Part shown: positions 1 through 64,000 of the stretch, piece after piece | Numbering within the stretch: the first letter of the stretch is position 1 | Layout of the letters: each line of letters starts with the position of its first letter | Assembly: GCA_012517285.1 (NCBI GenBank) | Contig: JAAYVG010000005.1 | Span: 1 to 64,000 of the forward strand | Origin: Elusimicrobiota bacterium | GTDB taxonomy: Bacteria > Elusimicrobiota > Elusimicrobia > Elusimicrobiales > UBA9959 | Reading direction: 5' to 3' | Length of the DNA stretch: 64,000 bases | Position numbers and translations under genes: made by a program | The notes under the pieces: generated by a model | What the model was told of the DNA's origin: nothing | What the model saw: the letters and a program-made list of their open reading frames with translations, nothing else | The model's database searches: none

Positions 1-469
1 AGGAGATGCGGTAGAACTGATAGGATTTGGAAGGACATTTCAATCAGTTGCGACAGGGTTAGAGATGTTCAGGAAGCTTTTGGATGAAGCGATAGCAGGA
101 GACAACATAGGGATGCTATTGAGAGGAATAGAGAAGGATCAGGTAGAGAGAGGGATGGTGATAGCAGCCCCGAAGAGCGTGACGCCGCACAAGAAATTTA
201 AGGGTGAGGTATATGTGCTAACGAAGGATGAGGGAGGAAGGCATACTCCATTTTTCAAGGGCTACAAGCCACAGTTTTATTTCAGGACAACAGATGTTAC
301 TGGTAGTGTAGAGCTGAAGCCTGGGGTAGAGATGATAATGCCTGGAGATCATACTGAGATCAATGTAGAACTTATAACCCCGATAGCAATGGAGAAGGGG
401 TTGAGATTTGCAATAAGAGAGGGTGGATGCACAATAGGTGCAGGTGTTGTTACCGATATAGTTGAATGA
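1..469 (+). CDS. tuf: Elongation factor Tu, C-terminal part (5' end outside window)
   Basis: EF-Tu is the GTPase that delivers aminoacyl-tRNA to the ribosome. Only about the last 155 codons are present: the frame is open from base 2 and the upstream GTP-binding domain lies before the window. What is seen is the end of domain 2 (GDAVELIGF, then [15 protein letters not shown]) and domain 3 ([33 protein letters not shown], then RFAIREGG with the variant end [13 protein letters not shown]). The methionine at 65 is internal and is not the true start. The stop overlaps the next start codon as ATGA. Identity is certain from these family motifs. Confidence 0.97.
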
Positions 470-1158
470 TATTTTATATGAAGAGATTATTACTGATAGC
501 ATTTTTTGCTGTAACGCTTGATGCAAAAGAGAATAGTGTCTGCGTCTTCGATGGCGAGAATGAGATCATTAATTATCCATGTTCATGGAAGGTGTATAAG
601 TTTAGTGATCAGCCGGGTTATTCTGAGACAACTGAAGCTGGTATGGAGTTCTATTATAACAGATACCCCGCAAGCAATGAGTCAGATAAGGCTGATAAGA
701 ACTGGGCAATAATAAGGATAAGAAAACTTGCATGTGATGATGGAGTTGTCTGCTTGAGAGAGGGAGAACCTCTTACGCTTTCTGATTTTGTCCATTTTTT
801 TAGGTGTGATGTCCCTAAATGTCTGGATAAATACCCTGCTTCTATGAACATAGATATCAAGACGGAGATAGGTGATGTTAAAAACTGTAAGAATGTAAGT
901 CCGGATTCTCCTGGTCTTGCTGAGGGAAAGTGTGGCAACTATCAGTATGTAAGAAAATATGGCGGTCAGAAGTATTATTATTTTACAAGAACCGCTCAGA
1001 ATGATTATTTCACTGGAATAAATGTGGATGTGATCACAGTTTTTTTTAGTCGTGGTAAGAATGTTTTTCAATCATCGCTTACCTGTTATGAGGGAATGTG
1101 TGATTATTACAAGAAGAATTTTGAATATGTCATCCATAACTTAAAGATGAAAAAATGA
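466..1158 (+). CDS. Secreted cysteine-rich protein of unknown function
   Basis: I do not recognise this 230-residue protein. A hydrophobic signal peptide ([14 protein letters not shown]) is followed by a mature part with ten cysteines, an even number that would suit disulfides in an exported protein. It is rich in Tyr and Asp and has no membrane segment after the leader. Two starts are possible: ATG at 466, which overlaps the tuf stop, or ATG at 478, which begins directly with the signal peptide. Neither has a clear ribosome binding site, so translational coupling to tuf is likely. It lies between tuf and rpsJ, genes that are usually adjacent, so it looks like an insertion into the ribosomal operon. 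Export is inferred from the leader; function is unknown. Confidence 0.75.
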
Positions 1159-1185
1159 TTATTATTTTAATAAAAAAGAGGTGTT

Positions 1186-1524
1186 ATGAGTGAAGAAAAT
1201 ACAGCAGGTTCAAAGCAGATAATGAGAATAAAGCTTGAGTCCTATGACAATGCACTGCTTGATCAGTCATTATCAAAGATAATAGAGGCAGTGAGACGAA
1301 GCGGAGCTATAGTCTCAGGGCCGGTGTTTTTGCCGAGGAAAACAAGAAGGTACACTGTTAATCGTTCTGTTCATGCTGATAAAAAGTCAAGAGAACAGTT
1401 TGAGATAGTAAAGCATGTAAGGCTTATAGATATTGTTAATTCAACATTAAAAACGACAGATGCTCTTAGCTCAGTGGATCTTCCAAGCGATGTAAAGGTT
1501 AACTTTACACTTAAAACTATTTAA
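1186..1524 (+). CDS. rpsJ: Small ribosomal subunit protein uS10
   Basis: S10 is a head protein of the 30S subunit and, with NusB, takes part in antitermination. Family motifs are clear: IRIKLESYD near residue 14, DQSLSKIIEAVRRSGAIVSG, LPRKTRRYTVNRS, DKKSREQFEIVKH, and the C-terminal LIDIVNSTLKTTDALSSVDL. The 112 residues exceed the usual 100-105 because of about ten extra N-terminal residues. A purine-rich site (AAAAGAGGTG) precedes the ATG. In most bacteria rpsJ opens the S10 operon and is followed by rplC; here it is followed 22 bases later by a penicillin-binding protein gene, so the operon is broken at this point. Confidence 0.96.
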   Translation: MSEENTAGSKQIMRIKLESYDNALLDQSLSKIIEAVRRSGAIVSGPVFLPRKTRRYTVNRSVHADKKSREQFEIVKHVRLIDIVNSTLKTTDALSSVDLPSDVKVNFTLKTI

Positions 1525-1546
1525 TAGTTCTGAAGAATATAATTAA

Positions 1547-3658
1547 GTGGTTTTTTTTAAAAAAGCAATTTCTTATATAACAGAAGCTCCCCATAGGTTT
1601 GTATTGGGAGCTTTTTATATTGTTTCAGCAATATTTGTTTTTTTTCTTATTGTTGGCTCATTGCTGATGTTTTATTTCATAAAGGGACTTCCATCCATAG
1701 ATAAACTCGGAGAGTACACTCCATCTTTGACCACATCTGTTTATGATATAAATGGTGAGATCATAACAGAATATTCAGTTGAGAGAAGGTCTTTCTTAAC
1801 ACTTGATAAGATTCCTCTTGATCTGCAGAATGCACTTATAGCGATGGAGGATAATAATTTTTTCAATCACTGGGGAATATCGGTTAAGGGTATTTTAAGA
1901 GCCTTCACAAGGGATGTTCTTCATAGAAAGGTAAGACAGGGTGGTTCAACAATAACACAGCAGCTGGCCAAACTCATATTTTTAAAGCCTGAGAGAACAC
2001 TGTCAAGAAAGATTAAGGAGATTTTTATTGCCATTGAGATAGAAAGGAATTTTTCAAAGCAGGAAATACTTCAGATGTATTTTAATCAGATATATTTTGG
2101 TAGTGGTGTCTATGGTGTTGGAACTGCTTCAAAGATATATTTTGGTAAGGATGTTGAAAATCTTACGCTCGGTGAATGTGCACTTCTTATAGGTGTGATC
2201 CCTGCTCCTGAAAGATACTCTCCATTTGCCAATCCAAAACTTGCTAAAGCAAGAAGGGATCTTGTTTTGAATAGAATGTATGAAGAAAAATATATAACAA
2301 AGGATGAACTAAAAAAAGCAAAGGAGGAACCACTGCCTGATAAGAAATCTGTTATATATTACTCAAATGCTCCTTATTTTACAGAGTATATAAGACAGCA
2401 GCTTGAACCAAAGTATGGGGTTGAGATGTTTTGGCAGGGTGGTTTAAAAATCTACACCACACTTGATCTGAAGATGCAGAAGCTTGCTGAGGATATATTT
2501 GAAAAAAAGCTCGCTGAGTATGAGGCTAAAAATGAATCAAAGACTGATGTTAAGACTGCTACATCAACTCTTCAGGGAGCATTTGTTGCTCTGGACACAA
2601 AAACAGGTGGAATAAAGATAATGATTGGTGGAAGAAATTATAGAGAAAGTCAGTTTAATAGAGCTGTTCAGGCTAAGAGACAAGCTGGTTCTACGTTTAA
2701 ACCATTTGTATGGCTTACAGCTCTTTTAAATGGATATACCCCTGCAACTATGGTTTATGATAGTCCTATGGCCTTTTATTCTGATAGTCGAATGAACTGG
2801 CATCTCATAGATAATGCCACAGATCAATCAACAATCAATGATGCGATAGAACCATTTCTTGAAAATCCGGATTTTAAAATATGGATGCCATCCAATCTTG
2901 ATAATAAATTTCTTGGTGCTATAACATTGAGGAGAGCATTAGAAAAATCAAGGAATTTAGCATCTGTATATCTTGTTAACAAGCTTGGACCTGCTGCTGT
3001 TGTTGATACAGCTTATAAGGCCGGGATAAAAAGCAAGCTTGATGCTGTTCCATCAATAGGACTTGGCACATCACTTGTAACAGTTCTTGATATGACATCA
3101 GCATTCAATACATTTGCAAACTCAGGCATATATGTTGAGCCTTTTGCGATACTCCGAGTTAGTGATCACAATGGTAAGGTTCTTGAGGAAAATTTTCCTA
3201 AGGAGACTGAATCGTTTAGACCTCAGGAGGTATATCTTCTTTCAAATATGATGAAGGGAGTTGTTAAAAGGGGAACAGCAAGAGTCGTATCAAGGATCAA
3301 AAGACCAGTGGCAGGAAAAACTGGCACAACTCAGGACTCAAAGGATACTTGGTTTATTGGTTTTACTCCTGATGTAACGGCTGGAGCATGGATGGGTTAT
3401 GATGATTTTTCAAAGATTACTATGAGCGATTGGACTGGTGGTGGAACTGTTGCTCCATGGTGGACAGATATAATGGAGCAGGTTTTGAGCGAATACCCTG
3501 TAAGGGATTTTACAGTACCAGAAAAAATTATATTTGTTAATATAGATGAGGATAGTGGTAAGATTGCAGGTCCAAAGTGCAAAAATAAATTTATGGAATC
3601 ATTCATAAGTGGTACGGAACCAAAAGAGTTTTCAGATTGTGATAAGAAAGACCAATGA
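1547..3658 (+). CDS. mrcA: Class A penicillin-binding protein 1A (transglycosylase/transpeptidase)
   Basis: This bifunctional enzyme polymerises lipid II into glycan strands and cross-links the peptides outside the inner membrane. An N-terminal membrane anchor covers about residues 20-45. The GT51 domain shows AMEDNNFFNHWG with catalytic Glu101 and QGGSTITQQLAK. The transpeptidase domain shows GSTFKPF with nucleophile Ser382 and Lys385, an SRN motif near KSRNLAS, and KTG at 591-593. The start is a GTG with only a weak purine stretch before it. The 703-residue length is normal for PBP1A without the OB-like insert of long forms. It sits 22 bases after rpsJ and its stop overlaps the next gene as ATGA, implying shared transcription with ribosomal genes. 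PBP1A-type naming is by architecture. Confidence 0.93.
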   Translation: MVFFKKAISYITEAPHRFVLGAFYIVSAIFVFFLIVGSLLMFYFIKGLPSIDKLGEYTPSLTTSVYDINGEIITEYSVERRSFLTLDKIPLDLQNALIAMEDNNFFNHWGISVKGILRAFTRDVLHRKVRQGGSTITQQLAKLIFLKPERTLSRKIKEIFIAIEIERNFSKQEILQMYFNQIYFGSGVYGVGTASKIYFGKDVENLTLGECALLIGVIPAPERYSPFANPKLAKARRDLVLNRMYEEKYITKDELKKAKEEPLPDKKSVIYYSNAPYFTEYIRQQLEPKYGVEMFWQGGLKIYTTLDLKMQKLAEDIFEKKLAEYEAKNESKTDVKTATSTLQGAFVALDTKTGGIKIMIGGRNYRESQFNRAVQAKRQAGSTFKPFVWLTALLNGYTPATMVYDSPMAFYSDSRMNWHLIDNATDQSTINDAIEPFLENPDFKIWMPSNLDNKFLGAITLRRALEKSRNLASVYLVNKLGPAAVVDTAYKAGIKSKLDAVPSIGLGTSLVTVLDMTSAFNTFANSGIYVEPFAILRVSDHNGKVLEENFPKETESFRPQEVYLLSNMMKGVVKRGTARVVSRIKRPVAGKTGTTQDSKDTWFIGFTPDVTAGAWMGYDDFSKITMSDWTGGGTVAPWWTDIMEQVLSEYPVRDFTVPEKIIFVNIDEDSGKIAGPKCKNKFMESFISGTEPKEFSDCDKKDQ

Positions 3659-4383
3659 GTTATCCAGTTGTTAAATCAAAGTATAAATATGCCTCTTTAA
3701 CATCGCCTGAACAATATATAAAACAGTACAAAAAACATTCAGGAAATACTCAGAATCTTATTGTTGTATATGCAAAAAGTTTTTTTGATATACTGATCAA
3801 GAATTTTAATTTTAAAAAAAAATACTCAAATCTTTATCGTATAAATGAGAATTACGATTTATTTCTTTGTCAGATTGGTTCACCAAACATAGGAATGTGT
3901 GTTGAGGAATTCTCTGTAAATGGTTATAAAAATTTTTTTGCTATTGGGGTATGCGGTGCAATAAATAATGATTTGGAGATTGGGGATATAATAGTTTGCA
4001 ATAGGGCATTGAGGGATGAGGGAACATCATACCATTATATAAAAGCTTCTGATTATATAGACTGTAATAAAAATTTTTTAAGCAGTGTTGAAAAAAAATT
4101 AAAATCAAATATGATTGGATACAGCAGAAGAACTGTATGGACAACGGATGCACCATACAGAGAAACTTATTTTGAAATTAAAAAAAATCTTAACATGGGT
4201 GTGGATTGTGTTGATATGGAAACCTCAGCTTTTTATGCAGTAGCAGAATATAAAAAAGTGAATGCAATTTCAATATTTACAGTCAGTGATGTCCTTGATG
4301 TCAAGAAAAAAAAATGGAATATGTTCTTTAATGCTAAGATTATTTATAATAATTTTTTAAAGATATTCAATGCAATTGTTTAA
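3655..4383 (+). CDS. Nucleoside phosphorylase (PNP/UDP family)
   Basis: Members of this family split nucleosides with phosphate into base and ribose-1-phosphate, or hydrolyse related adenosyl compounds, in the cytoplasm for purine or pyrimidine salvage. The 242-residue protein shows FFAIGVCGAINNDLEIGDI, then ALRDEGTSYHY, which resembles the uridine-phosphorylase segment, then VDMETSAFYAV, the ribose-binding Met-Glu region, and a late VSD with the Asp expected near the base. The N-terminal 40 residues are less typical. It overlaps the mrcA stop by four bases, so it is translationally coupled. Uridine phosphorylase is the best guess, but specificity cannot be fixed from motifs alone. Confidence 0.8.
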   Translation: MSYPVVKSKYKYASLTSPEQYIKQYKKHSGNTQNLIVVYAKSFFDILIKNFNFKKKYSNLYRINENYDLFLCQIGSPNIGMCVEEFSVNGYKNFFAIGVCGAINNDLEIGDIIVCNRALRDEGTSYHYIKASDYIDCNKNFLSSVEKKLKSNMIGYSRRTVWTTDAPYRETYFEIKKNLNMGVDCVDMETSAFYAVAEYKKVNAISIFTVSDVLDVKKKKWNMFFNAKIIYNNFLKIFNAIV

Positions 4384-4395
4384 AAAAAATTTATT

Positions 4396-4423
4396 TTGTA
4401 TTTTATCAATAAATTTGTATAAT
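4396..4423 (+). promoter_or_regulatory. Sigma-70 type promoter for the infA-rpoA-mre operon
   Basis: A perfect -10 box TATAAT lies at 4418-4423 with a -35-like TTGTAT at 4396-4401 and a 16-base spacer. It lies just after the nucleoside phosphorylase stop and before a leader of about 150 bases. It would transcribe infA through the mre genes. Confidence 0.6.
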
Positions 4424-4479
4424 ATAAAAAAGGCTGTTATTTCGAAAGCTTTTTGTTATAAAGTGAATTCTTTATAAAT

Positions 4480-4498
4480 TCATAGGTTTTTCCTATGA
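4480..4498 (+). promoter_or_regulatory. Hairpin in the long infA leader
   Basis: TCATAGG and CCTATGA form a 7-bp stem around a TTTTT loop within the roughly 150-base untranslated leader upstream of infA. It is not followed by a T-tract, so it is not a standard terminator. In other bacteria operons carrying rpsD are autoregulated by S4 binding to leader RNA; a similar role here is inference only. Confidence 0.35.
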
Positions 4499-4577
4499 GA
4501 AATAAAATACTTTTAAAAAAGATGTGAGGTGTTTTTCATCTCTCTTTTTTAGAAAAAAGGAGAATGCTGTAATCTGT

Positions 4578-4799
4578 ATGGCAGATAAATTAGAAAAGAT
4601 TGAGGTTGAAGGAATTGTTAAAGAAGCTTTGCCGAATGCTACTTTTAAAGTGGAAATCGGCCCTGGCAAGGTTATACTTGGTATGGTGTCTGGTAAGATG
4701 AGAGTCAATCATGTTAGAATTTTACCGGGCGACAAGGTTAAGATGGAGCTATCACCGTATGACCTTACAAAAGGAAGAATAGTTTTTAGAGAAAAATAA
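4578..4799 (+). CDS. infA: Translation initiation factor IF-1
   Basis: IF-1 binds the ribosomal A site during initiation and has a single OB (S1-like) fold. I chose the ATG at 4578, giving 73 residues beginning [20 protein letters not shown], because this is the family length and matches the conserved start. An earlier in-frame ATG at 4524 would add 18 unconserved residues. An AAAGGAGA stretch lies about 15 bases before the chosen start, rather far. Conserved features are [30 protein letters not shown] and [12 protein letters not shown]. It heads the run with rpmJ, rpsM, rpsK, rpsD, rpoA and rplQ. Confidence 0.95.
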
Positions 4800-4811
4800 T
4801 GTGAGGTGAAT

Positions 4812-4925
4812 ATGAAAGTTAGAGCAAGCGTTAAAAAAATATGTGAAAAGTGTAAGGTGATTAAGAGGAACGGAGTGGTGAGGGTTATATGTGAAAATCC
4901 TAAGCACAAGCAGAGACAGGGTTGA
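4812..4925 (+). CDS. rpmJ: Large ribosomal subunit protein bL36
   Basis: This 37-residue protein is complete and begins [15 protein letters not shown]. Cysteines at 11, 14 and 27 and histidine at 32 form the Cys-Cys-Cys-His zinc ribbon of the zinc-binding (C+) type of L36. Length and ending (HKQRQG) are typical. A GTGAGGTGA purine stretch precedes the ATG. It stands between infA and rpsM, the usual bacterial order. Zinc binding is known for the family and inferred here from the conserved ligands. Confidence 0.96.
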
Positions 4926-4964
4926 TTTAGATGGTTATAAAAAAAAATTAGATAAGGAGATAAT

Positions 4965-5369
4965 ATGGCAAGAATAGTAGGAATTGATTTACCGCGTGAA
5001 AAAAAGATAGCTATAGCTCTTAGCTATATATACGGTATAGGAAGACCTTTAGCAAAAAAAATTCTTGAGGTTGATTTAGCAGGCAAGATCAATCCTGATA
5101 AAAGGGTGAAGGATTTAACAGAGGAAGAGATTGGTCTTTTAAATGCTATTATATCCAAGGAATACAATGTTGAAGGAGAGCTCAGAAGGGAGATCCAATC
5201 AAATATAAAAAGATATATAGAAATTGGATGTTATAGAGGTCAAAGACATAGAAGAAACCTTCCTGCGAGAGGCCAGAGGACAAGAACAAATGGGAGAACA
5301 AGAAGAGGAAGAAGAAAGACTGTTGGTGCAATAGCAAAGGGAACAACAGCTCAGTCAGAGGCTAAATAG
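4965..5369 (+). CDS. rpsM: Small ribosomal subunit protein uS13
   Basis: S13 sits in the 30S head and contacts the P-site tRNA and the large subunit. The 134-residue protein starts [19 protein letters not shown], contains the helix-two-turn-helix region ([14 protein letters not shown]) and ends with the signature [20 protein letters not shown] followed by the basic [12 protein letters not shown] tail. The C-terminus extends by about ten residues ([13 protein letters not shown]) beyond typical forms. A good AAGGAGA site precedes the ATG. It is the third gene of the infA run. Confidence 0.97.
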
Positions 5370-5386
5370 TTTATTAAGGAGTTTAT

Positions 5387-5773
5387 ATGGAAAAAAGCAA
5401 TAGTAATCCAAAAAAGAGGCATATACATGTTCCATCTGGAAGGATGTATATCACATCAAGCTTTAATAACACAATAATAACACTTACTGATGACCATGGA
5501 AATACTGTCGCATGGTCAACATCGGGAGCAAACGGATTTAAGGGAACAAAAAAGGGAACCCCTTTTGCTGCTCAGATAACGATGAACAAGGTTCTTGAAA
5601 GGGGAATATCTTATGGGTTGAAGCAGGTTTATGTTTTTGTGAGTGGTCCCGGTCCAGGTAGAGAGACAGCGCTTAGAGCAATAGCACACAATGGTGTGAG
5701 AATTGTATCAATAAAGGATATAACACCTCTACCACACAATGGTTGCAGACCCCCTAAACCGAGAAGAGTATAA
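5387..5773 (+). CDS. rpsK: Small ribosomal subunit protein uS11
   Basis: S11 forms part of the 30S platform near the E site. At 128 residues it has the standard length. Signatures include [20 protein letters not shown], the [18 protein letters not shown] segment, [16 protein letters not shown], and the end [17 protein letters not shown]. An AAGGAG site lies upstream. It stands 17 bases after rpsM and 18 before rpsD, consistent with a single transcript. Nothing unusual was seen. Confidence 0.98.
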
Positions 5774-5791
5774 TTAAAGGAGGATATAAAG

Positions 5792-6403
5792 ATGAAATAC
5801 AATGGCGCAGTATGCAAAAAGTGTAGAGCTCTTAACGAAAAACTTTTTTTAAAAGGAAATAAGTGTTTTTCAAACTGCACAATAGAGAAAAGAGAGAAAA
5901 CTGGAAGGCAGAAAAAGATGTCAGATTATGGTAAGCATCTGAGAGAAAAACAGATAGCAAAGTTTTCATATCTTATGAATGAAGGACAGTTCGAGAGGTT
6001 TTTCAATATAGCCTCAAAGGCTAAGGGAAGGACAGGTGAAACTATGATGAAGTTGCTTGAGCTTAGGCTTGACAACATAGTCAGAAGAGCAGGTTTTTCC
6101 ACATCCATAAGGATGGCAAGACAGCTAATAGGTCATGGCAACATAAGGGTTAATGGTAAGGTGGTAAAGATCCCATCCTATATATTAAGAGAAGGGGATG
6201 AGATATCTTTAAAAAATGATTTGCTTCTTGAAAACTTATATGTAAAGCAGAGCCTTGAAAACACTGAGAGGTTGGGTTGGAGACCGAGTTATATAACTTA
6301 TGATCCTCAGAAGAAGTCAGCAAAGCTTTCAAGGATTCCTGAAAGAGCTGAGCTTTCAACAAAAATAAATGAACAGCTTATAGTTGAGTTCTATTCCAAA
6401 TAA
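5792..6403 (+). CDS. rpsD: Small ribosomal subunit protein uS4, zinc-binding form
   Basis: S4 is a primary 16S rRNA binder that helps nucleate 30S assembly and, in many bacteria, represses its own operon. The 203-residue protein has four N-terminal cysteines (8, 11, 25, 29) in the zinc-binding C+ arrangement. The S4 RNA-binding domain follows: LRLDNIVRRAGF, then SIRMARQLIGHGNIRVNGK with the expected VKIPSYILREGDEI. The basic KSAKLSRIPERAEL segment and VEFYSK end are typical. An AAAGGAGG site precedes the ATG. Together with the zinc form of L36, this shows the C+ ribosomal paralogues are used here. Confidence 0.97.
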   Translation: MKYNGAVCKKCRALNEKLFLKGNKCFSNCTIEKREKTGRQKKMSDYGKHLREKQIAKFSYLMNEGQFERFFNIASKAKGRTGETMMKLLELRLDNIVRRAGFSTSIRMARQLIGHGNIRVNGKVVKIPSYILREGDEISLKNDLLLENLYVKQSLENTERLGWRPSYITYDPQKKSAKLSRIPERAELSTKINEQLIVEFYSK

Positions 6404-6414
6404 GGAGGAGAAAT

Positions 6415-7383
6415 ATGCCAGGTTTTTTGAAAGAAATAATTATACCGAGAGGTGTTGAGTGTGTTGAGGAAAAATCTACAGAAAATGGTAGCTATGCCAA
6501 GTTTGTTGGCGAACCCTATGAAAAGGGATATGGTCATACTATAGGAAATTCTTTGAGAAGGGTTTTGCTGTCAAGCATAGATGGAGCTGCTGTTGTGGCT
6601 GTAAGAATAAAGGGTGTTAATCATGAGTATACCACGATAGAGGGAATAAAAGAGGATGTCATAACCATAATTATGAACCTCAAGAAGCTAAGAGTTAAGC
6701 TTGAGGGCAGTGACAGACAAACAATTCACATATCTGAGAAAGGCAAGAAGGTGGTTAAGGCCTCTGATATCAAGACAACGGCCGTTGTTGAGATTATGAA
6801 TAAAAACCTTGAGATAGCAACACTTGAAAGCGGTGCAACATTTGAGGCTGAGATTGAAATAGCGAGGGGAGTTGGATATCTCACGTCAGAACAGGTAAGG
6901 GAAACGATCTCACTTCCTCAGGATTATATTGTGATGGATGCAATTTTTTCACCTGTCAGAAAGGTAAACTATAAGGTAGAAAATGCCCGTGTCGGTCAGG
7001 AAACAGATTATGATAAACTTATTCTTGAGATATGGACAGATTCAACAATAACACCAAAGGAAGCTCTGGACAGAGCAGGTGCTCTTTTAAAGTATTCAAT
7101 AATACCATTTGCATCACAGGAAGCTGCTGATGTGGAAATCCCCACAGAGTCAGAGGAGACAAAGGATAGTGAGCTTGAAGAGATTCTTGATCAGAGTGTG
7201 GATATCATAGAGCTTTCTCAGAGAGCAAGCAACTGTCTTAAAGTGGCTAATATCAAAACAATAAGAGAGCTGGTTTACAAGACTGAAGAGGATTTGTTAT
7301 CCGTTAAGAATTTTGGTGAAAAATCACTTGAAGAGATAAAACAGAAGCTTGAAGAGATGGGTTTATCTCTTGGGATGAAATAG
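6415..7383 (+). CDS. rpoA: DNA-directed RNA polymerase subunit alpha
   Basis: The alpha dimer is the scaffold for RNA polymerase assembly and its C-terminal domain contacts promoter UP elements and activators. The N-terminal domain shows EPYEKGYGHTIGNSLRRVLL and, later, FSPVRKVNYKVENARVGQ. A linker of acidic residues (about 236-255) joins the C-terminal domain, with ELSQRASNCLKVANIKTI, LLSVKNFGEKSLEEIKQKL and the end LGLSLGMK. The 322-residue length is standard. A GGAGGAG site lies close before the ATG. It lies between rpsD and rplQ as in most bacteria. Confidence 0.98.
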   Translation: MPGFLKEIIIPRGVECVEEKSTENGSYAKFVGEPYEKGYGHTIGNSLRRVLLSSIDGAAVVAVRIKGVNHEYTTIEGIKEDVITIIMNLKKLRVKLEGSDRQTIHISEKGKKVVKASDIKTTAVVEIMNKNLEIATLESGATFEAEIEIARGVGYLTSEQVRETISLPQDYIVMDAIFSPVRKVNYKVENARVGQETDYDKLILEIWTDSTITPKEALDRAGALLKYSIIPFASQEAADVEIPTESEETKDSELEEILDQSVDIIELSQRASNCLKVANIKTIRELVYKTEEDLLSVKNFGEKSLEEIKQKLEEMGLSLGMK

Positions 7384-7394
7384 CTGGAGGCTTT

Positions 7395-7739
7395 ATGATT
7401 AAGAATAATGGTGATAGAAAGCTTTCTAAAACAGGTTCCCACAGGAATGCTATGTTTAGAAATATGATGACAAGCCTTATAATGAGTGAGAAGATTATAA
7501 CCACCGCTCCAAAGGCAAAAGAGTTAAGGCGTTTTTTTGATACTCTACTGAACGATGCTAAAAAAAATAATTACTCTAATGTTAGAAGCAGCATAAACAA
7601 CAAGGATGCATATGCTAAGCTTATGCATGTCCTTGCTCCAAGATACAAGGACAGAGTTTCAGGTTATACAACTCTTATAAATGTTGGCATAAGAAGGGGA
7701 GATAACTCTTTGATCACGATGGTTAAACTGGTGGACTGA
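7395..7739 (+). CDS. rplQ: Large ribosomal subunit protein bL17
   Basis: L17 sits near the exit of the 50S peptide tunnel. The 114-residue protein shows [20 protein letters not shown] and [21 protein letters not shown], then a short central region and the end [20 protein letters not shown], which corresponds to the usual RKGDAAPMV segment. A TGGAGG site precedes the ATG. It closes the classical alpha operon, but its stop is only five bases from the mreB start, so transcription very probably continues into the rod-shape genes. Confidence 0.96.
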
Positions 7740-7744
7740 TTGAA

Positions 7745-8776
7745 ATGTTTGATAAAATATTTAATATATTTTCAAATGATATAGGGATGGATCTGGGAAC
7801 AGCCAATACCCTTGTTTATTTGAAAGGTAAGGGGATAGTTTTAAGAGAGCCTTCAGTTGTTGCTATAGATAAAAATACGAGGAAGGTTCTTGCCGTTGGT
7901 AATGAAGCAAAACAGATGATTGGTAAGACGCCTAACAGCATAGTTGCTGTGAGGCCTTTAAGAAATGGTGTGATAGCTGACTTTGAGGTTACACACCAGA
8001 TGATAAAATATTTTATTCAGAAGGTTAATACAAAAAAAGGTTTATTGAGACCGAGAATTGTAATAGGCATACCTTCTGGCATAACTGAGGTTGAGAAAAG
8101 AGCTGTTCATGAGTCGGCTCAACAGGCGGGTGCAAGAGAAGTTTATTTAATTGAAGAACCTATGGCAGCATCCATTGGGGCAGATCTTCCGATATCCGAG
8201 CCAAGCGCAAGTATGATATGCGATATTGGTGGTGGTACCACAGAGATAGCGGTGATATCGCTCGGTGGTCTTGTAGTTACAAAATCTACAGACATAGCTG
8301 GTGATGAGATGGATGAGGTCATACTGCAGTATTTTAGAAGAAAATATAATCTTATAATTGGTGAGTCAACAGCTGAGGATGTAAAAATGAAGATAGGTTC
8401 TGTCTTTCCATTGAAGGAAGAACTTACTATGGAAGTTAAGGGAAGGGATCAGTCAAGAGGTCTTCCAAAGACAGTCAGTGTTACATCCGATGAGATAAGA
8501 CAGGCTCTTATGGAGCCAGTGAATTTGATTGTTGATTCTATAAAACAGGTTCTTGAGGAAACACCTCCGGAACTATCTGCGGATCTTGTGGATAAGGGAA
8601 TGATACTTGCTGGTGGTGGTTCTTTGCTAAAAGGTTTTTGTGAGCTCATAAGACAGGAAACAGAGCTTCCTGTTCACCGAGCTGCTGACCCGTTGAGCTG
8701 TGTGGCACTTGGTTGTGGAAAATACCTTGAGATACTGGACAAGGTTAAAACTACATCAGTGCCGTTTTACAGATAG
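7745..8776 (+). CDS. mreB: Rod shape-determining protein MreB (bacterial actin)
   Basis: MreB polymerises on the inner membrane and orients the elongasome. The 343-residue protein has the actin-fold ATP-binding motifs: [19 protein letters not shown] (phosphate 1), [17 protein letters not shown] (phosphate 2) and [14 protein letters not shown] (adenosine). Also typical are [14 protein letters not shown] and VVRPL-like [14 protein letters not shown]. An N-terminal [15 protein letters not shown] amphipathic stretch would fit membrane binding. It starts five bases after rplQ, and mreC, mreD, mrdA and rodA follow in order. A small 5-bp hairpin (GCATA/TATGC, 8776-8791) lies between mreB and mreC. 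Confidence 0.98.
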
Positions 8777-8797
8777 CATACAGCTTTATGCGGGTTT

Positions 8798-9625
8798 ATG
8801 AGAGAAAAAGATAAAACCTTTAAGTATCTGTTCTATGTCTTTTTGACGATTTCTTTTTTGTTCCTTGTATTGAAGATAGATTTCCTCGTAAATGATGTAA
8901 GGTTGTTTTTTTCCTTTCTGTTCAATCCATATTTTTCAGTAAGCACAATAAACCGATTTGAAAAAGTGAGTAAAAATGTTGATTATTTATTAGAATGTGG
9001 TGTAAAAAATAAAAATTTAGAGAAGGAGAATATTGAGCTAAGGTCAAAGCTTATTGACTATGAGGCTCTTGATAGACAGTACAAGGAAGTAAATGATCTT
9101 TTGAGACTTAAACAGGGGTTTAGATATAGTGGTAAGTTTTCAAAGGTGATTTCTGTAAATCCTAAAAATCCTTATTCATTCATATACTTAGATAAAGGAT
9201 TCAATGATGGTATAAAGGCATACAACCCTGTTGTCGTATACAATAATGATAAGTGGTTTGTCATTGGAAGGATAAATGAGGTCTATAAGAATTACTCCCG
9301 TGTGATACTCATCACCAATACAAACTTTTCATTTATATCCGATACCCCTTCAAGCAGGGGACTTGTGGTTGGAAATTTGGATGATGATCTCATTTATAAG
9401 TATATTGATGGAGATATAAAATTGGGTGATGATGTTTTTACTTCAGCTATATCAATAACATTTCCACCATTTCTTCACATAGGCTACATAGATAAGATAA
9501 TAAGCAATGCTGATCCAAATTCAAGAATGGCATCTGTATCAACGTTCAAAATAAAAGATATCAACTATGTCTATGTTATTGACTGGCAGCCTTATATAGA
9601 TGAGGACAATCTGGTGAATATATGA
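8798..9625 (+). CDS. mreC: Rod shape-determining protein MreC
   Basis: MreC is a periplasmic scaffold that activates the PBP2-RodA synthase. The 275-residue protein has one N-terminal membrane segment (about residues 8-28), a coiled-coil stretch near residues 60-105 (KNLEKENIELRSKLIDYEAL) and a beta-rich C-terminal domain. The latter holds VISVNPKNPYSFIYLDKGF, where GF..GI marks the MreC fold, and a DVFTSAISITFPPFLHIGYI segment in place of the usual TSGLGGVFP.GIPVG motif. No clear ribosome binding site precedes the ATG at 8798. The divergent C-terminal motif is the only oddity; context makes the assignment safe. Confidence 0.93.
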   Translation: MREKDKTFKYLFYVFLTISFLFLVLKIDFLVNDVRLFFSFLFNPYFSVSTINRFEKVSKNVDYLLECGVKNKNLEKENIELRSKLIDYEALDRQYKEVNDLLRLKQGFRYSGKFSKVISVNPKNPYSFIYLDKGFNDGIKAYNPVVVYNNDKWFVIGRINEVYKNYSRVILITNTNFSFISDTPSSRGLVVGNLDDDLIYKYIDGDIKLGDDVFTSAISITFPPFLHIGYIDKIISNADPNSRMASVSTFKIKDINYVYVIDWQPYIDEDNLVNI

Positions 9626-10092
9626 TGTTTATAATTTATATTGCTATGGTTTTTTTTCAGTGGCTGTTTTCCTATCAGCCAGATTTTATGAATTTAAGTC
9701 CTGATATAATATTTATATTTGTATTCTGGGCTAACTATTACAAAAATCCCGTTCCTGCAATACTGTTTTCATTCTTTGCAGGACTTTATGCTGATTTTTA
9801 TTATATAACAGCATTTGGAAGCTATACCCTTAGCTTTATTCTTTTTTCTTTTGTTGTCAATAAGATCAAAAACAATATAGAGATAGATTCCTTTATTCCA
9901 CGGTCTATTAATTTTATTGTTTCAAACTATGCATTAATAATTTTTATAACAATTTTAAACTTTATTGTTGCTGGAAGGTTTTCATTAAACTATGCAGTTT
10001 TTATACAGCCACTTTTAAATATATTTTTCTTTGAAATTTTTAGATATATATTGAACAAGTTGTTTAAGAGAAGAGAATATGCCAGGCTATGA
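9622..10092 (+). CDS. mreD: Rod shape-determining protein MreD
   Basis: MreD is a small inner-membrane protein of the elongasome that binds MreC. The 156-residue sequence is almost wholly hydrophobic, with five or so membrane segments and the early motif SPDIIFIFVFWANYY followed by FSFFAGLYADFYYITAFGSYTLSFI. This matches the family pattern of a glycine-rich G..AGL..D turn. Start overlaps the mreC stop (ATGATG) and its end overlaps mrdA by 14 bases. Identification depends on topology, length and gene order as well as this motif. Confidence 0.9.
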   Translation: MMFIIYIAMVFFQWLFSYQPDFMNLSPDIIFIFVFWANYYKNPVPAILFSFFAGLYADFYYITAFGSYTLSFILFSFVVNKIKNNIEIDSFIPRSINFIVSNYALIIFITILNFIVAGRFSLNYAVFIQPLLNIFFFEIFRYILNKLFKRREYARL

Positions 10093-11872
10093 GAAAAGGA
10101 CAGAGCTTATAGATTTGATTTACAGAGTTTTTTATATAATTTTAATTCTTTTTGTTATAAAGCTTATAAGTATCCAAATAGTAAATCATTCATATTATCT
10201 TACCCTTTCAGAAAAGAACAGGATACGGACCATATCAAAGTTAGGACCGAGAGGGAATATAATTACATCTGATAATGTTGCTGTGGCAGTTAATAAACCA
10301 TCATACAGCATAATGTATTTTCCAAGAGAAAATATAACTGATAAGTACATTGATGATATGTCACTGCGAATATCAAAAGTCCTTTCTGTTTCATATGATG
10401 ATATAAAAAGGTCAATATCTGTTTCTCAAAAGACATCAAAGCCATCAAAGATTATAAACAATCTCAGCATAAAATCTACAATGTTTTTTTATGAGCTTAA
10501 AAATATTTTTCCTGAGCTTGAAATAATAGAAGAGAATGCAAGATACTATCCGTATGGAAATTTTTTAAGCCATATAATAGGCTATACTGGTAAGATAGGA
10601 GAGAATGAGATTAAGTATTATATAAGTAAGAACTATTCACTTGATTCTTTGGTGGGCAAGACTGGGGTTGAAAAAAAATATGAAAGCAATTTAAAGGGTG
10701 GTGATGGTGGGCTGTTTATGGAGGTGGATAACAGGGGGAGACTTGTGAATATAATAGGTTTTAAACAGTGGCACAAGGGTGATGATGTGATGCTAACAAT
10801 AAATTATAAGGTTCAGAAGGCTATGGAGGATTCCCTTTCTAAACTACCCTACAAAAGAGGTGCTGCTGTTTGTATGGATGCAACAAACGGAAAAATTTTA
10901 GGCTATGCTGTAAAACCTGGTTTTGATTTAAACTATTTCAGTTCATACAGGGATGATAAAAAGTATGAGGAAATAGATGAGTTCAATATACCTATATCAG
11001 GGCTTTATCCTCCAGCATCAACATTTAAAATAATAATGACTGCTGCAGGACTTGAAAGTGGGAAAATATCTGAGAGCACTCAGTTTTACTGCCCAGGATA
11101 TTATGATGCTGGCAATAGAGTCTTTAAATGCTGGGAGAAAAAGGGACATAAAATGCTTGATCTGATTGGTGGGCTTGCAAAGTCATGTGATGTATATTAT
11201 TATAATGTTGGTAATCTCATAGGTCCTTATGAGATAGAAAATATGGCAAGAAAGTTTAGATTGAATGAGAAAACTGGCATAGATCTTCCATATGAAAAGG
11301 AAGGTAAAATATTTGGGCCGAGGGCCAGAATGTCAGGAAAGGGTTACTGGTTTATTGGTGATACACTGAATATGTCAATAGGTCAGGGTGAGACACTTGT
11401 TACTCCTATGGAGATGCTTATGGTTATGTCCTCCATAGCAAACAAAGGGAAATTTTATAAGCCATACTATGTTGATAGTATTGTATCATCAGATGACAAG
11501 GTGATTTTACGCAATGAGCCTCAGGTTGTCTCTGAGATATCATTAAAGGATGAAACATATGCTACTCTTTATAAAGCCCTTCGCAGTGTTATAACGGATG
11601 GCACAGGAAAACTGGCTGATGTGCCCGGAGTTGATGTCTATGGTAAAACAGGCACAGCCCAAAATCCACATGGCAAGGATCATGCTTGGTTTATAGCATT
11701 TGCACAAAAGGATGGTAAAAATCCTATAGCAATAAGTGTTTTAATAGAGCATGGCGAACACGGTTCAACAGCAGCAGTCGTGGCCAGAGATGCAATAAAA
11801 TCATATTTTTTAAATGATGATCATAGTGATGAGATAAAATTAAATACTAAAAAGGATATTATAATAGAATGA
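10079..11872 (+). CDS. mrdA: Penicillin-binding protein 2 (elongasome transpeptidase)
   Basis: PBP2 cross-links peptidoglycan made by RodA during side-wall growth. One membrane anchor lies at about residues 12-32. The pedestal domain starts with RISKLGPRGNIITSD, the usual R.RG.I.DRNG region. The transpeptidase domain shows PASTFKI with nucleophile Ser314 and Lys317, KSCDVYYYNVG in place of SxN as is normal in PBP2, and GKTGTAQNPHGKDHAWFIAF carrying the KTG box. The 597-residue length is usual. It overlaps mreD at its start and rodA at its end, so the set is translationally coupled. Confidence 0.96.
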   Translation: MPGYEKRTELIDLIYRVFYIILILFVIKLISIQIVNHSYYLTLSEKNRIRTISKLGPRGNIITSDNVAVAVNKPSYSIMYFPRENITDKYIDDMSLRISKVLSVSYDDIKRSISVSQKTSKPSKIINNLSIKSTMFFYELKNIFPELEIIEENARYYPYGNFLSHIIGYTGKIGENEIKYYISKNYSLDSLVGKTGVEKKYESNLKGGDGGLFMEVDNRGRLVNIIGFKQWHKGDDVMLTINYKVQKAMEDSLSKLPYKRGAAVCMDATNGKILGYAVKPGFDLNYFSSYRDDKKYEEIDEFNIPISGLYPPASTFKIIMTAAGLESGKISESTQFYCPGYYDAGNRVFKCWEKKGHKMLDLIGGLAKSCDVYYYNVGNLIGPYEIENMARKFRLNEKTGIDLPYEKEGKIFGPRARMSGKGYWFIGDTLNMSIGQGETLVTPMEMLMVMSSIANKGKFYKPYYVDSIVSSDDKVILRNEPQVVSEISLKDETYATLYKALRSVITDGTGKLADVPGVDVYGKTGTAQNPHGKDHAWFIAFAQKDGKNPIAISVLIEHGEHGSTAAVVARDAIKSYFLNDDHSDEIKLNTKKDIIIE

Positions 11873-13197
11873 TCTCAATAGATAAAAAAAGAAAGTTTGA
11901 CTGGACTCTTTTCTTGAGTGTTATATCACTTGTCTTGCTTGGAACGCTTGCTATAATGTCTTCAACCATAATGCTTGATTTCAGGGAAAGGGTTATAAGG
12001 ACACATATAATAGCAGTATTTATTGGTATATTTGCTATGCTTTTTATGTGGGTTTTTGATTATAACATGCTTGATGAGCATTCAAACAAGATATATGTAT
12101 TTTTTCTTTTTCTGCTTCTGCTTGTACTCTTTTTGGGTGTGGCAGATAAGGGCTCTAAATCATGGTTCAGACTGCCATTCTTTTCACTGCAGCCTAGTGA
12201 GTTTGCAAGGATATCACTGATAATAGTTCTCTCATCATATCTATCAAAGTATCCTCATAGCCTCAATGACCCTGCTGGAATAATAAAGTTCTTTTTGATT
12301 ACACTACCATTTTTTATCCTTATGGCAAAACAGCCTGATTTTTCAGGAATACTTATAACCTGTTTTCCTCTTCTTGTTATATGCATTGTTGGTGGTATAA
12401 ATCTTAACTATATATATATCTTTATATTCTATTTAATAATAGTTCTTTTGATACCTGCAGTAGGTGTAATAGTCAATTTAAACCCTGATTCACTTAATAG
12501 TTCAATAGTTTATTTTTTATACACCATATCATATTTTAATATCAATAGTATTATATTCATATTACTTACCGGAATAATCTTATTTCTTATATGGATGCTT
12601 GTGAATAAACTCAATCCTCTGATAAATATAAGCTATTTTGTGATATTCTTTTCAATAATATTTGCAGGTTATTTGTCTGGCATATTCATAAAAAGTCAGA
12701 TAAAGGATTACCAGTACAAGAGGATTGAAAGTTTCATATATCCTGACAAGGATCCTAAGGGCTCGGGGTATAATATAATACAAGCAAGAGTGGCACTTGG
12801 CTCAGGTGGAATAAGAGGCAAGGGACTTTTTTCAGGCACTCAGTCAAGACTTGGGTTTGTCCCTGAGAGGCATACAGATTTCATATTATCGGTCATTGGT
12901 GAGGAAATGGGAATAATAGGTGTGCTTATTATAATTGCAGCCTATACAACTCTTATAAACAGGATAAAAAAGATTGCTGTTATGTCAAGGGATATCTTTG
13001 GTTATTATATGTCCTGTGGATTTGCAGGGCTTTTTATGGGATATTTTTTTATAAACATAGGTATGATACTGGGATTCTTTCCTGTTGCAGGTGTTCCATT
13101 AGCCTTTGTATCATACGGTGGCTCAAACATAGTTGCATCGTTTATAATAATTGGAATACTTGAATCCATTTATACAAGGAGATTGATGATAGCATGA
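11869..13197 (+). CDS. rodA: Peptidoglycan glycosyltransferase RodA (SEDS family)
   Basis: RodA polymerises lipid II at the inner membrane together with PBP2. The 442-residue polytopic protein shows the SEDS signatures KGSKSWFRLPFFSLQPSEFA, AKQPDFSG with the catalytic-region Asp, YNIIQARVALGSGGIRGKGL, then PERHTDFILSVIGEEMG and GVPLAFVSYGGSNIVASF. It is longer than many RodA proteins (about 370-400) because of extra hydrophobic sequence in the middle, roughly residues 185-275. The start overlaps the mrdA stop (ATGA), and the stop overlaps the next gene in the same way. Confidence 0.96.
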   Translation: MISIDKKRKFDWTLFLSVISLVLLGTLAIMSSTIMLDFRERVIRTHIIAVFIGIFAMLFMWVFDYNMLDEHSNKIYVFFLFLLLLVLFLGVADKGSKSWFRLPFFSLQPSEFARISLIIVLSSYLSKYPHSLNDPAGIIKFFLITLPFFILMAKQPDFSGILITCFPLLVICIVGGINLNYIYIFIFYLIIVLLIPAVGVIVNLNPDSLNSSIVYFLYTISYFNINSIIFILLTGIILFLIWMLVNKLNPLINISYFVIFFSIIFAGYLSGIFIKSQIKDYQYKRIESFIYPDKDPKGSGYNIIQARVALGSGGIRGKGLFSGTQSRLGFVPERHTDFILSVIGEEMGIIGVLIIIAAYTTLINRIKKIAVMSRDIFGYYMSCGFAGLFMGYFFINIGMILGFFPVAGVPLAFVSYGGSNIVASFIIIGILESIYTRRLMIA

Positions 13198-13763
13198 TAA
13201 GATACAGATTTGTTTTTTCAAAGAAAGAATCGGCCATATATACCGGCTTTTTAAATGAAGTGGAATATTTTAGGTCTTTTTTCTTAAACTCATTTGAACT
13301 CTATGTGAACAGCAAAAAGTATAAGTTTTCGTTTGGTCCGGCTCTGCCCTACGGATATGAGAGTGAAAGTGAGTACGTTGATGTTTTTATGGCTGATAGG
13401 ATGGATGATGAGGAGATAACCATTGTTATAAATAAAAATCTTATGGATGGCTTTGAACTGTTGAGGTTTAAAACAGTGCCGATTTATTTTCCGTCTGTTG
13501 AGTCATTGGTGGACATAACGGAGTGGGATCTGTATTTTAATGATACTTCAAAGTTAACATTCCTGATAGATAATATTTATAGCAGATACTCAGACTTTAT
13601 CCATAGTAAACATAATGAAAATGAAATATTAAAGTTGTATTTAAAAAAAGGAATAAAGCTTGATATGATTTTAAAAGATTTTAATATCAATAATGATATT
13701 AAAAAAATTGTGAGAAAAAATTTATACTGGCTTGATGCAAAAGGTGGCTTGAGGCTGATATGA
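13194..13763 (+). CDS. DUF2344 (TIGR03936-type) protein, stand-alone
   Basis: This 189-residue protein resembles the DUF2344 family that normally accompanies, or is fused to, a B12-binding radical SAM protein (TIGR03960). What is seen: the RYRFVFSKKESAIYTGFLNE start, KYKFSFGPALPYGYESESEY with the family FGP.LP.G..SE.EY core, DVFMADRMDDEEI and LMDGFELLRFKTVPIYFPSV. The family is usually found close to rodA and rng, exactly as here, yet no radical SAM gene lies between them. The C-terminal third is lysine- and asparagine-rich and not family-like. Molecular function of the family is unknown to me. Start overlaps the rodA stop. Confidence 0.7.
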   Translation: MIRYRFVFSKKESAIYTGFLNEVEYFRSFFLNSFELYVNSKKYKFSFGPALPYGYESESEYVDVFMADRMDDEEITIVINKNLMDGFELLRFKTVPIYFPSVESLVDITEWDLYFNDTSKLTFLIDNIYSRYSDFIHSKHNENEILKLYLKKGIKLDMILKDFNINNDIKKIVRKNLYWLDAKGGLRLI

Positions 13764-13774
13764 ATGAATATAAA

Positions 13775-13942
13775 GGTCAGAGGACAGAGATCAGAAGTCA
13801 AAGCCTGCCTGCGCCGAAGCCGCTTCGGCAGGCAGGCTTGCCTGCCGAAGATATATCAGCAAAGTGGTGAATAACCACAGTCGTTTTGCTGATAAGTTTA
13901 TCGCAGGCAGGTAGGAACTGATCACTGACCACTGACAACTAA
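13775..13942 (+). repeat. Intergenic repeat cluster with GC-rich palindrome
   Basis: The 193 bases between the DUF2344 gene and rng hold, in order: a purine-rich TCAGAGGACAGAGATCAGA stretch; a 33-base GC-rich palindrome (13804-13836, core GCCGAAGCCGCTTCGGC flanked by CCTGCC and GGCAGG); a second CCTGCC/GGCAGG pair around a structured segment at 13854-13894; and the simple repeat CTGATCACTGACCACTGAC. Related palindromes lie at 21748-21780 and 41811-41844. The high GC content contrasts sharply with the flanks. No coding potential is supported. Confidence 0.75.
13854..13894 (+). other. Two-tier hairpin inside the repeat cluster
   Basis: TATCAGCAAA (13854-13863) pairs with TTTGCTGATA (13885-13894), and between them GTGGT (13864-13868) pairs with ACCAC (13874-13878) around GAATA. 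This gives a 10-bp and a 5-bp stem separated on one side by a 6-base bulge (AGTCGT). It could be part of a mobile repeat or a structured RNA; there is no T-tract for termination. Confidence 0.45.
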
Positions 13943-13956
13943 TTAAAGGAGATAAT

Positions 13957-15402
13957 ATGGCAAATGAAAACAATATAAGAAGAGAGATATATTCAAACAG
14001 ATCGTTTGAAGAGATAAGAATAGCTGTTATGGAAAACTCAAAGCTTTCCGAGCTTTTCTGGGAGAGGAACAGCAGTGCGAGTCTTGTTGGTAATATTTAT
14101 AAGGGTGTGGTGGAAAATGTTTTACCCGGGATATCAAGTGCTTTTATAAATATTGGTTTTGAAAAAAACGCCTATATATACATATCTGATGTTATAGGTG
14201 ATGCCCGTGGTGGTATAGATAAGGTCTTAAAAAAGGATCAGGAGGTTATGGTCCAGATAATAAAGGACGCAATAAGCACAAAGGGTATGAAGGTCACCAT
14301 GGATATAACACTTCCTGGCAGATATATAGTTCTAACCCCATTTCAAGAGCATGTGGGAGTGTCAAAAAATATAGATAATGAAGAGGAGAGAAACAGACTC
14401 TCTAAGATAATAAATGAGATAGTGGATACTTCTAAAAAATATGGTTGCGTTGTAAGAACTGAGGCTGAGGGGATAAGTGAGGAGGAGATTAAAAAAGAGT
14501 ATAAGTATCTGATAAGATTGTGGGATAGCATATTGAAAAAGTATGATAACAATCGTGCTCCTTATTTGCTCTACAAGGATATAGACCTAACCCTTCAGGT
14601 TGCAAGGGATCTTCTCTCTGAGGATATATCCATATACATGCTTGATAACAGAGAGGATTATTATAACGTACTGGATTTTGTTTCAAAGATATCACCTGAG
14701 TTTAAGGATAAAATAAAATACTATGATGCAAAGACGCCGATATTCAAGGCCTTTAACATAGAGCAGGAGATAGATGAGCTCAGAAGAATCAAGGTTGAGC
14801 TTCCGAGTGGTGGTAGCATAATAATACAGGAGGCTGAGTCGCTGTGTGCAATAGATGTGAACACAGGTAGATACACCGGTAATAAATCTCAGGAGGAAAC
14901 TGTCACACAGATAAACATTGAGGCGGCCTATGAGATAGCAAGACAGCTAAAGCTGAGAAACATCGGTGGTATCATTGTCATTGATTTCATAGATATGAGA
15001 AAGGCATTCAACAGGCACAAGGTTATGAAAGCCCTTGAGGATGCTGTTAGAAATGATAGAGCAAAGATAAAAATACTTCCTATAACAAGGTTGGGATTGA
15101 TAGAGATGACAAGGGAGAGAAGAAGGGAAAGCACATTTAATATGATAACTGAGGAGTGCCCTCAGTGTCAGGGCTCTGGCAAGGTGTTATCAATAGATAG
15201 CATAAGGATAAAGATTCAGAATGATATCTTAAATCTTACGATGGGAAGGCCCGGTGGAAATTTAAGGGTTGTAGTTCATCCACTTGTTATGGAGAGCTTG
15301 AAGGAAAAACAGAATATGGTTGAGAAAAATGTTCATAGAAGCATTAAAATTGTTTCTGATCCACAGCTTGTATGGGAGGATTACAGGATCATAATAGAAT
15401 AG
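13957..15402 (+). CDS. rng: Ribonuclease G (RNase E/G family)
   Basis: This endoribonuclease cleaves single-stranded AU-rich RNA and acts in rRNA processing and mRNA decay. The 481-residue protein has an N-terminal S1-like domain (VGNIYKGVVENVLPGISSAF), the catalytic DNase-I-like domain with aspartates in CAIDVNTGRYTG and VIDFIDMRK, and the zinc link CPQCQGSGK (Cys pair). It has no long C-terminal degradosome scaffold, so it is RNase G in length. An AAAGGAG site precedes the ATG. The ribosomal genes rplU and rpmA, which often follow it, are absent; a MITE-like element begins two bases after the stop. Confidence 0.94.
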   Translation: MANENNIRREIYSNRSFEEIRIAVMENSKLSELFWERNSSASLVGNIYKGVVENVLPGISSAFINIGFEKNAYIYISDVIGDARGGIDKVLKKDQEVMVQIIKDAISTKGMKVTMDITLPGRYIVLTPFQEHVGVSKNIDNEEERNRLSKIINEIVDTSKKYGCVVRTEAEGISEEEIKKEYKYLIRLWDSILKKYDNNRAPYLLYKDIDLTLQVARDLLSEDISIYMLDNREDYYNVLDFVSKISPEFKDKIKYYDAKTPIFKAFNIEQEIDELRRIKVELPSGGSIIIQEAESLCAIDVNTGRYTGNKSQEETVTQINIEAAYEIARQLKLRNIGGIIVIDFIDMRKAFNRHKVMKALEDAVRNDRAKIKILPITRLGLIEMTRERRRESTFNMITEECPQCQGSGKVLSIDSIRIKIQNDILNLTMGRPGGNLRVVVHPLVMESLKEKQNMVEKNVHRSIKIVSDPQLVWEDYRIIIE

Positions 15403-15403
15403 T

Positions 15404-15678
15404 TAGGGTTCACTGAAAAAGTCTAACGAAAGATAATTTTTCCGATGAATAATTGTCTTGATGGGAGTAGATTATTGTTTTAAAACTGCACGATTTTTAA
15501 GGTAATGTTGCAAAAACCTTGCACTTTTTTATCTTTCTTTTGGCAATAAAGACAACGCTTTTCTACTACGGCTTCGTCAGAACTCGCTTACCCCGATATA
15601 TCGGGGCTCGCTCGTTTTTTCGCCTCATAACGAAAATCATTGCTTTATTGCTCAAATAGACTTTTTCAGTGAACCCTA
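15404..15678. mobile_element. MITE-like element with 22-bp terminal inverted repeats and TA ends
   Basis: Perfect 22-bp inverted repeats occupy 15404-15425 and 15657-15678. Both contain GGGTTCACTGAAAAAGTC or its complement, and the outermost bases are TA on each side, as in TA target duplications of IS630/mariner elements. The roughly 230 bases inside encode no convincing protein but contain the palindrome CCCCGATATATCGGGG at 15591-15606. The element starts two bases after the rng stop. A 26-base relic with the same ends joined head to head lies at 49499-49524. Small non-autonomous transposon is the best reading; IS630 affiliation is inferred only from the TA ends. Confidence 0.7.
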
Positions 15679-15834
15679 CTCAATTTTTTTGAGAATGCTA
15701 ATTTGATAAAATGATAGTATATAAGACAGTGATCAGCGAAACAGTGAACAGTGGTCAGTGATCAGTGAATAAGGTGTTTTCCTTTACTGCCCACTATCCA
15801 CTACGCACTGATCACTGATTAGCTGGAGATTAAT
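15679..15834 (+). repeat. GATCAGTGA-type simple and inverted repeats upstream of amiC
   Basis: After the MITE comes a CTCAA/TTGAG hairpin with T loop (15679-15693), then a segment made of repeated CAGTGATCAGTGA words and their complements (CACTGATCACTGATT near 15807-15821). The same kind of word occurs at about 13918-13940. The ribosome binding site of amiC (CTGGAGA) follows. With the MITE this fills the whole 432-base gap after rng; no gene is seen in it. Confidence 0.55.
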
Positions 15835-17355
15835 ATGAAGATTAAAAAGATTTTGATTCTATTATTAACTGCGGTATTCTGTACAACGAGCATTAATGCT
15901 GCAGTAAACAAATACAAGGTTTTTAAAAAAGCTAAGTATGTAGGAACGATGACATCCTATGAGGTGGATGATAATATATATTTTGATCTCAATGATATAA
16001 CAAAACATCTCAATGCTAAAAAAAACATATACTCTGTTTCAAAAAAGATAGTCCTTTCCATTGGAAACAAAAAATTAAACATCTCAAGAGATATGGTTGA
16101 TTTTGATGGTATTTCAACAGCAAATATTCCATCAGCGTTCATTTTGAGAGCTTCTAAATATTTCTTAAACAGTAATATCTTTTTATCTCCAACCTTCGCA
16201 AAGATATTTGAGCTTAAGCTTGATCTCGATGATAAAAGCAGAACAATAAAAATATATGACGATATCAATATAACATCTGTAAAAAATTTTTCATACACGG
16301 AAAAAACAAGAATAGTTGTCTATATGACAAAAAAGCTTGATTATAAATTAGATACGGTTGGCAAAACACTTGTTTTGACAGTTTTCGATGGTTCTTATAT
16401 TGTGCAGAATGATATCATTGATATAAATGATGGGAATGTAGAAAACATTAAAATGACTCAGGATCCAAATCTCTTCAAGCTTGTCATAGAGATGGGAGAT
16501 AATTTTGATGGATATGAGTCCTCTACACTTAAAGACCCTGATAGAATTGTCATAGATATAAAATCAAAACCTGCTACTGTGGAAAACAGAATAAGCGGTG
16601 TTATATCACCATCAATCCCTGATGTGAGCGGATCTTCGTCATCATTTGTGCTTCCCGATAAACTTAAACCAAATGGTGATGAAAAAACTGTTGTGGTTAT
16701 AGACGCAGGTCATGGTGGAAAGGATCCGGGTGGTCGTGCTGTGTCAGGCAAAAAGGAAAAGCAGATAAATCTTGAGATAGCTAAAAAGCTTTATGATATA
16801 TTAAAAAAGGATGATAAGTTTGAAGTCATCTTAACAAGAAGTAGCGATTACTTTATACCCCTTTATGAAAGAAGCAAGATAGCAAATGATGCCAAATGCG
16901 ACCTTTTTATCTCCATTCATGCAAACGCTCACAAGGATAAAAATGTTAATGGCTATGAAATATACTTTCTTTCTGAGAAGGCAAGCGACCCTTGGGCAAA
17001 CGAGGTTGCTGATTATGAGAACGCATCAATAAACTATGAAGAGGGCACTTTTGATTATGGTGGTGCTGCTATGGTGCTTCACTCTATGGCAAGAAATGAG
17101 TATATAAACGAGGGTTCAAAGTTAGCAGCCTATGTCTCAAGATATATGTCAAAGGACACGCCGTTCAACAATAATGGAATAAAGCAGGCAGCATTCTATG
17201 TTCTTAGAGGCACATATGCCCCAGGGATACTTGTTGAGGTTGGCTTTATGACCAATAAGAAGGATAAGAAGAATCTTGATAATCCTTCTGTTCAAGAAAA
17301 GGTTGCACGTTCAATTTATAAGGGAATTTTAGATTATGAAGACCAGAACAAATAA
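15835..17355 (+). CDS. amiC: N-acetylmuramoyl-L-alanine amidase (amidase_3) with N-terminal AMIN region
   Basis: This exported zinc amidase removes stem peptides from peptidoglycan, typically during cell separation. A signal peptide (about residues 1-22) is followed by two beta-rich regions, residues about 25-140 and 145-245, the second (VKNFSYTEKTRIVVYMTKKL, VIEMGDNF, DRIVIDI) resembling an AMIN domain. The catalytic domain from about 284 shows VVIDAGHGGKDPGG with His293, Glu314 in INLEIAKKL, SIHANAH with His362, and LVEVGFMTN with Glu468, the expected zinc and catalytic residues. Length 506 fits AmiC-type enzymes. The end overlaps murI by 20 bases. The symbol reflects the type of enzyme, not proven orthology. 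Confidence 0.92.
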   Translation: MKIKKILILLLTAVFCTTSINAAVNKYKVFKKAKYVGTMTSYEVDDNIYFDLNDITKHLNAKKNIYSVSKKIVLSIGNKKLNISRDMVDFDGISTANIPSAFILRASKYFLNSNIFLSPTFAKIFELKLDLDDKSRTIKIYDDINITSVKNFSYTEKTRIVVYMTKKLDYKLDTVGKTLVLTVFDGSYIVQNDIIDINDGNVENIKMTQDPNLFKLVIEMGDNFDGYESSTLKDPDRIVIDIKSKPATVENRISGVISPSIPDVSGSSSSFVLPDKLKPNGDEKTVVVIDAGHGGKDPGGRAVSGKKEKQINLEIAKKLYDILKKDDKFEVILTRSSDYFIPLYERSKIANDAKCDLFISIHANAHKDKNVNGYEIYFLSEKASDPWANEVADYENASINYEEGTFDYGGAAMVLHSMARNEYINEGSKLAAYVSRYMSKDTPFNNNGIKQAAFYVLRGTYAPGILVEVGFMTNKKDKKNLDNPSVQEKVARSIYKGILDYEDQNK

Positions 17356-18142
17356 CCCTCCAATAGGAATCTTTGACTCTGGGCTTGGAGGGCTTACAGT
17401 TTACAGAGAGTTGAGGAAAATCCTACCATCAGAAAATATTATATATTTTGGTGATACTATGAGGGTTCCATATGGCAATAAATCGACAGAAAGCATAAAA
17501 ATATTTTCATCAGAGATTTCACAGTTTTTGCTATCGCTCGGTGTTAAGATGATAGTGGTGGCATGTAATACCGTATCATCAACATCACTTGACATAATAG
17601 AGAGCATAACAAAGCTTCCTGTTGTCGGAGTTATTGAGCCGGGTGTTAAGCTTGCTATTAAAAAGAGCAAAAATAAAAAAATAATAGTTATCGGCACAAG
17701 AGCAACTGTAAACAGCCACTCATATAAAAACAAGATAGAAGAAAATGATCCAACCATTGATGTCATAGAAAAGGCCTGTCCGCTTTTTGTTCCGATTGTT
17801 GAAGAAAACTTTGTAAATCACAAAGCATCGCTTTTGATTGCAGACGAGTATCTCGGTGAGTTTAAAAGCAAGGATTATGATACCATAATCCTTGGCTGTA
17901 CCCATTATCCACTTATTAAAAACTTGATAAAAAAGGTCTTGAGTGATATAAATATTATTGATTCGTCAAAGGCCTGTGCTGGTTATGTCAAAGACATACT
18001 CACAAACAATAATATGCTTTCTAAAAATGATGGAGATGGCTGGACTGATTTCTATGTCAGTGATAAGCCACAGAACTTCATGGAGTTAGCATATAGATTG
18101 GCTGGTGTTAAAATATGTAAAATAAATATTAAAAGGTTTTAA
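17336..18142 (+). CDS. murI: Glutamate racemase
   Basis: MurI supplies D-glutamate for peptidoglycan precursors in the cytoplasm. The 268-residue protein shows IGIFDSGLGGLTVYREL with the catalytic-site Asp14 and Ser15, FGDTMRVPYGNKS, VVACNTVSS with catalytic Cys77, GVIEPGV, and LGCTHYPLI with the second catalytic Cys188 and His190. Length is standard. The start lies inside the end of amiC (20-base overlap), so these two wall genes are tightly coupled. Assignment is secure. Confidence 0.96.
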   Translation: MKTRTNNPPIGIFDSGLGGLTVYRELRKILPSENIIYFGDTMRVPYGNKSTESIKIFSSEISQFLLSLGVKMIVVACNTVSSTSLDIIESITKLPVVGVIEPGVKLAIKKSKNKKIIVIGTRATVNSHSYKNKIEENDPTIDVIEKACPLFVPIVEENFVNHKASLLIADEYLGEFKSKDYDTIILGCTHYPLIKNLIKKVLSDINIIDSSKACAGYVKDILTNNNMLSKNDGDGWTDFYVSDKPQNFMELAYRLAGVKICKINIKRF

Positions 18143-18153
18143 ACGGAGGTTAT

Positions 18154-18591
18154 ATGAAATCAAATCTTAAACTGTTGATTATGTTTTCAATGAGCTTTTT
18201 GCTTATCTCAGCATCGCCAAAGAAATCAAAAAGCGTAAAATCTGAAACTAAAAAGGCAGATACAACGGTTGTTTCTGTTTCATCAACTACTACAAACTCT
18301 GCTAATACATCTGATACCAGCTCTGGCTCATCATCCGATGATTTAAGTGGTGTTATGGTGGACAACCTTTCAGACGAAGATGTTTATGATACTACATCAG
18401 ACAAACAATATGAGGCTGAAAATACTGAGGGAATACCATATTCTTATGGCGTCATAAAGGGAACAATAAACGTTGATGGCAAGAGCGTAGTCGTTATGGA
18501 GCAGGAGGATGGTGGCATAAATCTCATACAGATATACATTGATAAAGCTTCTGTTAAGTGGAAGCTGATAGGCCAGATCAAGCGAAGTTAA
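18154..18591 (+). CDS. Small secreted protein of unknown function
   Basis: The 145-residue product starts with a signal peptide (MKSNLKLLIMFSMSFLLISA), then a low-complexity Ser/Thr/Lys stretch (about residues 22-68) that looks like a flexible linker, and a compact C-terminal part (about 95-145) with strands YGVIKGTINVDGKSVVVME and NLIQIYIDKASVKWKLIG. It has no cysteine in the mature part. A GGAGG site precedes the ATG, 11 bases after murI, so it is probably in that operon. I do not recognise a family. Export is inferred from the leader. Confidence 0.7.
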   Translation: MKSNLKLLIMFSMSFLLISASPKKSKSVKSETKKADTTVVSVSSTTTNSANTSDTSSGSSSDDLSGVMVDNLSDEDVYDTTSDKQYEAENTEGIPYSYGVIKGTINVDGKSVVVMEQEDGGINLIQIYIDKASVKWKLIGQIKRS

Positions 18592-18610
18592 AAGGTGATG
18601 AGGAGGATAT

Positions 18611-18799
18611 ATGAAGAGAAAGGATTTGATAAGATATCTAAACAAGGAGGGATGCATCCTTGTCAGGGAGGGCGGAAAATACTCAGTTTTTCTCAATCCA
18701 AAGACAAACAAGGAAGTCCCTGTCACAAGACACAATGAAATAGCAGACTTTGCTGCAAAAAAAATATTCAAGGAGCTTGGAATAAATCCACCTGAATGA
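18611..18799 (+). CDS. HicA-like (YcfA family) protein, orphan, with changed active-site residue
   Basis: This 62-residue protein has the HicA double-stranded-RNA-binding-like pattern: MKRKDLIRYLNKEGCILVRE, GGKYSVFLNPKTNKEVPV, then RHNEIADFAAKKIFKELGI. HicA toxins are mRNA interferases that normally pair with a HicB antitoxin. Two things are odd. No HicB-like gene is adjacent: the next gene is a lipoprotein. And at the position where the family has the catalytic histidine (the GGNH or GSHH motif), this protein has Tyr24 (codon TAC). It may be an inactive relic or a repurposed RNA-binding protein. An AGGAGG site precedes the ATG and the stop overlaps the next start. Confidence 0.75.
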   Translation: MKRKDLIRYLNKEGCILVREGGKYSVFLNPKTNKEVPVTRHNEIADFAAKKIFKELGINPPE

Positions 18800-19203
18800 G
18801 AAAGTCATTTCTGATTTTTTTATTATCACTATCATCGTGTCATACGATGAACATAGATGTTATAAAGACAGGTCGTTATTTTTCACCCAAAAAATACACC
18901 GATATAGACCTTTATCCGAATAGCAAAAGTGTTAAGCGACAGTTTGGTGGTATTGCAATATTTAAAAGCGATAGATTTGATTGCAGCGTTGAAAAACAAG
19001 AATCCCTTCTTTTAAAGGCTAAGAAGATGGCAGCTGATATCGGTGCCAATGGAATGATATACTACTTTGACTATGGTGAAAAAGACCCATATGCCAAACC
19101 TGAGGAAAAGTGTTTTTTATCTGCTGTTGCTATTAAATACCTTGATGATGAGGTTGAAGAGTTTTTAAAGAACAACCAGCCATCTGATACAGTCTCTCAG
19201 TGA
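18796..19203 (+). CDS. Putative lipoprotein
   Basis: The 135-residue product starts with a short lipoprotein signal (MRKSFLIFLLSLSSC, lipobox LSSC, Cys15). The mature part contains VEKQESLLLKAKKMAADIGA then NGMIYYFDYG, a pattern seen in small lipoproteins where an alanine-rich helix precedes a GANA-like turn and a strand. Two more cysteines (DRFDCS, EEKCFLS) follow. Its start overlaps the stop of the HicA-like gene by four bases. No family can be named with confidence; membrane attachment is inferred from the lipobox. Confidence 0.7.
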   Translation: MRKSFLIFLLSLSSCHTMNIDVIKTGRYFSPKKYTDIDLYPNSKSVKRQFGGIAIFKSDRFDCSVEKQESLLLKAKKMAADIGANGMIYYFDYGEKDPYAKPEEKCFLSAVAIKYLDDEVEEFLKNNQPSDTVSQ

Positions 19204-19242
19204 TCAGAATTTTTGTCTTCTCCCGCCAACAATTTTTTATTC

Positions 19243-19272
19243 TTGACAGAATTAATAAAAATTTAATAGAAT
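19243..19272 (+). promoter_or_regulatory. Sigma-70 promoter for the porin gene
   Basis: A consensus -35 box TTGACA at 19243-19248 and -10 TAGAAT at 19267-19272 are separated by 18 bases. The leader then contains a small TAGCC/GGCTA hairpin (about 19280-19298) and a strong AAGGAGGG site at 19311-19318 before the ATG at 19324. This is among the best promoters in the window and fits an abundant outer-membrane protein. Confidence 0.75.
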
Positions 19273-19323
19273 TTTAATATAGCCTCTAACGGGGCTAATA
19301 TAACCTTAATAAGGAGGGTTCAG

Positions 19324-20562
19324 ATGAAAAGACTTATAGCAGTATTAGCGGCAGTGACAGTTATGTCATCAATTGCCAGTGCCGAGTTGCTTAAAAACTT
19401 CAAGTATGACGGTTCTTTAGAAGTAAACGCCTATAATGTTGACAATGCCATAGACTTTGACAGCGACACAGATGATAAAAATGGCAAGGTTGACACAAGG
19501 CTTATATTGAACATGGGTTTTGACCTAAACGATGATGCAAACGCTGTTGTTACCCTTACAAAGAATGACAGACAGTGGGGAACTGGTTCCCAGAATGGAG
19601 ACAACATTCAGACCAATGTTTGGGTCGATCAGGCTTATTTAAACCTCAAGGGAGTTATGGGTCTTGATCACAGGGTTGGAAGGCAGTTCTATGGAAATCC
19701 TGGGGATCTTGTCATTTATTACGGACCAAAAATGTGGCCTTATCAGACAAACATTGGTGCGATAAGTGCCATAGATGCATGGGTTGGAAGCTACAAATAT
19801 AATGACTGGGAGTTTACAGGATTGATGGGAAAACAGTCTGATATTGGTGCTACTATGGGTATAAACTTGAGTGGTATTGATGTTAAAACAAAGCTTGCTG
19901 GCTTTGACCTTAATGCATATTATTACTATCAATCTAACAATATAGTTGATTCTCATTTAGGTTTGATCGGTTTAAGAGCAGGCTATGACATGAGCAAGTT
20001 TGTTAATGGCTTAAGCCTCTCTGGCGAGTATGATGCAAACAATGGCAGCAATAATACAACCAATAAGGATTATAAGGGTTCTGCATACAAGTTAAATGCT
20101 TATTACTCTATGAGCTTAGCCGGAAAGTTAGGCCTTAAAGCAGAGTATGCTTATCTCTCAGGTCAGGATACTTCATCTGATAATAAGGTGTTTACGCCAA
20201 TCAATGGGGATTATAGACCTGGTATAATAGCAAATGGCTATGGTACAAGCGGTGTTTACCTTGGGGCAGTCGGAACAGGCAATAAAGTTTTATCATTAGG
20301 TGCAAACTGGACACCATCAGCAATTGAGAAGTTAAACATTGCAGTTGACTATGTTAACCTTAAGGTTGCAGAAGAAAATGCAGGTATGAATGATACCATT
20401 GGAAATGAGTTTGACTTAACATTGACATGGACGCATTCAGACAAGCTCTCATTAAAGGGCTACTATGCATTCTTATCACCTGATGAGGACAATGCAAAAG
20501 CAATACTTGGAAAGGATGATGCTGAAACAATGTTAGGCGCAGCGTTTGTTGTAAAGTTCTAA
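19324..20562 (+). CDS. Outer-membrane beta-barrel porin-like protein
   Basis: The 412-residue protein has a classical signal peptide (MKRLIAVLAAVTVMSSIASA) and then alternating amphipathic strands rich in Gly, Asn, Asp and Tyr. Examples are RLILNMGFDLNDDANAVVTL and LNIAVDYVNLKVAEENAG. The last strand ends in phenylalanine (AAFVVKF), the usual signal for outer-membrane insertion. It is a single-gene unit with its own strong promoter and a strong terminator. It resembles short-chain porins or alginate-export-like barrels in style, but substrate cannot be deduced. It supports a diderm cell. Confidence 0.85.
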   Translation: MKRLIAVLAAVTVMSSIASAELLKNFKYDGSLEVNAYNVDNAIDFDSDTDDKNGKVDTRLILNMGFDLNDDANAVVTLTKNDRQWGTGSQNGDNIQTNVWVDQAYLNLKGVMGLDHRVGRQFYGNPGDLVIYYGPKMWPYQTNIGAISAIDAWVGSYKYNDWEFTGLMGKQSDIGATMGINLSGIDVKTKLAGFDLNAYYYYQSNNIVDSHLGLIGLRAGYDMSKFVNGLSLSGEYDANNGSNNTTNKDYKGSAYKLNAYYSMSLAGKLGLKAEYAYLSGQDTSSDNKVFTPINGDYRPGIIANGYGTSGVYLGAVGTGNKVLSLGANWTPSAIEKLNIAVDYVNLKVAEENAGMNDTIGNEFDLTLTWTHSDKLSLKGYYAFLSPDEDNAKAILGKDDAETMLGAAFVVKF

Positions 20563-20590
20563 TTAAAAAATTAGATAATAAAAACACTAC

Positions 20591-20622
20591 GAACCCCGCA
20601 CCCTGTGCGGGGTTCTTTTTTT
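20591..20622 (+). terminator. Rho-independent terminator after the porin gene
   Basis: An 11-bp perfect stem (GAACCCCGCAC with GTGCGGGGTTC, loop CCT) is followed by seven T residues. It lies 28 bases after the porin stop. It is the clearest intrinsic terminator in the window. Confidence 0.92.
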
Positions 20623-20637
20623 CATCGAATTACTCAT

Positions 20638-20734
20638 CAACCGCGTAGGTTGGGTAAACTGAAAAAAACTAAATTAGTGCTTGAAATTCAATCTTTTATC
20701 TGCTAAAATATAAAAAACCCAACCTACGCGGTTG
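20638..20734. repeat. Inverted pair of REP-like palindromes (REPIN-like) before the RAYT gene
   Basis: CAACCGCGTAGGTTGGGT at 20638-20655 and its exact reverse complement at 20717-20734 form an 18-bp perfect inverted repeat around 61 bases. Each arm is itself a small palindrome: AACC and GGTT around a GCGTA or TACGC loop. The right arm ends directly before the GGAAGGA ribosome binding region of the tyrosine transposase gene. Another palindrome with the same AACC-TACGC-GGTT core lies at 31240-31260. Pairs of inverted REPs beside a RAYT gene are typical of REPIN/RAYT systems. Confidence 0.75.
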
Positions 20735-20742
20735 GAAGGATT

Positions 20743-21378
20743 ATGATTTATCATATAATGAATAAAAGTATTGAGGGTTACAAAATATTTATAGATGATG
20801 CTGATTCTAAAAGATTTATTAAAGCAATGATTTATTATTCTTATCAAAGATCCATAAAAATACCATTTAAAGAGTATTTAAAAATTATAAGCGAAAAAGA
20901 AGGGAAAAGTGGTATTAATAAGATAATTAGTTTTGCTCCTTTAATTAATATAATCTGTTATGTTGTTATGCCAAACCATTTTCATATATTATTGGATGAT
21001 TTTAAAAATAATTATCTATCAAAATATTGCAACAACCTCTTAGATAGCTATACTAGATATTTTAATGTTAAATATCAGAGAAAAGGACCGCTATGGCAGT
21101 CGAGGTTTAAGAGGATCCCTGTAGAAAAAGATCAGTATTTTATACACCTAACAAGATATATACATCTTAATCCTGTGACAGCATTTCTTGTTGATTCCCC
21201 AAATATTTGGGAGTTTTCCTCATACAACGAATATCTGAGTGGGAAGGAAAACATATGTAATTATTTGAATTATTTTCCTGATAAATATAACTTTAAAAAG
21301 AGTTATGCAGAGTTTGTTAATGATAGAATTGATTATCAGAGAAAGTTGGCTGAAATTAAGCATATGATCTTTGATTGA
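20743..21378 (+). CDS. REP-associated tyrosine transposase (RAYT, Y1_Tnp family)
   Basis: Proteins of this family are single-domain HUH endonucleases related to IS200/IS605 transposases and process REP sequences. The 211-residue product shows the family start YHIMNKSIEGYKIFIDDADS, the HUH motif in VVMPNHFHILL (His79 and His81), the GPLWQSRFKRIPV segment and YFIHLTRYIHLNPV, where Tyr132 or Tyr139 is the candidate nucleophile. The start ATG at 20743 has a close GGAAGGA site that abuts the right REP arm, so folding of the repeat could affect translation. An insertion around residues 40-65 is longer than usual. Role in REP spread is inferred from the family and from the flanking repeats. Confidence 0.85.
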   Translation: MIYHIMNKSIEGYKIFIDDADSKRFIKAMIYYSYQRSIKIPFKEYLKIISEKEGKSGINKIISFAPLINIICYVVMPNHFHILLDDFKNNYLSKYCNNLLDSYTRYFNVKYQRKGPLWQSRFKRIPVEKDQYFIHLTRYIHLNPVTAFLVDSPNIWEFSSYNEYLSGKENICNYLNYFPDKYNFKKSYAEFVNDRIDYQRKLAEIKHMIFD

Positions 21379-21467
21379 TACCTTTTTTCTATTTTTTAAT
21401 CTATAAATTTTAAATTTAAAGCATTTTCTAATATAAGAATGATACTGAAATAAAGTAATTAAATTGC

Positions 21468-21677
21468 TCAATTAGCATTAAGTGAATAATACTTTAACCG
21501 TTTAAGCGTTTCTTCTATCCAGTTATACTTGCTTAGACGATTGGCTCCTTTAAACCTAATAGGAGCGGTTGATTCTAAAAACAAACAAATCTCTTCTACG
21601 CTTTTAAGATTCCAATCACCATTATTATTGTCATGACTCAAATTATAACGCTTTTGCCAAAACCTTTTAAAGAGCAT
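21468..21677 (-). pseudogene. Truncated N-terminus of an integrase-type transposase
   Basis: A 69-residue minus-strand frame begins MLFKRFWQKRYNLSHDN and contains NLKSVEEICLFLESTAPIRF and YNWIEETLKRLKYYSL. This resembles the N-terminal helix region of a widespread integrase-core transposase group in which a similar FL.G.....F.......Y.WIE.TL.R..Y pattern precedes the DDE domain. The expected continuation (KRY..K.TGYSRAQ and the catalytic core) is missing, because the frame ends soon after and the sequence below 21468 has no matching frame. I read it as a relic of an insertion sequence. The match is from memory of the family and is not certain. Confidence 0.45.
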
Positions 21678-21747
21678 TATTACCTAAACCTTACTACTAT
21701 TTTCAGGCTCATTTATGTTAGAAACAACATAAATTTCAGGCTCATCT

Positions 21748-21780
21748 CCTGCCTACGCCGAAGCGGCTTCGGCAGGCAGG
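21748..21780 (+). repeat. GC-rich palindromic repeat, second copy
   Basis: A 33-base element with core GCCGAAGCGGCTTCGGC flanked by CCTGCC and GGCAGG. It differs from the copy at 13804-13836 at only two positions (TAC for TGC in the left arm, CGG for CCG in the loop). It is followed by a diverged segment GACGAAACAGCTTCGCC. The surrounding sequence is AT-rich. Confidence 0.8.
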
Positions 21781-21831
21781 CCTGTGACGAAACAGCTTCG
21801 CCATGCTGGTTCTATTGGATAATTCTAACTA

Positions 21832-21861
21832 TTGATTTATGATTTGATAAAATTGTATAAT
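21832..21861 (+). promoter_or_regulatory. Sigma-70 promoter for the DUF4912-GH57 pair
   Basis: TTGATT at 21832-21837 and a perfect TATAAT at 21856-21861 are spaced by 18 bases. The start codon is at 21915, preceded by GAGAGGGAA. It would give a leader of about 45 bases. Confidence 0.6.
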
Positions 21862-21914
21862 ATTAATGATTGGGGATTATGTAAATAAAGCCCCATAGTA
21901 AAAAGAGAGGGAAA

Positions 21915-22781
21915 ATGAGTGAAAGTTCAGGGAAAATAGGGCCAAATCAAGAGCCAGATTACAGTTCTAAGTCGCTGCCAGATGGGTATGGAAATACTGA
22001 GGCAGCTCTTCTTCCGAGAGATCCTTACTGGATGTTTGTTTACTGGGAGGTTTGTGAAAAGACCAAAAATAATTTGATATCTCAGATTGGTAAGGATACT
22101 TTTGATAAGTCAAGAAGTGTGATAAGAGTTTATGAGGTTGTGGAAGGAGATAACACGGGTAAGTATTTTGATGTACCTGTTATAATGGATGCAAAAAACT
22201 GGTATATCAATGTAAGTGAATGTGGAAAAACATATCTGTGTGAGCTTGGACTTGTAACTCCGGATGGGAAATTTATAGGCATAGTTAAAACAAACAAGGT
22301 TTCATTGCCACGTTCAGGTGTTTCTGATGTTATTGATGAAAAATGGATGAGCGTCAATCAAGAGTTTGAAAAACTTTTGCAGATATCAGGTGTTGAATAC
22401 ATCGGTAAGGGTTCGCTTGATATAGCAAAATCACTTGCACAGAGATGGGAGATGCTCAGATCTGTGTTTTCAAGGGTAACATCTTTTGGTGTATCATCTT
22501 TTTCATCACAGTCGCTTTTTAGAGAACAGCCAAGGGAATCCAAGGATTTCTGGCTTGTTGCTGATTGTGAGCTTGTGGTTTACGGAGCAACTCAGAGCGA
22601 TGCAAAGCTTTATATAGGGGAGAGAGAGATAAAACTAAATCCTGATGGAACATTTGCAACAAGATTTGCTCTTTCTGAGGGACAGACAAATATACCAATA
22701 AATGCAGTTTCAAAAGACGGGGATATGAAGAGGGGAATAACTATAAGGGTAAAGAGAGAAACAGAAAAAAATGACAAATAA
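21915..22781 (+). CDS. DUF4912 domain protein
   Basis: The 288-residue cytoplasmic protein carries the DUF4912 pattern: LPDGYGNTEAALLPRDPYWM then FVYWEV, the segment KSRSVIRVYEV, and NWYINVSECGKTYLCELGLV with TPDGKFI. The C-terminal part (about 200-288) has a further strand-rich region, FWLVADCELVVYGATQSDAK then LYIGEREIKLNPDGTF, like a carbohydrate-binding or Ig-like fold. The gene overlaps the following GH57 gene by 11 bases. Fusion or adjacency of DUF4912 with GH57 branching enzymes is a recurrent pattern, so a role in glucan binding or enzyme positioning is inferred. Confidence 0.8.
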   Translation: MSESSGKIGPNQEPDYSSKSLPDGYGNTEAALLPRDPYWMFVYWEVCEKTKNNLISQIGKDTFDKSRSVIRVYEVVEGDNTGKYFDVPVIMDAKNWYINVSECGKTYLCELGLVTPDGKFIGIVKTNKVSLPRSGVSDVIDEKWMSVNQEFEKLLQISGVEYIGKGSLDIAKSLAQRWEMLRSVFSRVTSFGVSSFSSQSLFREQPRESKDFWLVADCELVVYGATQSDAKLYIGEREIKLNPDGTFATRFALSEGQTNIPINAVSKDGDMKRGITIRVKRETEKNDK

Positions 22782-24381
22782 TGAATTAGGCTATTTCTGC
22801 CTTGTTCTTCATGACCATCTTCCATTTGTAAGGCATCCTGAGTATCCTGATTTTTTGGAAGAAGACTGGTTTTTTGAAGCAATGAGTGAGACTTATATAC
22901 CCCTTCTTGATGTATATGAAAGGCTTTCATCAGAAGGTGTTGATTTTCGTGTTACGATGTCGTTGACACCACCGCTCTGTAATATGATGAGCGATCCTCT
23001 TTTGAATGATAGATTTAAAAATTATATATATAAGAGAATTGAGCTCATTGGAAAAGAGGTTATAAGGACTCAGAACACTCCTTTCTATAAAGTTGCACTT
23101 ATGTATCAGGAGAAGTTGAACAGGATAAGACAGCTTTATGAGGATTATTACCATGGCAATGTGTTGAATGGATTTAAAAAGTTTCAGCAGATGGGAAAGA
23201 TTGAGATAATAACCTGCTGTGCAACGCATGGATTTTTACCACTTCAGCTTAGAAAGGAAGCAGTCAATGCTCAGATAAAAATAGCAACTGATGATTATAC
23301 AGAAAAGTTTGGAGTTATGCCGCGTGGTATATGGCTTGCAGAATGTGCCTATAACCCAGGCGATGATAACTTCCTTAAAGATTATGGAATAAGATTTTTC
23401 TTTCTCGAAACGCATGGCATACTTTACGGAACACCGAGACCAAGATTTGGGGTTTATGCCCCAGTGTATTGTCCAAGTGGTGTAGCAGCTTTTTCAAGAG
23501 ATATGGAGAGTGCTCATCAGGTTTGGAGTGCGGAGATGGGTTATCCGGGTGATCACAGATATAGGGAGTTTTATAGGGATCTTGGATATGATCTTGATTA
23601 TGAATATATAAAACCATATTTACACTCTGATGGGGTGAGAAGAAACATTGGAATAAAGTACCATAAGATAACAGGCAAGGTATCACTCAGTGATAAGCAG
23701 CCGTACAATCCTGATGATGCAAGAGAGATAGCAGCTGCTCATGCTGGTAATTTTATGTTTAATAGAGAAAGGCAGATTGAATACCTTAACAGCTTTTTAG
23801 GAAGAAAGCCTATAATAGTTTCAATGTATGATGCGGAGCTTTTTGGCCACTGGTGGTATGAGGGTCCGATGTTCTTAGAATATTTCTTCAGAAAGGTTTA
23901 CTACGATCAGAAGACAATAAAGCTTATAACACCAATGGAGTATCTTGCGATGTATCCTGATAATCAGGTGGTTCAACCCTCTATGTCAAGCTGGGGAGAT
24001 AAGGGATACAACGAGGTATGGCTTAACGGTTCTAATGACTGGATTTATAGACATCTTCACAAAGCAACTGATAGGATGATAGATATAGCTAATAAATATT
24101 ATTCAACAACTGATAGCAGAACTGATAGGGTTTTAAAGCAGTGTGCGAGGGAGATAGTATTAGCTACAAGCTCTGACTGGCCTTTTCTTATGACTGTTGG
24201 GACAGCAAAAACCTATTCCACGAGAAGGTTTGTTATGCATATACAGAGGTTTACAAAGCTCTGGGAAATGCTTGACAACAATAATATTGATGAGGGTTTT
24301 CTTAGCGATGTTGAGTGGAGGGATAATATATTCCCGCACATTGACTGGAGATCCTTTTCATCCAACGCATTGAAGCATTGA
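22771..24381 (+). CDS. GH57 (DUF1957) 1,4-alpha-glucan branching enzyme-like protein
   Basis: Family GH57 branching enzymes cut an alpha-1,4 glucan and rejoin it as an alpha-1,6 branch in the cytoplasm. The 536-residue protein shows the conserved start FCLVLHDHLPFVRHPEY, the CATHGFLPL segment, MPRGIWLAECAYNPG with the nucleophile Glu191, ETHGILYGTPRP, then SMYDAELFGHWWYEGP with the acid/base Asp354. The C-terminal helical part has QPSMSSWGDKGYNEVWLNGS and NDWIYRH, typical of the DUF1957 region. It is translationally coupled to the DUF4912 gene. No glgA, glgC or glgP gene lies in the window, so the partner glucan synthase must be elsewhere. Confidence 0.9.
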   Translation: MTNNELGYFCLVLHDHLPFVRHPEYPDFLEEDWFFEAMSETYIPLLDVYERLSSEGVDFRVTMSLTPPLCNMMSDPLLNDRFKNYIYKRIELIGKEVIRTQNTPFYKVALMYQEKLNRIRQLYEDYYHGNVLNGFKKFQQMGKIEIITCCATHGFLPLQLRKEAVNAQIKIATDDYTEKFGVMPRGIWLAECAYNPGDDNFLKDYGIRFFFLETHGILYGTPRPRFGVYAPVYCPSGVAAFSRDMESAHQVWSAEMGYPGDHRYREFYRDLGYDLDYEYIKPYLHSDGVRRNIGIKYHKITGKVSLSDKQPYNPDDAREIAAAHAGNFMFNRERQIEYLNSFLGRKPIIVSMYDAELFGHWWYEGPMFLEYFFRKVYYDQKTIKLITPMEYLAMYPDNQVVQPSMSSWGDKGYNEVWLNGSNDWIYRHLHKATDRMIDIANKYYSTTDSRTDRVLKQCAREIVLATSSDWPFLMTVGTAKTYSTRRFVMHIQRFTKLWEMLDNNNIDEGFLSDVEWRDNIFPHIDWRSFSSNALKH

Positions 24382-24405
24382 CAATTTCTAATCACAGTTT
24401 TTTCA

Positions 24406-26355
24406 ATGAAATGGTTGATTGTAATATACGGTATTAATTCGATATTTGCTCAGACTCTGATAATAAGAGAGATATCGTCAAGCTTCTATTCAAATGAGAT
24501 ATTTATTTCCCTTTCAATAGCTGGGTGGCTCTTTGCATCTATAATCGGCGTCTATATCTCCAAATTTTTTAATAGAGATGCTTTTATTAAGGCATATCAC
24601 ATACTCTCACCCTATCTTATTCTTATACTCTTGCTAATTATAAAAATTATAAAGATTAAGACTTCACCACTCTCAGAAGATCAGGATTTTTTCTTTTCAG
24701 CGTTTATATCTTTTTTATCCTCACTTGTATTCAGCAGCCTTAACGGTATATATTATATACTTGTATCCGATAAATCACGAGACAAATATATCAAAACATA
24801 TTTTTTTGATTCAGCGGGCTGTCTGCTTGGAGGGATACTTATATATCTTTTTATATCAGCTGTAAAAACAGAATATATAATAATATTCCTTACCTGTTTA
24901 AATATATTTTTTCTATCAAAATCACTAAAAAATTTTAGGTATATTCTATTGCTTTTTTTGATTCTTCCAACTATATTATTAACACAAAAAATATTAAAAG
25001 CATCTTACGCTAACAAAGTGCTTATAGATTCATCTAACTCAGAGTTTTCACGTATAGATGTTTATAAAAATGCTGATAATATTTTTATTTATTCAAATTC
25101 TGAGCTTGCATATAGTGATGTTAAGGATATGTCTCTTGAAGCGGAAACGCATATCCCTGCTCTTTTTGTTTCTAAGATAGAAAAGGTAGGAGTCATTGGC
25201 TCAAATCTAAATATTGCCGATGAGCTTATGAAATATACAACATCTGTTTATATAATAGCTGATGATATAAAGCTGTATGATTATCAAAAAAAATATTTGA
25301 AGTTGAGCAGATATCCTTTTTTTTTAAAACCAGAAAAACTTTATGATGAAAATGGATTTGATCTTATCCTGATATCAAACAAATTTCCTGAAAGCATATA
25401 TTCAAACAAGTTTTATTCATTTGAATTTTTTAGGACATTAAAAGAAACATTGAAACCTGATGGGGTTTTATCCATTACGCTTCCATATACGAATGCAATA
25501 CCGAAGAAAGAGTTAAAAAAATCCATAAATATTCTTTTAAATACTCTTTCATCAGTGTTTAAAAATGTAAGGGCATTTTATGATGAGGATATAATTATAC
25601 TATCATCCAATTCTGATATCAAGGCAAGCGATAACTCTAAAATCATAAAAAATACAAAATTTTTAACAACTGGATATATTAATTATCTTTTATCAAGAGA
25701 GTTTCATTTTGAGTCTAATGCTGAAATAAATTTATCAGAAAAGCCATCGTTTTTTCTTAATACAACTCTATATGAACTCTCAAAGTTTTATCCTAATCTC
25801 ACATCTTTTCTTGTCGATAATATGAGATATGCAGGATATCTGTTTTATGGGCTAATAATTTTCTTATCAATCATTTTACGCAGTAAAAATAAGATATTCA
25901 GCAGTATGTTTATAGCTTCATTTATATCTATGTCTGTAGAAATCATATCGATATTTCTTTTTCAGATTAATTATGGATATATATACAGGGATGTGGTTGT
26001 GATTGTGAGCTTGTTTATGATAGGGAGTGCTTGTGGAATCAAAGTCTTTCAAGAAGGAATCATAAAAAAAAGAATGGATAAATTCCTTTTTTTGATTCCA
26101 ATAACGCTAATATTTTTTAAAATAAGTTTTTATCTATATTTTGTAAATTTTATTGCTGCTCTGATAAATTCTCACACATATGCATTGTTTATAAAACATT
26201 CTGATGTTGAACCACAAAAAATTTATATAACAGATATCATAGGTGGTTTGCTGGCCACATTAATTCTACCTGTATTTTTTATATCGGTTTACGGTGTAAA
26301 AAATTCAATTTTAATGATATCAATTTTAAATCTGATTTCAATTATTAATTCGTAG
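24406..26355 (+). CDS. Polytopic membrane protein with degenerate spermidine-synthase-like region
   Basis: The 649-residue protein begins INSIFAQTLIIREISSSFYS followed by NEIFISLSIAGWLFASIIG, the pattern of membrane-fused spermidine-synthase-like proteins. About six membrane segments precede a soluble region (roughly residues 195-455), and five or more follow. In the soluble part AETHIPALFVSKIEKVGVIG corresponds to the synthase Y.E...HP.L.......LVIGGGDG stretch, but the glycine-rich SAM site reads GSNLNIAD and the catalytic acidic residues are not evident. It therefore seems unlikely to make polyamines. There is no strong ribosome binding site. Function is unknown. Confidence 0.65.
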   Translation: MKWLIVIYGINSIFAQTLIIREISSSFYSNEIFISLSIAGWLFASIIGVYISKFFNRDAFIKAYHILSPYLILILLLIIKIIKIKTSPLSEDQDFFFSAFISFLSSLVFSSLNGIYYILVSDKSRDKYIKTYFFDSAGCLLGGILIYLFISAVKTEYIIIFLTCLNIFFLSKSLKNFRYILLLFLILPTILLTQKILKASYANKVLIDSSNSEFSRIDVYKNADNIFIYSNSELAYSDVKDMSLEAETHIPALFVSKIEKVGVIGSNLNIADELMKYTTSVYIIADDIKLYDYQKKYLKLSRYPFFLKPEKLYDENGFDLILISNKFPESIYSNKFYSFEFFRTLKETLKPDGVLSITLPYTNAIPKKELKKSINILLNTLSSVFKNVRAFYDEDIIILSSNSDIKASDNSKIIKNTKFLTTGYINYLLSREFHFESNAEINLSEKPSFFLNTTLYELSKFYPNLTSFLVDNMRYAGYLFYGLIIFLSIILRSKNKIFSSMFIASFISMSVEIISIFLFQINYGYIYRDVVVIVSLFMIGSACGIKVFQEGIIKKRMDKFLFLIPITLIFFKISFYLYFVNFIAALINSHTYALFIKHSDVEPQKIYITDIIGGLLATLILPVFFISVYGVKNSILMISILNLISIINS

Positions 26356-27415
26356 ATTTTATATTTATTAATACAATTTCTGGCTTAGCTAAGAATCTTA
26401 ATTGCGGTCCCCAAGTTCCTTCTCCAGAGCTCACATAAAGAAGAGAGTTTTTGTTTGCATATTCACCGCAGAAGTATTTATAACCCAAACGTGTTAATAG
26501 GTGAAATGGAAATATCTGACCACAGTGTGTATGGCCGCTCAACATCAGAAGTTCATATTTATCTGATATCTCTTTAAAATATAGTGGTTGGTGTGAAACA
26601 AAAATATTAAAATAATCCTTTTTATAATTTTTGCCTATAAACTCAATAACCTTACTTTTATCCAGTTCTTCTGTTCTTATATCAGAAATCCCTATTATGT
26701 TTATCCTGCCAAGCAGATCAGATCTGTCCTTCAATAGATCAAAGTTCAAATCTTTTACAATTGACTCTGTCCTTACTGCTCCGTAATAATACTCATGATT
26801 TCCAAGAACAAAAAAAACTGGAAACCTCAAATCTTTTAGCTTTTTGATATTTTTATCAAGAACAAATCCAGGATCAACAAAATCACCGCCTATGATGAGT
26901 GCATCTGGATTTTCATTAGCTATTTTATCAATAACTCTTGAAAAAAGTTTGTTTTTATATGTTGAATCAAGGTGTATATCAGATATAAAGATTAATTTAT
27001 AATTTTTATCTACATATTTTGACTCAAAACTAAGTTTTGTAAAATCAGGAATAGTTACAGCATTATAAAATGATTTTATAAGTATTACAATAGAGGTAAT
27101 AAAGGTTATCCAGAATACATTTTTGAACGGGAAGGGATGAATCTTCAATGTTATATTTGCTATTAAAATGAAAAATGAAAGTATAACAACATATCCCATC
27201 CATATATATCCTGTAGTTGAAAGAATTTCAAAAAAATTATTATTAAGTCTATGTCGTATAAAAAGCGTTAATAGACTTATTGTGCAGATTAGATAAACAG
27301 AAATTATAGCAAAGGTTTTTTTAATGCCTGCTTTTGAAAAAAATGAGGCAATGTAGTAGTGTAGATAGAGATAAAAAAATATTAAAAGTATAAAAAGAAA
27401 TATAAATTTTTTCAT
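26345..27415 (-). CDS. Membrane-anchored metallophosphoesterase
   Basis: The 356-residue protein has four N-terminal membrane segments (about residues 1-125) and a calcineurin-like phosphoesterase domain. The metal-site motifs are seen in order: LIFISDIHLDS, DALIIGGDFVDPG, FFVLGNHEYYYGA, FVSHQPLY and LLMLSGHTHCGQIFP. This resembles the YkuE/YaeI type, whose members act on membrane lipids such as UDP-diacylglucosamine or are of unknown substrate. Its 3' end overlaps that of the convergent membrane-protein gene by 11 bases. Substrate cannot be told from sequence. Confidence 0.87.
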   Translation of the reverse strand: MKKFIFLFILLIFFYLYLHYYIASFFSKAGIKKTFAIISVYLICTISLLTLFIRHRLNNNFFEILSTTGYIWMGYVVILSFFILIANITLKIHPFPFKNVFWITFITSIVILIKSFYNAVTIPDFTKLSFESKYVDKNYKLIFISDIHLDSTYKNKLFSRVIDKIANENPDALIIGGDFVDPGFVLDKNIKKLKDLRFPVFFVLGNHEYYYGAVRTESIVKDLNFDLLKDRSDLLGRINIIGISDIRTEELDKSKVIEFIGKNYKKDYFNIFVSHQPLYFKEISDKYELLMLSGHTHCGQIFPFHLLTRLGYKYFCGEYANKNSLLYVSSGEGTWGPQLRFLAKPEIVLINIKSTN

Positions 27416-27519
27416 AAATCACCGTTTAAAAAATTATCAAGACTTATCAGAATAAATAAATTTTACAATTTTTTGTTTATCTAACACCTGTTCAAGAATT
27501 AAATTTTTTACCTGTTAAA

Positions 27520-28470
27520 TTACTTCATTTTTTTATATAGTTCTTTTTCCTGAGATGTTATGGCATCAGGGATATCTATTAAAATTTTTACATAAAGATC
27601 ACCACGTGTGCCATCATTTTTGTAGAGTCCTCTGTTTCTTATTCTTAGCTTTGTGTTGGTGTGAGTCATGGGAGGAATCTTTATTTTTATAAAACCACCA
27701 TCAGGTGATGATATCTCAACATCATCACCGAGAGCTGCCTGACGTGGTGATATGAGTGTCTCAGTAATGATATCATAGTCTGAAACAGTAAATTTCTCAT
27801 CCTGTATTATTTTTATTTTCAAATACAGATCACCTGTCCTGTTACCTGATTTAAGTCCTTGTCCTTTAAGCTTTATAACAGAACCATCTTTTATCCCTTT
27901 TGGGATATTAACCTTTATCTCTTTGACTTGATTGTTGTATCTGAGTGATAGCTTCTTTACAGAAGGATTTAATATCTCATAGAGCGTAAGCTGGAGCTCT
28001 GATTCGATGTTTAGATCGTTCAAATTACCAAAGCTTTCAAACTCTTCATTTTCATCCAGCGAGGATCTAAATGTTTTCCTTCTGTCATCATTGTCAGTAG
28101 ACGAAAAAAAATCAAAGCCTCCACCAAATATCGTTTTAAAAAAATCACTGAAATCATTAAAGTTTCCAGTTTTATATCTGTACTGTCCTGAGCCTGCATT
28201 GTTAAAATTAAACCCGTTCGGTGGTGGTGTAAATTCATCACCCTGCTGCCAGCCTGAACCCAAGTTATCATACATCTTTCTTTTATTGGAGTCGGATAAA
28301 ACCTCATAGGCTTCATTTATCTCTTTAAACTTTGACTCTGCTTCCTTATTGCCATGGTTCCTATCAGGATGATATTTCATCGCTAACTTTCTGTATGCAG
28401 ATTTTATCTCATTCTGAGAAGCATTTTTAGATACACCTAATATTTTATAATAATCTTTATATTCTGGCAT
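27520..28470 (-). CDS. DnaJ-like co-chaperone without zinc finger (CbpA type)
   Basis: J-domain proteins stimulate Hsp70 (DnaK) ATPase and deliver substrates. The 316-residue protein has an N-terminal J domain ([23 protein letters not shown] at residues 34-36), a Gly/Phe/Asn-rich linker (about 75-140) and the C-terminal substrate-binding domains ([55 protein letters not shown]). The CxxCxGxG zinc-finger region of true DnaJ is absent. A GGAGG site precedes the ATG. No dnaK or grpE gene is nearby. Confidence 0.9.
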
Positions 28471-28549
28471 ATTTCCTCCATCAAAGTGTCTGCATCAAAA
28501 AAATATAATTAAAGTTATTTATTTGTTACATTCAGTTGAATTGCTGATA

Positions 28550-28738
28550 TTAGTTACTCTTTTCTGTATTCTTCTTATAAAAAAATAAAAATAATACAAG
28601 CGATAACAGCAGATATCCGAGCAGTGCTCTCTCTATCCTATATTCCTTTGTTTTTATAAAAAAAGGAAGCAGTTTGCTAAGCAATGCAACAGCAACTATA
28701 TTTGATATGAATATTATTAATTTTTTTCTATCGTTCAT
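28550..28738 (-). CDS. Small membrane protein of unknown function
   Basis: A 62-residue product with two predicted membrane segments (KLIIFISNIVAVALLSKLLP and ALLGYLLLSLVLFLFFY) separated by a charged turn (KTKEYRIERA) and ending in a basic tail. Its start overlaps the end of the PAS-domain gene by 11 bases, which supports it as a real coupled gene in the minus-strand operon. I recognise no family. Confidence 0.55.
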   Translation of the reverse strand: MNDRKKLIIFISNIVAVALLSKLLPFFIKTKEYRIERALLGYLLLSLVLFLFFYKKNTEKSN

Positions 28739-29087
28739 GTTTAGATATTATACTTAAATCCTGAAATATAAGAGTATATCCTACAATGCTCTGATTGGTA
28801 TCCTTTATCTGCATACTACTGTATCCTATTCTCAGTATAAACTCAGCATGGGTTATGTTCATCTCTCCCCTTCTTACTGTTTTATTTTCACTGATCATAT
28901 CATATACAAGATCCTCAAACTCAGTATATTGATTTAATACATCTTTGTAATTTTTGTTAATAAGTTCTTCTCTATTTAAATGAAGAATTTTTTCTGCCAT
29001 AGGATTTAAATAGAGTATATTACCATCTACGTCAAAGCTTATTATCCCACTCTTCAAGTTTTCGAGAATCAGTTTATGTATATCCAT
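28728..29087 (-). CDS. Stand-alone PAS domain protein
   Basis: The 119-residue protein is a single PAS sensor domain: ILENLKSGIISFDVDGNILY then LNPMAEKILHLNREELINKN, YKDVL, an RRGEMNI segment and GYTLIFQDLSIISKHER. The last motif (FQD then SE or RE) usually leads into a histidine kinase dimerisation helix, but the gene ends there, so no output domain is attached. It may be a remnant of an NtrB/AtoS-like kinase or a small sensor or adaptor. It sits between marC-like and small membrane-protein genes on the minus strand. Confidence 0.75.
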   Translation of the reverse strand: MDIHKLILENLKSGIISFDVDGNILYLNPMAEKILHLNREELINKNYKDVLNQYTEFEDLVYDMISENKTVRRGEMNITHAEFILRIGYSSMQIKDTNQSIVGYTLIFQDLSIISKHER

Positions 29088-29104
29088 AATTATATTCTAT
29101 AAAA

Positions 29105-29737
29105 TTAAAACACAAGTTTAAGACCATCAAGTGTTATTTCTATCGCTATAGCAAAAAGTATAAATGCAGAAAGTTTTGAGATTATCTGTTGCTTTGAATA
29201 ATCAAGCTTTTTAATTATTGCTGATGAGTATCTGTAAAATATATATATGCTTGCTGAAGCAAGAAATATACCAGCTATTATAGAGGCTATCTCATTTAGT
29301 GTTCTTATATCAAACGCAGGCTTTATCGGGCTAAGGCTTATTGTTATGGATATGCTCCCTGGTCCTGCTGTCAGCGGAAGTGTCATAGGATAGAATGCAG
29401 TCTTTTCATCTATTCTCATACACTCCCTTCGTTCTTCTTCAGAAATTTTTGGTTGATCATTGAGCATCTTCCATGCGGTGTTAAAAAGGAGTATCCCTCC
29501 TGCAATTTTGATCACTGGAACTGATATCCCAAATATTCCTAATATCCAGCTACCAATTATGAGTGATGATGTGAGAAGATAAAACGAATACTTGGCCACC
29601 ATATATGCTACCCTGTTCTGTCTCTTCTGTCCGAGCTCATAGGTGAGCTCATTAAATATTGGTGACATAGCCGGTGGATTGAGTATTGGAAATAGTGTTA
29701 AAAAGGTTAAAAAGGCTTTGCTTATGAATTCAAGCAT
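29105..29737 (-). CDS. MarC family integral membrane protein
   Basis: The 210-residue protein has about six membrane segments and the UPF0056 pattern: FLTLFPILNPPAMSPIFNEL near the start, IKIAGGILLFNTAWKML, then a charged loop, and FYPMTLPLTAGPGSISITI, the family PLAIPL.AGPG motif. Despite the name, members are not proven to give multiple antibiotic resistance and their transport role is unsettled. It overlaps the upstream coiled-coil protein gene by eight bases and precedes the PAS gene by 17 bases, so the four genes probably share a transcript. Confidence 0.88.
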   Translation of the reverse strand: MLEFISKAFLTFLTLFPILNPPAMSPIFNELTYELGQKRQNRVAYMVAKYSFYLLTSSLIIGSWILGIFGISVPVIKIAGGILLFNTAWKMLNDQPKISEEERRECMRIDEKTAFYPMTLPLTAGPGSISITISLSPIKPAFDIRTLNEIASIIAGIFLASASIYIFYRYSSAIIKKLDYSKQQIISKLSAFILFAIAIEITLDGLKLVF

Positions 29738-30284
29738 CTTTTGTTCCTTGCTTCAACACCTTTATCGGTGTAAATTTAATTCTTATGTTTTGAGCATTTA
29801 CTAAAGCATTAAATGATGGGTTAGATGATTCCACCACAATGACTGTTTCTTTCTTTGAATGTGATTTCAACATCTCATCAAAATAAAAATTATCAAAGTA
29901 TAATATGCCACCTGAGTCTGCATCTATCAATTCTATCCTTCCAAATATAAATGATATGGAGTAAGATGTCCTGTTCTCCACTGATATATCAAATTTTATC
30001 CCTTCCTTGGTTGCTCCCTTTAAAATCTGAGAACTTATCAGAGATAGCCTTATTTCCTCTAAAGATGTTTTTTCAGATGCACTGCCAGTTTTTTCAAGAG
30101 CCTTTATTCTTTTTTCAAGAGAAATGATTTTTTTTTCAAGGTATGATAGTCTTTTTTCAATGGTGTTCTGGGTGTTTGTTCCTTTTTTCGTGGTTTTGAG
30201 ATCAGCCGATGTAACAAAAAAAACAATAAAAAACAAAAAACTCAGATTCTTTAGTTTTTTTATCTTTCTAAACACTTCTTTCAT
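29730..30284 (-). CDS. Secreted or membrane-anchored coiled-coil protein of unknown function
   Basis: The 184-residue product has an N-terminal hydrophobic stretch (LSFLFFIVFFVTSADL) after a basic start, which could be a signal peptide or anchor. A heptad-rich coiled coil follows (TIEKRLSYLEKKIISLEKRI, about residues 40-66). The C-terminal beta-rich part (about 90-180) contains FDISVENRTSYSISFIFGRI and VIVVESSNPSFNALVNAQNI, which look like an Ig-like sandwich. It heads the minus-strand run with the MarC gene. Family not recognised. Confidence 0.65.
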   Translation of the reverse strand: MKEVFRKIKKLKNLSFLFFIVFFVTSADLKTTKKGTNTQNTIEKRLSYLEKKIISLEKRIKALEKTGSASEKTSLEEIRLSLISSQILKGATKEGIKFDISVENRTSYSISFIFGRIELIDADSGGILYFDNFYFDEMLKSHSKKETVIVVESSNPSFNALVNAQNIRIKFTPIKVLKQGTKDA

Positions 30285-30456
30285 TTTTAATTTACATACA
30301 TCTCAAAAAAAACTTTTTTATAACCTTTGCTCAGTCCAAGTATGTTTTTTAAAAATTTCTTATTAAATTTTTTTATTTCTCTTAAATATATTATTTTCAT
30401 AAATATATTTTAGCATTTTTATTTTTACATGTAATATTTTTGATAGAATTGTTTAT
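30285..30456. other. AT-rich divergent intergenic region
   Basis: This 172-base AT-rich stretch separates divergent genes. Its only clear signal is the -10 box TAGAAT at 30444-30449 for the plus-strand acid-phosphatase gene. A shadow frame here has no coding support. Confidence 0.5.
30444..30449 (+). promoter_or_regulatory. -10 box 7 nt before the start codon (leaderless promoter candidate)
   Basis: TTGATAGAATT places TAGAAT at 30444-30449, only 7 bases before the ATG at 30457, with no ribosome binding site between. The same word and spacing occur before the MFS gene at 31458. A -35 box is poor here (TTTACA at 30424-30429, 14-base spacer). Confidence 0.5.
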
Positions 30457-31161
30457 ATGAATAAAAAGAAATTTATATTGTTATTTCTTTTAGGAACTCT
30501 CTTATCCTGTTCCAGTGTTAATGATAAACAGGTTATAGTCAGCGGAGATGAGCAAAGACTTGTTTATTATGTGGATATTAAAAATCCAATGTTCCTTAAT
30601 TTTCCACCGCCTCCAGCAGCCGGTTCGGATGAAGAGAAAAGAGATTTTTTGATACTGCACGAATGGCAGGATAAAAGGACTGATAAAGACTGTGAGTTAG
30701 CAAATGCTGAGTCGCATGCAGATTATGAAGAGCTTTTTGGTGATATATCGCCTTTTATCAATCCTGAGCCTGAGGATCTTAAAAAAACATTAAAAGATAT
30801 AAAAAAAGAAACAGATTATATCGTTGGTATCGTAAAGGAAAGATATAACAGACCAAGGCCTTTTCATAAAGATGAGACTCTATCTCCATGCCTTGGAAAG
30901 ATTGGAGGCCTTGCCTACCCAAGCGGCCATGCAACAATATCAAGGGTTTATGCAAACCTTTTATCAGATCTTGTCCCTGCGCGTTCAGATGAGTTCTTTA
31001 AGAGAGCTGATCTGGTAGCATTAAACAGGGTGATTGGTGGTGTCCATCACCCAACTGATATTGAGGCCGGTAAAAAACTTGGTGATATAATATATAATGA
31101 GTTTAAAAAGGATAAAAATTTTCAGCATAATTTAGTAAAACTTAGATCCTACCTGAAATAA
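30457..31161 (+). CDS. PAP2-family acid phosphatase lipoprotein
   Basis: The 234-residue protein begins with a lipoprotein signal (MNKKKFILLFLLGTLLSCSS, Cys18). The PAP2 phosphatase motifs follow: KERYNRPRPF (K......RP region), YPSGHATISRVYANL (PSGH) and NRVIGGVHHPTDIEAGKKLG (SR.....H...D region). The layout matches class A bacterial nonspecific acid phosphatases, periplasmic enzymes that remove phosphate from organic monoesters, rather than membrane-spanning lipid phosphatases. The early HEWQDKRTDKDCELANAESH segment also fits that class. Start is predicted leaderless. Confidence 0.88.
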   Translation: MNKKKFILLFLLGTLLSCSSVNDKQVIVSGDEQRLVYYVDIKNPMFLNFPPPPAAGSDEEKRDFLILHEWQDKRTDKDCELANAESHADYEELFGDISPFINPEPEDLKKTLKDIKKETDYIVGIVKERYNRPRPFHKDETLSPCLGKIGGLAYPSGHATISRVYANLLSDLVPARSDEFFKRADLVALNRVIGGVHHPTDIEAGKKLGDIIYNEFKKDKNFQHNLVKLRSYLK

Positions 31162-31232
31162 GGGTCGCTGAAAAACTGCAGGTTAAGGTTAAGATTAAGG
31201 TTAAGAGAAAACCACAAATCTCCACCGAACCC

Positions 31233-31267
31233 GAACCTGAAGTAACCTACGCGGTTACTTTTGGTTC
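31233..31267. repeat. REP-like hairpin with AACC-TACGC-GGTT core
   Basis: AAGTAACC (31240-31247) pairs with GGTTACTT (31253-31260) around the loop TACGC. A further GAACC/GGTTC pair (31233-31237 with 31263-31267) is separated by 2-base internal loops. The core is the same as in the two palindromes before the RAYT gene at 20638-20734, about 10.5 kb away, so it is probably a mobilised copy. Confidence 0.65.
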
Positions 31268-31316
31268 TTCCCAAATAACTAGACAACCAAACAACTAAAT
31301 AACCAATTTGTTCTTC

Positions 31317-31389
31317 CTAAACAACTAAATAACCAGATAACCAATTTATCTGTCTTCATCTGATGTCTTATCCGTTTACATCCTGATGA
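31317..31389. repeat. Left arm of a 73-bp perfect inverted repeat (partner 41670-41742)
   Basis: These 73 bases are the exact reverse complement of 41670-41742. They include CATCTGATGTCTTATCC and TTTACATCCTGATGA. Next to the arm a 20-base segment (TGTTTACATCCTGATGAATC type) is duplicated, and the similarity continues imperfectly on both sides. The block between the arms holds seven complete genes. Confidence 0.85.
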
Positions 31390-31422
31390 ATCTGTTTACA
31401 TCCTGATGATTAAATAACTAAT

Positions 31423-31450
31423 TTGTCAGCCAGTCAAAAATTGATAGAAT
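31423..31450 (+). promoter_or_regulatory. Sigma-70 promoter giving a leaderless MFS transcript
   Basis: TTGTCA at 31423-31428 and TAGAAT at 31445-31450 are spaced by 16 bases. The ATG at 31458 lies 7 bases after the -10 box, at or next to the expected transcription start, and no ribosome binding site fits between them. Confidence 0.65.
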
Positions 31451-31457
31451 TATATAT

Positions 31458-32654
31458 ATGAGTATATATAGAAAGTTTAAGGAAGGACTTTCAAAGAATG
31501 TTCTTTTCCTCGGTATAGTCAGCGGATTAACTGATATATCAAGTGAGATGCTCTATCCTGTTATACCTGTTTTTTTGACAGCCATACTTAAAGCTAATAT
31601 GGAGGTGGTTGGGCTCATAGAGGGTATTGCTGAGGCCACTGCGAGTATATTTAAGATATGGGGTGGATATCTGAGTGATAAATACAGGAAAAGAAAGCCA
31701 TTTGTTGTATGTGGATATTCGCTTTCTGCAATATCAAAGCCTCTTATGGCTCTTGCTTCAAGCTGGTATTTTGTGCTTTTTGTAAGATTTATGGACAGGC
31801 TCGGCAAGGGTATAAGGACATCGCCGAGGGATGCACTCATAGCTGCATCATCCGACAACAAACACTGGGGAAAGGCATTTGGTTTTCACAGAGCCTTTGA
31901 TACACTTGGTGCTGCCATAGGTCCTCTTGCAGCACTCCTGCTATTTCATTTTTTAGGGGAATCTGAAAGTTCTTACAGATATATCTTTTTAATAGCTTTT
32001 ATCCCTGCGGTCCTAAGCATATTTATACTCCGCTATGTGAAGGATATAACATTAGCTGAGAATGTTAAAACGCAAAATAATGTATCAAAAAAAGTTCCAC
32101 TATCAAAGGAGTTTAAAATTTTTACTGTACTTTATTTTATATTTTCTATAGGAAATTCATCCGATGCTTTTTTAATACTTAAAACAAAGTCGCTTGGTTT
32201 TTCTATGACAGAGGTGATGCTTGTTTACTTCACTTATAATATAATTTATGCAATTATTTCAACACCTGCTGGAATGATAGCTGACCGAATAGGCAAGATA
32301 AAGACATTTATTATTGGGCTTTTTATATTTTCTGCTGTTTATTTTGGATTTGGTATAAATCACAGCAGGTCTGTTGTATGGCTGCTGTTTGCACTTTATG
32401 CATTTTATGCTGCATTGAATGAGGGAATATACAAGGCTGTTATCTCTCATCTTACAACCGATGAAAACAGGGGAGCTGCTATGGGTGTATTTCAAGGGAT
32501 ATCTGGGATAGCTGTTTTTGTTGCAAGCTTTTTAGCAGGTATACTCTGGAACAGAGTTTCAGATACTGCTCCATTTATCTTTGGTTCAGCAACTGCTTTT
32601 ATATCAGCAGTTTTAATATTTGTCTGGTCAAAGTGGAAGAGGATAGAGGTATGA
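31458..32654 (+). CDS. Major facilitator superfamily transporter
   Basis: The 398-residue protein has about 12 membrane segments. The MFS loop motif between segments 2 and 3 is seen as GGYLSDKYRKRKPFVVCGY, with the repeat in the second half as GMIADRIGKIKTFIIGL. VRFMDRLGKGIRTSPRDALI is characteristic of a subgroup often annotated as multidrug or unknown-substrate permeases near metal and stress genes. GKAFGFHRAFDTLGAAIGPL also fits that group. Substrate is unknown. Start ATG follows a -10 box by 7 bases. The next gene starts two bases after its stop. Confidence 0.88.
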   Translation: MSIYRKFKEGLSKNVLFLGIVSGLTDISSEMLYPVIPVFLTAILKANMEVVGLIEGIAEATASIFKIWGGYLSDKYRKRKPFVVCGYSLSAISKPLMALASSWYFVLFVRFMDRLGKGIRTSPRDALIAASSDNKHWGKAFGFHRAFDTLGAAIGPLAALLLFHFLGESESSYRYIFLIAFIPAVLSIFILRYVKDITLAENVKTQNNVSKKVPLSKEFKIFTVLYFIFSIGNSSDAFLILKTKSLGFSMTEVMLVYFTYNIIYAIISTPAGMIADRIGKIKTFIIGLFIFSAVYFGFGINHSRSVVWLLFALYAFYAALNEGIYKAVISHLTTDENRGAAMGVFQGISGIAVFVASFLAGILWNRVSDTAPFIFGSATAFISAVLIFVWSKWKRIEV

Positions 32655-32655
32655 T

Positions 32656-33942
32656 ATGAATCTCCTTGATGAAATATTAAAAAATGAGGTTTATCCAGCG
32701 CTTGGATGCACAGAACCAATCTCAGTAGCTTATGCCTGTGCAGAGGCTTCCAGAATTATAAAGAAAATTGATTTTAAGACATTAAAGGTTGTTGTTAATA
32801 TGGATCCGGGTACATATAAAAATGGTTATGGTGTTAATCTTCCAAACCTGAACGGTGAAAAGGGTAATATGATAGCAGCAGCTCTTGGAGTTGTTATAAA
32901 AAAACCAGAGCTTAAATATAAAATTTTTTCAGAGGCTGATAAAGAAAGCTTAAAACTTGCTAAAAGGCTTCTAACAGAGAAAAGAATATTACTTAATGTT
33001 GACTACACCAAGAAAGAGATATATGTTGAGGCCATAATAAGCGATAAAAATAATACTGCAAGCTGTATTCTTAACAGAGCTCACTTTGACGTTTCTTTTA
33101 TGTCATTGAACGGAAAAATTATTAAATCAAAGAATGTCATAAAAGAAAAGCAGAGTGATTACAAGGAAATAATAAAGAATTTGAGCCTTAAAGAGTTAGT
33201 TTCACTTGCAAACTCTGCTAACAGAAGGCAGCTTGGATATATAGAAACTGGAATAGAGATGAATCTTAAGGCATCAGATGAAGGACTTAAGCTTAAAAAG
33301 ATAGGATATAATCTTAAAAATATGATTGCAAGAGGACTCTGTAACGATATAAATAATGAGGCAAAATATATCACATCAGCAGCCACTGATGCAAGAATGG
33401 GTGGTATGGCATGTCCTATTATGTCAAGTGGTCAGAGTGGTAACCAAGGAGTTGTTGCAATACTTGTTCCATACATTTATGGTAAGAGAAATAGGATTGA
33501 TGATACGAGAGTTCTTAAAAGCATAGCCCTTGCTCATATAATAAACTCTTATATAAAATCATATACAGGAGAGCTTGCACCAGTGTGTGGATGTGCGATA
33601 TCAAGCGGTGCAGGAGCAAGTGCTGCAGTAGTCTATCAAACATATCCTGATGATATAGAAAAAATAGGTGGAGCGGTTAATAATGTTCTTGCTGATATAG
33701 GTGGTATGATCTGCGACGGAGCCAAAGAAAGCTGTTCATTGAAGGTCATATCCTCAGTTGATTGTGCTCTTAGATCAGCTTTTCTTTCAATAAATGGTCT
33801 AAGGGTTGAGTCATCAAATGGATTTATAGGTAAAACAGCAGAGGAGACTATAAAAAATGTTGCCAGACTTTCTATAATAGGAATGTCATCGGTGGATTCT
33901 ATAATAATAGAGACGATGAAAAATAAAGATATTTATTTTTAA
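32656..33942 (+). CDS. L-cysteine desulfidase / iron-sulfur serine dehydratase alpha-like (UPF0597)
   Basis: The family uses a [4Fe-4S] cluster to deaminate L-cysteine (to pyruvate, ammonia and sulfide) or L-serine. The 428-residue protein shows the start EVYPALGCTEPISVAYACAE with the first conserved cysteine, then ASCILNRAH, SAATDARMGGMACPIMSSGQ then SGNQGV, PVCGCAISSGAGASAAVVYQ and GGMICDGAKESCSLKVISS. The last three hold further cluster cysteines. Length is typical of the YhaM/CyuA group. It begins two bases after the MFS stop, so the transporter may carry a related amino acid, but that is inference. Confidence 0.88.
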   Translation: MNLLDEILKNEVYPALGCTEPISVAYACAEASRIIKKIDFKTLKVVVNMDPGTYKNGYGVNLPNLNGEKGNMIAAALGVVIKKPELKYKIFSEADKESLKLAKRLLTEKRILLNVDYTKKEIYVEAIISDKNNTASCILNRAHFDVSFMSLNGKIIKSKNVIKEKQSDYKEIIKNLSLKELVSLANSANRRQLGYIETGIEMNLKASDEGLKLKKIGYNLKNMIARGLCNDINNEAKYITSAATDARMGGMACPIMSSGQSGNQGVVAILVPYIYGKRNRIDDTRVLKSIALAHIINSYIKSYTGELAPVCGCAISSGAGASAAVVYQTYPDDIEKIGGAVNNVLADIGGMICDGAKESCSLKVISSVDCALRSAFLSINGLRVESSNGFIGKTAEETIKNVARLSIIGMSSVDSIIIETMKNKDIYF

Positions 33943-33980
33943 GAACAGTAAAAAAATTTCAATTTATAAAAGGAAGTTAT

Positions 33981-36239
33981 ATGAATGATAAAAACGAAAA
34001 AGTTAATTATTTAGCACTTCATGCACACTTCTATCAGCCTCCGAGAGAAAACCCGTTTACAGGAGAGATAGATTATGAATCATCTGCTAAACCTTATGAT
34101 AACTGGAATCACAGAATAGCTATGGAGTGTTATTTCCCGAACTTGTATGCAAGGATATTTGATGAGAAGGGTGATATAATTGAGATGATAAACAATTATG
34201 ATTATATCAATTTTGATTTTGGGCCAACACTTCTGAACTGGATTGAAACATATTATCCTGAGTATTATTTAAAGATAATCAACTCTGTAAAAAAGATTAA
34301 AGATGAAACTGGATTTTCTCCTGCAATAGCTCAGGTTTATAACCATACCATTCTTCCGCTTGATAGTTTTGAAAACAGGATAACACAGGTTCACTGGGGT
34401 ATTATGGATTTTAATCACAGGTTTGGATTTTATCCTGATGGTATATGGTTGAGCGAGGCTGCCGTAAATGAGGATGTGCTAAGAATATTAATAGATTATA
34501 GAATAAAATATGTCATACTTGCACCATATCAGGTTGCTAGTGTCAGAAGTATTAAAACTGGAAAGAATGATACTGTGAAGGCAAACAGGTGTTATATTTG
34601 GTATGACAGGGATGGAAAGAAAAATAAAATTTCTAACAGAAGTATAAATATATTTTTATATGATGGAGAACTTTCAAAAAAAATATCTTTTGAAAACATA
34701 ACATTCAAGTCGGAGCTGTTTTCAAAAGAAATAAGTATGAGATATGGAACTGATAATGAAAACTTTATACTTGCTGCTACTGACGGAGAAACATTTGGGC
34801 ATCATCATAAATTTGCTGATCTGACGCTTTCACATTCTTTTAAATATGAACTCAAAAAATTTAATATAAAGCCAATAAATCTTTCATCATATCTTTCAAT
34901 GTTTAGGCCAGAGTTTGAGGCAGAACTTTCAGCTGGGCCTGATGGCGATGGTACGAGCTGGAGCTGTGCTCACGGTATAAGAAGGTGGAAGGGTGGGTGT
35001 AATTGTGGTGATGAGGGAATTTATGATACATCGTGGAGGTTTGGTTTGAGGGCAGCAACAAGGTGGCTTGGTGAAGTTTTGGGTGATATATACGGCGAGG
35101 AGGGAAAAAAGATTTTTAAGGATCCGCTTATAGCAAAAAAGAATTATATAGATGTTATGAGGCGAAAGATATCGTTTAATGATTTTCTCGCTGAAAATCT
35201 TATTGATAAGACTGATGCTAATTATGATAAAGCAAAGAAGCTTCTGCTGATGATAAAGTATCAAAATTTCTCAAATACAAGCTGTGGCTGGTTTTTCAAT
35301 GACATATCAAGGATTGAAACACAGCAGAATATGAGATATGCTTCAAAGGCAATATCAATAGCTGAGAGCTTTGGTTATAGAGGAATAGAAAAGGGCTTTG
35401 TTTCACTTTTAGAGATGGCTAAATCAAACTTCAGTTTTAAAGGGATGGGAAATGGAAGGGAGATATATGAGAATTATGTCAAAAATGAAGAGGCAGATAA
35501 AAATGTAATAGATGCTTACCTGTGTATAAAAACTTTGCTTATGGAACTGCCCGATTATCAAAACCTTCTTTATAAGATAAAAATTGATAATAAAACTGAG
35601 ATATCTGATGATGAAATATACTTTTATTCTGTGATAGACGAAATAGAGATGTGTGATGAAAGGAAAATAAATATTTATTTCAATTTTAAGAATCTTGATG
35701 ATATCAAAATAATTTTAAAATACGGAGATATGGAACAGGATTTTTATAATAAGAATGATGCTGTTAAGGTAGAATTTAACAGCCTTACAAGAAAGATGAG
35801 GTTTGAGATATTTAAATTGTTGCTGTTGATTAGGAGACAAAAAAATATTGATACTTTAAAAGAAGGTTTTGATAACTTTTATTCAATTATAAGACTTGAT
35901 AGAAATCTGTACGGTGAAGAGATAGATGATGATTTAAAGTATTACTATAATCAGCTTATGAATGTTTATATAATAAAGTTTTTGAAAACTGGTGATATGA
36001 GCTTCATAAATGATATGGATGAGATGATATCGCTTTTAAAGGATATTGATTTTAAAGCTGATTACAACTTTTCGAGTGATATTTTGATAATGATGCCCTA
36101 TTTATTAAAAAGACTTTTTAATGACTATTCATATGATGATATCATTAAAATAAAAAAGACCTTTAACAAACTCAATCTATCTCCTCTTATATTTCATGTC
36201 GATAACGCAGCTTTTGAAAAAAATTTATTGAAGGCATAG
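33981..36239 (+). CDS. GH57 glycoside hydrolase with DUF3536 region
   Basis: The 752-residue cytoplasmic protein starts with ALHAHFYQPPRENPFTGEI, the GH57/DUF3536 signature. The catalytic domain shows NFDFGPTLLNWIE, YPDGIWLSEAAVNEDVLRIL with candidate nucleophile Glu159, and ILAATDGETFGHHHKFADL with candidate acid/base Asp268. The region GPDGDGTSWSCAHGIRRWKG then GCNCGD and the helical C-terminal half (about 420-752) follow. This family is thought to act on alpha-glucans or maltodextrins, but biochemical activity of the DUF3536 group is poorly known. It is the second GH57 gene in the window, 9.6 kb from the branching-enzyme gene. An AAAGGAAG site precedes the ATG. Confidence 0.87.
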   Translation: MNDKNEKVNYLALHAHFYQPPRENPFTGEIDYESSAKPYDNWNHRIAMECYFPNLYARIFDEKGDIIEMINNYDYINFDFGPTLLNWIETYYPEYYLKIINSVKKIKDETGFSPAIAQVYNHTILPLDSFENRITQVHWGIMDFNHRFGFYPDGIWLSEAAVNEDVLRILIDYRIKYVILAPYQVASVRSIKTGKNDTVKANRCYIWYDRDGKKNKISNRSINIFLYDGELSKKISFENITFKSELFSKEISMRYGTDNENFILAATDGETFGHHHKFADLTLSHSFKYELKKFNIKPINLSSYLSMFRPEFEAELSAGPDGDGTSWSCAHGIRRWKGGCNCGDEGIYDTSWRFGLRAATRWLGEVLGDIYGEEGKKIFKDPLIAKKNYIDVMRRKISFNDFLAENLIDKTDANYDKAKKLLLMIKYQNFSNTSCGWFFNDISRIETQQNMRYASKAISIAESFGYRGIEKGFVSLLEMAKSNFSFKGMGNGREIYENYVKNEEADKNVIDAYLCIKTLLMELPDYQNLLYKIKIDNKTEISDDEIYFYSVIDEIEMCDERKINIYFNFKNLDDIKIILKYGDMEQDFYNKNDAVKVEFNSLTRKMRFEIFKLLLLIRRQKNIDTLKEGFDNFYSIIRLDRNLYGEEIDDDLKYYYNQLMNVYIIKFLKTGDMSFINDMDEMISLLKDIDFKADYNFSSDILIMMPYLLKRLFNDYSYDDIIKIKKTFNKLNLSPLIFHVDNAAFEKNLLKA

Positions 36240-36248
36240 GATTATAAT

Positions 36249-37370
36249 ATGGAATTTTTACTTGTTGATGATAATGATAAATTGAACGAAATTATAAAAT
36301 ATCTTTCAGAATCAAGGTATATTGCTATAGATACTGAGTCCGATGGACTTTACTCATATGAGGAAAAACTCTGTCTCCTTCAGATAGAAACTGGTGGGAG
36401 GATATTTCTTATAGATCCATTCTTTGTTGACATATCACCATTGAAACAAATTTTTGAATCTGAGAGCATTGAAAAAATACTACATTCAGCGTACTCTGAT
36501 ATATCTATGATAAAAAAGAATCTTGACTGTTCATTTAAAAATATATTTGATGTTATGATAGCCTCAAAATATGTTTTTAAAAAAGCAGTATCGCTTTCAA
36601 ACCTTGTTTCAAAATATTTTAATGAAAAACTTGAAAAAAAATATCAAAAGGTTAACTGGGGGAAGAGACCCTTTGACGAGAACTATTTAAAGTATGCAGG
36701 TATGGATGTGTTTTACCTGAAAAAGTTGAGGGATATGTTTTATGACGAGCTCGTAAGACTTAATTTCTATGATGAGTTTAAGTATAGCTGTGAGAGCATA
36801 TCAAAGGTGGAAAAAAGGGAGAATTTGTTTAGTATTGATAAGTATGTTAGCATGGCATACACATATTCGCTTGATGAGCTTGAAATGAATATCTTCTTGA
36901 AAATGATAATTGAAAGGGAGGGCATAGCAAAAAGAATAGATGTGCCTCCATTCAAGATTGTTACCAATGAGCTTTTGATTTACATCGCAAGGCATCACAG
37001 AGAAATATTATCTGCTAATGACATGAAGCTCTACAACAGATCAATATCAAGGAATATAGACTGGATAAAAGATTCAATACAATCAATTTTAAACGGTGAA
37101 AAACTAGTTCATAAAAACTTATGCTCTGCTTCAAGGCCTGATGATAAATATGAAATAAGGCTTAAACTCCTTAAAAAATGGAGAAGGGATATGGCTCTCG
37201 AAAAAAATATTTTATGTGAACTTGTGGTGGATATAGGATTGCTCAAGCAGCTGGCAAAGTTCGATGAAATAGACTTAGAAAAGCTCAAAACTCTTGGTCT
37301 TGATGAAAAAAGGCTCTCAACCTATGGTGAAAGTCTTATTAATTTTTTTAATTCCAATCTGAAAAATTAA
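36249..37370 (+). CDS. rnd: Ribonuclease D (DEDDy 3'-5' exonuclease with HRDC region)
   Basis: RNase D trims the 3' ends of tRNA precursors. The 373-residue protein has the DEDDy residues: Asp28 and Glu30 in IAIDTESDGL, Asp84 in HSAYSDISMIK, and Tyr149 with Asp153 in YAGMDVFYLKKL. IFDVMIASKYV and LSNLVSKYFNEKLEKKYQKV match the family too. After the nuclease domain a helical HRDC-like region (about 215-290, FLKMIIEREGIAKRIDVPPF) and a second helical region follow. Its stop overlaps the 3' end of the convergent ygiQ gene by four bases. Confidence 0.92.
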   Translation: MEFLLVDDNDKLNEIIKYLSESRYIAIDTESDGLYSYEEKLCLLQIETGGRIFLIDPFFVDISPLKQIFESESIEKILHSAYSDISMIKKNLDCSFKNIFDVMIASKYVFKKAVSLSNLVSKYFNEKLEKKYQKVNWGKRPFDENYLKYAGMDVFYLKKLRDMFYDELVRLNFYDEFKYSCESISKVEKRENLFSIDKYVSMAYTYSLDELEMNIFLKMIIEREGIAKRIDVPPFKIVTNELLIYIARHHREILSANDMKLYNRSISRNIDWIKDSIQSILNGEKLVHKNLCSASRPDDKYEIRLKLLKKWRRDMALEKNILCELVVDIGLLKQLAKFDEIDLEKLKTLGLDEKRLSTYGESLINFFNSNLKN

Positions 37371-39145
37371 CGTCGGCTTAAAAAAAACTTTATCAACTCT
37401 GTTCTTTTTGCTATTTTCAATGCCTTTATTATGAGTGGAATATTTTCTTTTTTAAAATATTGCATCAATGCCCTGTGCATCTTTCTTTCTGATTCGAGAA
37501 CTGGAACATATATCTTTTCTTTTGTAAATGGATCCATACCAGTATAATAAATAGCTGTTGCATATTCTGATGGGGCAGGTAAGAAATCATTTATCTGAAG
37601 TGGTCTGAGATTGTGCTTCTTCATAAACACTGCCATATCTATAGCATCATCAAGTGTTGTTCCAGGAAACGCTGATATAAAATATGTTATAAGATACTGT
37701 TCCTTTCCTGCTGACTTTGAATAGTTATCAAATATCCTTTCAAACTCAATGAATGTCTCTATGGGAGGTTTTTTCATTATATCAAGAACTTTTTTCTGTG
37801 TGTGCTCTGGTGCAACTTTAAGATATCCGCTTGTGTGATTTATTGCTATCTCTTTTATATATTTTTCCTCAGCTGTTGCTATATCCATCCTTATACCGCT
37901 TGCAACAAATACTTTCTTTATATTTTTATAATTTGAAACCTCTTTCATAAGCTCTATGAGTTTTTCTGAACTAATGTTAAGATTTGAACATATAGATGGG
38001 TGAAGGCAGGATATCCTCTCACATCTTTTGCAGATCTCAAAGTTTTTTCCACCTGTAAAATACATATTTGCTGATGGGCCACCTATGTCAGAGATGATAA
38101 TATTTTTTTTATTGTCTGATAATTTTTTAATCTCTCTCATAACAGAGCCTATGCTTCTTGACTGTATAAATTTTCCTTGATGATGCGATAGTGAGCAGAA
38201 TGAGCATCCACCGTAACATCCACGGTGGATTGTTATAGAATTTTTAACCGTTTCATACGCTGGTATCCTTTTCTTATAAATCGGATGGGGGAGATAGTTG
38301 AATGGCAGATCATATATATCATCAAGTTCTTGCTGTGATAATGGAAATGATGGTGGGTTCTGTATTACAGCCCTTGTATCAGAGGATTGAAGCATGGCCT
38401 TTGCTGAATACGGATTTATATTTTTAAATATCATCTCAGTCATGATTGCAAATTTGAGTTTATCACTCTTGACTTCTTCATATGAGGGTATGATTAAAAT
38501 ATCATCTTGAGATTTGTATTTCTCTATTTCTTTTTCACCCATCTTAAAAACAGTTCCTCTTATATCCTTTATATCTTTTATGTTTTCGCCTTTATCAAGC
38601 CTTTTCATTATTTCTATGATTTGTTTCTCGCCCATTCCATAAACAAGCATATCAGCCCTTGAATCAAGCAGTATGGGTCGTTTGACAGTGTTTGACCAGT
38701 AATCATAGTGGGCAAATCTCCTCATCGTTGATTCAAGACCGCCAGCTATTATGGGGATATCAGGATAAGCCATTCTTGCTATATTTGAAAAAACTATTGT
38801 TGTCCTATCAGGCCTGTTATATCTTTTTCCATCCTCTGAGTAGTCATCCTCTGATCGTGGTTTCTTGTTGTGGGTATATTTGTTTATCATTGAATCCATA
38901 TTACCAGATGATATAGCAAAGCAAAGTCTTGGCCTGCCAAATCTCTTGAAGTCATTTGTATTGTGCCAATCAGGCTGTGAAAGTATTGCCACCCTAAAAC
39001 CGGCATTTTCTATCACCCTTCCTATGATAGCCATAGCAAAGCTCGGAATATCCACGTATGCATCTGGTGTTACGAGCACCACATCCACATAATCCCAGCC
39101 TCTTTTTATCATTTCTTTTTCTGTTATTGGTAGAAAATCTGACAT
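37367..39145 (-). CDS. ygiQ: YgiQ family radical SAM protein
   Basis: The 592-residue protein begins DFLPITEKEMIKRGWDYVDV, the YgiQ signature, and continues with VVLVTPDAYVDIPSFAMAII. RPRLCFAISSGNMDSMINKY is also typical. The radical SAM cluster cysteines are Cys310, Cys314 and Cys317 in TIHRGCYGGCSFCSL. A second cysteine set occurs further on (KNFEICKRCERISCLHPSIC), and HTSGYLKVAPEHTQKKVL is conserved. The reaction catalysed by the family is unknown. The gene diverges from the PBP4-like gene across 102 bases. On the minus strand an AT-rich TAATATATAATT word directly abuts the ATG, with no ribosome binding site. Confidence 0.93.
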   Translation of the reverse strand: MSDFLPITEKEMIKRGWDYVDVVLVTPDAYVDIPSFAMAIIGRVIENAGFRVAILSQPDWHNTNDFKRFGRPRLCFAISSGNMDSMINKYTHNKKPRSEDDYSEDGKRYNRPDRTTIVFSNIARMAYPDIPIIAGGLESTMRRFAHYDYWSNTVKRPILLDSRADMLVYGMGEKQIIEIMKRLDKGENIKDIKDIRGTVFKMGEKEIEKYKSQDDILIIPSYEEVKSDKLKFAIMTEMIFKNINPYSAKAMLQSSDTRAVIQNPPSFPLSQQELDDIYDLPFNYLPHPIYKKRIPAYETVKNSITIHRGCYGGCSFCSLSHHQGKFIQSRSIGSVMREIKKLSDNKKNIIISDIGGPSANMYFTGGKNFEICKRCERISCLHPSICSNLNISSEKLIELMKEVSNYKNIKKVFVASGIRMDIATAEEKYIKEIAINHTSGYLKVAPEHTQKKVLDIMKKPPIETFIEFERIFDNYSKSAGKEQYLITYFISAFPGTTLDDAIDMAVFMKKHNLRPLQINDFLPAPSEYATAIYYTGMDPFTKEKIYVPVLESERKMHRALMQYFKKENIPLIIKALKIAKRTELIKFFLSRR

Positions 39146-39247
39146 AATTATATATTACAAAAAATCTTAAACTTTAAATTTTTACAATTGATTTATATAA
39201 TTATTATATGTTGTAATTTAGAATTTTTTTAACAGGAGTCTTAAACT

Positions 39248-40684
39248 ATGGATTATTGCTCAATCTTAAAAAATCTAACTAGAAAGATATCTGTCCTAAT
39301 AATATTTATATCTCTCCCTGCCATTTCTTACGCTGATGAAATAGTAAATACGCTTGAAAAAAAGTTTGATACTGCTTTGTTTTCACTTAGTATATCAAAG
39401 GTATCTGGAGAAAATCTTGTATCGTATAATGCTCAAAAACTATTGATACCAGCAAGCTCTTTAAAAGTTGTTACAACAGTATATGCTATTGAAAAACTTG
39501 GCTTGGATTTCAGATTTAAGACAGAGATAAAATACTCTGGAAAAATAACCGATGGTGTTCTTGATGGAGATCTATATATTGTTGGTGGTGGAGATATGAC
39601 CCTCGGCAGCGAAAACTTTGGCTCAAGTATTGATAAAGTATTTAACAATATATATACGGTGCTTAAAAAAAACAATATAAACAAAATAAATGGAAATCTC
39701 TATGTTGATACATCGCTTGCTAATGATTTTCAGGAAGCCTCTTGGGAGTGGCAGGATATAGGCAACTATTATGCAGCAAGGGTGACAGGGCTATCAATAA
39801 ATGATAACAGCTATAAGATTTATTTTAAAACTGGAAACCGTGCAGGTGAAAAAACTGAGGTTGTTAAAACAGAACCGGATGTGGGTTATAAAATAACAAA
39901 TCATGTCATAACAGGTAATGATGGAAGCGGTGATAACTCTTATATATACTCAAATCCATATATGGACGAGATAATAATAAGGGGAAGTATTGGGAAAACT
40001 GATAATTTTTTTATAACAAAGGGTTCTATCAATGACCCTCCAAGTTTTTTTGCAAAGAGTTTTTTTGATTATCTTAAAAAAGCAGGCACAGGTATAAAGG
40101 GTTGGTATGTTATTGATAAAAACGATAGAAGTAAAAATCTTAATTTTATGGATGAGATAAAATCTCCGCCACTTTATGAAATCATTCGTATAACAAACAG
40201 GAAAAGTTTTAATTTTTATGCAGAGTCGCTTCTAAGGTATGCTCGAATTAAAGAAAATATTACAGGACTTGATGCAAATATATTTGAATTGAGTGACTTT
40301 TTAAAGAAGGTTGGGGTCAATGACAAAAGAATTGTTGATGGAAGCGGGCTTTCAAGGGGGAATCTTTTTTCAGCTGATGGATTTGTCAAGGTATTAAATT
40401 ATGCTTATAAACAACCTTATTTTAGTTATTTTTATGATTCTCTTGGTTCATGGAAAAACAGTGATGTAAAGGGACACATAAAAAAATTTGGTAGCAAAAA
40501 TGCTCTTGATATAAAAATCAAATCTGGTTCCTTGAACAGGGTAAGAAGCTATGTTGGTTATATAAATTCTAAGAACAGCGGGTTGCTAAGCTTCTGTTTC
40601 ATAATAAATAATTATACTGTTTTACCTCAAGATATAGATGAGATATTTGAAGAAATTCTTGCCACTGTTTCTGAAAAATATTGA
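39248..40684 (+). CDS. dacB: D-alanyl-D-alanine carboxypeptidase/endopeptidase (PBP4 family)
   Basis: PBP4-type enzymes (peptidase S13) trim or cut peptide cross-links in the periplasm. A signal peptide covers about residues 12-29. The penicillin-binding motifs are LLIPASSLKVV with Ser70 and Lys73, NRKSFNFYAESLLRY as the SxN motif (Ser-Phe-Asn), DGSGLSRGNLFSADG, and IKSGSLNRVRSYVGYI as the KTG-equivalent KSG. The large insertion between the first two motifs (about residues 100-300) is normal for PBP4. Length 478 is typical. A CAGGAG site and a TAGAAT word (39219-39224) lie upstream. Confidence 0.92.
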   Translation: MDYCSILKNLTRKISVLIIFISLPAISYADEIVNTLEKKFDTALFSLSISKVSGENLVSYNAQKLLIPASSLKVVTTVYAIEKLGLDFRFKTEIKYSGKITDGVLDGDLYIVGGGDMTLGSENFGSSIDKVFNNIYTVLKKNNINKINGNLYVDTSLANDFQEASWEWQDIGNYYAARVTGLSINDNSYKIYFKTGNRAGEKTEVVKTEPDVGYKITNHVITGNDGSGDNSYIYSNPYMDEIIIRGSIGKTDNFFITKGSINDPPSFFAKSFFDYLKKAGTGIKGWYVIDKNDRSKNLNFMDEIKSPPLYEIIRITNRKSFNFYAESLLRYARIKENITGLDANIFELSDFLKKVGVNDKRIVDGSGLSRGNLFSADGFVKVLNYAYKQPYFSYFYDSLGSWKNSDVKGHIKKFGSKNALDIKIKSGSLNRVRSYVGYINSKNSGLLSFCFIINNYTVLPQDIDEIFEEILATVSEKY

Positions 40685-40713
40685 TTACAATCAATTTAAA
40701 AATTTAGTAAAAT
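40684..40713 (+). promoter_or_regulatory. Promoter placing the -10 box 8 nt before the DUF882 start
   Basis: ATTACA at 40684-40689 and TAAAAT at 40708-40713 are spaced by 18 bases. The ATG at 40722 follows after 8 bases with no ribosome binding site, again pointing to a leaderless mRNA. Confidence 0.5.
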
Positions 40714-40721
40714 TTTAAGAT

Positions 40722-41576
40722 ATGAATTTTTTAATCTTTTTTATTTTTAATTCTTTTAGTCTTTATTCTCAAAATATTTTTATGGTAACGCCATCTACCT
40801 ACAGCCTTATTTTCAGAAATTCTGTGGCAGATGTCAATGTGAAGGATAAATTTACTGCTATCTCAAAGCCACCTTTGCATGAGAATGGCTTTACGTTTGA
40901 TGATTTAGTGACTATAAAGAAAGGTAGCAATGTCAATGAGAATCAGATAAAGGATATAGAGGATGAGGATGAGAATATTGATGTTGATATTATGGAGGCC
41001 GTTGAGCCTGCTCCATTAAATCTTGGTGGAAATGGTAATCTTACAATAATAAGAAGAGACACTGGTGAGAAGGTTGATATAAACTATAGGGACAGAGACG
41101 GAAGTTATGATGAGGATGAGATAGCAAAGGCTTCGTATATAATGAGGTGTTCCTTTGATGATGCTCAGAAGAAAGTCCCAGTCAGGTTGTTGGAACTTTT
41201 GGATGCCATTGAGGATAAATTTGGTAAAAAACCATTGATACTTTTGAGTGGATATAGAACAATCCCTTTTAATAGTATCACACCTGGCGCGGCAAAGAAA
41301 AGTATGCATCTTTTGGGATGGGCTGCTGATATAAGGATAAATGGTGTCTCATCAAAGAGGATCAGAGACTATGTAAGGAAGTTAAAGATTGGTGGAGTTG
41401 GATATTATCCATCAATGGGTTTTGTCCATGTTGATATTGGTAGGGTAAGATACTGGTATAAGTATCAGTATTCTAAAAAAAAGAGTTATGCTAAAAAAAA
41501 GGTCAGAAATAAAAAAACAGCGGTTTCAAAGAGCAAGTCTTTGCCCAAAAAAATAAAGATATCGGAGCTTAAATAG
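40722..41576 (+). CDS. DUF882 (YcbK/MepK-like) murein endopeptidase
   Basis: DUF882 proteins belong to the peptidase M15 group and cut peptidoglycan cross-links in the periplasm. The 284-residue protein has an N-terminal leader, an acidic linker (about residues 60-95), and the conserved domain from about 130: RLLELLDAIEDKFGKKPLIL then LSGYRT, SMHLLGWAADIRINGVSSKR with metal-binding His and Asp, and IGGVGYYPSMGFVHVDIGRV then RYWYKY with the third ligand His. A very basic Lys-rich tail (about 250-284) could bind anionic wall polymers. It follows the PBP4-like gene, another cross-link hydrolase. Confidence 0.87.
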   Translation: MNFLIFFIFNSFSLYSQNIFMVTPSTYSLIFRNSVADVNVKDKFTAISKPPLHENGFTFDDLVTIKKGSNVNENQIKDIEDEDENIDVDIMEAVEPAPLNLGGNGNLTIIRRDTGEKVDINYRDRDGSYDEDEIAKASYIMRCSFDDAQKKVPVRLLELLDAIEDKFGKKPLILLSGYRTIPFNSITPGAAKKSMHLLGWAADIRINGVSSKRIRDYVRKLKIGGVGYYPSMGFVHVDIGRVRYWYKYQYSKKKSYAKKKVRNKKTAVSKSKSLPKKIKISELK

Positions 41577-41944
41577 TTATTTGGTTATTTAATCATCAAG
41601 ATGAAGACAGATTCATCGAGATGTAAACGGATAAGACATCTGATGAAGACAGATAAATTAGTTATTTAATCATCAGGATGTAAACGGATAAGACATCAGA
41701 TGAAGACAGATAAATTGGTTATCTGGTTATTTAGTTGTTTAGTTGTCTGGTTATTTAATGGAAACAGAGGTCAGAAGTCAGATGACAGAAAACAGAAGGC
41801 AGAAGACAGAGCAGGCATGGCGAAGCGGCTTCGGCGTAGGCAGGGACAGAAATCAAAAATCAGAAATATTAGGAGTTTACTTTTAAAGATTATAATTCTA
41901 TAATATAGTTATAAACAGTAAATATGAGGTTTTGAGGAGGAGGA
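41577..41944. repeat. Repeat-filled gap with right arm of the inverted repeat
   Basis: This 368-base gap contains two direct copies, 57 bases apart (from 41620 and 41677), of a unit including GATGTAAACGGATAAGACAT. It also holds the 73-bp arm at 41670-41742 that matches 31317-31389 in reverse, TTAGTTGT-type words, a purine-rich GGTCAGAAGTCAGATGACAG stretch and a GC-rich palindrome (41811-41844). A frame across 41700-41903 is not a supported gene. The GAGGAGGA ribosome binding site of the next gene closes the gap. Confidence 0.75.
41811..41844 (-). repeat. GC-rich palindromic repeat, third and diverged copy
   Basis: Read on the minus strand this copy has CCTGCCTACGCCGAAGCCGC followed by TTCGCCATGCC. 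It matches the left arm of the copies at 13804 and 21748, but the right arm is diverged (GCCATGCC instead of GGCAGGCAGG). As at 13775, a TCAGAAGTCA-type purine stretch lies beside it. Confidence 0.65.
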
Positions 41945-44900
41945 ATGAAAAAAATTTTTTCGTTAATTTCTTTGTTGTTTGTTTCTGTATCTGCTTTTTC
42001 ATACGATAAGATAGATGCTAAGTCTTATCTCGTTGATGCTGCTTTTACTAATGCCAGATCTTTAAGCGTTGATAGCGATATGGTTTATGTATTACTTAAC
42101 AGCAAGGTATCTGTTTATTCTTCGACGCTGTCTTATATAAATTCCTTCCCTGTAAACCTTGAGTCACCAGCTTCCATTACAATCGGTGATGGTAAAATAT
42201 ATATACTTGATTCTGGAAAATCATCTGTTTCAGTTTATGATAAAAGTGGAAAATTTTTGTTCAACTTTGGTTCTGAGGGCTCTGACAATGGTCAGCTTTT
42301 ATCACCATCCGATATCCTCTATTTCAATGGGAGAATCTTTGTTGCCAACACAAAAAATAAAAAAATAAATGTTTATGATAAGAACGGAATATTTCTTTAT
42401 GATTTTTCTGTTATGTTAAATGATGGCATAACTTACCTGCTCCCTACAAGGATTTCTATCGATCCTTATGGAAATCTTTATGTTGGTGAGTCCAAAAGGA
42501 AGGTTATATTAAAATATGATTTAAATGGGAATTGTATATCAAGCTATGATAGATCAGATTTTCCATTTGCCATAACACAGAATGGTTTGATATATACAGG
42601 TAGCGATGAAGGCAAGGTTAAGGAGTATGACCTTGCTTTTTCACACAGCATGCCATTTGGAACAAAGGGGAAGAATAAATATGAGTTTATGGAGTTCACC
42701 GATATAAAGCCTCATGATGGGGGAATATTTGTACTTGATGCTAAAAACAGCAAGATAATATATTTAAAGGTACAGAACAGCTCAGCTCCAAATATTTCAG
42801 CTAATCGTAGTTTGTGGAAAGAACAGATATCGCTTAACCCAACTGATTCATTTAATATAAAGTCTAATGTCTTTAATATATTAAATGATGGTATAATCTA
42901 TTATCTTAATGACAAACAGAAGGGAGTTTTTGTTCACAGGAAGGATAAGGATGAACTACTTCTTGGCTACGGTGAGGGAAGTAATAAGATCAAAAAGATA
43001 AATGATATCTTTATTTACGGTGATAAATCATACTTTGCTGATCTTGATGATACTAAAATAAAAGTCTTTGAGAACTTTAAGTATCTTATCAGCTTTGGTG
43101 ATAAGGTAGGATTTTTTGGTGGTGGAAAGGATGGAAAGTTCTCAAATCCATCAAAGATTTCTATTGATCTAAATGAGAAAGTTTATGTGCTTGATACGAG
43201 CCTTAATATGATTCAGGTTTTTAACAACGATGGCATATTTTTGTATTCAATAGATCTTGCGTCACTTGATATGAACGGTAAATTCTCAGACATATTTAAT
43301 GATGAGGCTGGAAACCTCTATGCATTATCCTACAGCAGCAAAAAGGTATATGTTATGGATTCCAATGGCAAACTGAGTTCAAGTTTTGATATAAAGGATT
43401 CTTATAGGCCTCAGTCATTTGCATATGATGGTATTAAATTTATCTTTATACTTGATACAGAGAGATCAAGGGTTTATGTGTATGATAAAACAGGAAACTT
43501 CTATGCATCATTTTTTGCTAAGGGTGTTACATCAAGAGAGTTTATGAGGCCAGGCAATATAAGGTATAGCAATGGCAGATTGTATATATCTGATGAATCT
43601 CTCGGAAGGATTTCAAGCTTTAAAATTTCATATATACCTGAGATAACCAATTTCAAGATTCTTGGCGAAGATAGTAGGATTAAAATAAGCTGGGATGTCA
43701 ATATTGTGATCAAAAGCAAAGAGATCTTTAGAAGCACTGATAACATAAACTTTACAAGCATTGCAAAACCTGAAAAGAATGAGTATTCTGAGGAAAATCT
43801 TCTCGGTGGTACAACATATTTTTACAAATTAACCGCTACTTCTCTAAGTGGAGATGTCGTATCGGGAGATGTTGTATCATTCTATGTTCAGCCGAAGGAG
43901 GAGGAAAAAACAGAGGTTCTTGAGTCTGCTGATCAGAGTATTAACAACGCAAACAAACCACCACTTGAGATAATAACTGCTGATCTGAAGTATATATTTT
44001 CAGCAAACTATAAATATTATCTTGATAATCCCATAGGAAGCATAACAGTAAAGAACAATACTCAGGATAAGTTTGAGAATATCAAGGTATCGTTCTATCT
44101 AAAGGAGTATATGGATTTTCCTTCCGATATCATAGTAGAGGATCTCCTTCCTAATTCAACGAAAGAGGTAACCATAAAGGCAACCCTTAACAACAAGATC
44201 ATAAATATAACAGAGAACACTCCTATTCAGTCTCAGATATCTGTTAAGTATTATTCAGCAGGTGTGGAAAAGGATGTGACACTAAATGTGCCTGTAAAGA
44301 TTTTGTCAAAGGATTCCATAGTCTGGGATGATACGAGAAGAATAGCAAATTTTATTACTGTTAAAGATCCTGTTGTCGTTGAAATAGCAAAAAACTTGAA
44401 TTCAAAGGTGGATGATATTGATGTAGATGTTGATCCGAGTATAATCACTTTTTCATTTTTTTCAAATTATTTGGCGTCACTTGGAATAAAGTATGTTGAG
44501 GATCCTGTAACACCGTATAAACTTTCAAAGTCAAGCTCTGATGTTATTATAGATACTGTTCTGTATCCGAGGAATCTTATCAAGATTAAATCAGGTGATT
44601 GTGATGACCTCACTGTTATGTTTGCCTCTCTCTTTGAGGCTGTTGGAATAAAGACTGTTATAATGGATTATCCTGATCATATCACTCTTATGTTTGAAAT
44701 AAAAAACAAAGATCTTTCAAAGATAGGTGTTCCTGAGGATATGATAATAAATTATGATAATTCTTATTATCTGCCGGCTGAGGTTACAATGATTTCAAAG
44801 CCTGTATATGAAAACATATCCTATGCCTCAGCTTTTTATAAAAATAATAAAAATCGTGTCAATTTCTATGATACGAGAGCTGCTCTCACTGTTTATGAGC

Positions 44901-45388
44901 CTCCAACACTTGAATCACAAAGCTCTGAAAATATAAAAATAACTGATGAGCTTGTAAAAAAGGTTAAGGATGATGTAGAATCACTCAGTAAGAAAAACTT
45001 TGACTATTATCGCAGATACTATCAAAATATAATTGATAATAATCCTGCCGATATATCAGCAAGATTGAGTCTCGGTATATTATACGCTTCAAATATGATG
45101 AGCGATGAAGCCCTTAAAATTTTTAATCAAGTGTTGGAGAGCGATCCGAAAAATCCATCATCGCTTAATAATATTGGAAATATTTATTATATTAAGGGCG
45201 ATTATCAAAAGGCAATAGATTATTATAACAGATCATATGAGATGGATCCATATGATGCAAATATACTGGTAAACATTTCAAGGTGTTATGTAAAGCTCGG
45301 TAAAAGCGATGAGGCAAGATTGTTTTTTAATAAAGCAGTTTCAATCAATCCAGAGCTTAAAAAATACTCTGGTGATATAATAAAGTAA
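41945..45388 (+). CDS. Secreted giant protein: NHL-type propellers, FnIII, transglutaminase-like domain, TPRs
   Basis: The 1147-residue protein has a signal peptide (MKKIFSLISLLFVSVSAFS). NHL-like beta-propeller repeats (pattern GKIYILDSG....VYDKSGKF) fill about residues 25-285, with a second set at about 345-560. A fibronectin type III-like domain follows at about 563-655 (IPEITNFKILGEDSRIKISW) and an Ig-like segment at about 680-790. A transglutaminase/cysteine-protease-like domain lies at about 810-950, with IKSGDCDDLTVMFASLFEAV (Cys886) and DHITLMFE (His912). Three or more tetratricopeptide repeats end the protein (about 1040-1147). I know no named protein with this set. It is probably periplasmic or surface exposed. 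A GAGGAGGA site precedes the ATG. Confidence 0.8.
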   Translation: MKKIFSLISLLFVSVSAFSYDKIDAKSYLVDAAFTNARSLSVDSDMVYVLLNSKVSVYSSTLSYINSFPVNLESPASITIGDGKIYILDSGKSSVSVYDKSGKFLFNFGSEGSDNGQLLSPSDILYFNGRIFVANTKNKKINVYDKNGIFLYDFSVMLNDGITYLLPTRISIDPYGNLYVGESKRKVILKYDLNGNCISSYDRSDFPFAITQNGLIYTGSDEGKVKEYDLAFSHSMPFGTKGKNKYEFMEFTDIKPHDGGIFVLDAKNSKIIYLKVQNSSAPNISANRSLWKEQISLNPTDSFNIKSNVFNILNDGIIYYLNDKQKGVFVHRKDKDELLLGYGEGSNKIKKINDIFIYGDKSYFADLDDTKIKVFENFKYLISFGDKVGFFGGGKDGKFSNPSKISIDLNEKVYVLDTSLNMIQVFNNDGIFLYSIDLASLDMNGKFSDIFNDEAGNLYALSYSSKKVYVMDSNGKLSSSFDIKDSYRPQSFAYDGIKFIFILDTERSRVYVYDKTGNFYASFFAKGVTSREFMRPGNIRYSNGRLYISDESLGRISSFKISYIPEITNFKILGEDSRIKISWDVNIVIKSKEIFRSTDNINFTSIAKPEKNEYSEENLLGGTTYFYKLTATSLSGDVVSGDVVSFYVQPKEEEKTEVLESADQSINNANKPPLEIITADLKYIFSANYKYYLDNPIGSITVKNNTQDKFENIKVSFYLKEYMDFPSDIIVEDLLPNSTKEVTIKATLNNKIINITENTPIQSQISVKYYSAGVEKDVTLNVPVKILSKDSIVWDDTRRIANFITVKDPVVVEIAKNLNSKVDDIDVDVDPSIITFSFFSNYLASLGIKYVEDPVTPYKLSKSSSDVIIDTVLYPRNLIKIKSGDCDDLTVMFASLFEAVGIKTVIMDYPDHITLMFEIKNKDLSKIGVPEDMIINYDNSYYLPAEVTMISKPVYENISYASAFYKNNKNRVNFYDTRAALTVYEPPTLESQSSENIKITDELVKKVKDDVESLSKKNFDYYRRYYQNIIDNNPADISARLSLGILYASNMMSDEALKIFNQVLESDPKNPSSLNNIGNIYYIKGDYQKAIDYYNRSYEMDPYDANILVNISRCYVKLGKSDEARLFFNKAVSINPELKKYSGDIIK

Positions 45389-45422
45389 AAAAATATTTTA
45401 TGAATCTTTATATGGAGGGTGT

Positions 45423-45884
45423 ATGAAAAAGATTATCTTGGCTGGTTTCTTGGGGATTATAAGCCTGAATGCTTTCTGTGATGATATCAAGCCTTCTGAA
45501 ACCAATAAAAAATGGTATGTGGAGGCTGTTAAAAAGGTAAAACTTAAGCTTAATAGTTTATTGAATCCAACAAAAACTGCATCTGTAACATCAGTTTTTG
45601 GGATAAGGGGTAATAACTATGATTCTAAGAACAGTCTCTACTGGAAGAATATGAACACAGATAAGCTTAACGATAAGATATCAGCTGATAAGAAGGCTCT
45701 TGAATCAATAATAAAGCAGATTGAAGATGGAAAGATTGATGAAGCAAAAACGGGATTAAAGAATTTTATTAAGAACAACCCAAACAGTTATATCATAAAT
45801 GACGCAAAGGAACTTTTAAATAACTTAAACAGTGAAAGTTCTAATAGTGATTCCAATACTGATGATGCTGGTGATGAAAAATAA
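45423..45884 (+). CDS. Small secreted partner protein of unknown function
   Basis: The 153-residue product has a signal peptide (MKKIILAGFLGIISLNAFC). A central segment, TASVTSVFGIRGNNYDSKNS then LYWKN, contains a compact VFGIRG motif ending in the LYW word. A helical TPR-like pair follows (KIDEAKTGLKNFIKNNPNSY) before an Asp/Ser-rich tail. It starts 34 bases after the giant propeller protein with a GGAGG site, so the two are probably co-expressed, and the helical repeats could pair with the TPRs of its neighbour. No family name can be given. Confidence 0.65.
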   Translation: MKKIILAGFLGIISLNAFCDDIKPSETNKKWYVEAVKKVKLKLNSLLNPTKTASVTSVFGIRGNNYDSKNSLYWKNMNTDKLNDKISADKKALESIIKQIEDGKIDEAKTGLKNFIKNNPNSYIINDAKELLNNLNSESSNSDSNTDDAGDEK

Positions 45885-45885
45885 T

Positions 45886-46500
45886 CTATCTCTTTGATAG
45901 ATCAATGAGTGTTTCATAGAGCATATTGTCTATAACATATTTTTCTTTTCCTGAAAATATTGAAATTGGATAGAACGGGAAAAGCAGAAGATGAAATGTG
46001 GTTTTAACCTCTCCAGTTTTTTCAAATTTGTATTCTTTATCGTTCTGCTCTGCTGTTACAAACATACGGTATGTAACCTTTAAAGATGCCGGAAGGATAA
46101 GAATATATCCAGTGTCAACAAGAAATGTTGAAAATAATTCTGAATAATTCCATCTACCGTATGTTAAAAGAATAATCTTTACAGTTCCTGTCCCGTTTGT
46201 TTCATCATACATATTACTTTCTTTAAATTTTTCTATTACTCTCTTCTTAAACTTTATATAATCATCATCATCTACTTCCTGAGGTGTGAGTGTATTGAGA
46301 TCCTTTTCAAGACGATTGACCTTGTTGTAATCAGTGTAGCTGTAGTTTTTCCACTGAACAAGTATTTGTTTGTATGGATTTTTGGCTGTTTTCTCTAAGT
46401 CTAATATCTCATTTCTCGGTATCAGTTTGGTCTTGCTTGTTGATACGCAGGATGAGAGGAAAAGAATGACAGCAAAGAATAGAATATTTATTTTTTTCAT
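45886..46500 (-). CDS. Putative lipoprotein
   Basis: I chose the ATG at 46500 (204 residues, MKKINILFFAVILFLSSCVS) because it begins directly with a lipoprotein signal (lipobox LSSC). The longer frame starting at 46542 would add 14 unconserved residues. A perfect TATAAT on this strand lies 7 bases before the chosen ATG, which also supports it. The mature protein has a segment (VKIILLTYGRWNYSELFSTF then LVDTGYILILPASLKVTYRM) resembling small lipoproteins with a DUF4410-like strand pattern. It is convergent with the small secreted protein gene, two bases from its stop. Function is unknown. Confidence 0.65.
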   Translation of the reverse strand: MKKINILFFAVILFLSSCVSTSKTKLIPRNEILDLEKTAKNPYKQILVQWKNYSYTDYNKVNRLEKDLNTLTPQEVDDDDYIKFKKRVIEKFKESNMYDETNGTGTVKIILLTYGRWNYSELFSTFLVDTGYILILPASLKVTYRMFVTAEQNDKEYKFEKTGEVKTTFHLLLFPFYPISIFSGKEKYVIDNMLYETLIDLSKR

Positions 46501-46507
46501 CAAATTT

Positions 46508-46513
46508 ATTATA
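46508..46513 (-). promoter_or_regulatory. -10 box 7 nt before the lipoprotein start (leaderless candidate)
   Basis: On the minus strand TATAAT is followed by AAATTTG and then ATG at 46500. The distance equals that at 30457 and 31458, and there is no ribosome binding site. No good -35 hexamer was found. Confidence 0.5.
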
Positions 46514-46574
46514 CAAATTTTTATATTATTTTTTCTAATCACATTATAAATTTTTTAGATTTGAAAAAAAAATT

Positions 46575-46580
46575 TATAAT
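46575..46580 (+). promoter_or_regulatory. -10 box for korA
   Basis: TATAAT at 46575-46580 is preceded at a 16-base distance by a weak TTTTAG (46553-46558). An AGGAGAGG site and the ATG at 46607 follow. It diverges from the lipoprotein promoter. Confidence 0.5.
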
Positions 46581-46606
46581 TTGTATATTAATCTTAGGAG
46601 AGGTTT

Positions 46607-48460
46607 ATGAATAAAAAAACAAATAAAAGTGTTAATATAACCAATAAAAAAATGAGTGTTATAAGATTTGCTGGCGATAGCGGTGATGGAATACAACTTG
46701 TTGGAACACAGTTCGCAAATGCAACCGCTATAGCTGGGAATGAGCTTTCAACACTTCCTGATTATCCAGCAGAGATAAGGGCTCCTCAGGGGAGCCTCGG
46801 TGGGGTGAGTGGCTTTCAGGTAGCATTTGGAAACGAATCTGTTATGAGTCCTGGTAGCAGGGCTGATTTTCTGGTTGTTATGAATCCAGCAGCCTTAAAG
46901 GTTAACATAAAGTATCTTGACAGGGGAAGTGTTGTTGTTGCAAACTCCAGCAACTTTACACCTGATAATCTTAAAAAGGCCGGTTATGATTCTAATCCTC
47001 TCGAGGATGGATCGCTTTCAAACTATAGAGTTTTATCTGTGGATGCAAACTATCTTGTTGAAGAAACGCTTAAGGATACTGGACTTACTAAATCTGAGAT
47101 ATTAAAAACAAAGAATTTCTTTATGCTTGGGGTTCTTTACTGGATATTTGATCTTCCAATTGAGGTAACAGCAAAATGGATTGATGAAAAGTTTAAAAAG
47201 AATCCTAAGATTGCTGATGCAAATAAAAAAGTTTTATATGCCGGTTATAATTATGCAGAAAATACTGAGATGTTTGATGCAAGATTTAATATAGAAAAGG
47301 GTAATCTTTCAAAGGGTAAATATCATAACGTTACTGGCAATGAAGCAAGTTGCTATGCCCTCATTGCTGCATCAAAAAAATTAGGAAGAAAAGTTTTTTA
47401 TGGTTCATATCCTATAACGCCTGCTACTGAGATACTCCATACTTTTTCAAAGCTCAAAAGCAAAGATATCGTTGTTTTTCAGGCTGAGGATGAGATCGCT
47501 GCTATATGTGCTTCAATAGGTGCAGCCTATTCTGGGTGTCTTTCCTCAACAGGAACAAGCGGGCCTGGACTTTCTCTTAAAACAGAAGCTCTTGGTCTTG
47601 CCGTCATAAGCGAGCTTCCTCTCGTGGTGGTGGATGTTCAGAGAAGTGGACCATCAACCGGGATACCAACAAAGACAGAGCAGTCGGATCTTTTTATATC
47701 AGCGTTTGGGAGACATGGTGATTCTCCGCTTGTTGTTCTTGCTGCAAGAAGTCCTGCTGATTGCTTTTATACCGTTTATGAGGCCTCAAGGCTTGCGGTT
47801 AAGTATATGACTCCAGTGATAGTTCTTACATCGGCCTATATCGCTCAGGGATCAGAACCATTCAAAATTCCATCAAATTCGGAGTTAAAAAATTTTGAGA
47901 TAGAAAAGTTGCCTTCAGCTGATTTGTTCAAGCCGTATATGAGAAATCCCGAAACATTTGTTAGACCATGGGCATATCCTCCTATGAAGGGATATGAGCA
48001 CAGAATAGGTGGACTTGAAAAAACCAATATTGCCGGTAATGTCAGTCATGAACCAGAGAATCATCAGATCATGACCGATTACAGAATCGGCAAGATAAAG
48101 AAGGTTCAGTCTGATATTCCGCCAACTGAGATCTATGGCAACAAGGATGCTGATATGGTTGTGGTTGGATGGGGTTCAACCTATGGTGCTATGATGAGTG
48201 CTGTTCAACTGGCTAATTCTAAGGGGATAGATACTGCTTTCATAAATATGAAGTATTTAAATCCTTTACCAGCGGATCTCGGTGATAAGCTTAATAAATA
48301 TAAAAAGATAGTTGTGATCGAAGAAAATAAAGGGCAGATGGCATTTGTTTTAAAAGGAAATTATCTTGTTGATATCGTAAGCAGAACAAAGGTTACAGGT
48401 CAACCATTTACAACTGAGGAGATACTCAATATAATTGAGGAAGAGTTTAGAAATAGATGA
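46607..48460 (+). CDS. korA: 2-oxoacid:ferredoxin oxidoreductase, fused gamma-alpha subunit
   Basis: With KorB this enzyme oxidises (or forms) 2-oxoacids such as 2-oxoglutarate using CoA and ferredoxin in the cytoplasm. The 617-residue subunit begins with the gamma domain (VIRFAGDSGDGIQLVGTQFA; AEIRAPQGSLGGVSGFQVAF) and continues with the alpha domain (NEASCYALIAASKKLGRKVF then YGSYPITPATEI, TGTSGPGLSLKTEALGLAVI, VVVDVQRSGPSTGIPTKTEQ then SDL). KLNKYKKIVVIEENKGQMAF is the C-terminal domain. The gamma-alpha fusion with a separate KorB is the two-subunit type of 2-oxoglutarate synthases. No ferredoxin subunit gene is adjacent. 2-oxoglutarate preference is inferred from architecture. Confidence 0.92.
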   Translation: MNKKTNKSVNITNKKMSVIRFAGDSGDGIQLVGTQFANATAIAGNELSTLPDYPAEIRAPQGSLGGVSGFQVAFGNESVMSPGSRADFLVVMNPAALKVNIKYLDRGSVVVANSSNFTPDNLKKAGYDSNPLEDGSLSNYRVLSVDANYLVEETLKDTGLTKSEILKTKNFFMLGVLYWIFDLPIEVTAKWIDEKFKKNPKIADANKKVLYAGYNYAENTEMFDARFNIEKGNLSKGKYHNVTGNEASCYALIAASKKLGRKVFYGSYPITPATEILHTFSKLKSKDIVVFQAEDEIAAICASIGAAYSGCLSSTGTSGPGLSLKTEALGLAVISELPLVVVDVQRSGPSTGIPTKTEQSDLFISAFGRHGDSPLVVLAARSPADCFYTVYEASRLAVKYMTPVIVLTSAYIAQGSEPFKIPSNSELKNFEIEKLPSADLFKPYMRNPETFVRPWAYPPMKGYEHRIGGLEKTNIAGNVSHEPENHQIMTDYRIGKIKKVQSDIPPTEIYGNKDADMVVVGWGSTYGAMMSAVQLANSKGIDTAFINMKYLNPLPADLGDKLNKYKKIVVIEENKGQMAFVLKGNYLVDIVSRTKVTGQPFTTEEILNIIEEEFRNR

Positions 48461-48505
48461 TGTAGTTTTTTGTAATTGTGATTAGAAAAAATACAGGAGG
48501 AGAAT

Positions 48506-49492
48506 ATGACAAAGTTAACGCCGAATGATTTCTCATCAAATTTACCGATAAAGTGGTGCCCAGGATGTGGAGATTATGCTATACTGAATTCTGTAAAAAA
48601 ATCAATGGCGGAGCTGGGTATAGATCATGAAAAGTATGTCGTGGTTTCAGGTATAGGTTGCTCAAGCAGGTTTCCCTATTATGTTAATACATATGGATAT
48701 CATACCATTCACGGAAGGGCTATACCAGTGGCTACTGGTATAAAGCTTTCTAATCCTGATCTTATGGTTTTCGTTGTAACTGGTGATGGGGATTGCCTTT
48801 CTATAGGTGGGAACCATTTCATCCATGGAATAAGAAGAAATATTGGGCTTAAAGTTCTGATGTTTAATAACAGAATTTATGCACTTACAAAGGGTCAGGC
48901 CTCTCCTACAACACTTCCAGGCGCAAAAACAAAAACAACACCTTATGGAAGCACAGACTATCCATTCAATCCTATGCTTTTTGCAGTTGGGATGAGAGCT
49001 CCGTTTGTAGCAAGGAGTATTGACACTGATATAAATGGAACATCTTCAATAATAACAGAGGCAGCTAAGAATGAGGGCTTTGCATTCGTTGAGATACTTC
49101 AAAAATGTGTTGTCTTCACTGATAAAGAATTTGATGTCTTTAAAAATCCTGAGACCAAGGATGATATGATTGTAAGAATAGAGGATAAAAAACCTATGAT
49201 CTTTGGCAAGAATAGAAATAAGGCTATTGTTGTTGAGAATAATACACCAAAGATTGTTGAGTTTGATCCGTCTATCGTCCCATCAAATCTTACTATATAT
49301 GATTCTTCAGATGTAAATTTAGCATATATCATATCCTCGCTTATGCCACCTGAGTTTCCATTACCGCTTGGGATTTTTTTAAGATTTGCTAAAACATCTT
49401 ATGAGAATTTATTTTATAACAGCGTGAAAGATGTAGCCACCCCTTCTTCTGTTGAAGAAATATTAAAAGAAAGCACATATGAGATAAAATAA
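48506..49492 (+). CDS. korB: 2-oxoacid:ferredoxin oxidoreductase beta subunit
   Basis: The 328-residue subunit binds thiamine diphosphate and an iron-sulfur cluster. Cluster cysteines are Cys18 and Cys21 in IKWCPGCGDY, Cys52 in GIGCSSRFP, and a later one in LQKCVVFTD. The TPP motif is VVTGDGDCLSIGGNHFIHGI then RRN, and the GRAIPVATGIKLSNPDL and NNRIYALTKGQASPT segments are typical. A GGAGGAG site precedes the ATG, 45 bases after korA. It is followed by a palindrome made of MITE ends and then the pilus cluster. Confidence 0.93.
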   Translation: MTKLTPNDFSSNLPIKWCPGCGDYAILNSVKKSMAELGIDHEKYVVVSGIGCSSRFPYYVNTYGYHTIHGRAIPVATGIKLSNPDLMVFVVTGDGDCLSIGGNHFIHGIRRNIGLKVLMFNNRIYALTKGQASPTTLPGAKTKTTPYGSTDYPFNPMLFAVGMRAPFVARSIDTDINGTSSIITEAAKNEGFAFVEILQKCVVFTDKEFDVFKNPETKDDMIVRIEDKKPMIFGKNRNKAIVVENNTPKIVEFDPSIVPSNLTIYDSSDVNLAYIISSLMPPEFPLPLGIFLRFAKTSYENLFYNSVKDVATPSSVEEILKESTYEIK

Positions 49493-49498
49493 TTTATT

Positions 49499-49524
49499 TA
49501 GGGTTCACTGAGAAGTGAACCCTA
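49499..49524. repeat. Joined MITE ends forming a perfect hairpin
   Basis: TAGGGTTCACT and AGTGAACCCTA form an 11-bp stem around GAGA, seven bases after the korB stop. The arms equal the outer 11 bases of the 275-bp element at 15404-15678, including the TA ends. It could be an internally deleted copy. It might also help end korB transcripts, but no T-tract follows. Confidence 0.65.
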
Positions 49525-49623
49525 TTTAGTAAAAATTAAATAAATATTTAATATAATAAATTTATAACATAGTTATGAGACGATTGGAAGAATTAATAAG
49601 TATCTAATCGTTATATATTTTTT

Positions 49624-50775
49624 ATGAAAAAATATTTGAGAACATTTTTCCCCGAGGATAGCATACTTGGCATAGATATTGGCAACTATGCCATAAAGTT
49701 TGTCCTTTTTGATAAAACTGGTGAAAACATTTCTTTAAAAAACTTTGGTTATCTGCCGCTCAATATTCCTCAGGATATAGAGCCTGCTGAACGAAAAACA
49801 ATTATCTCAGGAGAGATATCTAAATACGTCAAGAAAGAAGGGATTAAAACAAAGTATGCTGCTACGTCTGTTTCAGGAAATTCAGTTATAACAAGATATA
49901 TAAAGCTTCCAAAGATTGATAAGAAGGAGCTCGATCTGAGGATATCATCAGAGGCTGAGGCATTCATTCCTTTTGATATAAATGATGTTGCTCTTTCATA
50001 CTTTATTATAAATGATGATGTCTTTGAGGATGGTCAGAGCAGAATGGAGCTGGTGCTTGTTGCTGTAAAGAAAGAATTAATAGATGAAAGAACTGAAATA
50101 ATAACAACTGCTGGTCTTATCCCAGTTTTAATTGATGTTGATAGCTTTGCAATTGAGAATGTAGTCAATTTTATAGAGGGAAGACCATCAGAAAATAACA
50201 GATCAATAATGGTTATAAACATCGGTCAAAGGCTTACAAACATATCAATACTTGTAAACAACATATCAATATCAAATGATAAAAAGGAGCAAAGCTTTCC
50301 ATTTTATTCAAAGCTTGTAAGGGACGTTTTTGTTGGAGGATATTCAATTGATAGAATGATATCAAAGAAGATGAATTTAGATATACACAATGTGGATGAG
50401 ATTAAAAAGAGTGCTAAGATACTTGTTGATGATGATGATAAATTGGATGCGATAAAAAACTATGATAAGTTTACCATTTCAACATCAAGAATAATTTCTG
50501 GTGTTGTAAAGGAATTGATAAATGATATAAACAGATCCATTGATTTTTTTATATCATCAGGAATGGATGTCTCTATATCAAAGATATACCTCTGTGGTGG
50601 ATGCTCGTCCATTAAGAACTTGGATAAGTTTATGTTCAATGAGCTTAAAATTCCTGTTGAATATATAAATCCTTTTAAGTTTGTGAAAAACAGGCCTGAT
50701 AATATCCCAGAGTATATGTTGAATTCACTTGCTGTGGCTGCAGGTCTTTCTTTGAGGAGCATTAAGGATTTATGA
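49624..50775 (+). CDS. pilM: Type IV pilus inner-membrane platform protein PilM
   Basis: PilM is a cytoplasmic actin-like protein that binds the N-terminus of PilN. The 383-residue protein shows ILGIDIGNYAIKFVLFDKTG (phosphate 1), the RKTIISGEISKYVKKEGIKT segment, SVSGNSVITRYIKLPKIDKK with the RYI.LP motif of PilM, SEAEAFIPFDINDVALSYFI, and the adenosine-type IYLCGGCSSIKNLDKFM. The order pilM-N-O-P-Q with overlapping ends confirms it. No ribosome binding site precedes the ATG, and an AT-rich TTATATATTT word ends 4 bases before it. Confidence 0.92.
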   Translation: MKKYLRTFFPEDSILGIDIGNYAIKFVLFDKTGENISLKNFGYLPLNIPQDIEPAERKTIISGEISKYVKKEGIKTKYAATSVSGNSVITRYIKLPKIDKKELDLRISSEAEAFIPFDINDVALSYFIINDDVFEDGQSRMELVLVAVKKELIDERTEIITTAGLIPVLIDVDSFAIENVVNFIEGRPSENNRSIMVINIGQRLTNISILVNNISISNDKKEQSFPFYSKLVRDVFVGGYSIDRMISKKMNLDIHNVDEIKKSAKILVDDDDKLDAIKNYDKFTISTSRIISGVVKELINDINRSIDFFISSGMDVSISKIYLCGGCSSIKNLDKFMFNELKIPVEYINPFKFVKNRPDNIPEYMLNSLAVAAGLSLRSIKDL

Positions 50776-51317
50776 TCAAAATAAACCTTTCTCCTAAAAA
50801 TTATGTTGATAAAATTTATTCAAGTGTTTTTGCTGCAAAGGTTGCTCTGGGCGGAATATCTTTGTTCATAATTTTATTTGTTCTTTTTGTCTTTCACTAT
50901 ACTTCTTTTAGAAATCTTCAGGTTGATTATTATGTGAAACAGAAGGAGTATGAGCTGTTGAAGAAGGATGTGGATCGTTCCAATGATATACAAAAGCAGA
51001 TAAATGAAATAAACAATTATATATCAGCCGTTGATAAAATAAACAAAAATAGATTCTTATATATAGCTTTTATGCAGGATATCGTTAACAACCTTCCTGA
51101 GACAATGTGGTTTGGAGGTATAACAACAGTTTCAAAGACTGATCATATAGAAGTGAGTATAAATCTTAACTCCAATTCACTTGAGGATATGGTGTGGTGG
51201 TATTCCCTTTTGGATAAAAGTTCTAAAAGATATTCCAATGTAAAAATCTCTCAGATAATGTCAAATGGAGATTTTTATAATACACAGCTAACATTTAGTT
51301 ATGACTACGAAGTATGA
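50772..51317 (+). CDS. pilN: Type IV pilus assembly protein PilN
   Basis: PilN is a bitopic inner-membrane protein linking PilM to PilO. The 181-residue protein has the conserved cytoplasmic start IKINLSPKNYVDK (INL.P motif that binds PilM), one membrane segment (VALGGISLFIILFVLFVFHY, about residues 25-45), a coiled coil (about 50-95) and a small periplasmic ferredoxin-like domain. NLPETMWFGGITTVSKTDHI is the equivalent of the family P.....W L..L segment. Start overlaps the pilM stop (ATGA). Confidence 0.9.
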   Translation: MIKINLSPKNYVDKIYSSVFAAKVALGGISLFIILFVLFVFHYTSFRNLQVDYYVKQKEYELLKKDVDRSNDIQKQINEINNYISAVDKINKNRFLYIAFMQDIVNNLPETMWFGGITTVSKTDHIEVSINLNSNSLEDMVWWYSLLDKSSKRYSNVKISQIMSNGDFYNTQLTFSYDYEV

Positions 51318-51868
51318 ATAAAATTAATATTGATAATAAACTGCTGATAAAGATTGCATCCGTTGCTGTTATGTTTGGTGCTGTTCTTTTTATTTATTTG
51401 TTCTACTTCTGGTTTCCAGTATCTAAGAAGATAGCTGATATGAATGAGAATCTTAAAAAAATTGATGCTGAGATAAATCAGGCTAAAGAGATAAAGTCAA
51501 AGTATAATGACCTTTCAAAAACACTTCTTGATCTGACTGAACAAAAGATTGAAATGGAAAGAAAGCTTCCGAATGATAAAAATATGCCTGATCTTGTGAG
51601 AACCATAAAAAAAATAGCTGATAAATACTATATAAAGATAAACTCGATATCTCCTGCTACTGAGGTAAAGGATCAGTATTTTTTCAAGGTGTCATATAAT
51701 ATTGCTGCAACAGGAAGCTATCATAATATTGGTAAATTCTTTGCAGAGATTGCCTTACAGGAGAGGATATTGAATATCGAAAACCTTTCCCTTTCGCAGG
51801 GGGAAGAGTCATCTGTTAATTTTGTTCTTGTTTCATACAGATACGATGATGGTAAAAATAACCTATGA
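51314..51868 (+). CDS. pilO: Type IV pilus assembly protein PilO
   Basis: PilO is the bitopic partner of PilN in the alignment complex. The 184-residue protein has an N-terminal membrane segment (IASVAVMFGAVLFIYLFYFW, about residues 12-33), a coiled coil (about 40-90, ending MERKLPNDKNMPDLVRTI with the typical KLP.......L) and a periplasmic domain with FFKVSYNIAATGSYHNIGKF (family G.Y..L..F..........) and RILNIENLSL. It overlaps both neighbours by four bases. Confidence 0.9.
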   Translation: MNKINIDNKLLIKIASVAVMFGAVLFIYLFYFWFPVSKKIADMNENLKKIDAEINQAKEIKSKYNDLSKTLLDLTEQKIEMERKLPNDKNMPDLVRTIKKIADKYYIKINSISPATEVKDQYFFKVSYNIAATGSYHNIGKFFAEIALQERILNIENLSLSQGEESSVNFVLVSYRYDDGKNNL

Positions 51869-52311
51869 AAATATTTTTATTTTTATTTTTCTGTAATTTT
51901 CTTGATGCTCAGTATATAAAATCTGATGTGGTCATATCCACTACTAATGTATCGGTAAAGGAAATTTATGCACCATATGTTAAAAGAAATCCTATGGTGC
52001 AGTCAAAGGTTTATGGTTCTAAAACTTTAAAATATTCCATTGTCAATTCCACTTCTCCCATCAAACAGGAGATGAGCATAAAAAAATTTAAACTCTCTGG
52101 AATAATAAAATATAATGATTACAGAGAGGCTCTTTTAAAGGATACTATGAACGATACTGCCTATATACTCAGAAACGGTATGCTTTATGATAATAAAAAG
52201 AAGGTATTGAAAAACATACGAGGTGATATAAGGGAAAAATCAGTCTTGCTTTATGACATAATATCTAAGGATGAGATCAATCTTTTAATAGATGAGGATA
52301 AAAAGGAGTAG
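51865..52311 (+). CDS. pilP: PilP-like pilus protein
   Basis: PilP links the inner-membrane PilNO complex to the secretin. The 148-residue product has a short signal peptide (MKIFLFLFFCNFLDAQ) and no lipobox cysteine in the usual place. It then has a segment (VKEIYAPYVKRNPMVQSKVY) and a beta domain IKKFKLSGIIKYNDYREALL then KDTMNDTAYILRNGMLYDNK that fits the PilP pattern of L.G.......ALL.......V..G. Assignment relies on position between pilO and pilQ as well as this pattern. Confidence 0.78.
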   Translation: MKIFLFLFFCNFLDAQYIKSDVVISTTNVSVKEIYAPYVKRNPMVQSKVYGSKTLKYSIVNSTSPIKQEMSIKKFKLSGIIKYNDYREALLKDTMNDTAYILRNGMLYDNKKKVLKNIRGDIREKSVLLYDIISKDEINLLIDEDKKE

Positions 52312-52314
52312 TCT

Positions 52315-54057
52315 ATGAATACAATATTTTTTATGATTTCTCTATTTCTATCAGATGTTTATAGCAGCGAAATAATAAATGATGTTCAGTGGAAGGATAA
52401 CAGCATTGTTATAACCCATTCTGCTGAAAGAATGAAATATTCTATAAAGAACTTACAGGGTTTATCAGGTATTGAAATAAGTATAAGTGATATGAATTTT
52501 AAAGTTTTAAAGGAACAGCCAGTTGTATCTGATATTGTCAAAAGGATAAAAACTTTTCAATATGCTGATGTATCCAAAATAGAGGTGGAAACTTTAAAGG
52601 CTGTGTCGTATGATGTAGTCGAAAATAAAGGAAAGCTTATAATAAAGCTTTATCCGAGTAAGACGAATGAAACCCATAATGATATGAAAATAATTTCTCC
52701 CAAAAAAGAAGTTATTAAAAACAAAGGCAATACTGCTTATGTTGAGAAAAAGAACATAATGGAAAGACTGCCAAAGTATAGGATTGATATAGACTACTCT
52801 GAGGCCGATGTGAGAGAGGTATTGACACAGCTTGCTGCAAGGGCTTCTATAAATGTTGTTTTTTCAAACAATGTCACAGGAAATATATCGTTATCGTTAA
52901 AAAGCACTCCTTTTGATGAGGTGTTTAAAACAGTGCTTGATATAAAAGGTCTTGTTGCCCAACAAATAGCTGATAATGTGCTGAAAATATCCACGACTCA
53001 AAATTTGTTTGATGAACAGAAAAATTCATATCTTCAAACCAAGGTTATCTTTTTAAACTATGTAAAAGCCTCAGATTTAAAGGCTCAGATAGAGTCTGTT
53101 GCTCAGGCTGAGGGAAGAGTATCGTCAAAGTGCAATGTTGATGATACAAACAACGCACTCATAGTTACAGATACACCTATGGGACTTGAGACAACAGAGA
53201 TGCTTGTTAAGAAGCTGGACAGAATCCCCAAACAAGTCTTGATTGAGGCAAAGCTTGTTGAGGTAAATCTTAACAGCGGGCTTGATACAGGGATTCAGTG
53301 GTCTGTTTCAGGCAATAAAAATGGTAATTATGTTGGTGCAAACAGCGCTCAGAGCGATGGAGCAATAGGGCCTAATGCTCAGTGGGGAAATCAAAAAAGC
53401 ATAACTCCAGGATACAGTGGATCGTATACGGGAGTTGGGGCAAACCTTACAGCTCAGACTGGAGGAACAGGTGTTGAGCTGCCTGCAAGCACAATATACG
53501 GGGCATTTAGATTTGGAAGGATAACATCCAATTTTATGTTTGATGCAATAATATCTGCCGCTGAACAAAAGGGAAATGCAAAGGTTTTATCAAATCCTAA
53601 GATAGCTACGCTTAACAATAAGACAGCAACAATACTTATAACAGATCAGACCCCTTATGATCAACAGACTGCTACTATTTCTAACGGTCAGACAACTATA
53701 TCTCATAATTATTCAAATGTTGATACAGGGATAACGCTTGAGGTCACTCCGACAATAACATCGGATGGACAGATAACAATGCATGTTGTTCCTGAGGTTA
53801 GACAGCTTTCTGGTCAGCCAAACGGGATTGCTCCTCCACCAACAGCCACAAGAAAGAGTGATACAAACGTAATTGTTCAGGATGGTGAAACGATAGTAAT
53901 AGGTGGGCTTATACATGATTATGAACAAGAATATGAGTATAAGGTTCCTCTGCTTGGAGATATTCCACTTTTAGGATACTTGTTTAAAAAGACTTCCAAG
54001 GAAAGGCAAAGAATGGAGCTTTTAATATTTGTAACACCTAAAATTATTGAAAGTTAA
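52315..54057 (+). CDS. pilQ: Type IV pilus secretin PilQ
   Basis: PilQ forms the outer-membrane pore through which the pilus passes. The 580-residue protein has a signal peptide, an AMIN-like region (about 22-120, NDVQWKDNSIVITHS), an STN/N0 domain (RIDIDYSEADVREVLTQLAA then RASINVVFS), a secretin N1 domain (VIFLNYVKASDLKAQIESVA) and the secretin core (VLIEAKLVEVNLNSGLDTGI, NAKVLSNPKIATLNNKTATI, GITLEVTPTITSDGQITMHV, VIVQDGETIVIGGLIHDYEQ then YEYKVPLLGDIPLLGYLF). A single AMIN makes it shorter than proteobacterial PilQ. An AAAGGAG site precedes the ATG. Confidence 0.95.
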   Translation: MNTIFFMISLFLSDVYSSEIINDVQWKDNSIVITHSAERMKYSIKNLQGLSGIEISISDMNFKVLKEQPVVSDIVKRIKTFQYADVSKIEVETLKAVSYDVVENKGKLIIKLYPSKTNETHNDMKIISPKKEVIKNKGNTAYVEKKNIMERLPKYRIDIDYSEADVREVLTQLAARASINVVFSNNVTGNISLSLKSTPFDEVFKTVLDIKGLVAQQIADNVLKISTTQNLFDEQKNSYLQTKVIFLNYVKASDLKAQIESVAQAEGRVSSKCNVDDTNNALIVTDTPMGLETTEMLVKKLDRIPKQVLIEAKLVEVNLNSGLDTGIQWSVSGNKNGNYVGANSAQSDGAIGPNAQWGNQKSITPGYSGSYTGVGANLTAQTGGTGVELPASTIYGAFRFGRITSNFMFDAIISAAEQKGNAKVLSNPKIATLNNKTATILITDQTPYDQQTATISNGQTTISHNYSNVDTGITLEVTPTITSDGQITMHVVPEVRQLSGQPNGIAPPPTATRKSDTNVIVQDGETIVIGGLIHDYEQEYEYKVPLLGDIPLLGYLFKKTSKERQRMELLIFVTPKIIES

Positions 54058-54092
54058 TTTGTTGATATAGTTTTTATATCAGCCAGTAAAAC

Positions 54093-55571
54093 ATGAAAAA
54101 TACTGTTGAAAAAAAATATGATCTTTTAAAACTGTTTGGTTTTTTTCCTTTCATAGCAATGATCTTTTATGGATTCTGGAATATAAAGATATATCTGGTC
54201 TTAAATTCTATTGTTTTTATAGCATTTATTTTGCTGTTGTTTCATATTTATAAAAAAAAATATTTTTTTTTTACTGATGGATATCAATATTTCTTTGCAG
54301 CAATTGTCTTGTCCTTGATTTCATTTTCACTTTCTCCATTAAGGAATCTGATATCACTTGAGTATATAAATTTTTTATCAGGGTTTATAATATTTTTTAT
54401 AACACTTAATATTCAGGATAATGACGGAGATATTAAGTATTTTTATCCATTTCTGTTCATAATAGTTCTCATATCAGCTTATAACCTCATAAGTGGTGAT
54501 GATGTCATAGCAACGCTTAAAAACTCCAACACACTCGCATTTTTTTCAATCCTTATAATTGGTATGCTATTAGAAAAAAGAAGATATTATGCTGCTCTTA
54601 TATTCTTCTGTGTTTTGATATCAACGAGATCTATTGCCGGTATGTTGTCTGTGGTTCTTGTTAGCTCTTATTACTGTTTCAATAACAGGAAAAACATAGA
54701 TTTTAAAAACAATAAAATTGTATTATCAATAGTTTTGTTGCTGATTGTTTTTCTTGTCTTCAATATAGATGAAAGATCTGTTTCTGATAGGATTAATTGG
54801 TGGAGATCATCATTTGATATGTTTAAAGAAAGGCCTCTTGTTGGCTGGGGATATTCAGGATTTACTCATCTTATATCGGCATTCTCATCTGATGGCCCAA
54901 AGTCTCTTTATGCTCATAATTATTTCATCGAGACATTGGCTGAAGAAGGGATAATCTTTTCTGCTGTATGGTTCTATTTCTTATTTTTGATCATTAAGAG
55001 ATCAAAAAACTTTTATCACTATGCATTATTATCTGCACTTTTACAGAGTCTTTTTGATTTCGGGATAGACACAACCTGTGGCTGGTGGTTTTTCATGTAT
55101 ATACTTGCGGAGTCTGATAAAAAGGATCTTTTGATGTTCAGATTTTCAAACAATGGCAAGAAAATAACCAGTTTTATTATTGCTTTATCCTCTCTTGTTT
55201 TTTTTGTATGGCTTTATTCTTCTTTTAAATATATTGATATAGAAAAAAGGCTCGGGGTTATATCTGAGCTTGCTAATAATAACAGATATGATCTGGCTGT
55301 TGCATACTCCGATGATTCCATAGCAAAAAATCCTGATAATTTTGATATCGCTCTAAAAAGAGCTCTCGTGCTTGAAGATATAGCTGAAATCACAAGGGAT
55401 AAAAGAGCGTATATGGATCTGGCAAAATCTCTTGAATATATTCTTATTATCAATCCATATTATAAAAGGGCTTATGATAAGTTAGAGAAAATATATGATA
55501 TGATAGGTGATGAGAGACTTATTACTGATCTAAGATTTCGCAAGAAAAATTATATCCAGGCAGATAAATAG
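54093..55571 (+). CDS. O-antigen ligase-like (Wzy_C) membrane protein with TPR tail, first copy
   Basis: Wzy_C proteins transfer or polymerise glycans from undecaprenyl carriers in the periplasm; some glycosylate pilins. The 492-residue protein has about ten membrane segments. The large periplasmic loop carries the family motif RINWWRSSFDMFKERPLVGW then GYSGF, with AHNYFIETLAEEGII following (Arg, His and Glu typical of this loop). After the last membrane segment (about 355-375) is a TPR-like region (about 390-492, NNNRYDLAVAYSDDSIAKNP). It lies 36 bases after pilQ with no clear ribosome binding site, and its stop overlaps the start of a similar gene. Pilin glycosylation is inference from position. 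Confidence 0.8.
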   Translation: MKNTVEKKYDLLKLFGFFPFIAMIFYGFWNIKIYLVLNSIVFIAFILLLFHIYKKKYFFFTDGYQYFFAAIVLSLISFSLSPLRNLISLEYINFLSGFIIFFITLNIQDNDGDIKYFYPFLFIIVLISAYNLISGDDVIATLKNSNTLAFFSILIIGMLLEKRRYYAALIFFCVLISTRSIAGMLSVVLVSSYYCFNNRKNIDFKNNKIVLSIVLLLIVFLVFNIDERSVSDRINWWRSSFDMFKERPLVGWGYSGFTHLISAFSSDGPKSLYAHNYFIETLAEEGIIFSAVWFYFLFLIIKRSKNFYHYALLSALLQSLFDFGIDTTCGWWFFMYILAESDKKDLLMFRFSNNGKKITSFIIALSSLVFFVWLYSSFKYIDIEKRLGVISELANNNRYDLAVAYSDDSIAKNPDNFDIALKRALVLEDIAEITRDKRAYMDLAKSLEYILIINPYYKRAYDKLEKIYDMIGDERLITDLRFRKKNYIQADK

Positions 55572-57139
55572 TGGAAAGATTTAAATCGTTATCGTATAAT
55601 AAACTCTTCATTATAATATTTTTATTATCAGGAATATTCTTGAACGGATTTGTTGACAAAAGTATATTTTTAGTTATATCAATACTATCATTTGCATATC
55701 TGTGGCTTTACAATAAAAAACTATCAGTTGATTTTAACTATCTTTGTATGTTTTTTTTATCAGCTGTTGTTAGCACATTCCTATCAGTTGATTTTGAAAA
55801 TTCATTTCACTGGTTGTATATAAATTTTTTTTGTGTTATATTCTTTTTTTATTTTTATGGTCTTTCAAATGATGAAAAAAATGATATTCTATTGTTTATA
55901 AGGCAGCTCTCATATCTGTTTTCAGTATTTTTCTTTTTTATTGTACTGTATAAATTTTTCTTAGGAAAACCACTTTATTTTATAGGTAAAAATCCTAACT
56001 ATTTATCTCTTTTCTTTGGAATTTCTCTTATTTTTTCTATCAGCGATTATCTTAAAAAAAAGGATATAGTTTCAGTAATAGTCTTTATCTTATCTATTTC
56101 AGGACTCCTGATTATTAACTCAAGGGCATCATTCTTTTCTCTCTTTGTTTCAGTATTTATTTTACTTAAAAATAAGATAGGAATAAAAAAAACTTCTATA
56201 ATTTATATCATTCTTGCCTCAGCCTATCTTATGTTTTTCTTTCCGCTATTAAGATACAATCTCAAGCTCTATGATTTGAGGGCTTTTGAAAGGATTGATA
56301 TCTGGAGTACAGCATTTAAGGCTTTTATGTCAAGACCAATCTTTGGCTGGGGTGGCGGGGATTTTTCTATTGCGTTTGAGTATTTTAAGTTCCCTTACTT
56401 TGACGGGCTTTCATATTACAATCACTCAACCTTTCATGCTCACAGCGAGATTTTAAATGTCCTGTGTGAAAATGGTATTGCTGGATTTATTTTTTATCTG
56501 CTTTTTATAAAAGAAGTTATATCGCATGTAAAAAATGTCGATATGAAGATTGTTTTTATATTTTTTACACTCTTCAGCTTTGTTGATATAGTCCTCTACC
56601 TTCCATTTTTTAGATTTGGATATTTTATTATTGCTGCACTTATGATAGAAAAGCAATATGATTTCATCGTCAGCATTAGAAGATTAGTCTTTGCTATAAT
56701 TTGTTTCATTGCCATGGAGATTGATATTATTTTTGTGGTCCATAATAATCACAAAACACCTGTTGCGGCCTATTCGGCTTTACTGTCATCAAAAAACTAT
56801 GTTAAAAATGCAGCGATAGTGGAGTATTCCTTATACTCTAACCCTCATAACGCAGTCCTCTATTTTGAGCTTGGAAGATTCTATTTTAATACAGGTGATA
56901 TGAGATCTGCTATCTTATATCTTAAAAGGGCATATGATCTAGAACCACTCTTTAGAAATGCTCTTTTGATGCTTGCTCAGTCTGAGCTTTATGAGAAAAA
57001 TAATGATATGGCTGAATATTATTTTAAAAGAATAAATCCAAATCTATCCTTAGTTCCTGATAATTTTTATTCATCATACATAGCTGGATTTAATTCTGTT
57101 GCTTATGATAGTGTCTCTAAAATTTTAAGAGGAAAGTAA
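55571..57139 (+). CDS. O-antigen ligase-like (Wzy_C) membrane protein with TPR tail, second copy
   Basis: The 522-residue protein has the same plan as its upstream neighbour: about ten membrane segments and the loop motif FERIDIWSTAFKAFMSRPIF then GWGGGDFSIAF and FHAHSEILNVLCENGIAGFI. A TPR region follows (about 425-505; NPHNAVLYFELGRFYFNTGD). The start is a GTG whose G is the last base of the preceding stop (TAGTG), so translation is coupled. The two are clearly homologous in architecture but well diverged, indicating an old duplication or separate specificities, such as ligase versus polymerase. Confidence 0.8.
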   Translation: MERFKSLSYNKLFIIIFLLSGIFLNGFVDKSIFLVISILSFAYLWLYNKKLSVDFNYLCMFFLSAVVSTFLSVDFENSFHWLYINFFCVIFFFYFYGLSNDEKNDILLFIRQLSYLFSVFFFFIVLYKFFLGKPLYFIGKNPNYLSLFFGISLIFSISDYLKKKDIVSVIVFILSISGLLIINSRASFFSLFVSVFILLKNKIGIKKTSIIYIILASAYLMFFFPLLRYNLKLYDLRAFERIDIWSTAFKAFMSRPIFGWGGGDFSIAFEYFKFPYFDGLSYYNHSTFHAHSEILNVLCENGIAGFIFYLLFIKEVISHVKNVDMKIVFIFFTLFSFVDIVLYLPFFRFGYFIIAALMIEKQYDFIVSIRRLVFAIICFIAMEIDIIFVVHNNHKTPVAAYSALLSSKNYVKNAAIVEYSLYSNPHNAVLYFELGRFYFNTGDMRSAILYLKRAYDLEPLFRNALLMLAQSELYEKNNDMAEYYFKRINPNLSLVPDNFYSSYIAGFNSVAYDSVSKILRGK

Positions 57140-57145
57140 ATTTAA

Positions 57146-57151
57146 TAGAAT
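57146..57151 (+). promoter_or_regulatory. -10 box 6 nt before the phospholipase D-like gene
   Basis: TAGAAT at 57146-57151 is followed by ATTATT and the ATG at 57158. It lies in a short gap after the ligase-like gene. There is no ribosome binding site and no good -35 box, so this is weaker than the case at 31458. Confidence 0.4.
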
Positions 57152-57157
57152 ATTATT

Positions 57158-58291
57158 ATGGATGCTTATAGAATAAAGAAATACTGTCTTAACCCTGATT
57201 CCATACTTATGGCTGGTGATATAAAATTATTAAGCACAGGTGATTTGTTTCTTAGTGAAATGCAGGCTATGATAGAACACACTGAAAAGAGTCTGCTCAT
57301 AGAGTTTTATGAGATAGCTGATGATGACTTCGGTATAAAATTAAAAGAGTTGCTCATAAATAAGGCAAGGCAGGGTGTAGATATAAAGATAATATATGAT
57401 AGCATTGGTTCAAGAAATACATCTCAGGGTTATTTTAATGATATGAGAAAGAATGGGATTGAGGTTATAGAGTATAATCCTATAAGGATGTTTACATCAG
57501 TAAGAAGGTGGTTCAGACGTGATCACAGAAAAATAATGGTTTCAGATTTTACATATTCTATACTCGGTGGTTTTAATCTAAGCCTTGATTATCTACCATA
57601 TTTTATAGGTGGGAGGAACTGGAAGGATTTTGGAGTTAGATTTTCAGGTGATGTGGTTTCAATGATAACCAGAATATTTAGAGATAACTGGATTTCTATT
57701 GGTGGCAGTGATTTTGAACTCTTGCCTGCGAGTGTCAGTGGTGATATCCCTGTTTCAATTGTATGGGAACATGGAATAAAAAATATACACTCTATAAGAA
57801 GAAGTTATAAGTATGCTATGGATAATGCAAAGGATTCTATATATATAACAAATGCATACTTTTTGCCCGATGGGCTTATATACAGATGTCTAAAAAGAGC
57901 TGTGATAAGGGGAGTGGATGTTAAAATAATACTTCCATTTAAAACTGATCATCCCTATGTGCGAATCGCATCAATGTCAATACTGAAACTTCTCATAAAG
58001 CATGGGGTAAAGATCTATGAATGGCAGGGAGAGGTTCTTCATGCAAAGACTGCTGTTGTTGATGGGGTCTGGGTATCCATAGGTTCACACAACTTTGATC
58101 ATATAAGTATGCATCACAATCTTGAGATGAATATAAATATATTTGATGAAAACATAGGTGCTGATATGAAAAGGCTTTTTGAGAATGATCTGAATAATTC
58201 AAAAGAATTGACGTTATCATATATAAACAAGCTTCCACTTTCTACAAAGATATTCAGTCAGTTCATCTATCTTTTTAGAAACTTTATATGA
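57158..58291 (+). CDS. Cardiolipin synthase-like phospholipase D family protein
   Basis: Such enzymes join phosphatidyl groups at the membrane to form cardiolipin. The 377-residue protein has two HKD motifs: DHRKIMVSDFTYSILGGFNL (His123, Lys125, Asp130) and HAKTAVVDGVWVSIGSHNFD (His295, Lys297, Asp302). It lacks the N-terminal membrane segments of ClsA, so it resembles ClsB-type or other cytoplasmic-face PLD synthases. A basic patch (FTSVRRWFRRDHRK) could contact lipid. A start without Shine-Dalgarno follows a -10 box by 6 bases. Its stop overlaps the next gene (ATGA). Confidence 0.88.
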   Translation: MDAYRIKKYCLNPDSILMAGDIKLLSTGDLFLSEMQAMIEHTEKSLLIEFYEIADDDFGIKLKELLINKARQGVDIKIIYDSIGSRNTSQGYFNDMRKNGIEVIEYNPIRMFTSVRRWFRRDHRKIMVSDFTYSILGGFNLSLDYLPYFIGGRNWKDFGVRFSGDVVSMITRIFRDNWISIGGSDFELLPASVSGDIPVSIVWEHGIKNIHSIRRSYKYAMDNAKDSIYITNAYFLPDGLIYRCLKRAVIRGVDVKIILPFKTDHPYVRIASMSILKLLIKHGVKIYEWQGEVLHAKTAVVDGVWVSIGSHNFDHISMHHNLEMNINIFDENIGADMKRLFENDLNNSKELTLSYINKLPLSTKIFSQFIYLFRNFI

Positions 58292-59601
58292 GGCTTTTAT
58301 TTATTTTTCTTTCTCTTTTTTTAAGCTGTGAAACCACCGATGAAATATACAATAAGATACTTACTGATAAATTCTTTAGGGGGATAGTTGCTGATAATCT
58401 TATAGAGAATAAAAAATATGCTGATATTGGCGAGATAAAAGAGTTTGAAACATATTCGGAGTTAAGAGGTTATGTCATTTCGCTTGTAGAAAAAAATCCC
58501 AAGAAGGCAGCTGAGCTTTTCAGCGGTGTTGTAAAAGAAACGGGTGGTTATAAAATTGTCAGTGAAAACTATGAATATGAAATCAATCCTGTTTTCAAAT
58601 CACTCATAGACCAGATGAAAAGAGCATCATCTGATAACAGTATCGGGGATGAAAGCAGAAGGGTTTTGTCATCAACTCTTTTTGAAGGTGTATGGAAAAA
58701 GCCCGATGGCGATCTCTCTATAACCTCAAACAATACTGAAATAAATGATTATAGAGTTACACCTGAGTATAATTCTCTGGACTTAAACGTTAATAAATTA
58801 TTATCAGAAAAAAGAAACATAGACAGTATATGGAATTACCTGAACGAATACTCTGTTAGAGATATAAATGATATATTAAAAAATACTCAGTCTGCATATT
58901 TAAAATTTTCTAAATATGTTTCAAGTATAAGTGGTATGAAAAAAATCAATCCTGAGCAATCGAAGTCTCTTATTTCTATTATTAATGAGGTATCAAAGTA
59001 TCTTAAATTGAAGGTTCTTGTCATAAGATACAGGGAGCTTGAGGAAAGGATAATGGCTTTAAAAAGTATTAGATTAAAAAATAGTTTATCAGATCTGTAT
59101 AACAGAATGATAGATCTCAGTTCTAAAAACAACAGTACAGAGTTTGATAGAGAGTTTATGTCTCTTTTTTCTGATATGGACACAATTGCATCAGAAACAA
59201 CTGTTTTAAATAATGTGTATGATTTAAAAAATAATCTTGAAAGATATTATCCATCGTGTTTTTATGACTGGCTTGTTTATAAAATAAATTATTATATATA
59301 TCCGTCAAAAAAGTTTTTAGTTATGATGAGTCAAAAAAAAGATATTCTTCTGTTGCTCAACAAAATTATTTCTGGATACGAGAAAAATGGATTTGATCAT
59401 ATCAATAGCAATCTATTGATTACAGAAAAAAAATCACTTGATGATGCATTTAAACTGATTGAGGATATGAATGAGATAAAGAATAAAAACAGAAAAATTC
59501 AATATTATTTCTTTGATAATTTAATACCTTACGATATCTACACTAAAAATGGTAAAAGATATTTTGGTTTGAAATATGCTGAAGAGATAAAAAAGCATTA
59601 A
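58288..59601 (+). CDS. Large lipoprotein of unknown function
   Basis: The 437-residue product begins with a lipoprotein signal (MRLLFIFLSLFLSCETTDE, Cys14). The mature part is almost wholly helical, with repeated Ser/Asn/Lys/Leu-rich amphipathic helices (for example YLNEYSVRDINDILKNTQSA and LISIINEVSKYLKLKVLVIR) and no recognisable catalytic motif. It overlaps the cardiolipin-synthase-like gene by four bases, and converges with the minus-strand oxidoreductase gene, leaving seven bases between stops. I do not recognise a family; membrane attachment is inferred from the lipobox. Confidence 0.7.
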   Translation: MRLLFIFLSLFLSCETTDEIYNKILTDKFFRGIVADNLIENKKYADIGEIKEFETYSELRGYVISLVEKNPKKAAELFSGVVKETGGYKIVSENYEYEINPVFKSLIDQMKRASSDNSIGDESRRVLSSTLFEGVWKKPDGDLSITSNNTEINDYRVTPEYNSLDLNVNKLLSEKRNIDSIWNYLNEYSVRDINDILKNTQSAYLKFSKYVSSISGMKKINPEQSKSLISIINEVSKYLKLKVLVIRYRELEERIMALKSIRLKNSLSDLYNRMIDLSSKNNSTEFDREFMSLFSDMDTIASETTVLNNVYDLKNNLERYYPSCFYDWLVYKINYYIYPSKKFLVMMSQKKDILLLLNKIISGYEKNGFDHINSNLLITEKKSLDDAFKLIEDMNEIKNKNRKIQYYFFDNLIPYDIYTKNGKRYFGLKYAEEIKKH

Positions 59602-59608
59602 GCATATT

Positions 59609-61174
59609 CTATTTTTTTTCCTGATATTCCTGTTCAGTGTTTATATCCCATATCTCAGTCTTATCAGTATTGTTTAATATACACTCTGCTGCCTTTATCC
59701 CTGTTAGCATTGAGTGATCCATGTTGTTATATCTATGCATCCCGTTTCTTCCTATAGGGTATAAGTTTTTAATGCCATTTAAAAAGTCTTTTATCCTATC
59801 AATTTCCTCATATGCTCCAAAATATGCTGGATATGCCTTTTCTGTTCTTATGGCTGTTCCATCAAGGAAGTCATTGCTATCTATGATGCCAACATTTGAA
59901 AGATCTTTTATTGCGATATCTATTAAGTCCTTATCATCTTTACTCCACAGATGATCATTTTCATTACAGAAGTATTCAACCCCAAGCCATATTTTGTTAA
60001 CATCGTTTAAAAGATATGGGCTCCAGTTGTTAAATATTTGCAACCTTCCTGCTACTATACCGCTATCCTGTAAGTATATCCAGTTATCAGGAATAATATT
60101 ATTAACGGTTCTTTCACCGCTTTTATTCTTTACCTTCATCCTTTTCATTAAAAGCCCGACAGCTATAAAATCTCTATACAAAAGTTCGTTTGATAATCTT
60201 GCAATATTCTCATCCTTTTTATTAAAAGCATTTATTAAATCTTTTATCGGCATTGATGATATGAGATAATCTGCGTTATAGTTTGCAATTTCTCCTGTTA
60301 GTTTATTTTTAGTGGTTATGGAAAGAACTCTATCATTCTCTATATTAATACCAATAACCTCAGAGTTTTTAATTATAACTCCACCAGCAGCCTCTATCCT
60401 TTTTGCCATCTCATCCCACATCTGACCGGGTCCTAACTTTGGATAATAAAACTGCCTTATCAAGGTTGTTTCAACAGCTTTTGTGGTTTTATATCTGCTT
60501 GAAAAAGTATTAAGAAATATATCCTTTAAAATGGATGATATAGAAAGCCCCTGAACTCTCTGTGCACCCCAATCCGGTTTTATCTCATTACAATTTATAC
60601 CCCATACCTTTTCCGTATAATCCTTAAAAAATGTCAGATAAAGCTCTTTACCAAATCTATTAATAAAAAAATCCTCTAAATTTTTCTCATTTTTTATTGG
60701 CGATACCATGCTTTTCATATAGCTGAGTCCGATTTTTGTCATCTTACTGAGTCCAAGATTTCTTATGGTGTTATAGTTAAGTGCAACAGGATAATCAAAG
60801 AATTTATGCATATAGTATATTCTTGATGTCCTTTTCCTTATGAGCATGACATTATCTTCTTTTTCTGGGTCTGGCCCATTGGTGTTATAATCAATATTTC
60901 TGTATCTTTCTGTAATTATATCATCGCTTGATGGAAATCCTTGTATAGGCATTATTTCTGTCCAGAGTTTTAATATATCATCAGATTTGCTATAAAACCT
61001 GTGGCCACCGATATCTATTCTGTTTCCTTTGTAAGACTCTGTTCTTGCTATACCACCGAGAATTGCTCTTTTTTCTATTATTACTACATTATAATCCTTA
61101 TTTTTTACAAGCTCATATCCAGCTGTAAGCCCCGCTGGTCCACCACCTATTATTATCACATTTTTTTTGTTCAT
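59609..61174 (-). CDS. NAD(P)/FAD-dependent oxidoreductase (amine-oxidase/UGM-like fold)
   Basis: The 521-residue protein begins with a dinucleotide-binding motif (VIIIGGGPAGLTAGYELVKN) and IIEKRAILGGIARTESYKGN then RIDIGGHRFYSKSD. This arrangement is shared by protoporphyrinogen-oxidase-like and UDP-galactopyranose-mutase-like proteins. YTEKVWGINCNEIKPDWGAQ then RVQGLSI and the end IKNLYPIGRNGMHRYNNMDH then SMLTGIKAA are typical of a group often annotated as FAD-dependent oxidoreductases of surface-sugar loci. It overlaps the GtrA gene by four bases. A role in modifying lipid-linked sugars or polyprenols is inferred from that partner. Confidence 0.82.
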   Translation of the reverse strand: MNKKNVIIIGGGPAGLTAGYELVKNKDYNVVIIEKRAILGGIARTESYKGNRIDIGGHRFYSKSDDILKLWTEIMPIQGFPSSDDIITERYRNIDYNTNGPDPEKEDNVMLIRKRTSRIYYMHKFFDYPVALNYNTIRNLGLSKMTKIGLSYMKSMVSPIKNEKNLEDFFINRFGKELYLTFFKDYTEKVWGINCNEIKPDWGAQRVQGLSISSILKDIFLNTFSSRYKTTKAVETTLIRQFYYPKLGPGQMWDEMAKRIEAAGGVIIKNSEVIGINIENDRVLSITTKNKLTGEIANYNADYLISSMPIKDLINAFNKKDENIARLSNELLYRDFIAVGLLMKRMKVKNKSGERTVNNIIPDNWIYLQDSGIVAGRLQIFNNWSPYLLNDVNKIWLGVEYFCNENDHLWSKDDKDLIDIAIKDLSNVGIIDSNDFLDGTAIRTEKAYPAYFGAYEEIDRIKDFLNGIKNLYPIGRNGMHRYNNMDHSMLTGIKAAECILNNTDKTEIWDINTEQEYQEKK

Positions 61175-61575
61175 ATCTTTACACTAAATACCAGATATTT
61201 CCTGCCAAAAAAATTCCATACAAGAACTATTGCAGTTGATATCAGTTTTGAATACATATAATACACACCATACTTAGCAGTTAAAATCCACATAATAAGC
61301 TGATTAAGCAAAAGTCCAATAACTCCTATTATGCTGAAGAACAAAAACTCAATATTTTTATTCTTTATGTTTCTCTCATCAAACACCCATATGGTGCTTA
61401 GCACATAGTTAACCAAAAGCCCTGCTGTAAATGATATTGCTGATGAAACAAGGTAGTACAGAGCAAACTCTTCTGTTAAAAGCCAGAGCACAAAATAATC
61501 TACAGCAAAGGATATACCACCAACAACACAGTATCTTGAAAACTGATGAATAGACTTTTTAAAACAGAAATTCAA
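61171..61575 (-). CDS. GtrA family membrane protein
   Basis: GtrA-type proteins are small four-helix membrane proteins thought to move undecaprenyl-linked sugars across the inner membrane. The 134-residue protein shows QFSRYCVVGGISFAVDYFVL, the family F..VG..G...... pattern, LVNYVLSTIWVFDER and FFGRKYLVFS near the end (usual NF...R..VF). The start is a TTG codon with an AGAGGA site about ten bases upstream. It lies between an M16 peptidase gene and the FAD oxidoreductase gene on the same strand. Confidence 0.88.
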   Translation of the reverse strand: MNFCFKKSIHQFSRYCVVGGISFAVDYFVLWLLTEEFALYYLVSSAISFTAGLLVNYVLSTIWVFDERNIKNKNIEFLFFSIIGVIGLLLNQLIMWILTAKYGVYYMYSKLISTAIVLVWNFFGRKYLVFSVKI

Positions 61576-61579
61576 CTTA

Positions 61580-62974
61580 TTAATCCTCTTGCAGGGTTAT
61601 AACCTTTCCAAAGTTTTCAAGTGGTTTTGCAAATTTTTTAGAATCACCTATAACAAATATCTGTGAGTTTTTAGTATCATAGAACTCTTTTGCAGAGTTA
61701 ACCATGTCTTTAATTTTTACTGCATCTATTCTTGATGTATAATTTGAAAGATAATCAGGTTTGTATCCGTAGAGATCATAGCTTGCTATCTCATCAAGGA
61801 GTGCTGATTGTGTCTGAAATCTAAATACAAACGAGTTGATTATCTCTGATTTAGCCATATCAAACTCTTTTTCGTCTATCTTATCTGTTTTAACCTTTTC
61901 CATCTCTAAAAAAACCTGTTCTATTGCTTCGTTAACGCTTTCAGGTTTTGTTCCAAGATATGTCATTATAAAGCCAGCCTTATTTCGCTTTGAAAAATAT
62001 GAATAAACGCTGTAAGCAAGCCCTCTCTTTGATCTTATCTCATTACCTAATCTGGACTGTATCCCTCCACCCATATACTCGCTTAAAACTGTGAGTGGAT
62101 ACTCCCTGTCATCGTGCCTTGCTATACCCTTGTTAAGTATGACAACAAATGCCTGTTTCAACGGTTTGTCTATAAGATATACAGTTCTTGTATCAGGTGT
62201 TTGAGGCAGTGCTATGTCTGGAAGCTTTACATCTCCCATCTGAATATCTCCAAACTCTTTTTTTATTTTATTGTTCATCTCATTCTCATCAAAATCACCT
62301 GCGATAGAAACTATCATATTGTTCGGTATTATAAAATTATCCCTGTATGCCTTTAAATCATCCACTGTGATTTTGCTTATTGTTTCAATCTCAGATCTCA
62401 TACCGTATGGATGGTTTTTACCAAAAAAAATCCTTAACGCCTCTCTTGTTGCCTGTCTGTCAGGGTTATCATTTCTTCTTTTGACCATTTCTATGGCTTC
62501 CTGTTTTTTTAGCTCAAATTTCTTCTCTTCAAAAGCAGGGTTTTTTATAAGATCTGAAAGAATGTTAAAAACTTCATCAAAGTCTTTCTTATGAGAAAAC
62601 ATTGATATGCTTGCTTCTTCAGGGCTTATTGATGTTGTTATCTCAGCACCTAAATACTCTAATTTTTTATCAATCTCATCAGATGAAAAATTTTTACTGC
62701 CACCATTTCTTAATACCTCAAAGAAAAGGCTTCCAAGCCCTGCTTTTTCCTGAGGGTCATAAACGGTCCCAGTTTTAATTAAAACTTCCATCCTGACTGT
62801 TGGCAATGTTGCATCCTTTTTTATGTATATCTTTAATCCGTTATCAAGGATTAATGGTTTTACAACAGGTGGTTTGAATTCCACATTACCATAGTGCGGT
62901 ATATTAAGATTGTTTGAATAAAGATTTATGTTCATAATCATTGCTCCAGTAATAAAATAAATAATTTTTTTCAT
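61580..62974 (-). CDS. M16 peptidase-like protein, non-catalytic partner
   Basis: The 464-residue protein has a signal peptide (KKIIYFITGAMIMNINLYSN) and the insulinase fold: LDNGLKIYIKKDATLPTVRM, NMIVSIAGDFDENEMNNKIK and LTVLSEYMGGGIQSRLGNEI then RSKRGLAYSVYSYF. The zinc motif HxxEH is absent at its expected place: AGLGSLFFEVLRNGG stands where GLAHFLEHMLFKG would be. It is therefore the inactive B-type subunit that pairs with an active M16 protein, probably the adjacent gene, in the periplasm. An AAGGAGA site precedes the ATG. It ends five bases before the GtrA start. Confidence 0.88.
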   Translation of the reverse strand: MKKIIYFITGAMIMNINLYSNNLNIPHYGNVEFKPPVVKPLILDNGLKIYIKKDATLPTVRMEVLIKTGTVYDPQEKAGLGSLFFEVLRNGGSKNFSSDEIDKKLEYLGAEITTSISPEEASISMFSHKKDFDEVFNILSDLIKNPAFEEKKFELKKQEAIEMVKRRNDNPDRQATREALRIFFGKNHPYGMRSEIETISKITVDDLKAYRDNFIIPNNMIVSIAGDFDENEMNNKIKKEFGDIQMGDVKLPDIALPQTPDTRTVYLIDKPLKQAFVVILNKGIARHDDREYPLTVLSEYMGGGIQSRLGNEIRSKRGLAYSVYSYFSKRNKAGFIMTYLGTKPESVNEAIEQVFLEMEKVKTDKIDEKEFDMAKSEIINSFVFRFQTQSALLDEIASYDLYGYKPDYLSNYTSRIDAVKIKDMVNSAKEFYDTKNSQIFVIGDSKKFAKPLENFGKVITLQED

Positions 62975-62990
62975 AGGATCTCCTTAATAT

Positions 62991-64000
62991 TCACTTGCTT
63001 TCTACTATATATACAGTAGTTCTGTTGCTTCTTGTGAGGTATTTGGTTACAACATTAACAACATCCTCACTCCTGACCATTTTTATCTTTTCAAGCATAT
63101 TCCATGAAAACTTCCAGTTCCCCATTATCTGCTCATTGTATGCAAGTGTCTGAGCAAACTCAAGATTCGATTCAAGCCCTTTTATTAAATTTATCTGATA
63201 ATTATTTATAACCTTATCTATTTCCCATTGCGTTGGTGGGTTGTTCTTGAATTCTGATATTTCTTTCATTATTTCATCATCAAGGGACTGGACATCTGTA
63301 TCGCCTTTAGGAGCTGAAGCAATAACAAAAAGTGATGGATATCTGTCACCTGGAGTTGAGGCATAGGCTCCGGTGTATAGAGCCATATTCTTTTCCTCCA
63401 CAAGTGATTTATAAAGCCTTGATGTACTGCCATTTGCTAGTATATCAGCAGCAACTATTAACGCTGGCATATCAGCTGAGTTAATTCCAGGGTTTTTAAA
63501 TCCCATTATTATGGATGATTTTGATGGAAATGATACCTTTATTATTTTTTCCTCTATTTGCTTTGGTTCCTTTGTATAATTTGTATCAGTTATGTTTGAG
63601 GCTTTCCAGTCAGCAAAATATTTTTCAGCTAACTTGATTGTCTTTACAGGATCTATATCACCAACTATAGCAAGCGTTGCATTGTTCGGTACATAAAATT
63701 TCTGATAGAAAGCGAATGCGTTGGGCCTTAACAGATGTGATACATCATCCTCAAATCCTATAACAGGGTTATGATATGGATGTGCTATAAATGCGTTTGA
63801 AAAAAGCTTATCCCAGCTTATTCTATTAGGGTTTGTTTCATACATCCTCAGCTCCTCATGGACCACATCCCTTTCCTTATAAAAATCCCTCATAGCAGGA
63901 TTTTTGAATCTATCAGACTCTATTTTAAAATATGCTTCCATTCTATCGGCTGGAAGCTCTATGACATAACCTGTATAGTCATTTGATGTGAATGCGTTTA
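62991..64000 (-). CDS. M16 peptidase (insulinase family), N-terminus outside window
   Basis: The frame is open to the window edge: reading upstream from the internal Met at 63941 gives NAFTSNDYTGYVIELPADRM, a typical M16 strand, so the start and the HxxEH motif lie beyond 64000. About 336 C-terminal residues are seen, with ERDVVHEELRMYETNPNRI (the conserved Glu-rich helix with a third zinc ligand), NATLAIVGDIDPVKTIKLAE, then ILANGSTSRLYKSLVEEKNM and a C-terminal helical end. Its partner gene follows after 16 bases, giving the usual active-plus-inactive M16 pair. Confidence 0.92.
   Translation of the reverse strand, partial: NAFTSNDYTGYVIELPADRMEAYFKIESDRFKNPAMRDFYKERDVVHEELRMYETNPNRISWDKLFSNAFIAHPYHNPVIGFEDDVSHLLRPNAFAFYQKFYVPNNATLAIVGDIDPVKTIKLAEKYFADWKASNITDTNYTKEPKQIEEKIIKVSFPSKSSIIMGFKNPGINSADMPALIVAADILANGSTSRLYKSLVEEKNMALYTGAYASTPGDRYPSLFVIASAPKGDTDVQSLDDEIMKEISEFKNNPPTQWEIDKVINNYQINLIKGLESNLEFAQTLAYNEQIMGNWKFSWNMLEKIKMVRSEDVVNVVTKYLTRSNRTTVYIVESK

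Follow-up and report, generated by a model that had tools for sequence, protein, structure and literature searches.

Directly behind the ribonuclease gene rng of an Elusimicrobiota bacterium lies a stretch of 275 bases whose two ends are perfect inverted copies of each other, and the question raised by this locus is what kind of element it represents and which transposase could have brought it there. It was analysed as part of a window of 64,000 nucleotides, the whole stretch of DNA under study, which lies on contig C25 of a 1.96-Mb genome in 52 contigs, designated here as G000. A first-pass annotation had described it as a MITE of the IS630/mariner type. From comparisons of its ends and flanks across genomes, we conclude that it is very probably a MITE with the ends and the target footprint of the IS5-family elements recognized by the NF033578 profile, and that it would be mobilized in trans by a transposase of that type.

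Much of the original structural description was confirmed. An inverted-repeat search showed that 15404-15425 and 15657-15678 are perfect reverse complements (22 nt, 100% complementary) separated by 231 nt, and in the window the 22-mer of the arms occurs at just these two places at up to 3 mismatches, the expectation from 100 shuffles being 0. The ORF list of the window contains no frame of at least 60 aa inside the 275 bases, in agreement with the claim of a gene-free interior. Also as reported, the listed start lies two positions past the end of rng, the stop codon TAG occupying 15400-15402 and a single base, T at 15403, preceding 15404. The claim of a 275-bp element bounded by TA was right as to the TA on either side but not as to the extent: the outer TA lies outside the element and is the inner edge of a target duplication of 6-7 bp, so that the element proper spans 15406-15676, is 271 bp long and has 20-bp perfect ends (Table 1). 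Between the MITE and the next gene, at 15727-15820, the window also holds two CAGTGATCAGYGAA units and a 13-bp inverted repeat.

Table 1. Features of the MITE and its surroundings, in window coordinates
Feature	Position	Strand	Basis
MITE proper, GGG...CCC, 271 bp, without ORF of at least 60 aa	15406..15676		Boundaries from 34 paired copies of the same genome; aligned with 17 other copies
Left terminal inverted repeat, GGGTTCACTGAAAAAGTCTA	15406..15425	+	Inverted-repeat search; 18-base core has 126 genome matches at up to 3 mismatches
Right terminal inverted repeat, exact reverse complement of left	15657..15676	-	Inverted-repeat search
Left flank TAGTTA, presumed decayed target duplication, holds rng stop TAG	15400..15405	+	Placed as in other copies; stop at -6 from element
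Right flank TACTCA, presumed decayed target duplication	15677..15682	+	Placed as in other copies
Internal segment ACTGCACG...TTGCAC, similar in place and sequence to the IS5-type leader in G041 and to the G025 MITE	15485..15524	+	Local alignment of family consensus
Palindromic right half with inner hairpin CCCCGATATATCGGGG, module differing between subfamilies	15540..15655		DNA fold z -4.5
rng (Rne/Rng family ribonuclease), element at its 3' end	13957..15402	+	ORF; TIGR00757 450 bits vs cut-off 326; orthologues 64-88% identical in 25/25 relatives

The genome of the window contains many relatives of this element. Apart from partial copies, 19 near-full-length matches were found in G000 at 86-100% identity, a number that includes the window copy and two matches truncated at contig ends. 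The 18-base end core GGGTTCACTGAAAAAGTC gave 126 matches at up to 3 mismatches versus 4 for the reversed control. These numbers support the earlier view of a non-autonomous mobile element. The search for the ends in the genome and its relatives that had been suggested thus yielded many copies in G000; few relatives have end matches. Among 101 genomes, G000 included, DNA similarity to the MITE was detected besides the own genome in G010 and G013, as short stretches, and end matches at up to 1 mismatch occurred in five genomes besides the own. No match was obtained when plasmids were searched with the MITE DNA or IMG/VR with the 18-base end, and no paper on the family was noticed in a literature search that was not aimed at its sequence. 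The dozens of copies form a new family of a known kind of mobile element: the window element is short and non-coding with 20-bp perfect ends, and its family is dispersed in multiple copies, with target duplications and, after rng in relatives, empty sites.

Within the family, related ends enclose varied interiors. In an alignment of 18 copies, 5 carry the CCCCGATATATCGGGG version of the central hairpin, 12 the ACAGACTACTTTGTAGTATGC version and 1 an unrelated interior. Pairs of ends within 700 bases of each other, in 20 targeted stretches of G000, delimit elements of 106 to 591 bp, plus one doubtful pairing of 635 bp; all of these are MITE-like, and no autonomous element was recognized by eye among the end matches in these stretches. 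The 591-bp relative (L077) contains a 201-aa frame, for which no Pfam match was found. Four contigs (C2, C11, C25 and C42) start or stop inside copies, and longer repeats may therefore be missing from the assembly. At one locus (L014, just left of 1503; G000:C6 about 17520-17550), a MITE copy directly adjoins the apparent end of a second element (GTGGCCCCTAAATA|GGGTTCACTG), in a tandem or nested arrangement.

The flanks of these copies reveal the footprint of insertion. We compared 34 paired copies, drawn solely from fetched loci and not from all 126 end matches, and directly outside GGG and CCC an exact duplication of 6 bp was present in 16, of 7 bp in 3 and of 5 bp in 1; the rest had one mismatch (3 copies) or no duplication (11 copies). 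Exact duplications of 6-7 bp were thus observed in 19/34 pairs, versus a mean of 3.2 and a maximum of 8 in 10,000 shuffles in which left flanks were paired with right flanks of other copies. At least three pairings (L032 733-1367, L069 and L079) are doubtful; they were kept in these counts and dropped from the 31-element count of gene ends given below. The six-base duplications have a strong preference in sequence, 14 of the 16 being of the form TAnnTA and 8 of these TAAATA. Because exact duplications of 6-7 bp adjoin GGG and CCC across copies, the TA that had been taken for the target is merely the inner edge of a longer duplication. In the window copy itself a duplication is presumed to have decayed, the flanks TAGTTA and TACTCA differing at 2/6 bases.

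The proposed insertion at the end of rng is supported as well, since the rng stop falls in the presumed target duplication and the rng loci of the relatives lack the element: no end match was found within 500 bases after rng in 25/25 relatives, including the congener G001, in which rng is 88% identical and 47 bases without the element separate its stop from the next gene. A gene-end position is shared by other members of the family. In 8/31 copies, an open frame of at least 120 codons has its stop within 9 bases of the element, and in 4 of these 8 a TAG stop spans the junction, with TA supplied by the target and G by the element. Such placement fits an A/T-rich target combined with selection against insertions inside genes, and a special targeting mechanism is not needed; A/T-rich target sites in which a stop codon is present or is completed help to explain why a quarter of the examined copies sit right at gene ends.

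Ends and footprints of this kind are found on complete insertion sequences elsewhere. Contig C42 of the relative G041 (L158 2825-4415) carries a complete IS with ends GGGGCC(A/G)CTGAAAAAGTC, flanks TATCTA/TAGCTA (one mismatch in 6) and a transposase of 449 aa. This protein passes the IS5-family profile NF033578 (1.4e-97, 327.5 bits vs cut-off 275) as well as the cut-off of PF05598 (DUF772), and stays below the cut-offs of NF033593 (ISNCY, 1.8e-42) and NF033551 (IS1182, 2.4e-16). A plasmid search with it returned relatives in 392 records, of which five were read (34-36% identical). All five elements have exact duplications of 6 or 7 bp of the form TA..TA, counted from GGG and CCC (TAATTA, TAGTTA, TACGTTA, TAGTTA and TAACATA), and one or both of their ends read GGG..GCTGAAAAA or nearly so in four elements and GGG(T/G)CTGCTGAATGA in one. 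The window family has the terminal inverted repeats of this IS5 type together with its duplication length and sequence preference, 6-7 bp bounded by TA.

A scan of a genome collection for TAGGGKTCACTGAAAAAGTC gave 22 loci, against an estimate of roughly one match by chance for this collection size and even base composition. One of these, in Bacteroidetes GWF2_29_10, has the exact end of the window copy, TAGGGTTCACTGAAAAAGTC, following a decayed transposase of IS5 type, which aligns with the G041 protein (P0001) in two pieces at 38% and 32% identity, with 38% over residues 145-419; a single end is seen there. Four other loci (two in one bacterium MAG and one each in Nitrosotenuis and Melainabacteria) have neither a second end nor such a transposase on the locus. 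The remaining 17/22 belong to the Flavobacteriales MAG S010_51 (L269-L290), where 15 share one common interior and define another MITE with GGGTTCACTGAAAAAGTC ends: its 12 complete pairs are 222-224 bp long, and 9/12 have an exact 6-bp duplication.

A further MITE family, in G025 (L140-L155), has left ends GGGGGCACTGAAAAAGTC and right ends GGGTCTGCTGAAAAAGTC, lengths of 58-268 bp and 6-bp duplications in 5/7 pairs, and several contigs stop inside or at its copies. The interior at its left end is clearly related beyond the ends to the leader of the G041 IS (score 97.5 vs 27.2 +/- 4.8 in shuffles), in an alignment that takes in the hairpin ACTGCACGG..CCGTGCAGT immediately upstream of the transposase start. 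For the window family the match is modest, its consensus aligning locally to the G041 leader and to the G025 MITE with P values of 0.0015 and 0.0005 in mononucleotide shuffles. The leader hairpin has z scores of -4.0 in the IS and -3.2 in G025, and +0.4, not significant, in the window copy. These similarities speak for an origin of the MITEs in the left end of such an IS, and do so more strongly in G025 than in the window family.

The transposase itself was not encountered in the genome of the window. Neither the G041 protein as a query at E up to 10 nor the NF033578 profile had a match in G000, and the congener G001 likewise yielded no transposase of the NF033578 or P0001 kind; the partner of the MITE is therefore inferred from other genomes. 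The query is an effective one, as it gave matches in 54/101 genomes of the order, in 53 of these 54 to just the N-terminal domain or to fragments. Also without a match in G000 were PF13358 (DDE_3; control positive in 3/14 named genomes), the profile bearing on the suggested search for an IS630-like transposase with the same ends, and PF13751 (control positive in 1/14 genomes). The sole G000 match to PF01609 (control 9/14 genomes), at C6:62075 (L061), was rejected as a candidate, there being no end match at up to 3 mismatches on its locus. The source transposase may have been lost, or it may be hidden in an assembly gap or in collapsed repeats of the 52-contig G000. Near a contig end of the same genome lies a fragment of an ISL3 family transposase (L112 1214-1774, G000:C47 98213-98773; NF033550 at 144 bits, short of its cut-off of 180).

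Assignment to an NF033578-type source has to be weighed against other readings of the same locus. The first-pass annotation saw an IS630/Tc1-mariner MITE, placed in a TA by an IS630-like transposase with a 2-bp TA duplication, and the TA bounding the 22-mer and preceding most copies is what such an element would present. The repeat in the flanks, however, reaches 6-7 bp in 19/34 pairs, DDE_3 is without a match in G000, and in Bacteroidetes GWF2_29_10 the identical end lies next to a transposase of IS5 type, so that we have given up this assignment as extremely improbable. More generally, TA beside inverted repeats is insufficient to call an IS630/mariner MITE, and such a call requires a comparison of flanks across many copies. 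Mobilization by a different DDE family with comparable ends, such as ISNCY or IS1182, is also very unlikely. The relatives do hold other DDE transposase genes, and the G041 transposase scores on both the ISNCY and the IS1182 profiles, but below cut-off in each case, NF033578 alone of these three passing its curated cut-off; nor is there a PF13751 match in G000. In 18 stretches read around other NF033578 matches, paired ends were seen in three (L255, L258 and L259), all of the form GAGCCTGTC(C/T)GACATAA with CTAG duplications, and none of the 18 had ends like those of the window element.

The remaining alternative would dispense with mobility altogether and see in the stretch a structural RNA or a regulatory element conserved at the rng 3' end. 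As RNA, the window copy does fold very stably (-86 kcal/mol, z -7.9), which is expected of any element with long inverted ends. Dispersal of copies through the genome with target duplications speaks against this reading, as do the lack of an Rfam match at E up to 1 and the relatives, where conservation of an RNA at rng, which the earlier annotation had named as evidence against a MITE, was contradicted by the result of no end match after rng in 25/25. We assign it next to no probability. As RNA the window copy could, judging from its predicted fold, terminate or protect the rng transcript; most likely the element has no function beyond its own mobility.

The matches of the G041 query in the order include a short stand-alone protein, here called X (L161-L189, L217-L245), which in 54/101 genomes corresponds to the first 130-140 residues of the transposase at 41-54% identity. 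It is found at one place per genome, except for two in G058, and two members tested contain DUF772. The catalytic part is missing, since just 13-46 residues follow the match in the X loci examined. In ten loci read, the neighbours were thymidine kinase (tdk) in 9 and a TolB-like gene in 7, as identified by NCBIfam for thymidine kinase (one tested), by TIGR02800 below cut-off for the TolB-like gene (two tested) and by eye for the others. A tree of 49 rows placed 42 X rows on one side of a branch (support 94/94, from a rough bootstrap), largely following genera. X looks like an anciently domesticated transposase domain. It was not found in the genome of the window, and it is absent between tdk and the TolB-like gene in G000, G001, G007 and G008. 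A link between the presence of X and MITE load was considered and found no support: G001 has neither X nor an end match, and G025, G010 and G013 have both. It is highly unlikely that a domesticated X has kept the ability to bind GGGnnCACTGAAAAAGTC-type ends and restrains or exploits elements that carry them, and that its loss in the G000 lineage allowed a burst of MITEs.

Returning to mobilization by an NF033578-type transposase, the pathway would be as follows. The IS5-family enzyme would bind the GGGnnCACTGAAAAAGTC ends in trans and join the mobilized element to a staggered 6-7 bp cut at an A/T-rich site, and gap repair would then create the duplication. The window copy would have landed on TAGTTA, overlapping the stop codon of rng and leaving the gene intact, and an internal deletion in such an IS was probably the origin of the family as a whole.

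Comparison with known systems places the element as follows. MITEs of the IS630/Tc1-mariner type have TA beside their inverted repeats, a 2-bp duplication and a DDE_3 transposase; the window element resembles them in the adjoining TA, but neither the 2-bp duplication nor the transposase was found for it. Among the classical IS5 subgroups, target duplications measure 2-4, 8 or 9 bp. Closer counterparts are the IS5-family elements of the NF033578 type (transpos_IS5_1), such as ISMae6 and ISAcma17 in plasmid records, which have ends GGG..(A/G)CTGAAAAAgt and exact, TA-bounded duplications of 6-7 bp; unlike these, the window element has no transposase. The S010_51 and G025 MITEs share the end motif and the 6-bp duplications. 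Their second end differs from the first, and the S010_51 interior, compared by eye, has no visible similarity to that of the window family, whereas the G025 interior is partly similar. BrickBuilt and MITE464 of Porphyromonas gingivalis are likewise short, multi-copy, IS5-related MITEs, whose ends resemble those of IS5-family elements from that species; their ends differ in sequence from those described here (GAGACC...), and BrickBuilt duplications are reported to vary (CT, GAAA, AAAAA) (PMC4596501). The shared end and the TA-bounded footprint of 6-7 bp are thus documented for one IS5 group and three MITE families.

Follow-up and report, generated by a model that had tools for sequence, protein, structure and literature searches.

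The stretch of DNA analysed, hereafter the window, comprises 64,000 nucleotides (64 kb) of an uncultured Elusimicrobiota bacterium. Within it, a porin gene is followed by a terminator-like hairpin, by two short REP hairpins facing each other and by a gene coding for a RAYT, a REP-associated HuH/Y1 transposase (Table 1). The terminator-like hairpin is a neighbour that lies outside the REP pair. The left arm (CAACCGCGTAGGTTGGGT) and the right arm (ACCCAACCTACGCGGTTG) of the pair are 100% complementary, and each is a small hairpin itself, closed by the loop GCGTA or TACGC. An earlier note on this DNA had described a perfect 18-bp inverted repeat with palindromic arms, built of AACC and GGTT around TACGC or GCGTA, placed directly before a Y1 transposase with an HFH motif, as well as a third hairpin of the same core further along the window. 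All of these features stand: the ORF starts 8 nt past the right arm and contains PNHFH, and the third hairpin is present, encloses the common core in a longer stem and is predicted to fold.

Table 1. Features of the RAYT locus and of the distant single REP, with positions numbered from the first nucleotide of the window.
Feature	Positions	Strand	Basis and remarks
Terminator-like hairpin of the upstream porin gene (19324-20562)	20591-20615	+	11-bp stem, then T run
Left REP	20638-20655	-	core AACC-GCGTA-GGTT at 20639-20651; perfect inverted repeat with 20717-20734
REPIN spacer	20656-20716	.	61 nt separating the arms
Promoter-like site TTGAAA-17-TAAAAT within the spacer	20681-20709	+	10/12 consensus matches, TG before the second hexamer; weak
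Right REP	20717-20734	+	core AACC-TACGC-GGTT at 20721-20733; abuts the RAYT ribosome-binding region
RAYT, 211 aa	20743-21378	+	PNHFH, GPLWQSRF, YIHLNP; Pfam, NCBIfam, tree, structure model
Single REP, amplified AAGT...ACTT subfamily	31233-31267	+	core at 31244-31256; predicted to fold

The cores of the window pair are spaced by 82 nt. As single-stranded DNA, the whole pair is predicted to fold with -23.7 kcal/mol (z -8.0), and the predicted REPIN folds range from z -6.8 to -8.8. In the window, the core has three matches, compared with an expectation of 0.16, and three were reached in none of 100 shuffles. The window also holds intergenic repeats of other kinds. A second palindrome, GCCGAAGCSGCTTCGGC within CCTGCC...GGCAGG, lies at 13804-13840, 21748-21784 and 41810-41844, one copy being 370 nt downstream of the RAYT, and occurs genome-wide at 74 places with at most one mismatch (reversed pattern 0). 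A mosaic repeat (AACCAAATAACTAGACAACC.../CATCAGGATGTAAACGG...) is found at 31271-31427, adjoining the 31.2-kb REP, and at 41581-41756; 73 nt of it are perfectly repeated in inverted order 10.3 kb apart, and 64 matches are listed genome-wide.

The RAYT protein matches the Pfam family Y1_Tnp (PF01797) with an E value of 4.3e-7 and scores 58.5 bits against the NCBIfam model REP_Tyr_transpos (NF047646), under its equivalog cut-off of 80. The Pfam scan at E 0.001 detects nothing besides Y1_Tnp and thus no helix-turn-helix extension. The attributes by which a RAYT is recognised, i.e., the HuH motif, the catalytic tyrosine in a Y---NP motif and the Y1 fold, are all present, and the residues H79, H81, Y139 and N143 are invariant among the 35 sequences aligned. 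The predicted structure (pLDDT 90.7) has its best match in 4er8, the E. coli TnpA-REP in complex with a REP (Foldseek E 1.6e-6, TM 0.51/0.64). The protein is best explained as a putative IS200-related HuH/tyrosine endonuclease of single-strand DNA. A hairpin scan of the flanks places the REP pair upstream of this gene only, which differs from the two-sided flanking described for RAYTs.

The genome of the host, 1.96 Mb in 52 contigs, was searched with the reversed patterns as controls. The core AACCTACGCGGTT has 50 exact copies and 77 at no more than one mismatch, whereas its reversed pattern has none; the counts are probably doubled at the overlapping contig ends C4/C17 and C13/C42, where four ends probably represent two elements. 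The wider class AACNKACGNNGTT has 112 matches against 8 in the control. The pattern AACYNNNNNRGTT was rejected as a census motif, being too loose (262 against 226 in the control). Several contigs end within these elements. ORFs of at least 100 aa contain none of the 50 exact copies, although they make up 65% of the surrounding DNA that was fetched. The flanking DNA of 91 segments falls into 51 clusters, which indicates that most copies are in unrelated places and that some stem from local duplications. Among exact copies with a neighbour within 200 nt, 12 pairs are spaced by 74 nt (11 in -+ and one in +- order) and three pairs by 21 nt (+-). The combination of inverted REPs, a preferred spacing, a predicted fold, a high copy number and extragenic dispersal is that of REPINs. 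The population of about a hundred hairpins between the genes of this Elusimicrobiota bacterium is confirmed. The earlier note had proposed that a population of REPINs with TACGC loops exists in a lineage outside the well-studied gammaproteobacteria and had asked for the distance and strand of the pairs; the proposal holds, with a preferred distance of 74 nt, mostly in -+ order, and neither three copies only nor a chance frequency, the outcomes that it had set against itself, was found. Rfam yields only matches far under the gathering scores of the families, and tblastn against plasmids only distant partial ones.

The copies differ by their outer arms, according to which 106 of them were sorted. 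The AAGT...ACTT type accounts for 49 of the 106 and comprises the 74-nt REPINs as well as many REPs that stand singly, among them the one at 31233-31267. The GTCC...GGAC type has a TACGA loop and often forms direct pairs at 44-45 nt. A third type is found on contig C31, among ATPase-like genes. The window RAYT is accompanied by outer arms (ACCC...) that have no second occurrence among the 106 copies. Some further repeats were observed along the way. The sequence TATAAAATTGTGGGCAAAGTCA occurs at 13 places with at most three mismatches (host loci L002, L007, L020, L078 and others) and often directly adjoins a REP of the AAGT...ACTT type. REP-like hairpins of the form GTCCAACYTACGAAGTTGGAC (L071, L072, L075 and L076; contigs C11, C35, C44 and C5) are arranged in direct pairs, 44-45 nt apart and with the spacer conserved, and no RAYT is linked to them at these four loci. 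On contig C31 (L031, 1-6500), five REP pairs with 21-nt spacing lie between several ATPase-like genes; a reading of these regularly spaced repeats as integron attC sites was rejected, since the repeats are REP cores also present elsewhere.

The host genome contains three RAYT genes, mutually distinct and single-copy, and a truncated remnant on contig C16. The other RAYTs are 43-57% identical to that of the window, with 57% for the one on contig C40. The remnant (about 17537-17647) matches 37 codons of a RAYT start and lies between two 74-nt REPINs. Beside the C31 RAYT, the hairpin scan of the flanks shows no such REP. On the other hand, the C40 RAYT has AAGT...ACTT REPINs on both sides, and the agreement of the outer arms suggests that the large population most likely belongs to, and is driven by, the C40 RAYT. 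It may be supposed instead that the window RAYT mobilises the whole AACC-TACGC-GGTT population, AAGTAACCTACGCGGTTACTT hairpins included, with the outer arms being irrelevant for recognition. The 13-bp core and its loop are indeed identical between the window pair and the population, and the RAYTs of the window and of C40 stand next to each other in the tree. The private outer arms of the window pair, the REPINs with amplified arms around the C40 RAYT and the mere three copies in the genome of G001, which of these RAYTs has only the orthologue of that of the window, nevertheless make this unlikely. The window RAYT is probably not the driver of the population and is best explained as a paralogue that is maintained and has REPs of its own.

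The orthologue in the sister species G001 follows the same porin gene, so that the window RAYT persists at the orthologous place. Upstream of it are two AACCGCGTAGGTT copies, 64 nt apart and in direct order. The intergenic DNA of G001 was judged too diverged for a comparison of empty sites, given that the porin and RAYT proteins are 62% and 57% identical between the two species. The differences between the two RAYT genes at the three codon positions (0.33, 0.22 and 0.62, with synonymous sites saturated) are in keeping with what is expected under purifying selection. In both species the right REP adjoins the ribosome-binding region of the RAYT. The spacer holds the promoter-like site of Table 1, in a scan that gave 7 such sites against 6.0 in shuffles, i.e., about the chance level; the corresponding place in G001 can be read as TTGACA-17-TAAAAC. 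The upstream REP pair may also act as the promoter and leader region of the window RAYT, and a control of the RAYT by the pair is possible.

The copy number of AACCTACGMGGTT amounts to 66 in the host, 27 in G006, 9 in G021, 3 in G001 and none in most other genomes. The core and the RAYT were both looked for in 41 genomes, and the core is found in 7 of the 8 with a close RAYT and in 1 of the 33 without (Fisher test, 2.8e-6, shared ancestry uncorrected). In G006, all 20 TACGC copies read have TAC...GTA arms, as have the hairpins beside its own RAYT. These observations bear on whether the hairpins could be host elements, such as terminators, stabilisers of mRNA ends or protein-binding sites, which are kept by selection and whose closeness to a RAYT is secondary. 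The strictly intergenic position of the copies would agree with such roles, which PMC3733652 reports for REPs elsewhere. However, the copy number tracks the presence of the RAYT, the outer arms match the RAYT-adjacent ones within a genome, the pairing at 74 nt is fixed and a terminator-type T run is missing from most copies. The host-element explanation is therefore quite improbable.

A scan of named genomes recovered RAYT relatives with identities of 38-51%, whose hosts include Omnitrophota, Elusimicrobia, Endomicrobia, Auribacterota, Berkelbacteria and Roizmanbacteria. The earlier note had suggested placing the RAYT in a family tree, and it falls in a clade of 87 that is separated, with support 100/95, from other RAYTs belonging to the host's family. 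Within the clade, the window RAYT stands beside that of G001 and then that of C40 (support 100/92 and 100/95). The clade is spread over Omnitrophota, Elusimicrobiota, Auribacterota and Patescibacteria; it was sampled through its conserved peptide patterns and is not a random sample of RAYTs. The flanks of 85 members were analysed with the loci oriented. Matching repeats of at least 14 bp, mostly palindromes, occur on both sides of 60 of the 85 RAYTs, against 1.6% of mismatched pairs. Hairpins with a YMCGN pentaloop lie within about 200 bp of 52 of the 85 (on both sides in 33), compared with 2 of 156 control windows and 1 of 17 RAYTs outside the clade. Of these 17 other RAYTs, 11 have flanking repeats of at least 14 bp as well. 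These repeats differ in kind, and some share their GGGGAC ends with TIRYTs. Flanking repeats do not by themselves single out the clade; the pentaloop core does. Distant RAYTs of the host's family (L180, L183, L186, L185, L188, L190 and L191) were seen with AAAAGGTNGC palindromes or TIRYT-like GGGGAC ends.

Of the 110 best hairpins, 90 have CACC, AACC, GACC or CACT beside the loop, and the loop is mostly TACGA, CCCGG, TCCGA or TACGC. The hairpins of the clade have the core ACC-YMCGN-GGT, with an outer stem that differs between RAYTs. Copies of ACCTACGAGGT range from one up to 400 among the genomes counted. The highest number is that of G071 (the genome of L102, Omnitrophota BS750m-G21), with 400 copies in 1.6 Mb against 0 in the control; many of its copies form inverted pairs or triplets spaced by 14-26 nt. 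There is an even chance that this clade, characterised by GPLW and THxH and by motifs resembling those of subclass 2.1, is an undescribed RAYT class of Omnitrophota, Elusimicrobiota, Auribacterota and Patescibacteria that recognises perfect ACC-YMCGN-GGT pentaloop palindromes, with its specificity in the loop and the outer stem and not in a GTAG foot, and that sustains up to about 400 REP copies.

Short dispersed repeats with inverted ends and a Y1 transposase fold would also be expected if the hairpins were MITE-like remnants of an ordinary IS200/IS605 or another insertion sequence, unrelated to the RAYTs. This explanation is extremely improbable. The only Y1 genes of the host are its three different RAYTs and the remnant, and there is no multi-copy IS200 among them. 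Instead of the Y---Q motif and the near-identical multi-copy transposases of IS200/IS605, the system has distinct RAYTs with YIHLNP. Furthermore, the palindromes flank RAYTs in many phyla.

The window very likely contains one RAYT locus belonging to a REP/REPIN-RAYT system of an Elusimicrobiota genome, in which RAYTs spread the REPINs, most likely with the C40 RAYT as the driver and the window RAYT as a maintained paralogue. Judging from the sequences, the REPINs would move with the help of the RAYT. Dimers of the RAYT would bind the hairpins in single-stranded DNA and would cut and rejoin them, and the REPINs would spread while the RAYT gene stays single-copy. Work on RAYTs and REPs has so far dealt mostly with groups whose REPs have a GTAG foot. 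The clade joins REPs devoid of that foot, phyla known mostly from metagenomes and RAYT motifs that match a group reported as REP-free, and it is thereby a natural test of hairpin recognition by RAYTs. In addition, one genus contains both the C40 RAYT with an expanded population and the orthologous RAYTs of the window and G001, kept with almost none, a contrast that bears on why hosts keep RAYTs.

The system appears to work like the REPINs and RAYTs described previously (PMC3116915, PMC2817692). Those of Pseudomonas fluorescens SBW25 (PMC3116915) are likewise extragenic inverted doublets linked to distinct single-copy RAYTs, with a preferred REP spacing of 71 bp compared with 74 nt here. The present system differs from them by its Elusimicrobiota host, its other RAYT branch, its perfect pentaloop palindromes and the lack of a GT[AG]G foot. 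This sequence of canonical REPs is seen at 0 of 76 hairpin feet in the host genome and at 1 of 220 next to RAYTs of the clade; GTAG does occur on one core strand (GCGTAGGT), within the hairpin and not at its foot. The E. coli TnpA-REP/REPtron (group 2 or subclass 2.2; 4er8) shares the HuH/tyrosine fold, the WQ motif and the Y..xNP motif. However, the REPs of E. coli combine a GTAG foot with a bulged stem, and the positions aligned with E100, H101 and R104, which contact GTAG in E. coli TnpA-REP, are occupied by other residues here.

The statements on RAYT groups and subclasses are based on PMC6006769 and PMC8266576. Subclass 2.1 of TnpA-Y1 has the motifs NHVH or NH[YF]H, W[EQ] or FQ, and YIELNP or Y[IV]HLNP, a median length of 238 aa and a C-terminal helix-turn-helix extension, with no REP-like sequences reported (PMC6006769). 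The window RAYT agrees with these motifs (NHFH, WQ, YIHLNP) and shares with subclass 2.1, or RAYT group 1, an SS motif after the core (PMC6006769). On the other hand, REPs are present here, the protein has 211 aa and no helix-turn-helix extension, and 74 of the 85 clade members have THxH, unlike the NHFH of the window RAYT. TIRYTs, which are probably the same as subclass 2.1 or RAYT group 1, are similar in having flanking repeats, some of them self-complementary (PMC6006769, PMC3733652). The clade may be an unsampled TnpA-Y1 subclass, the comparison with 2.1 being one of motifs and description. Hairpins that do not have the GT[AG]G consensus are also known as the atypical structures of subclass 2.6, which is found in Bacteroidetes and has YIH[QN]NP and weak structures (PMC6006769), in contrast with the Y[IV]HLNP and the strong perfect palindromes of the present system. 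As far as the searchable literature shows, the host phylum, the REP type and the RAYT branch are new, and the system is ordinary in kind.
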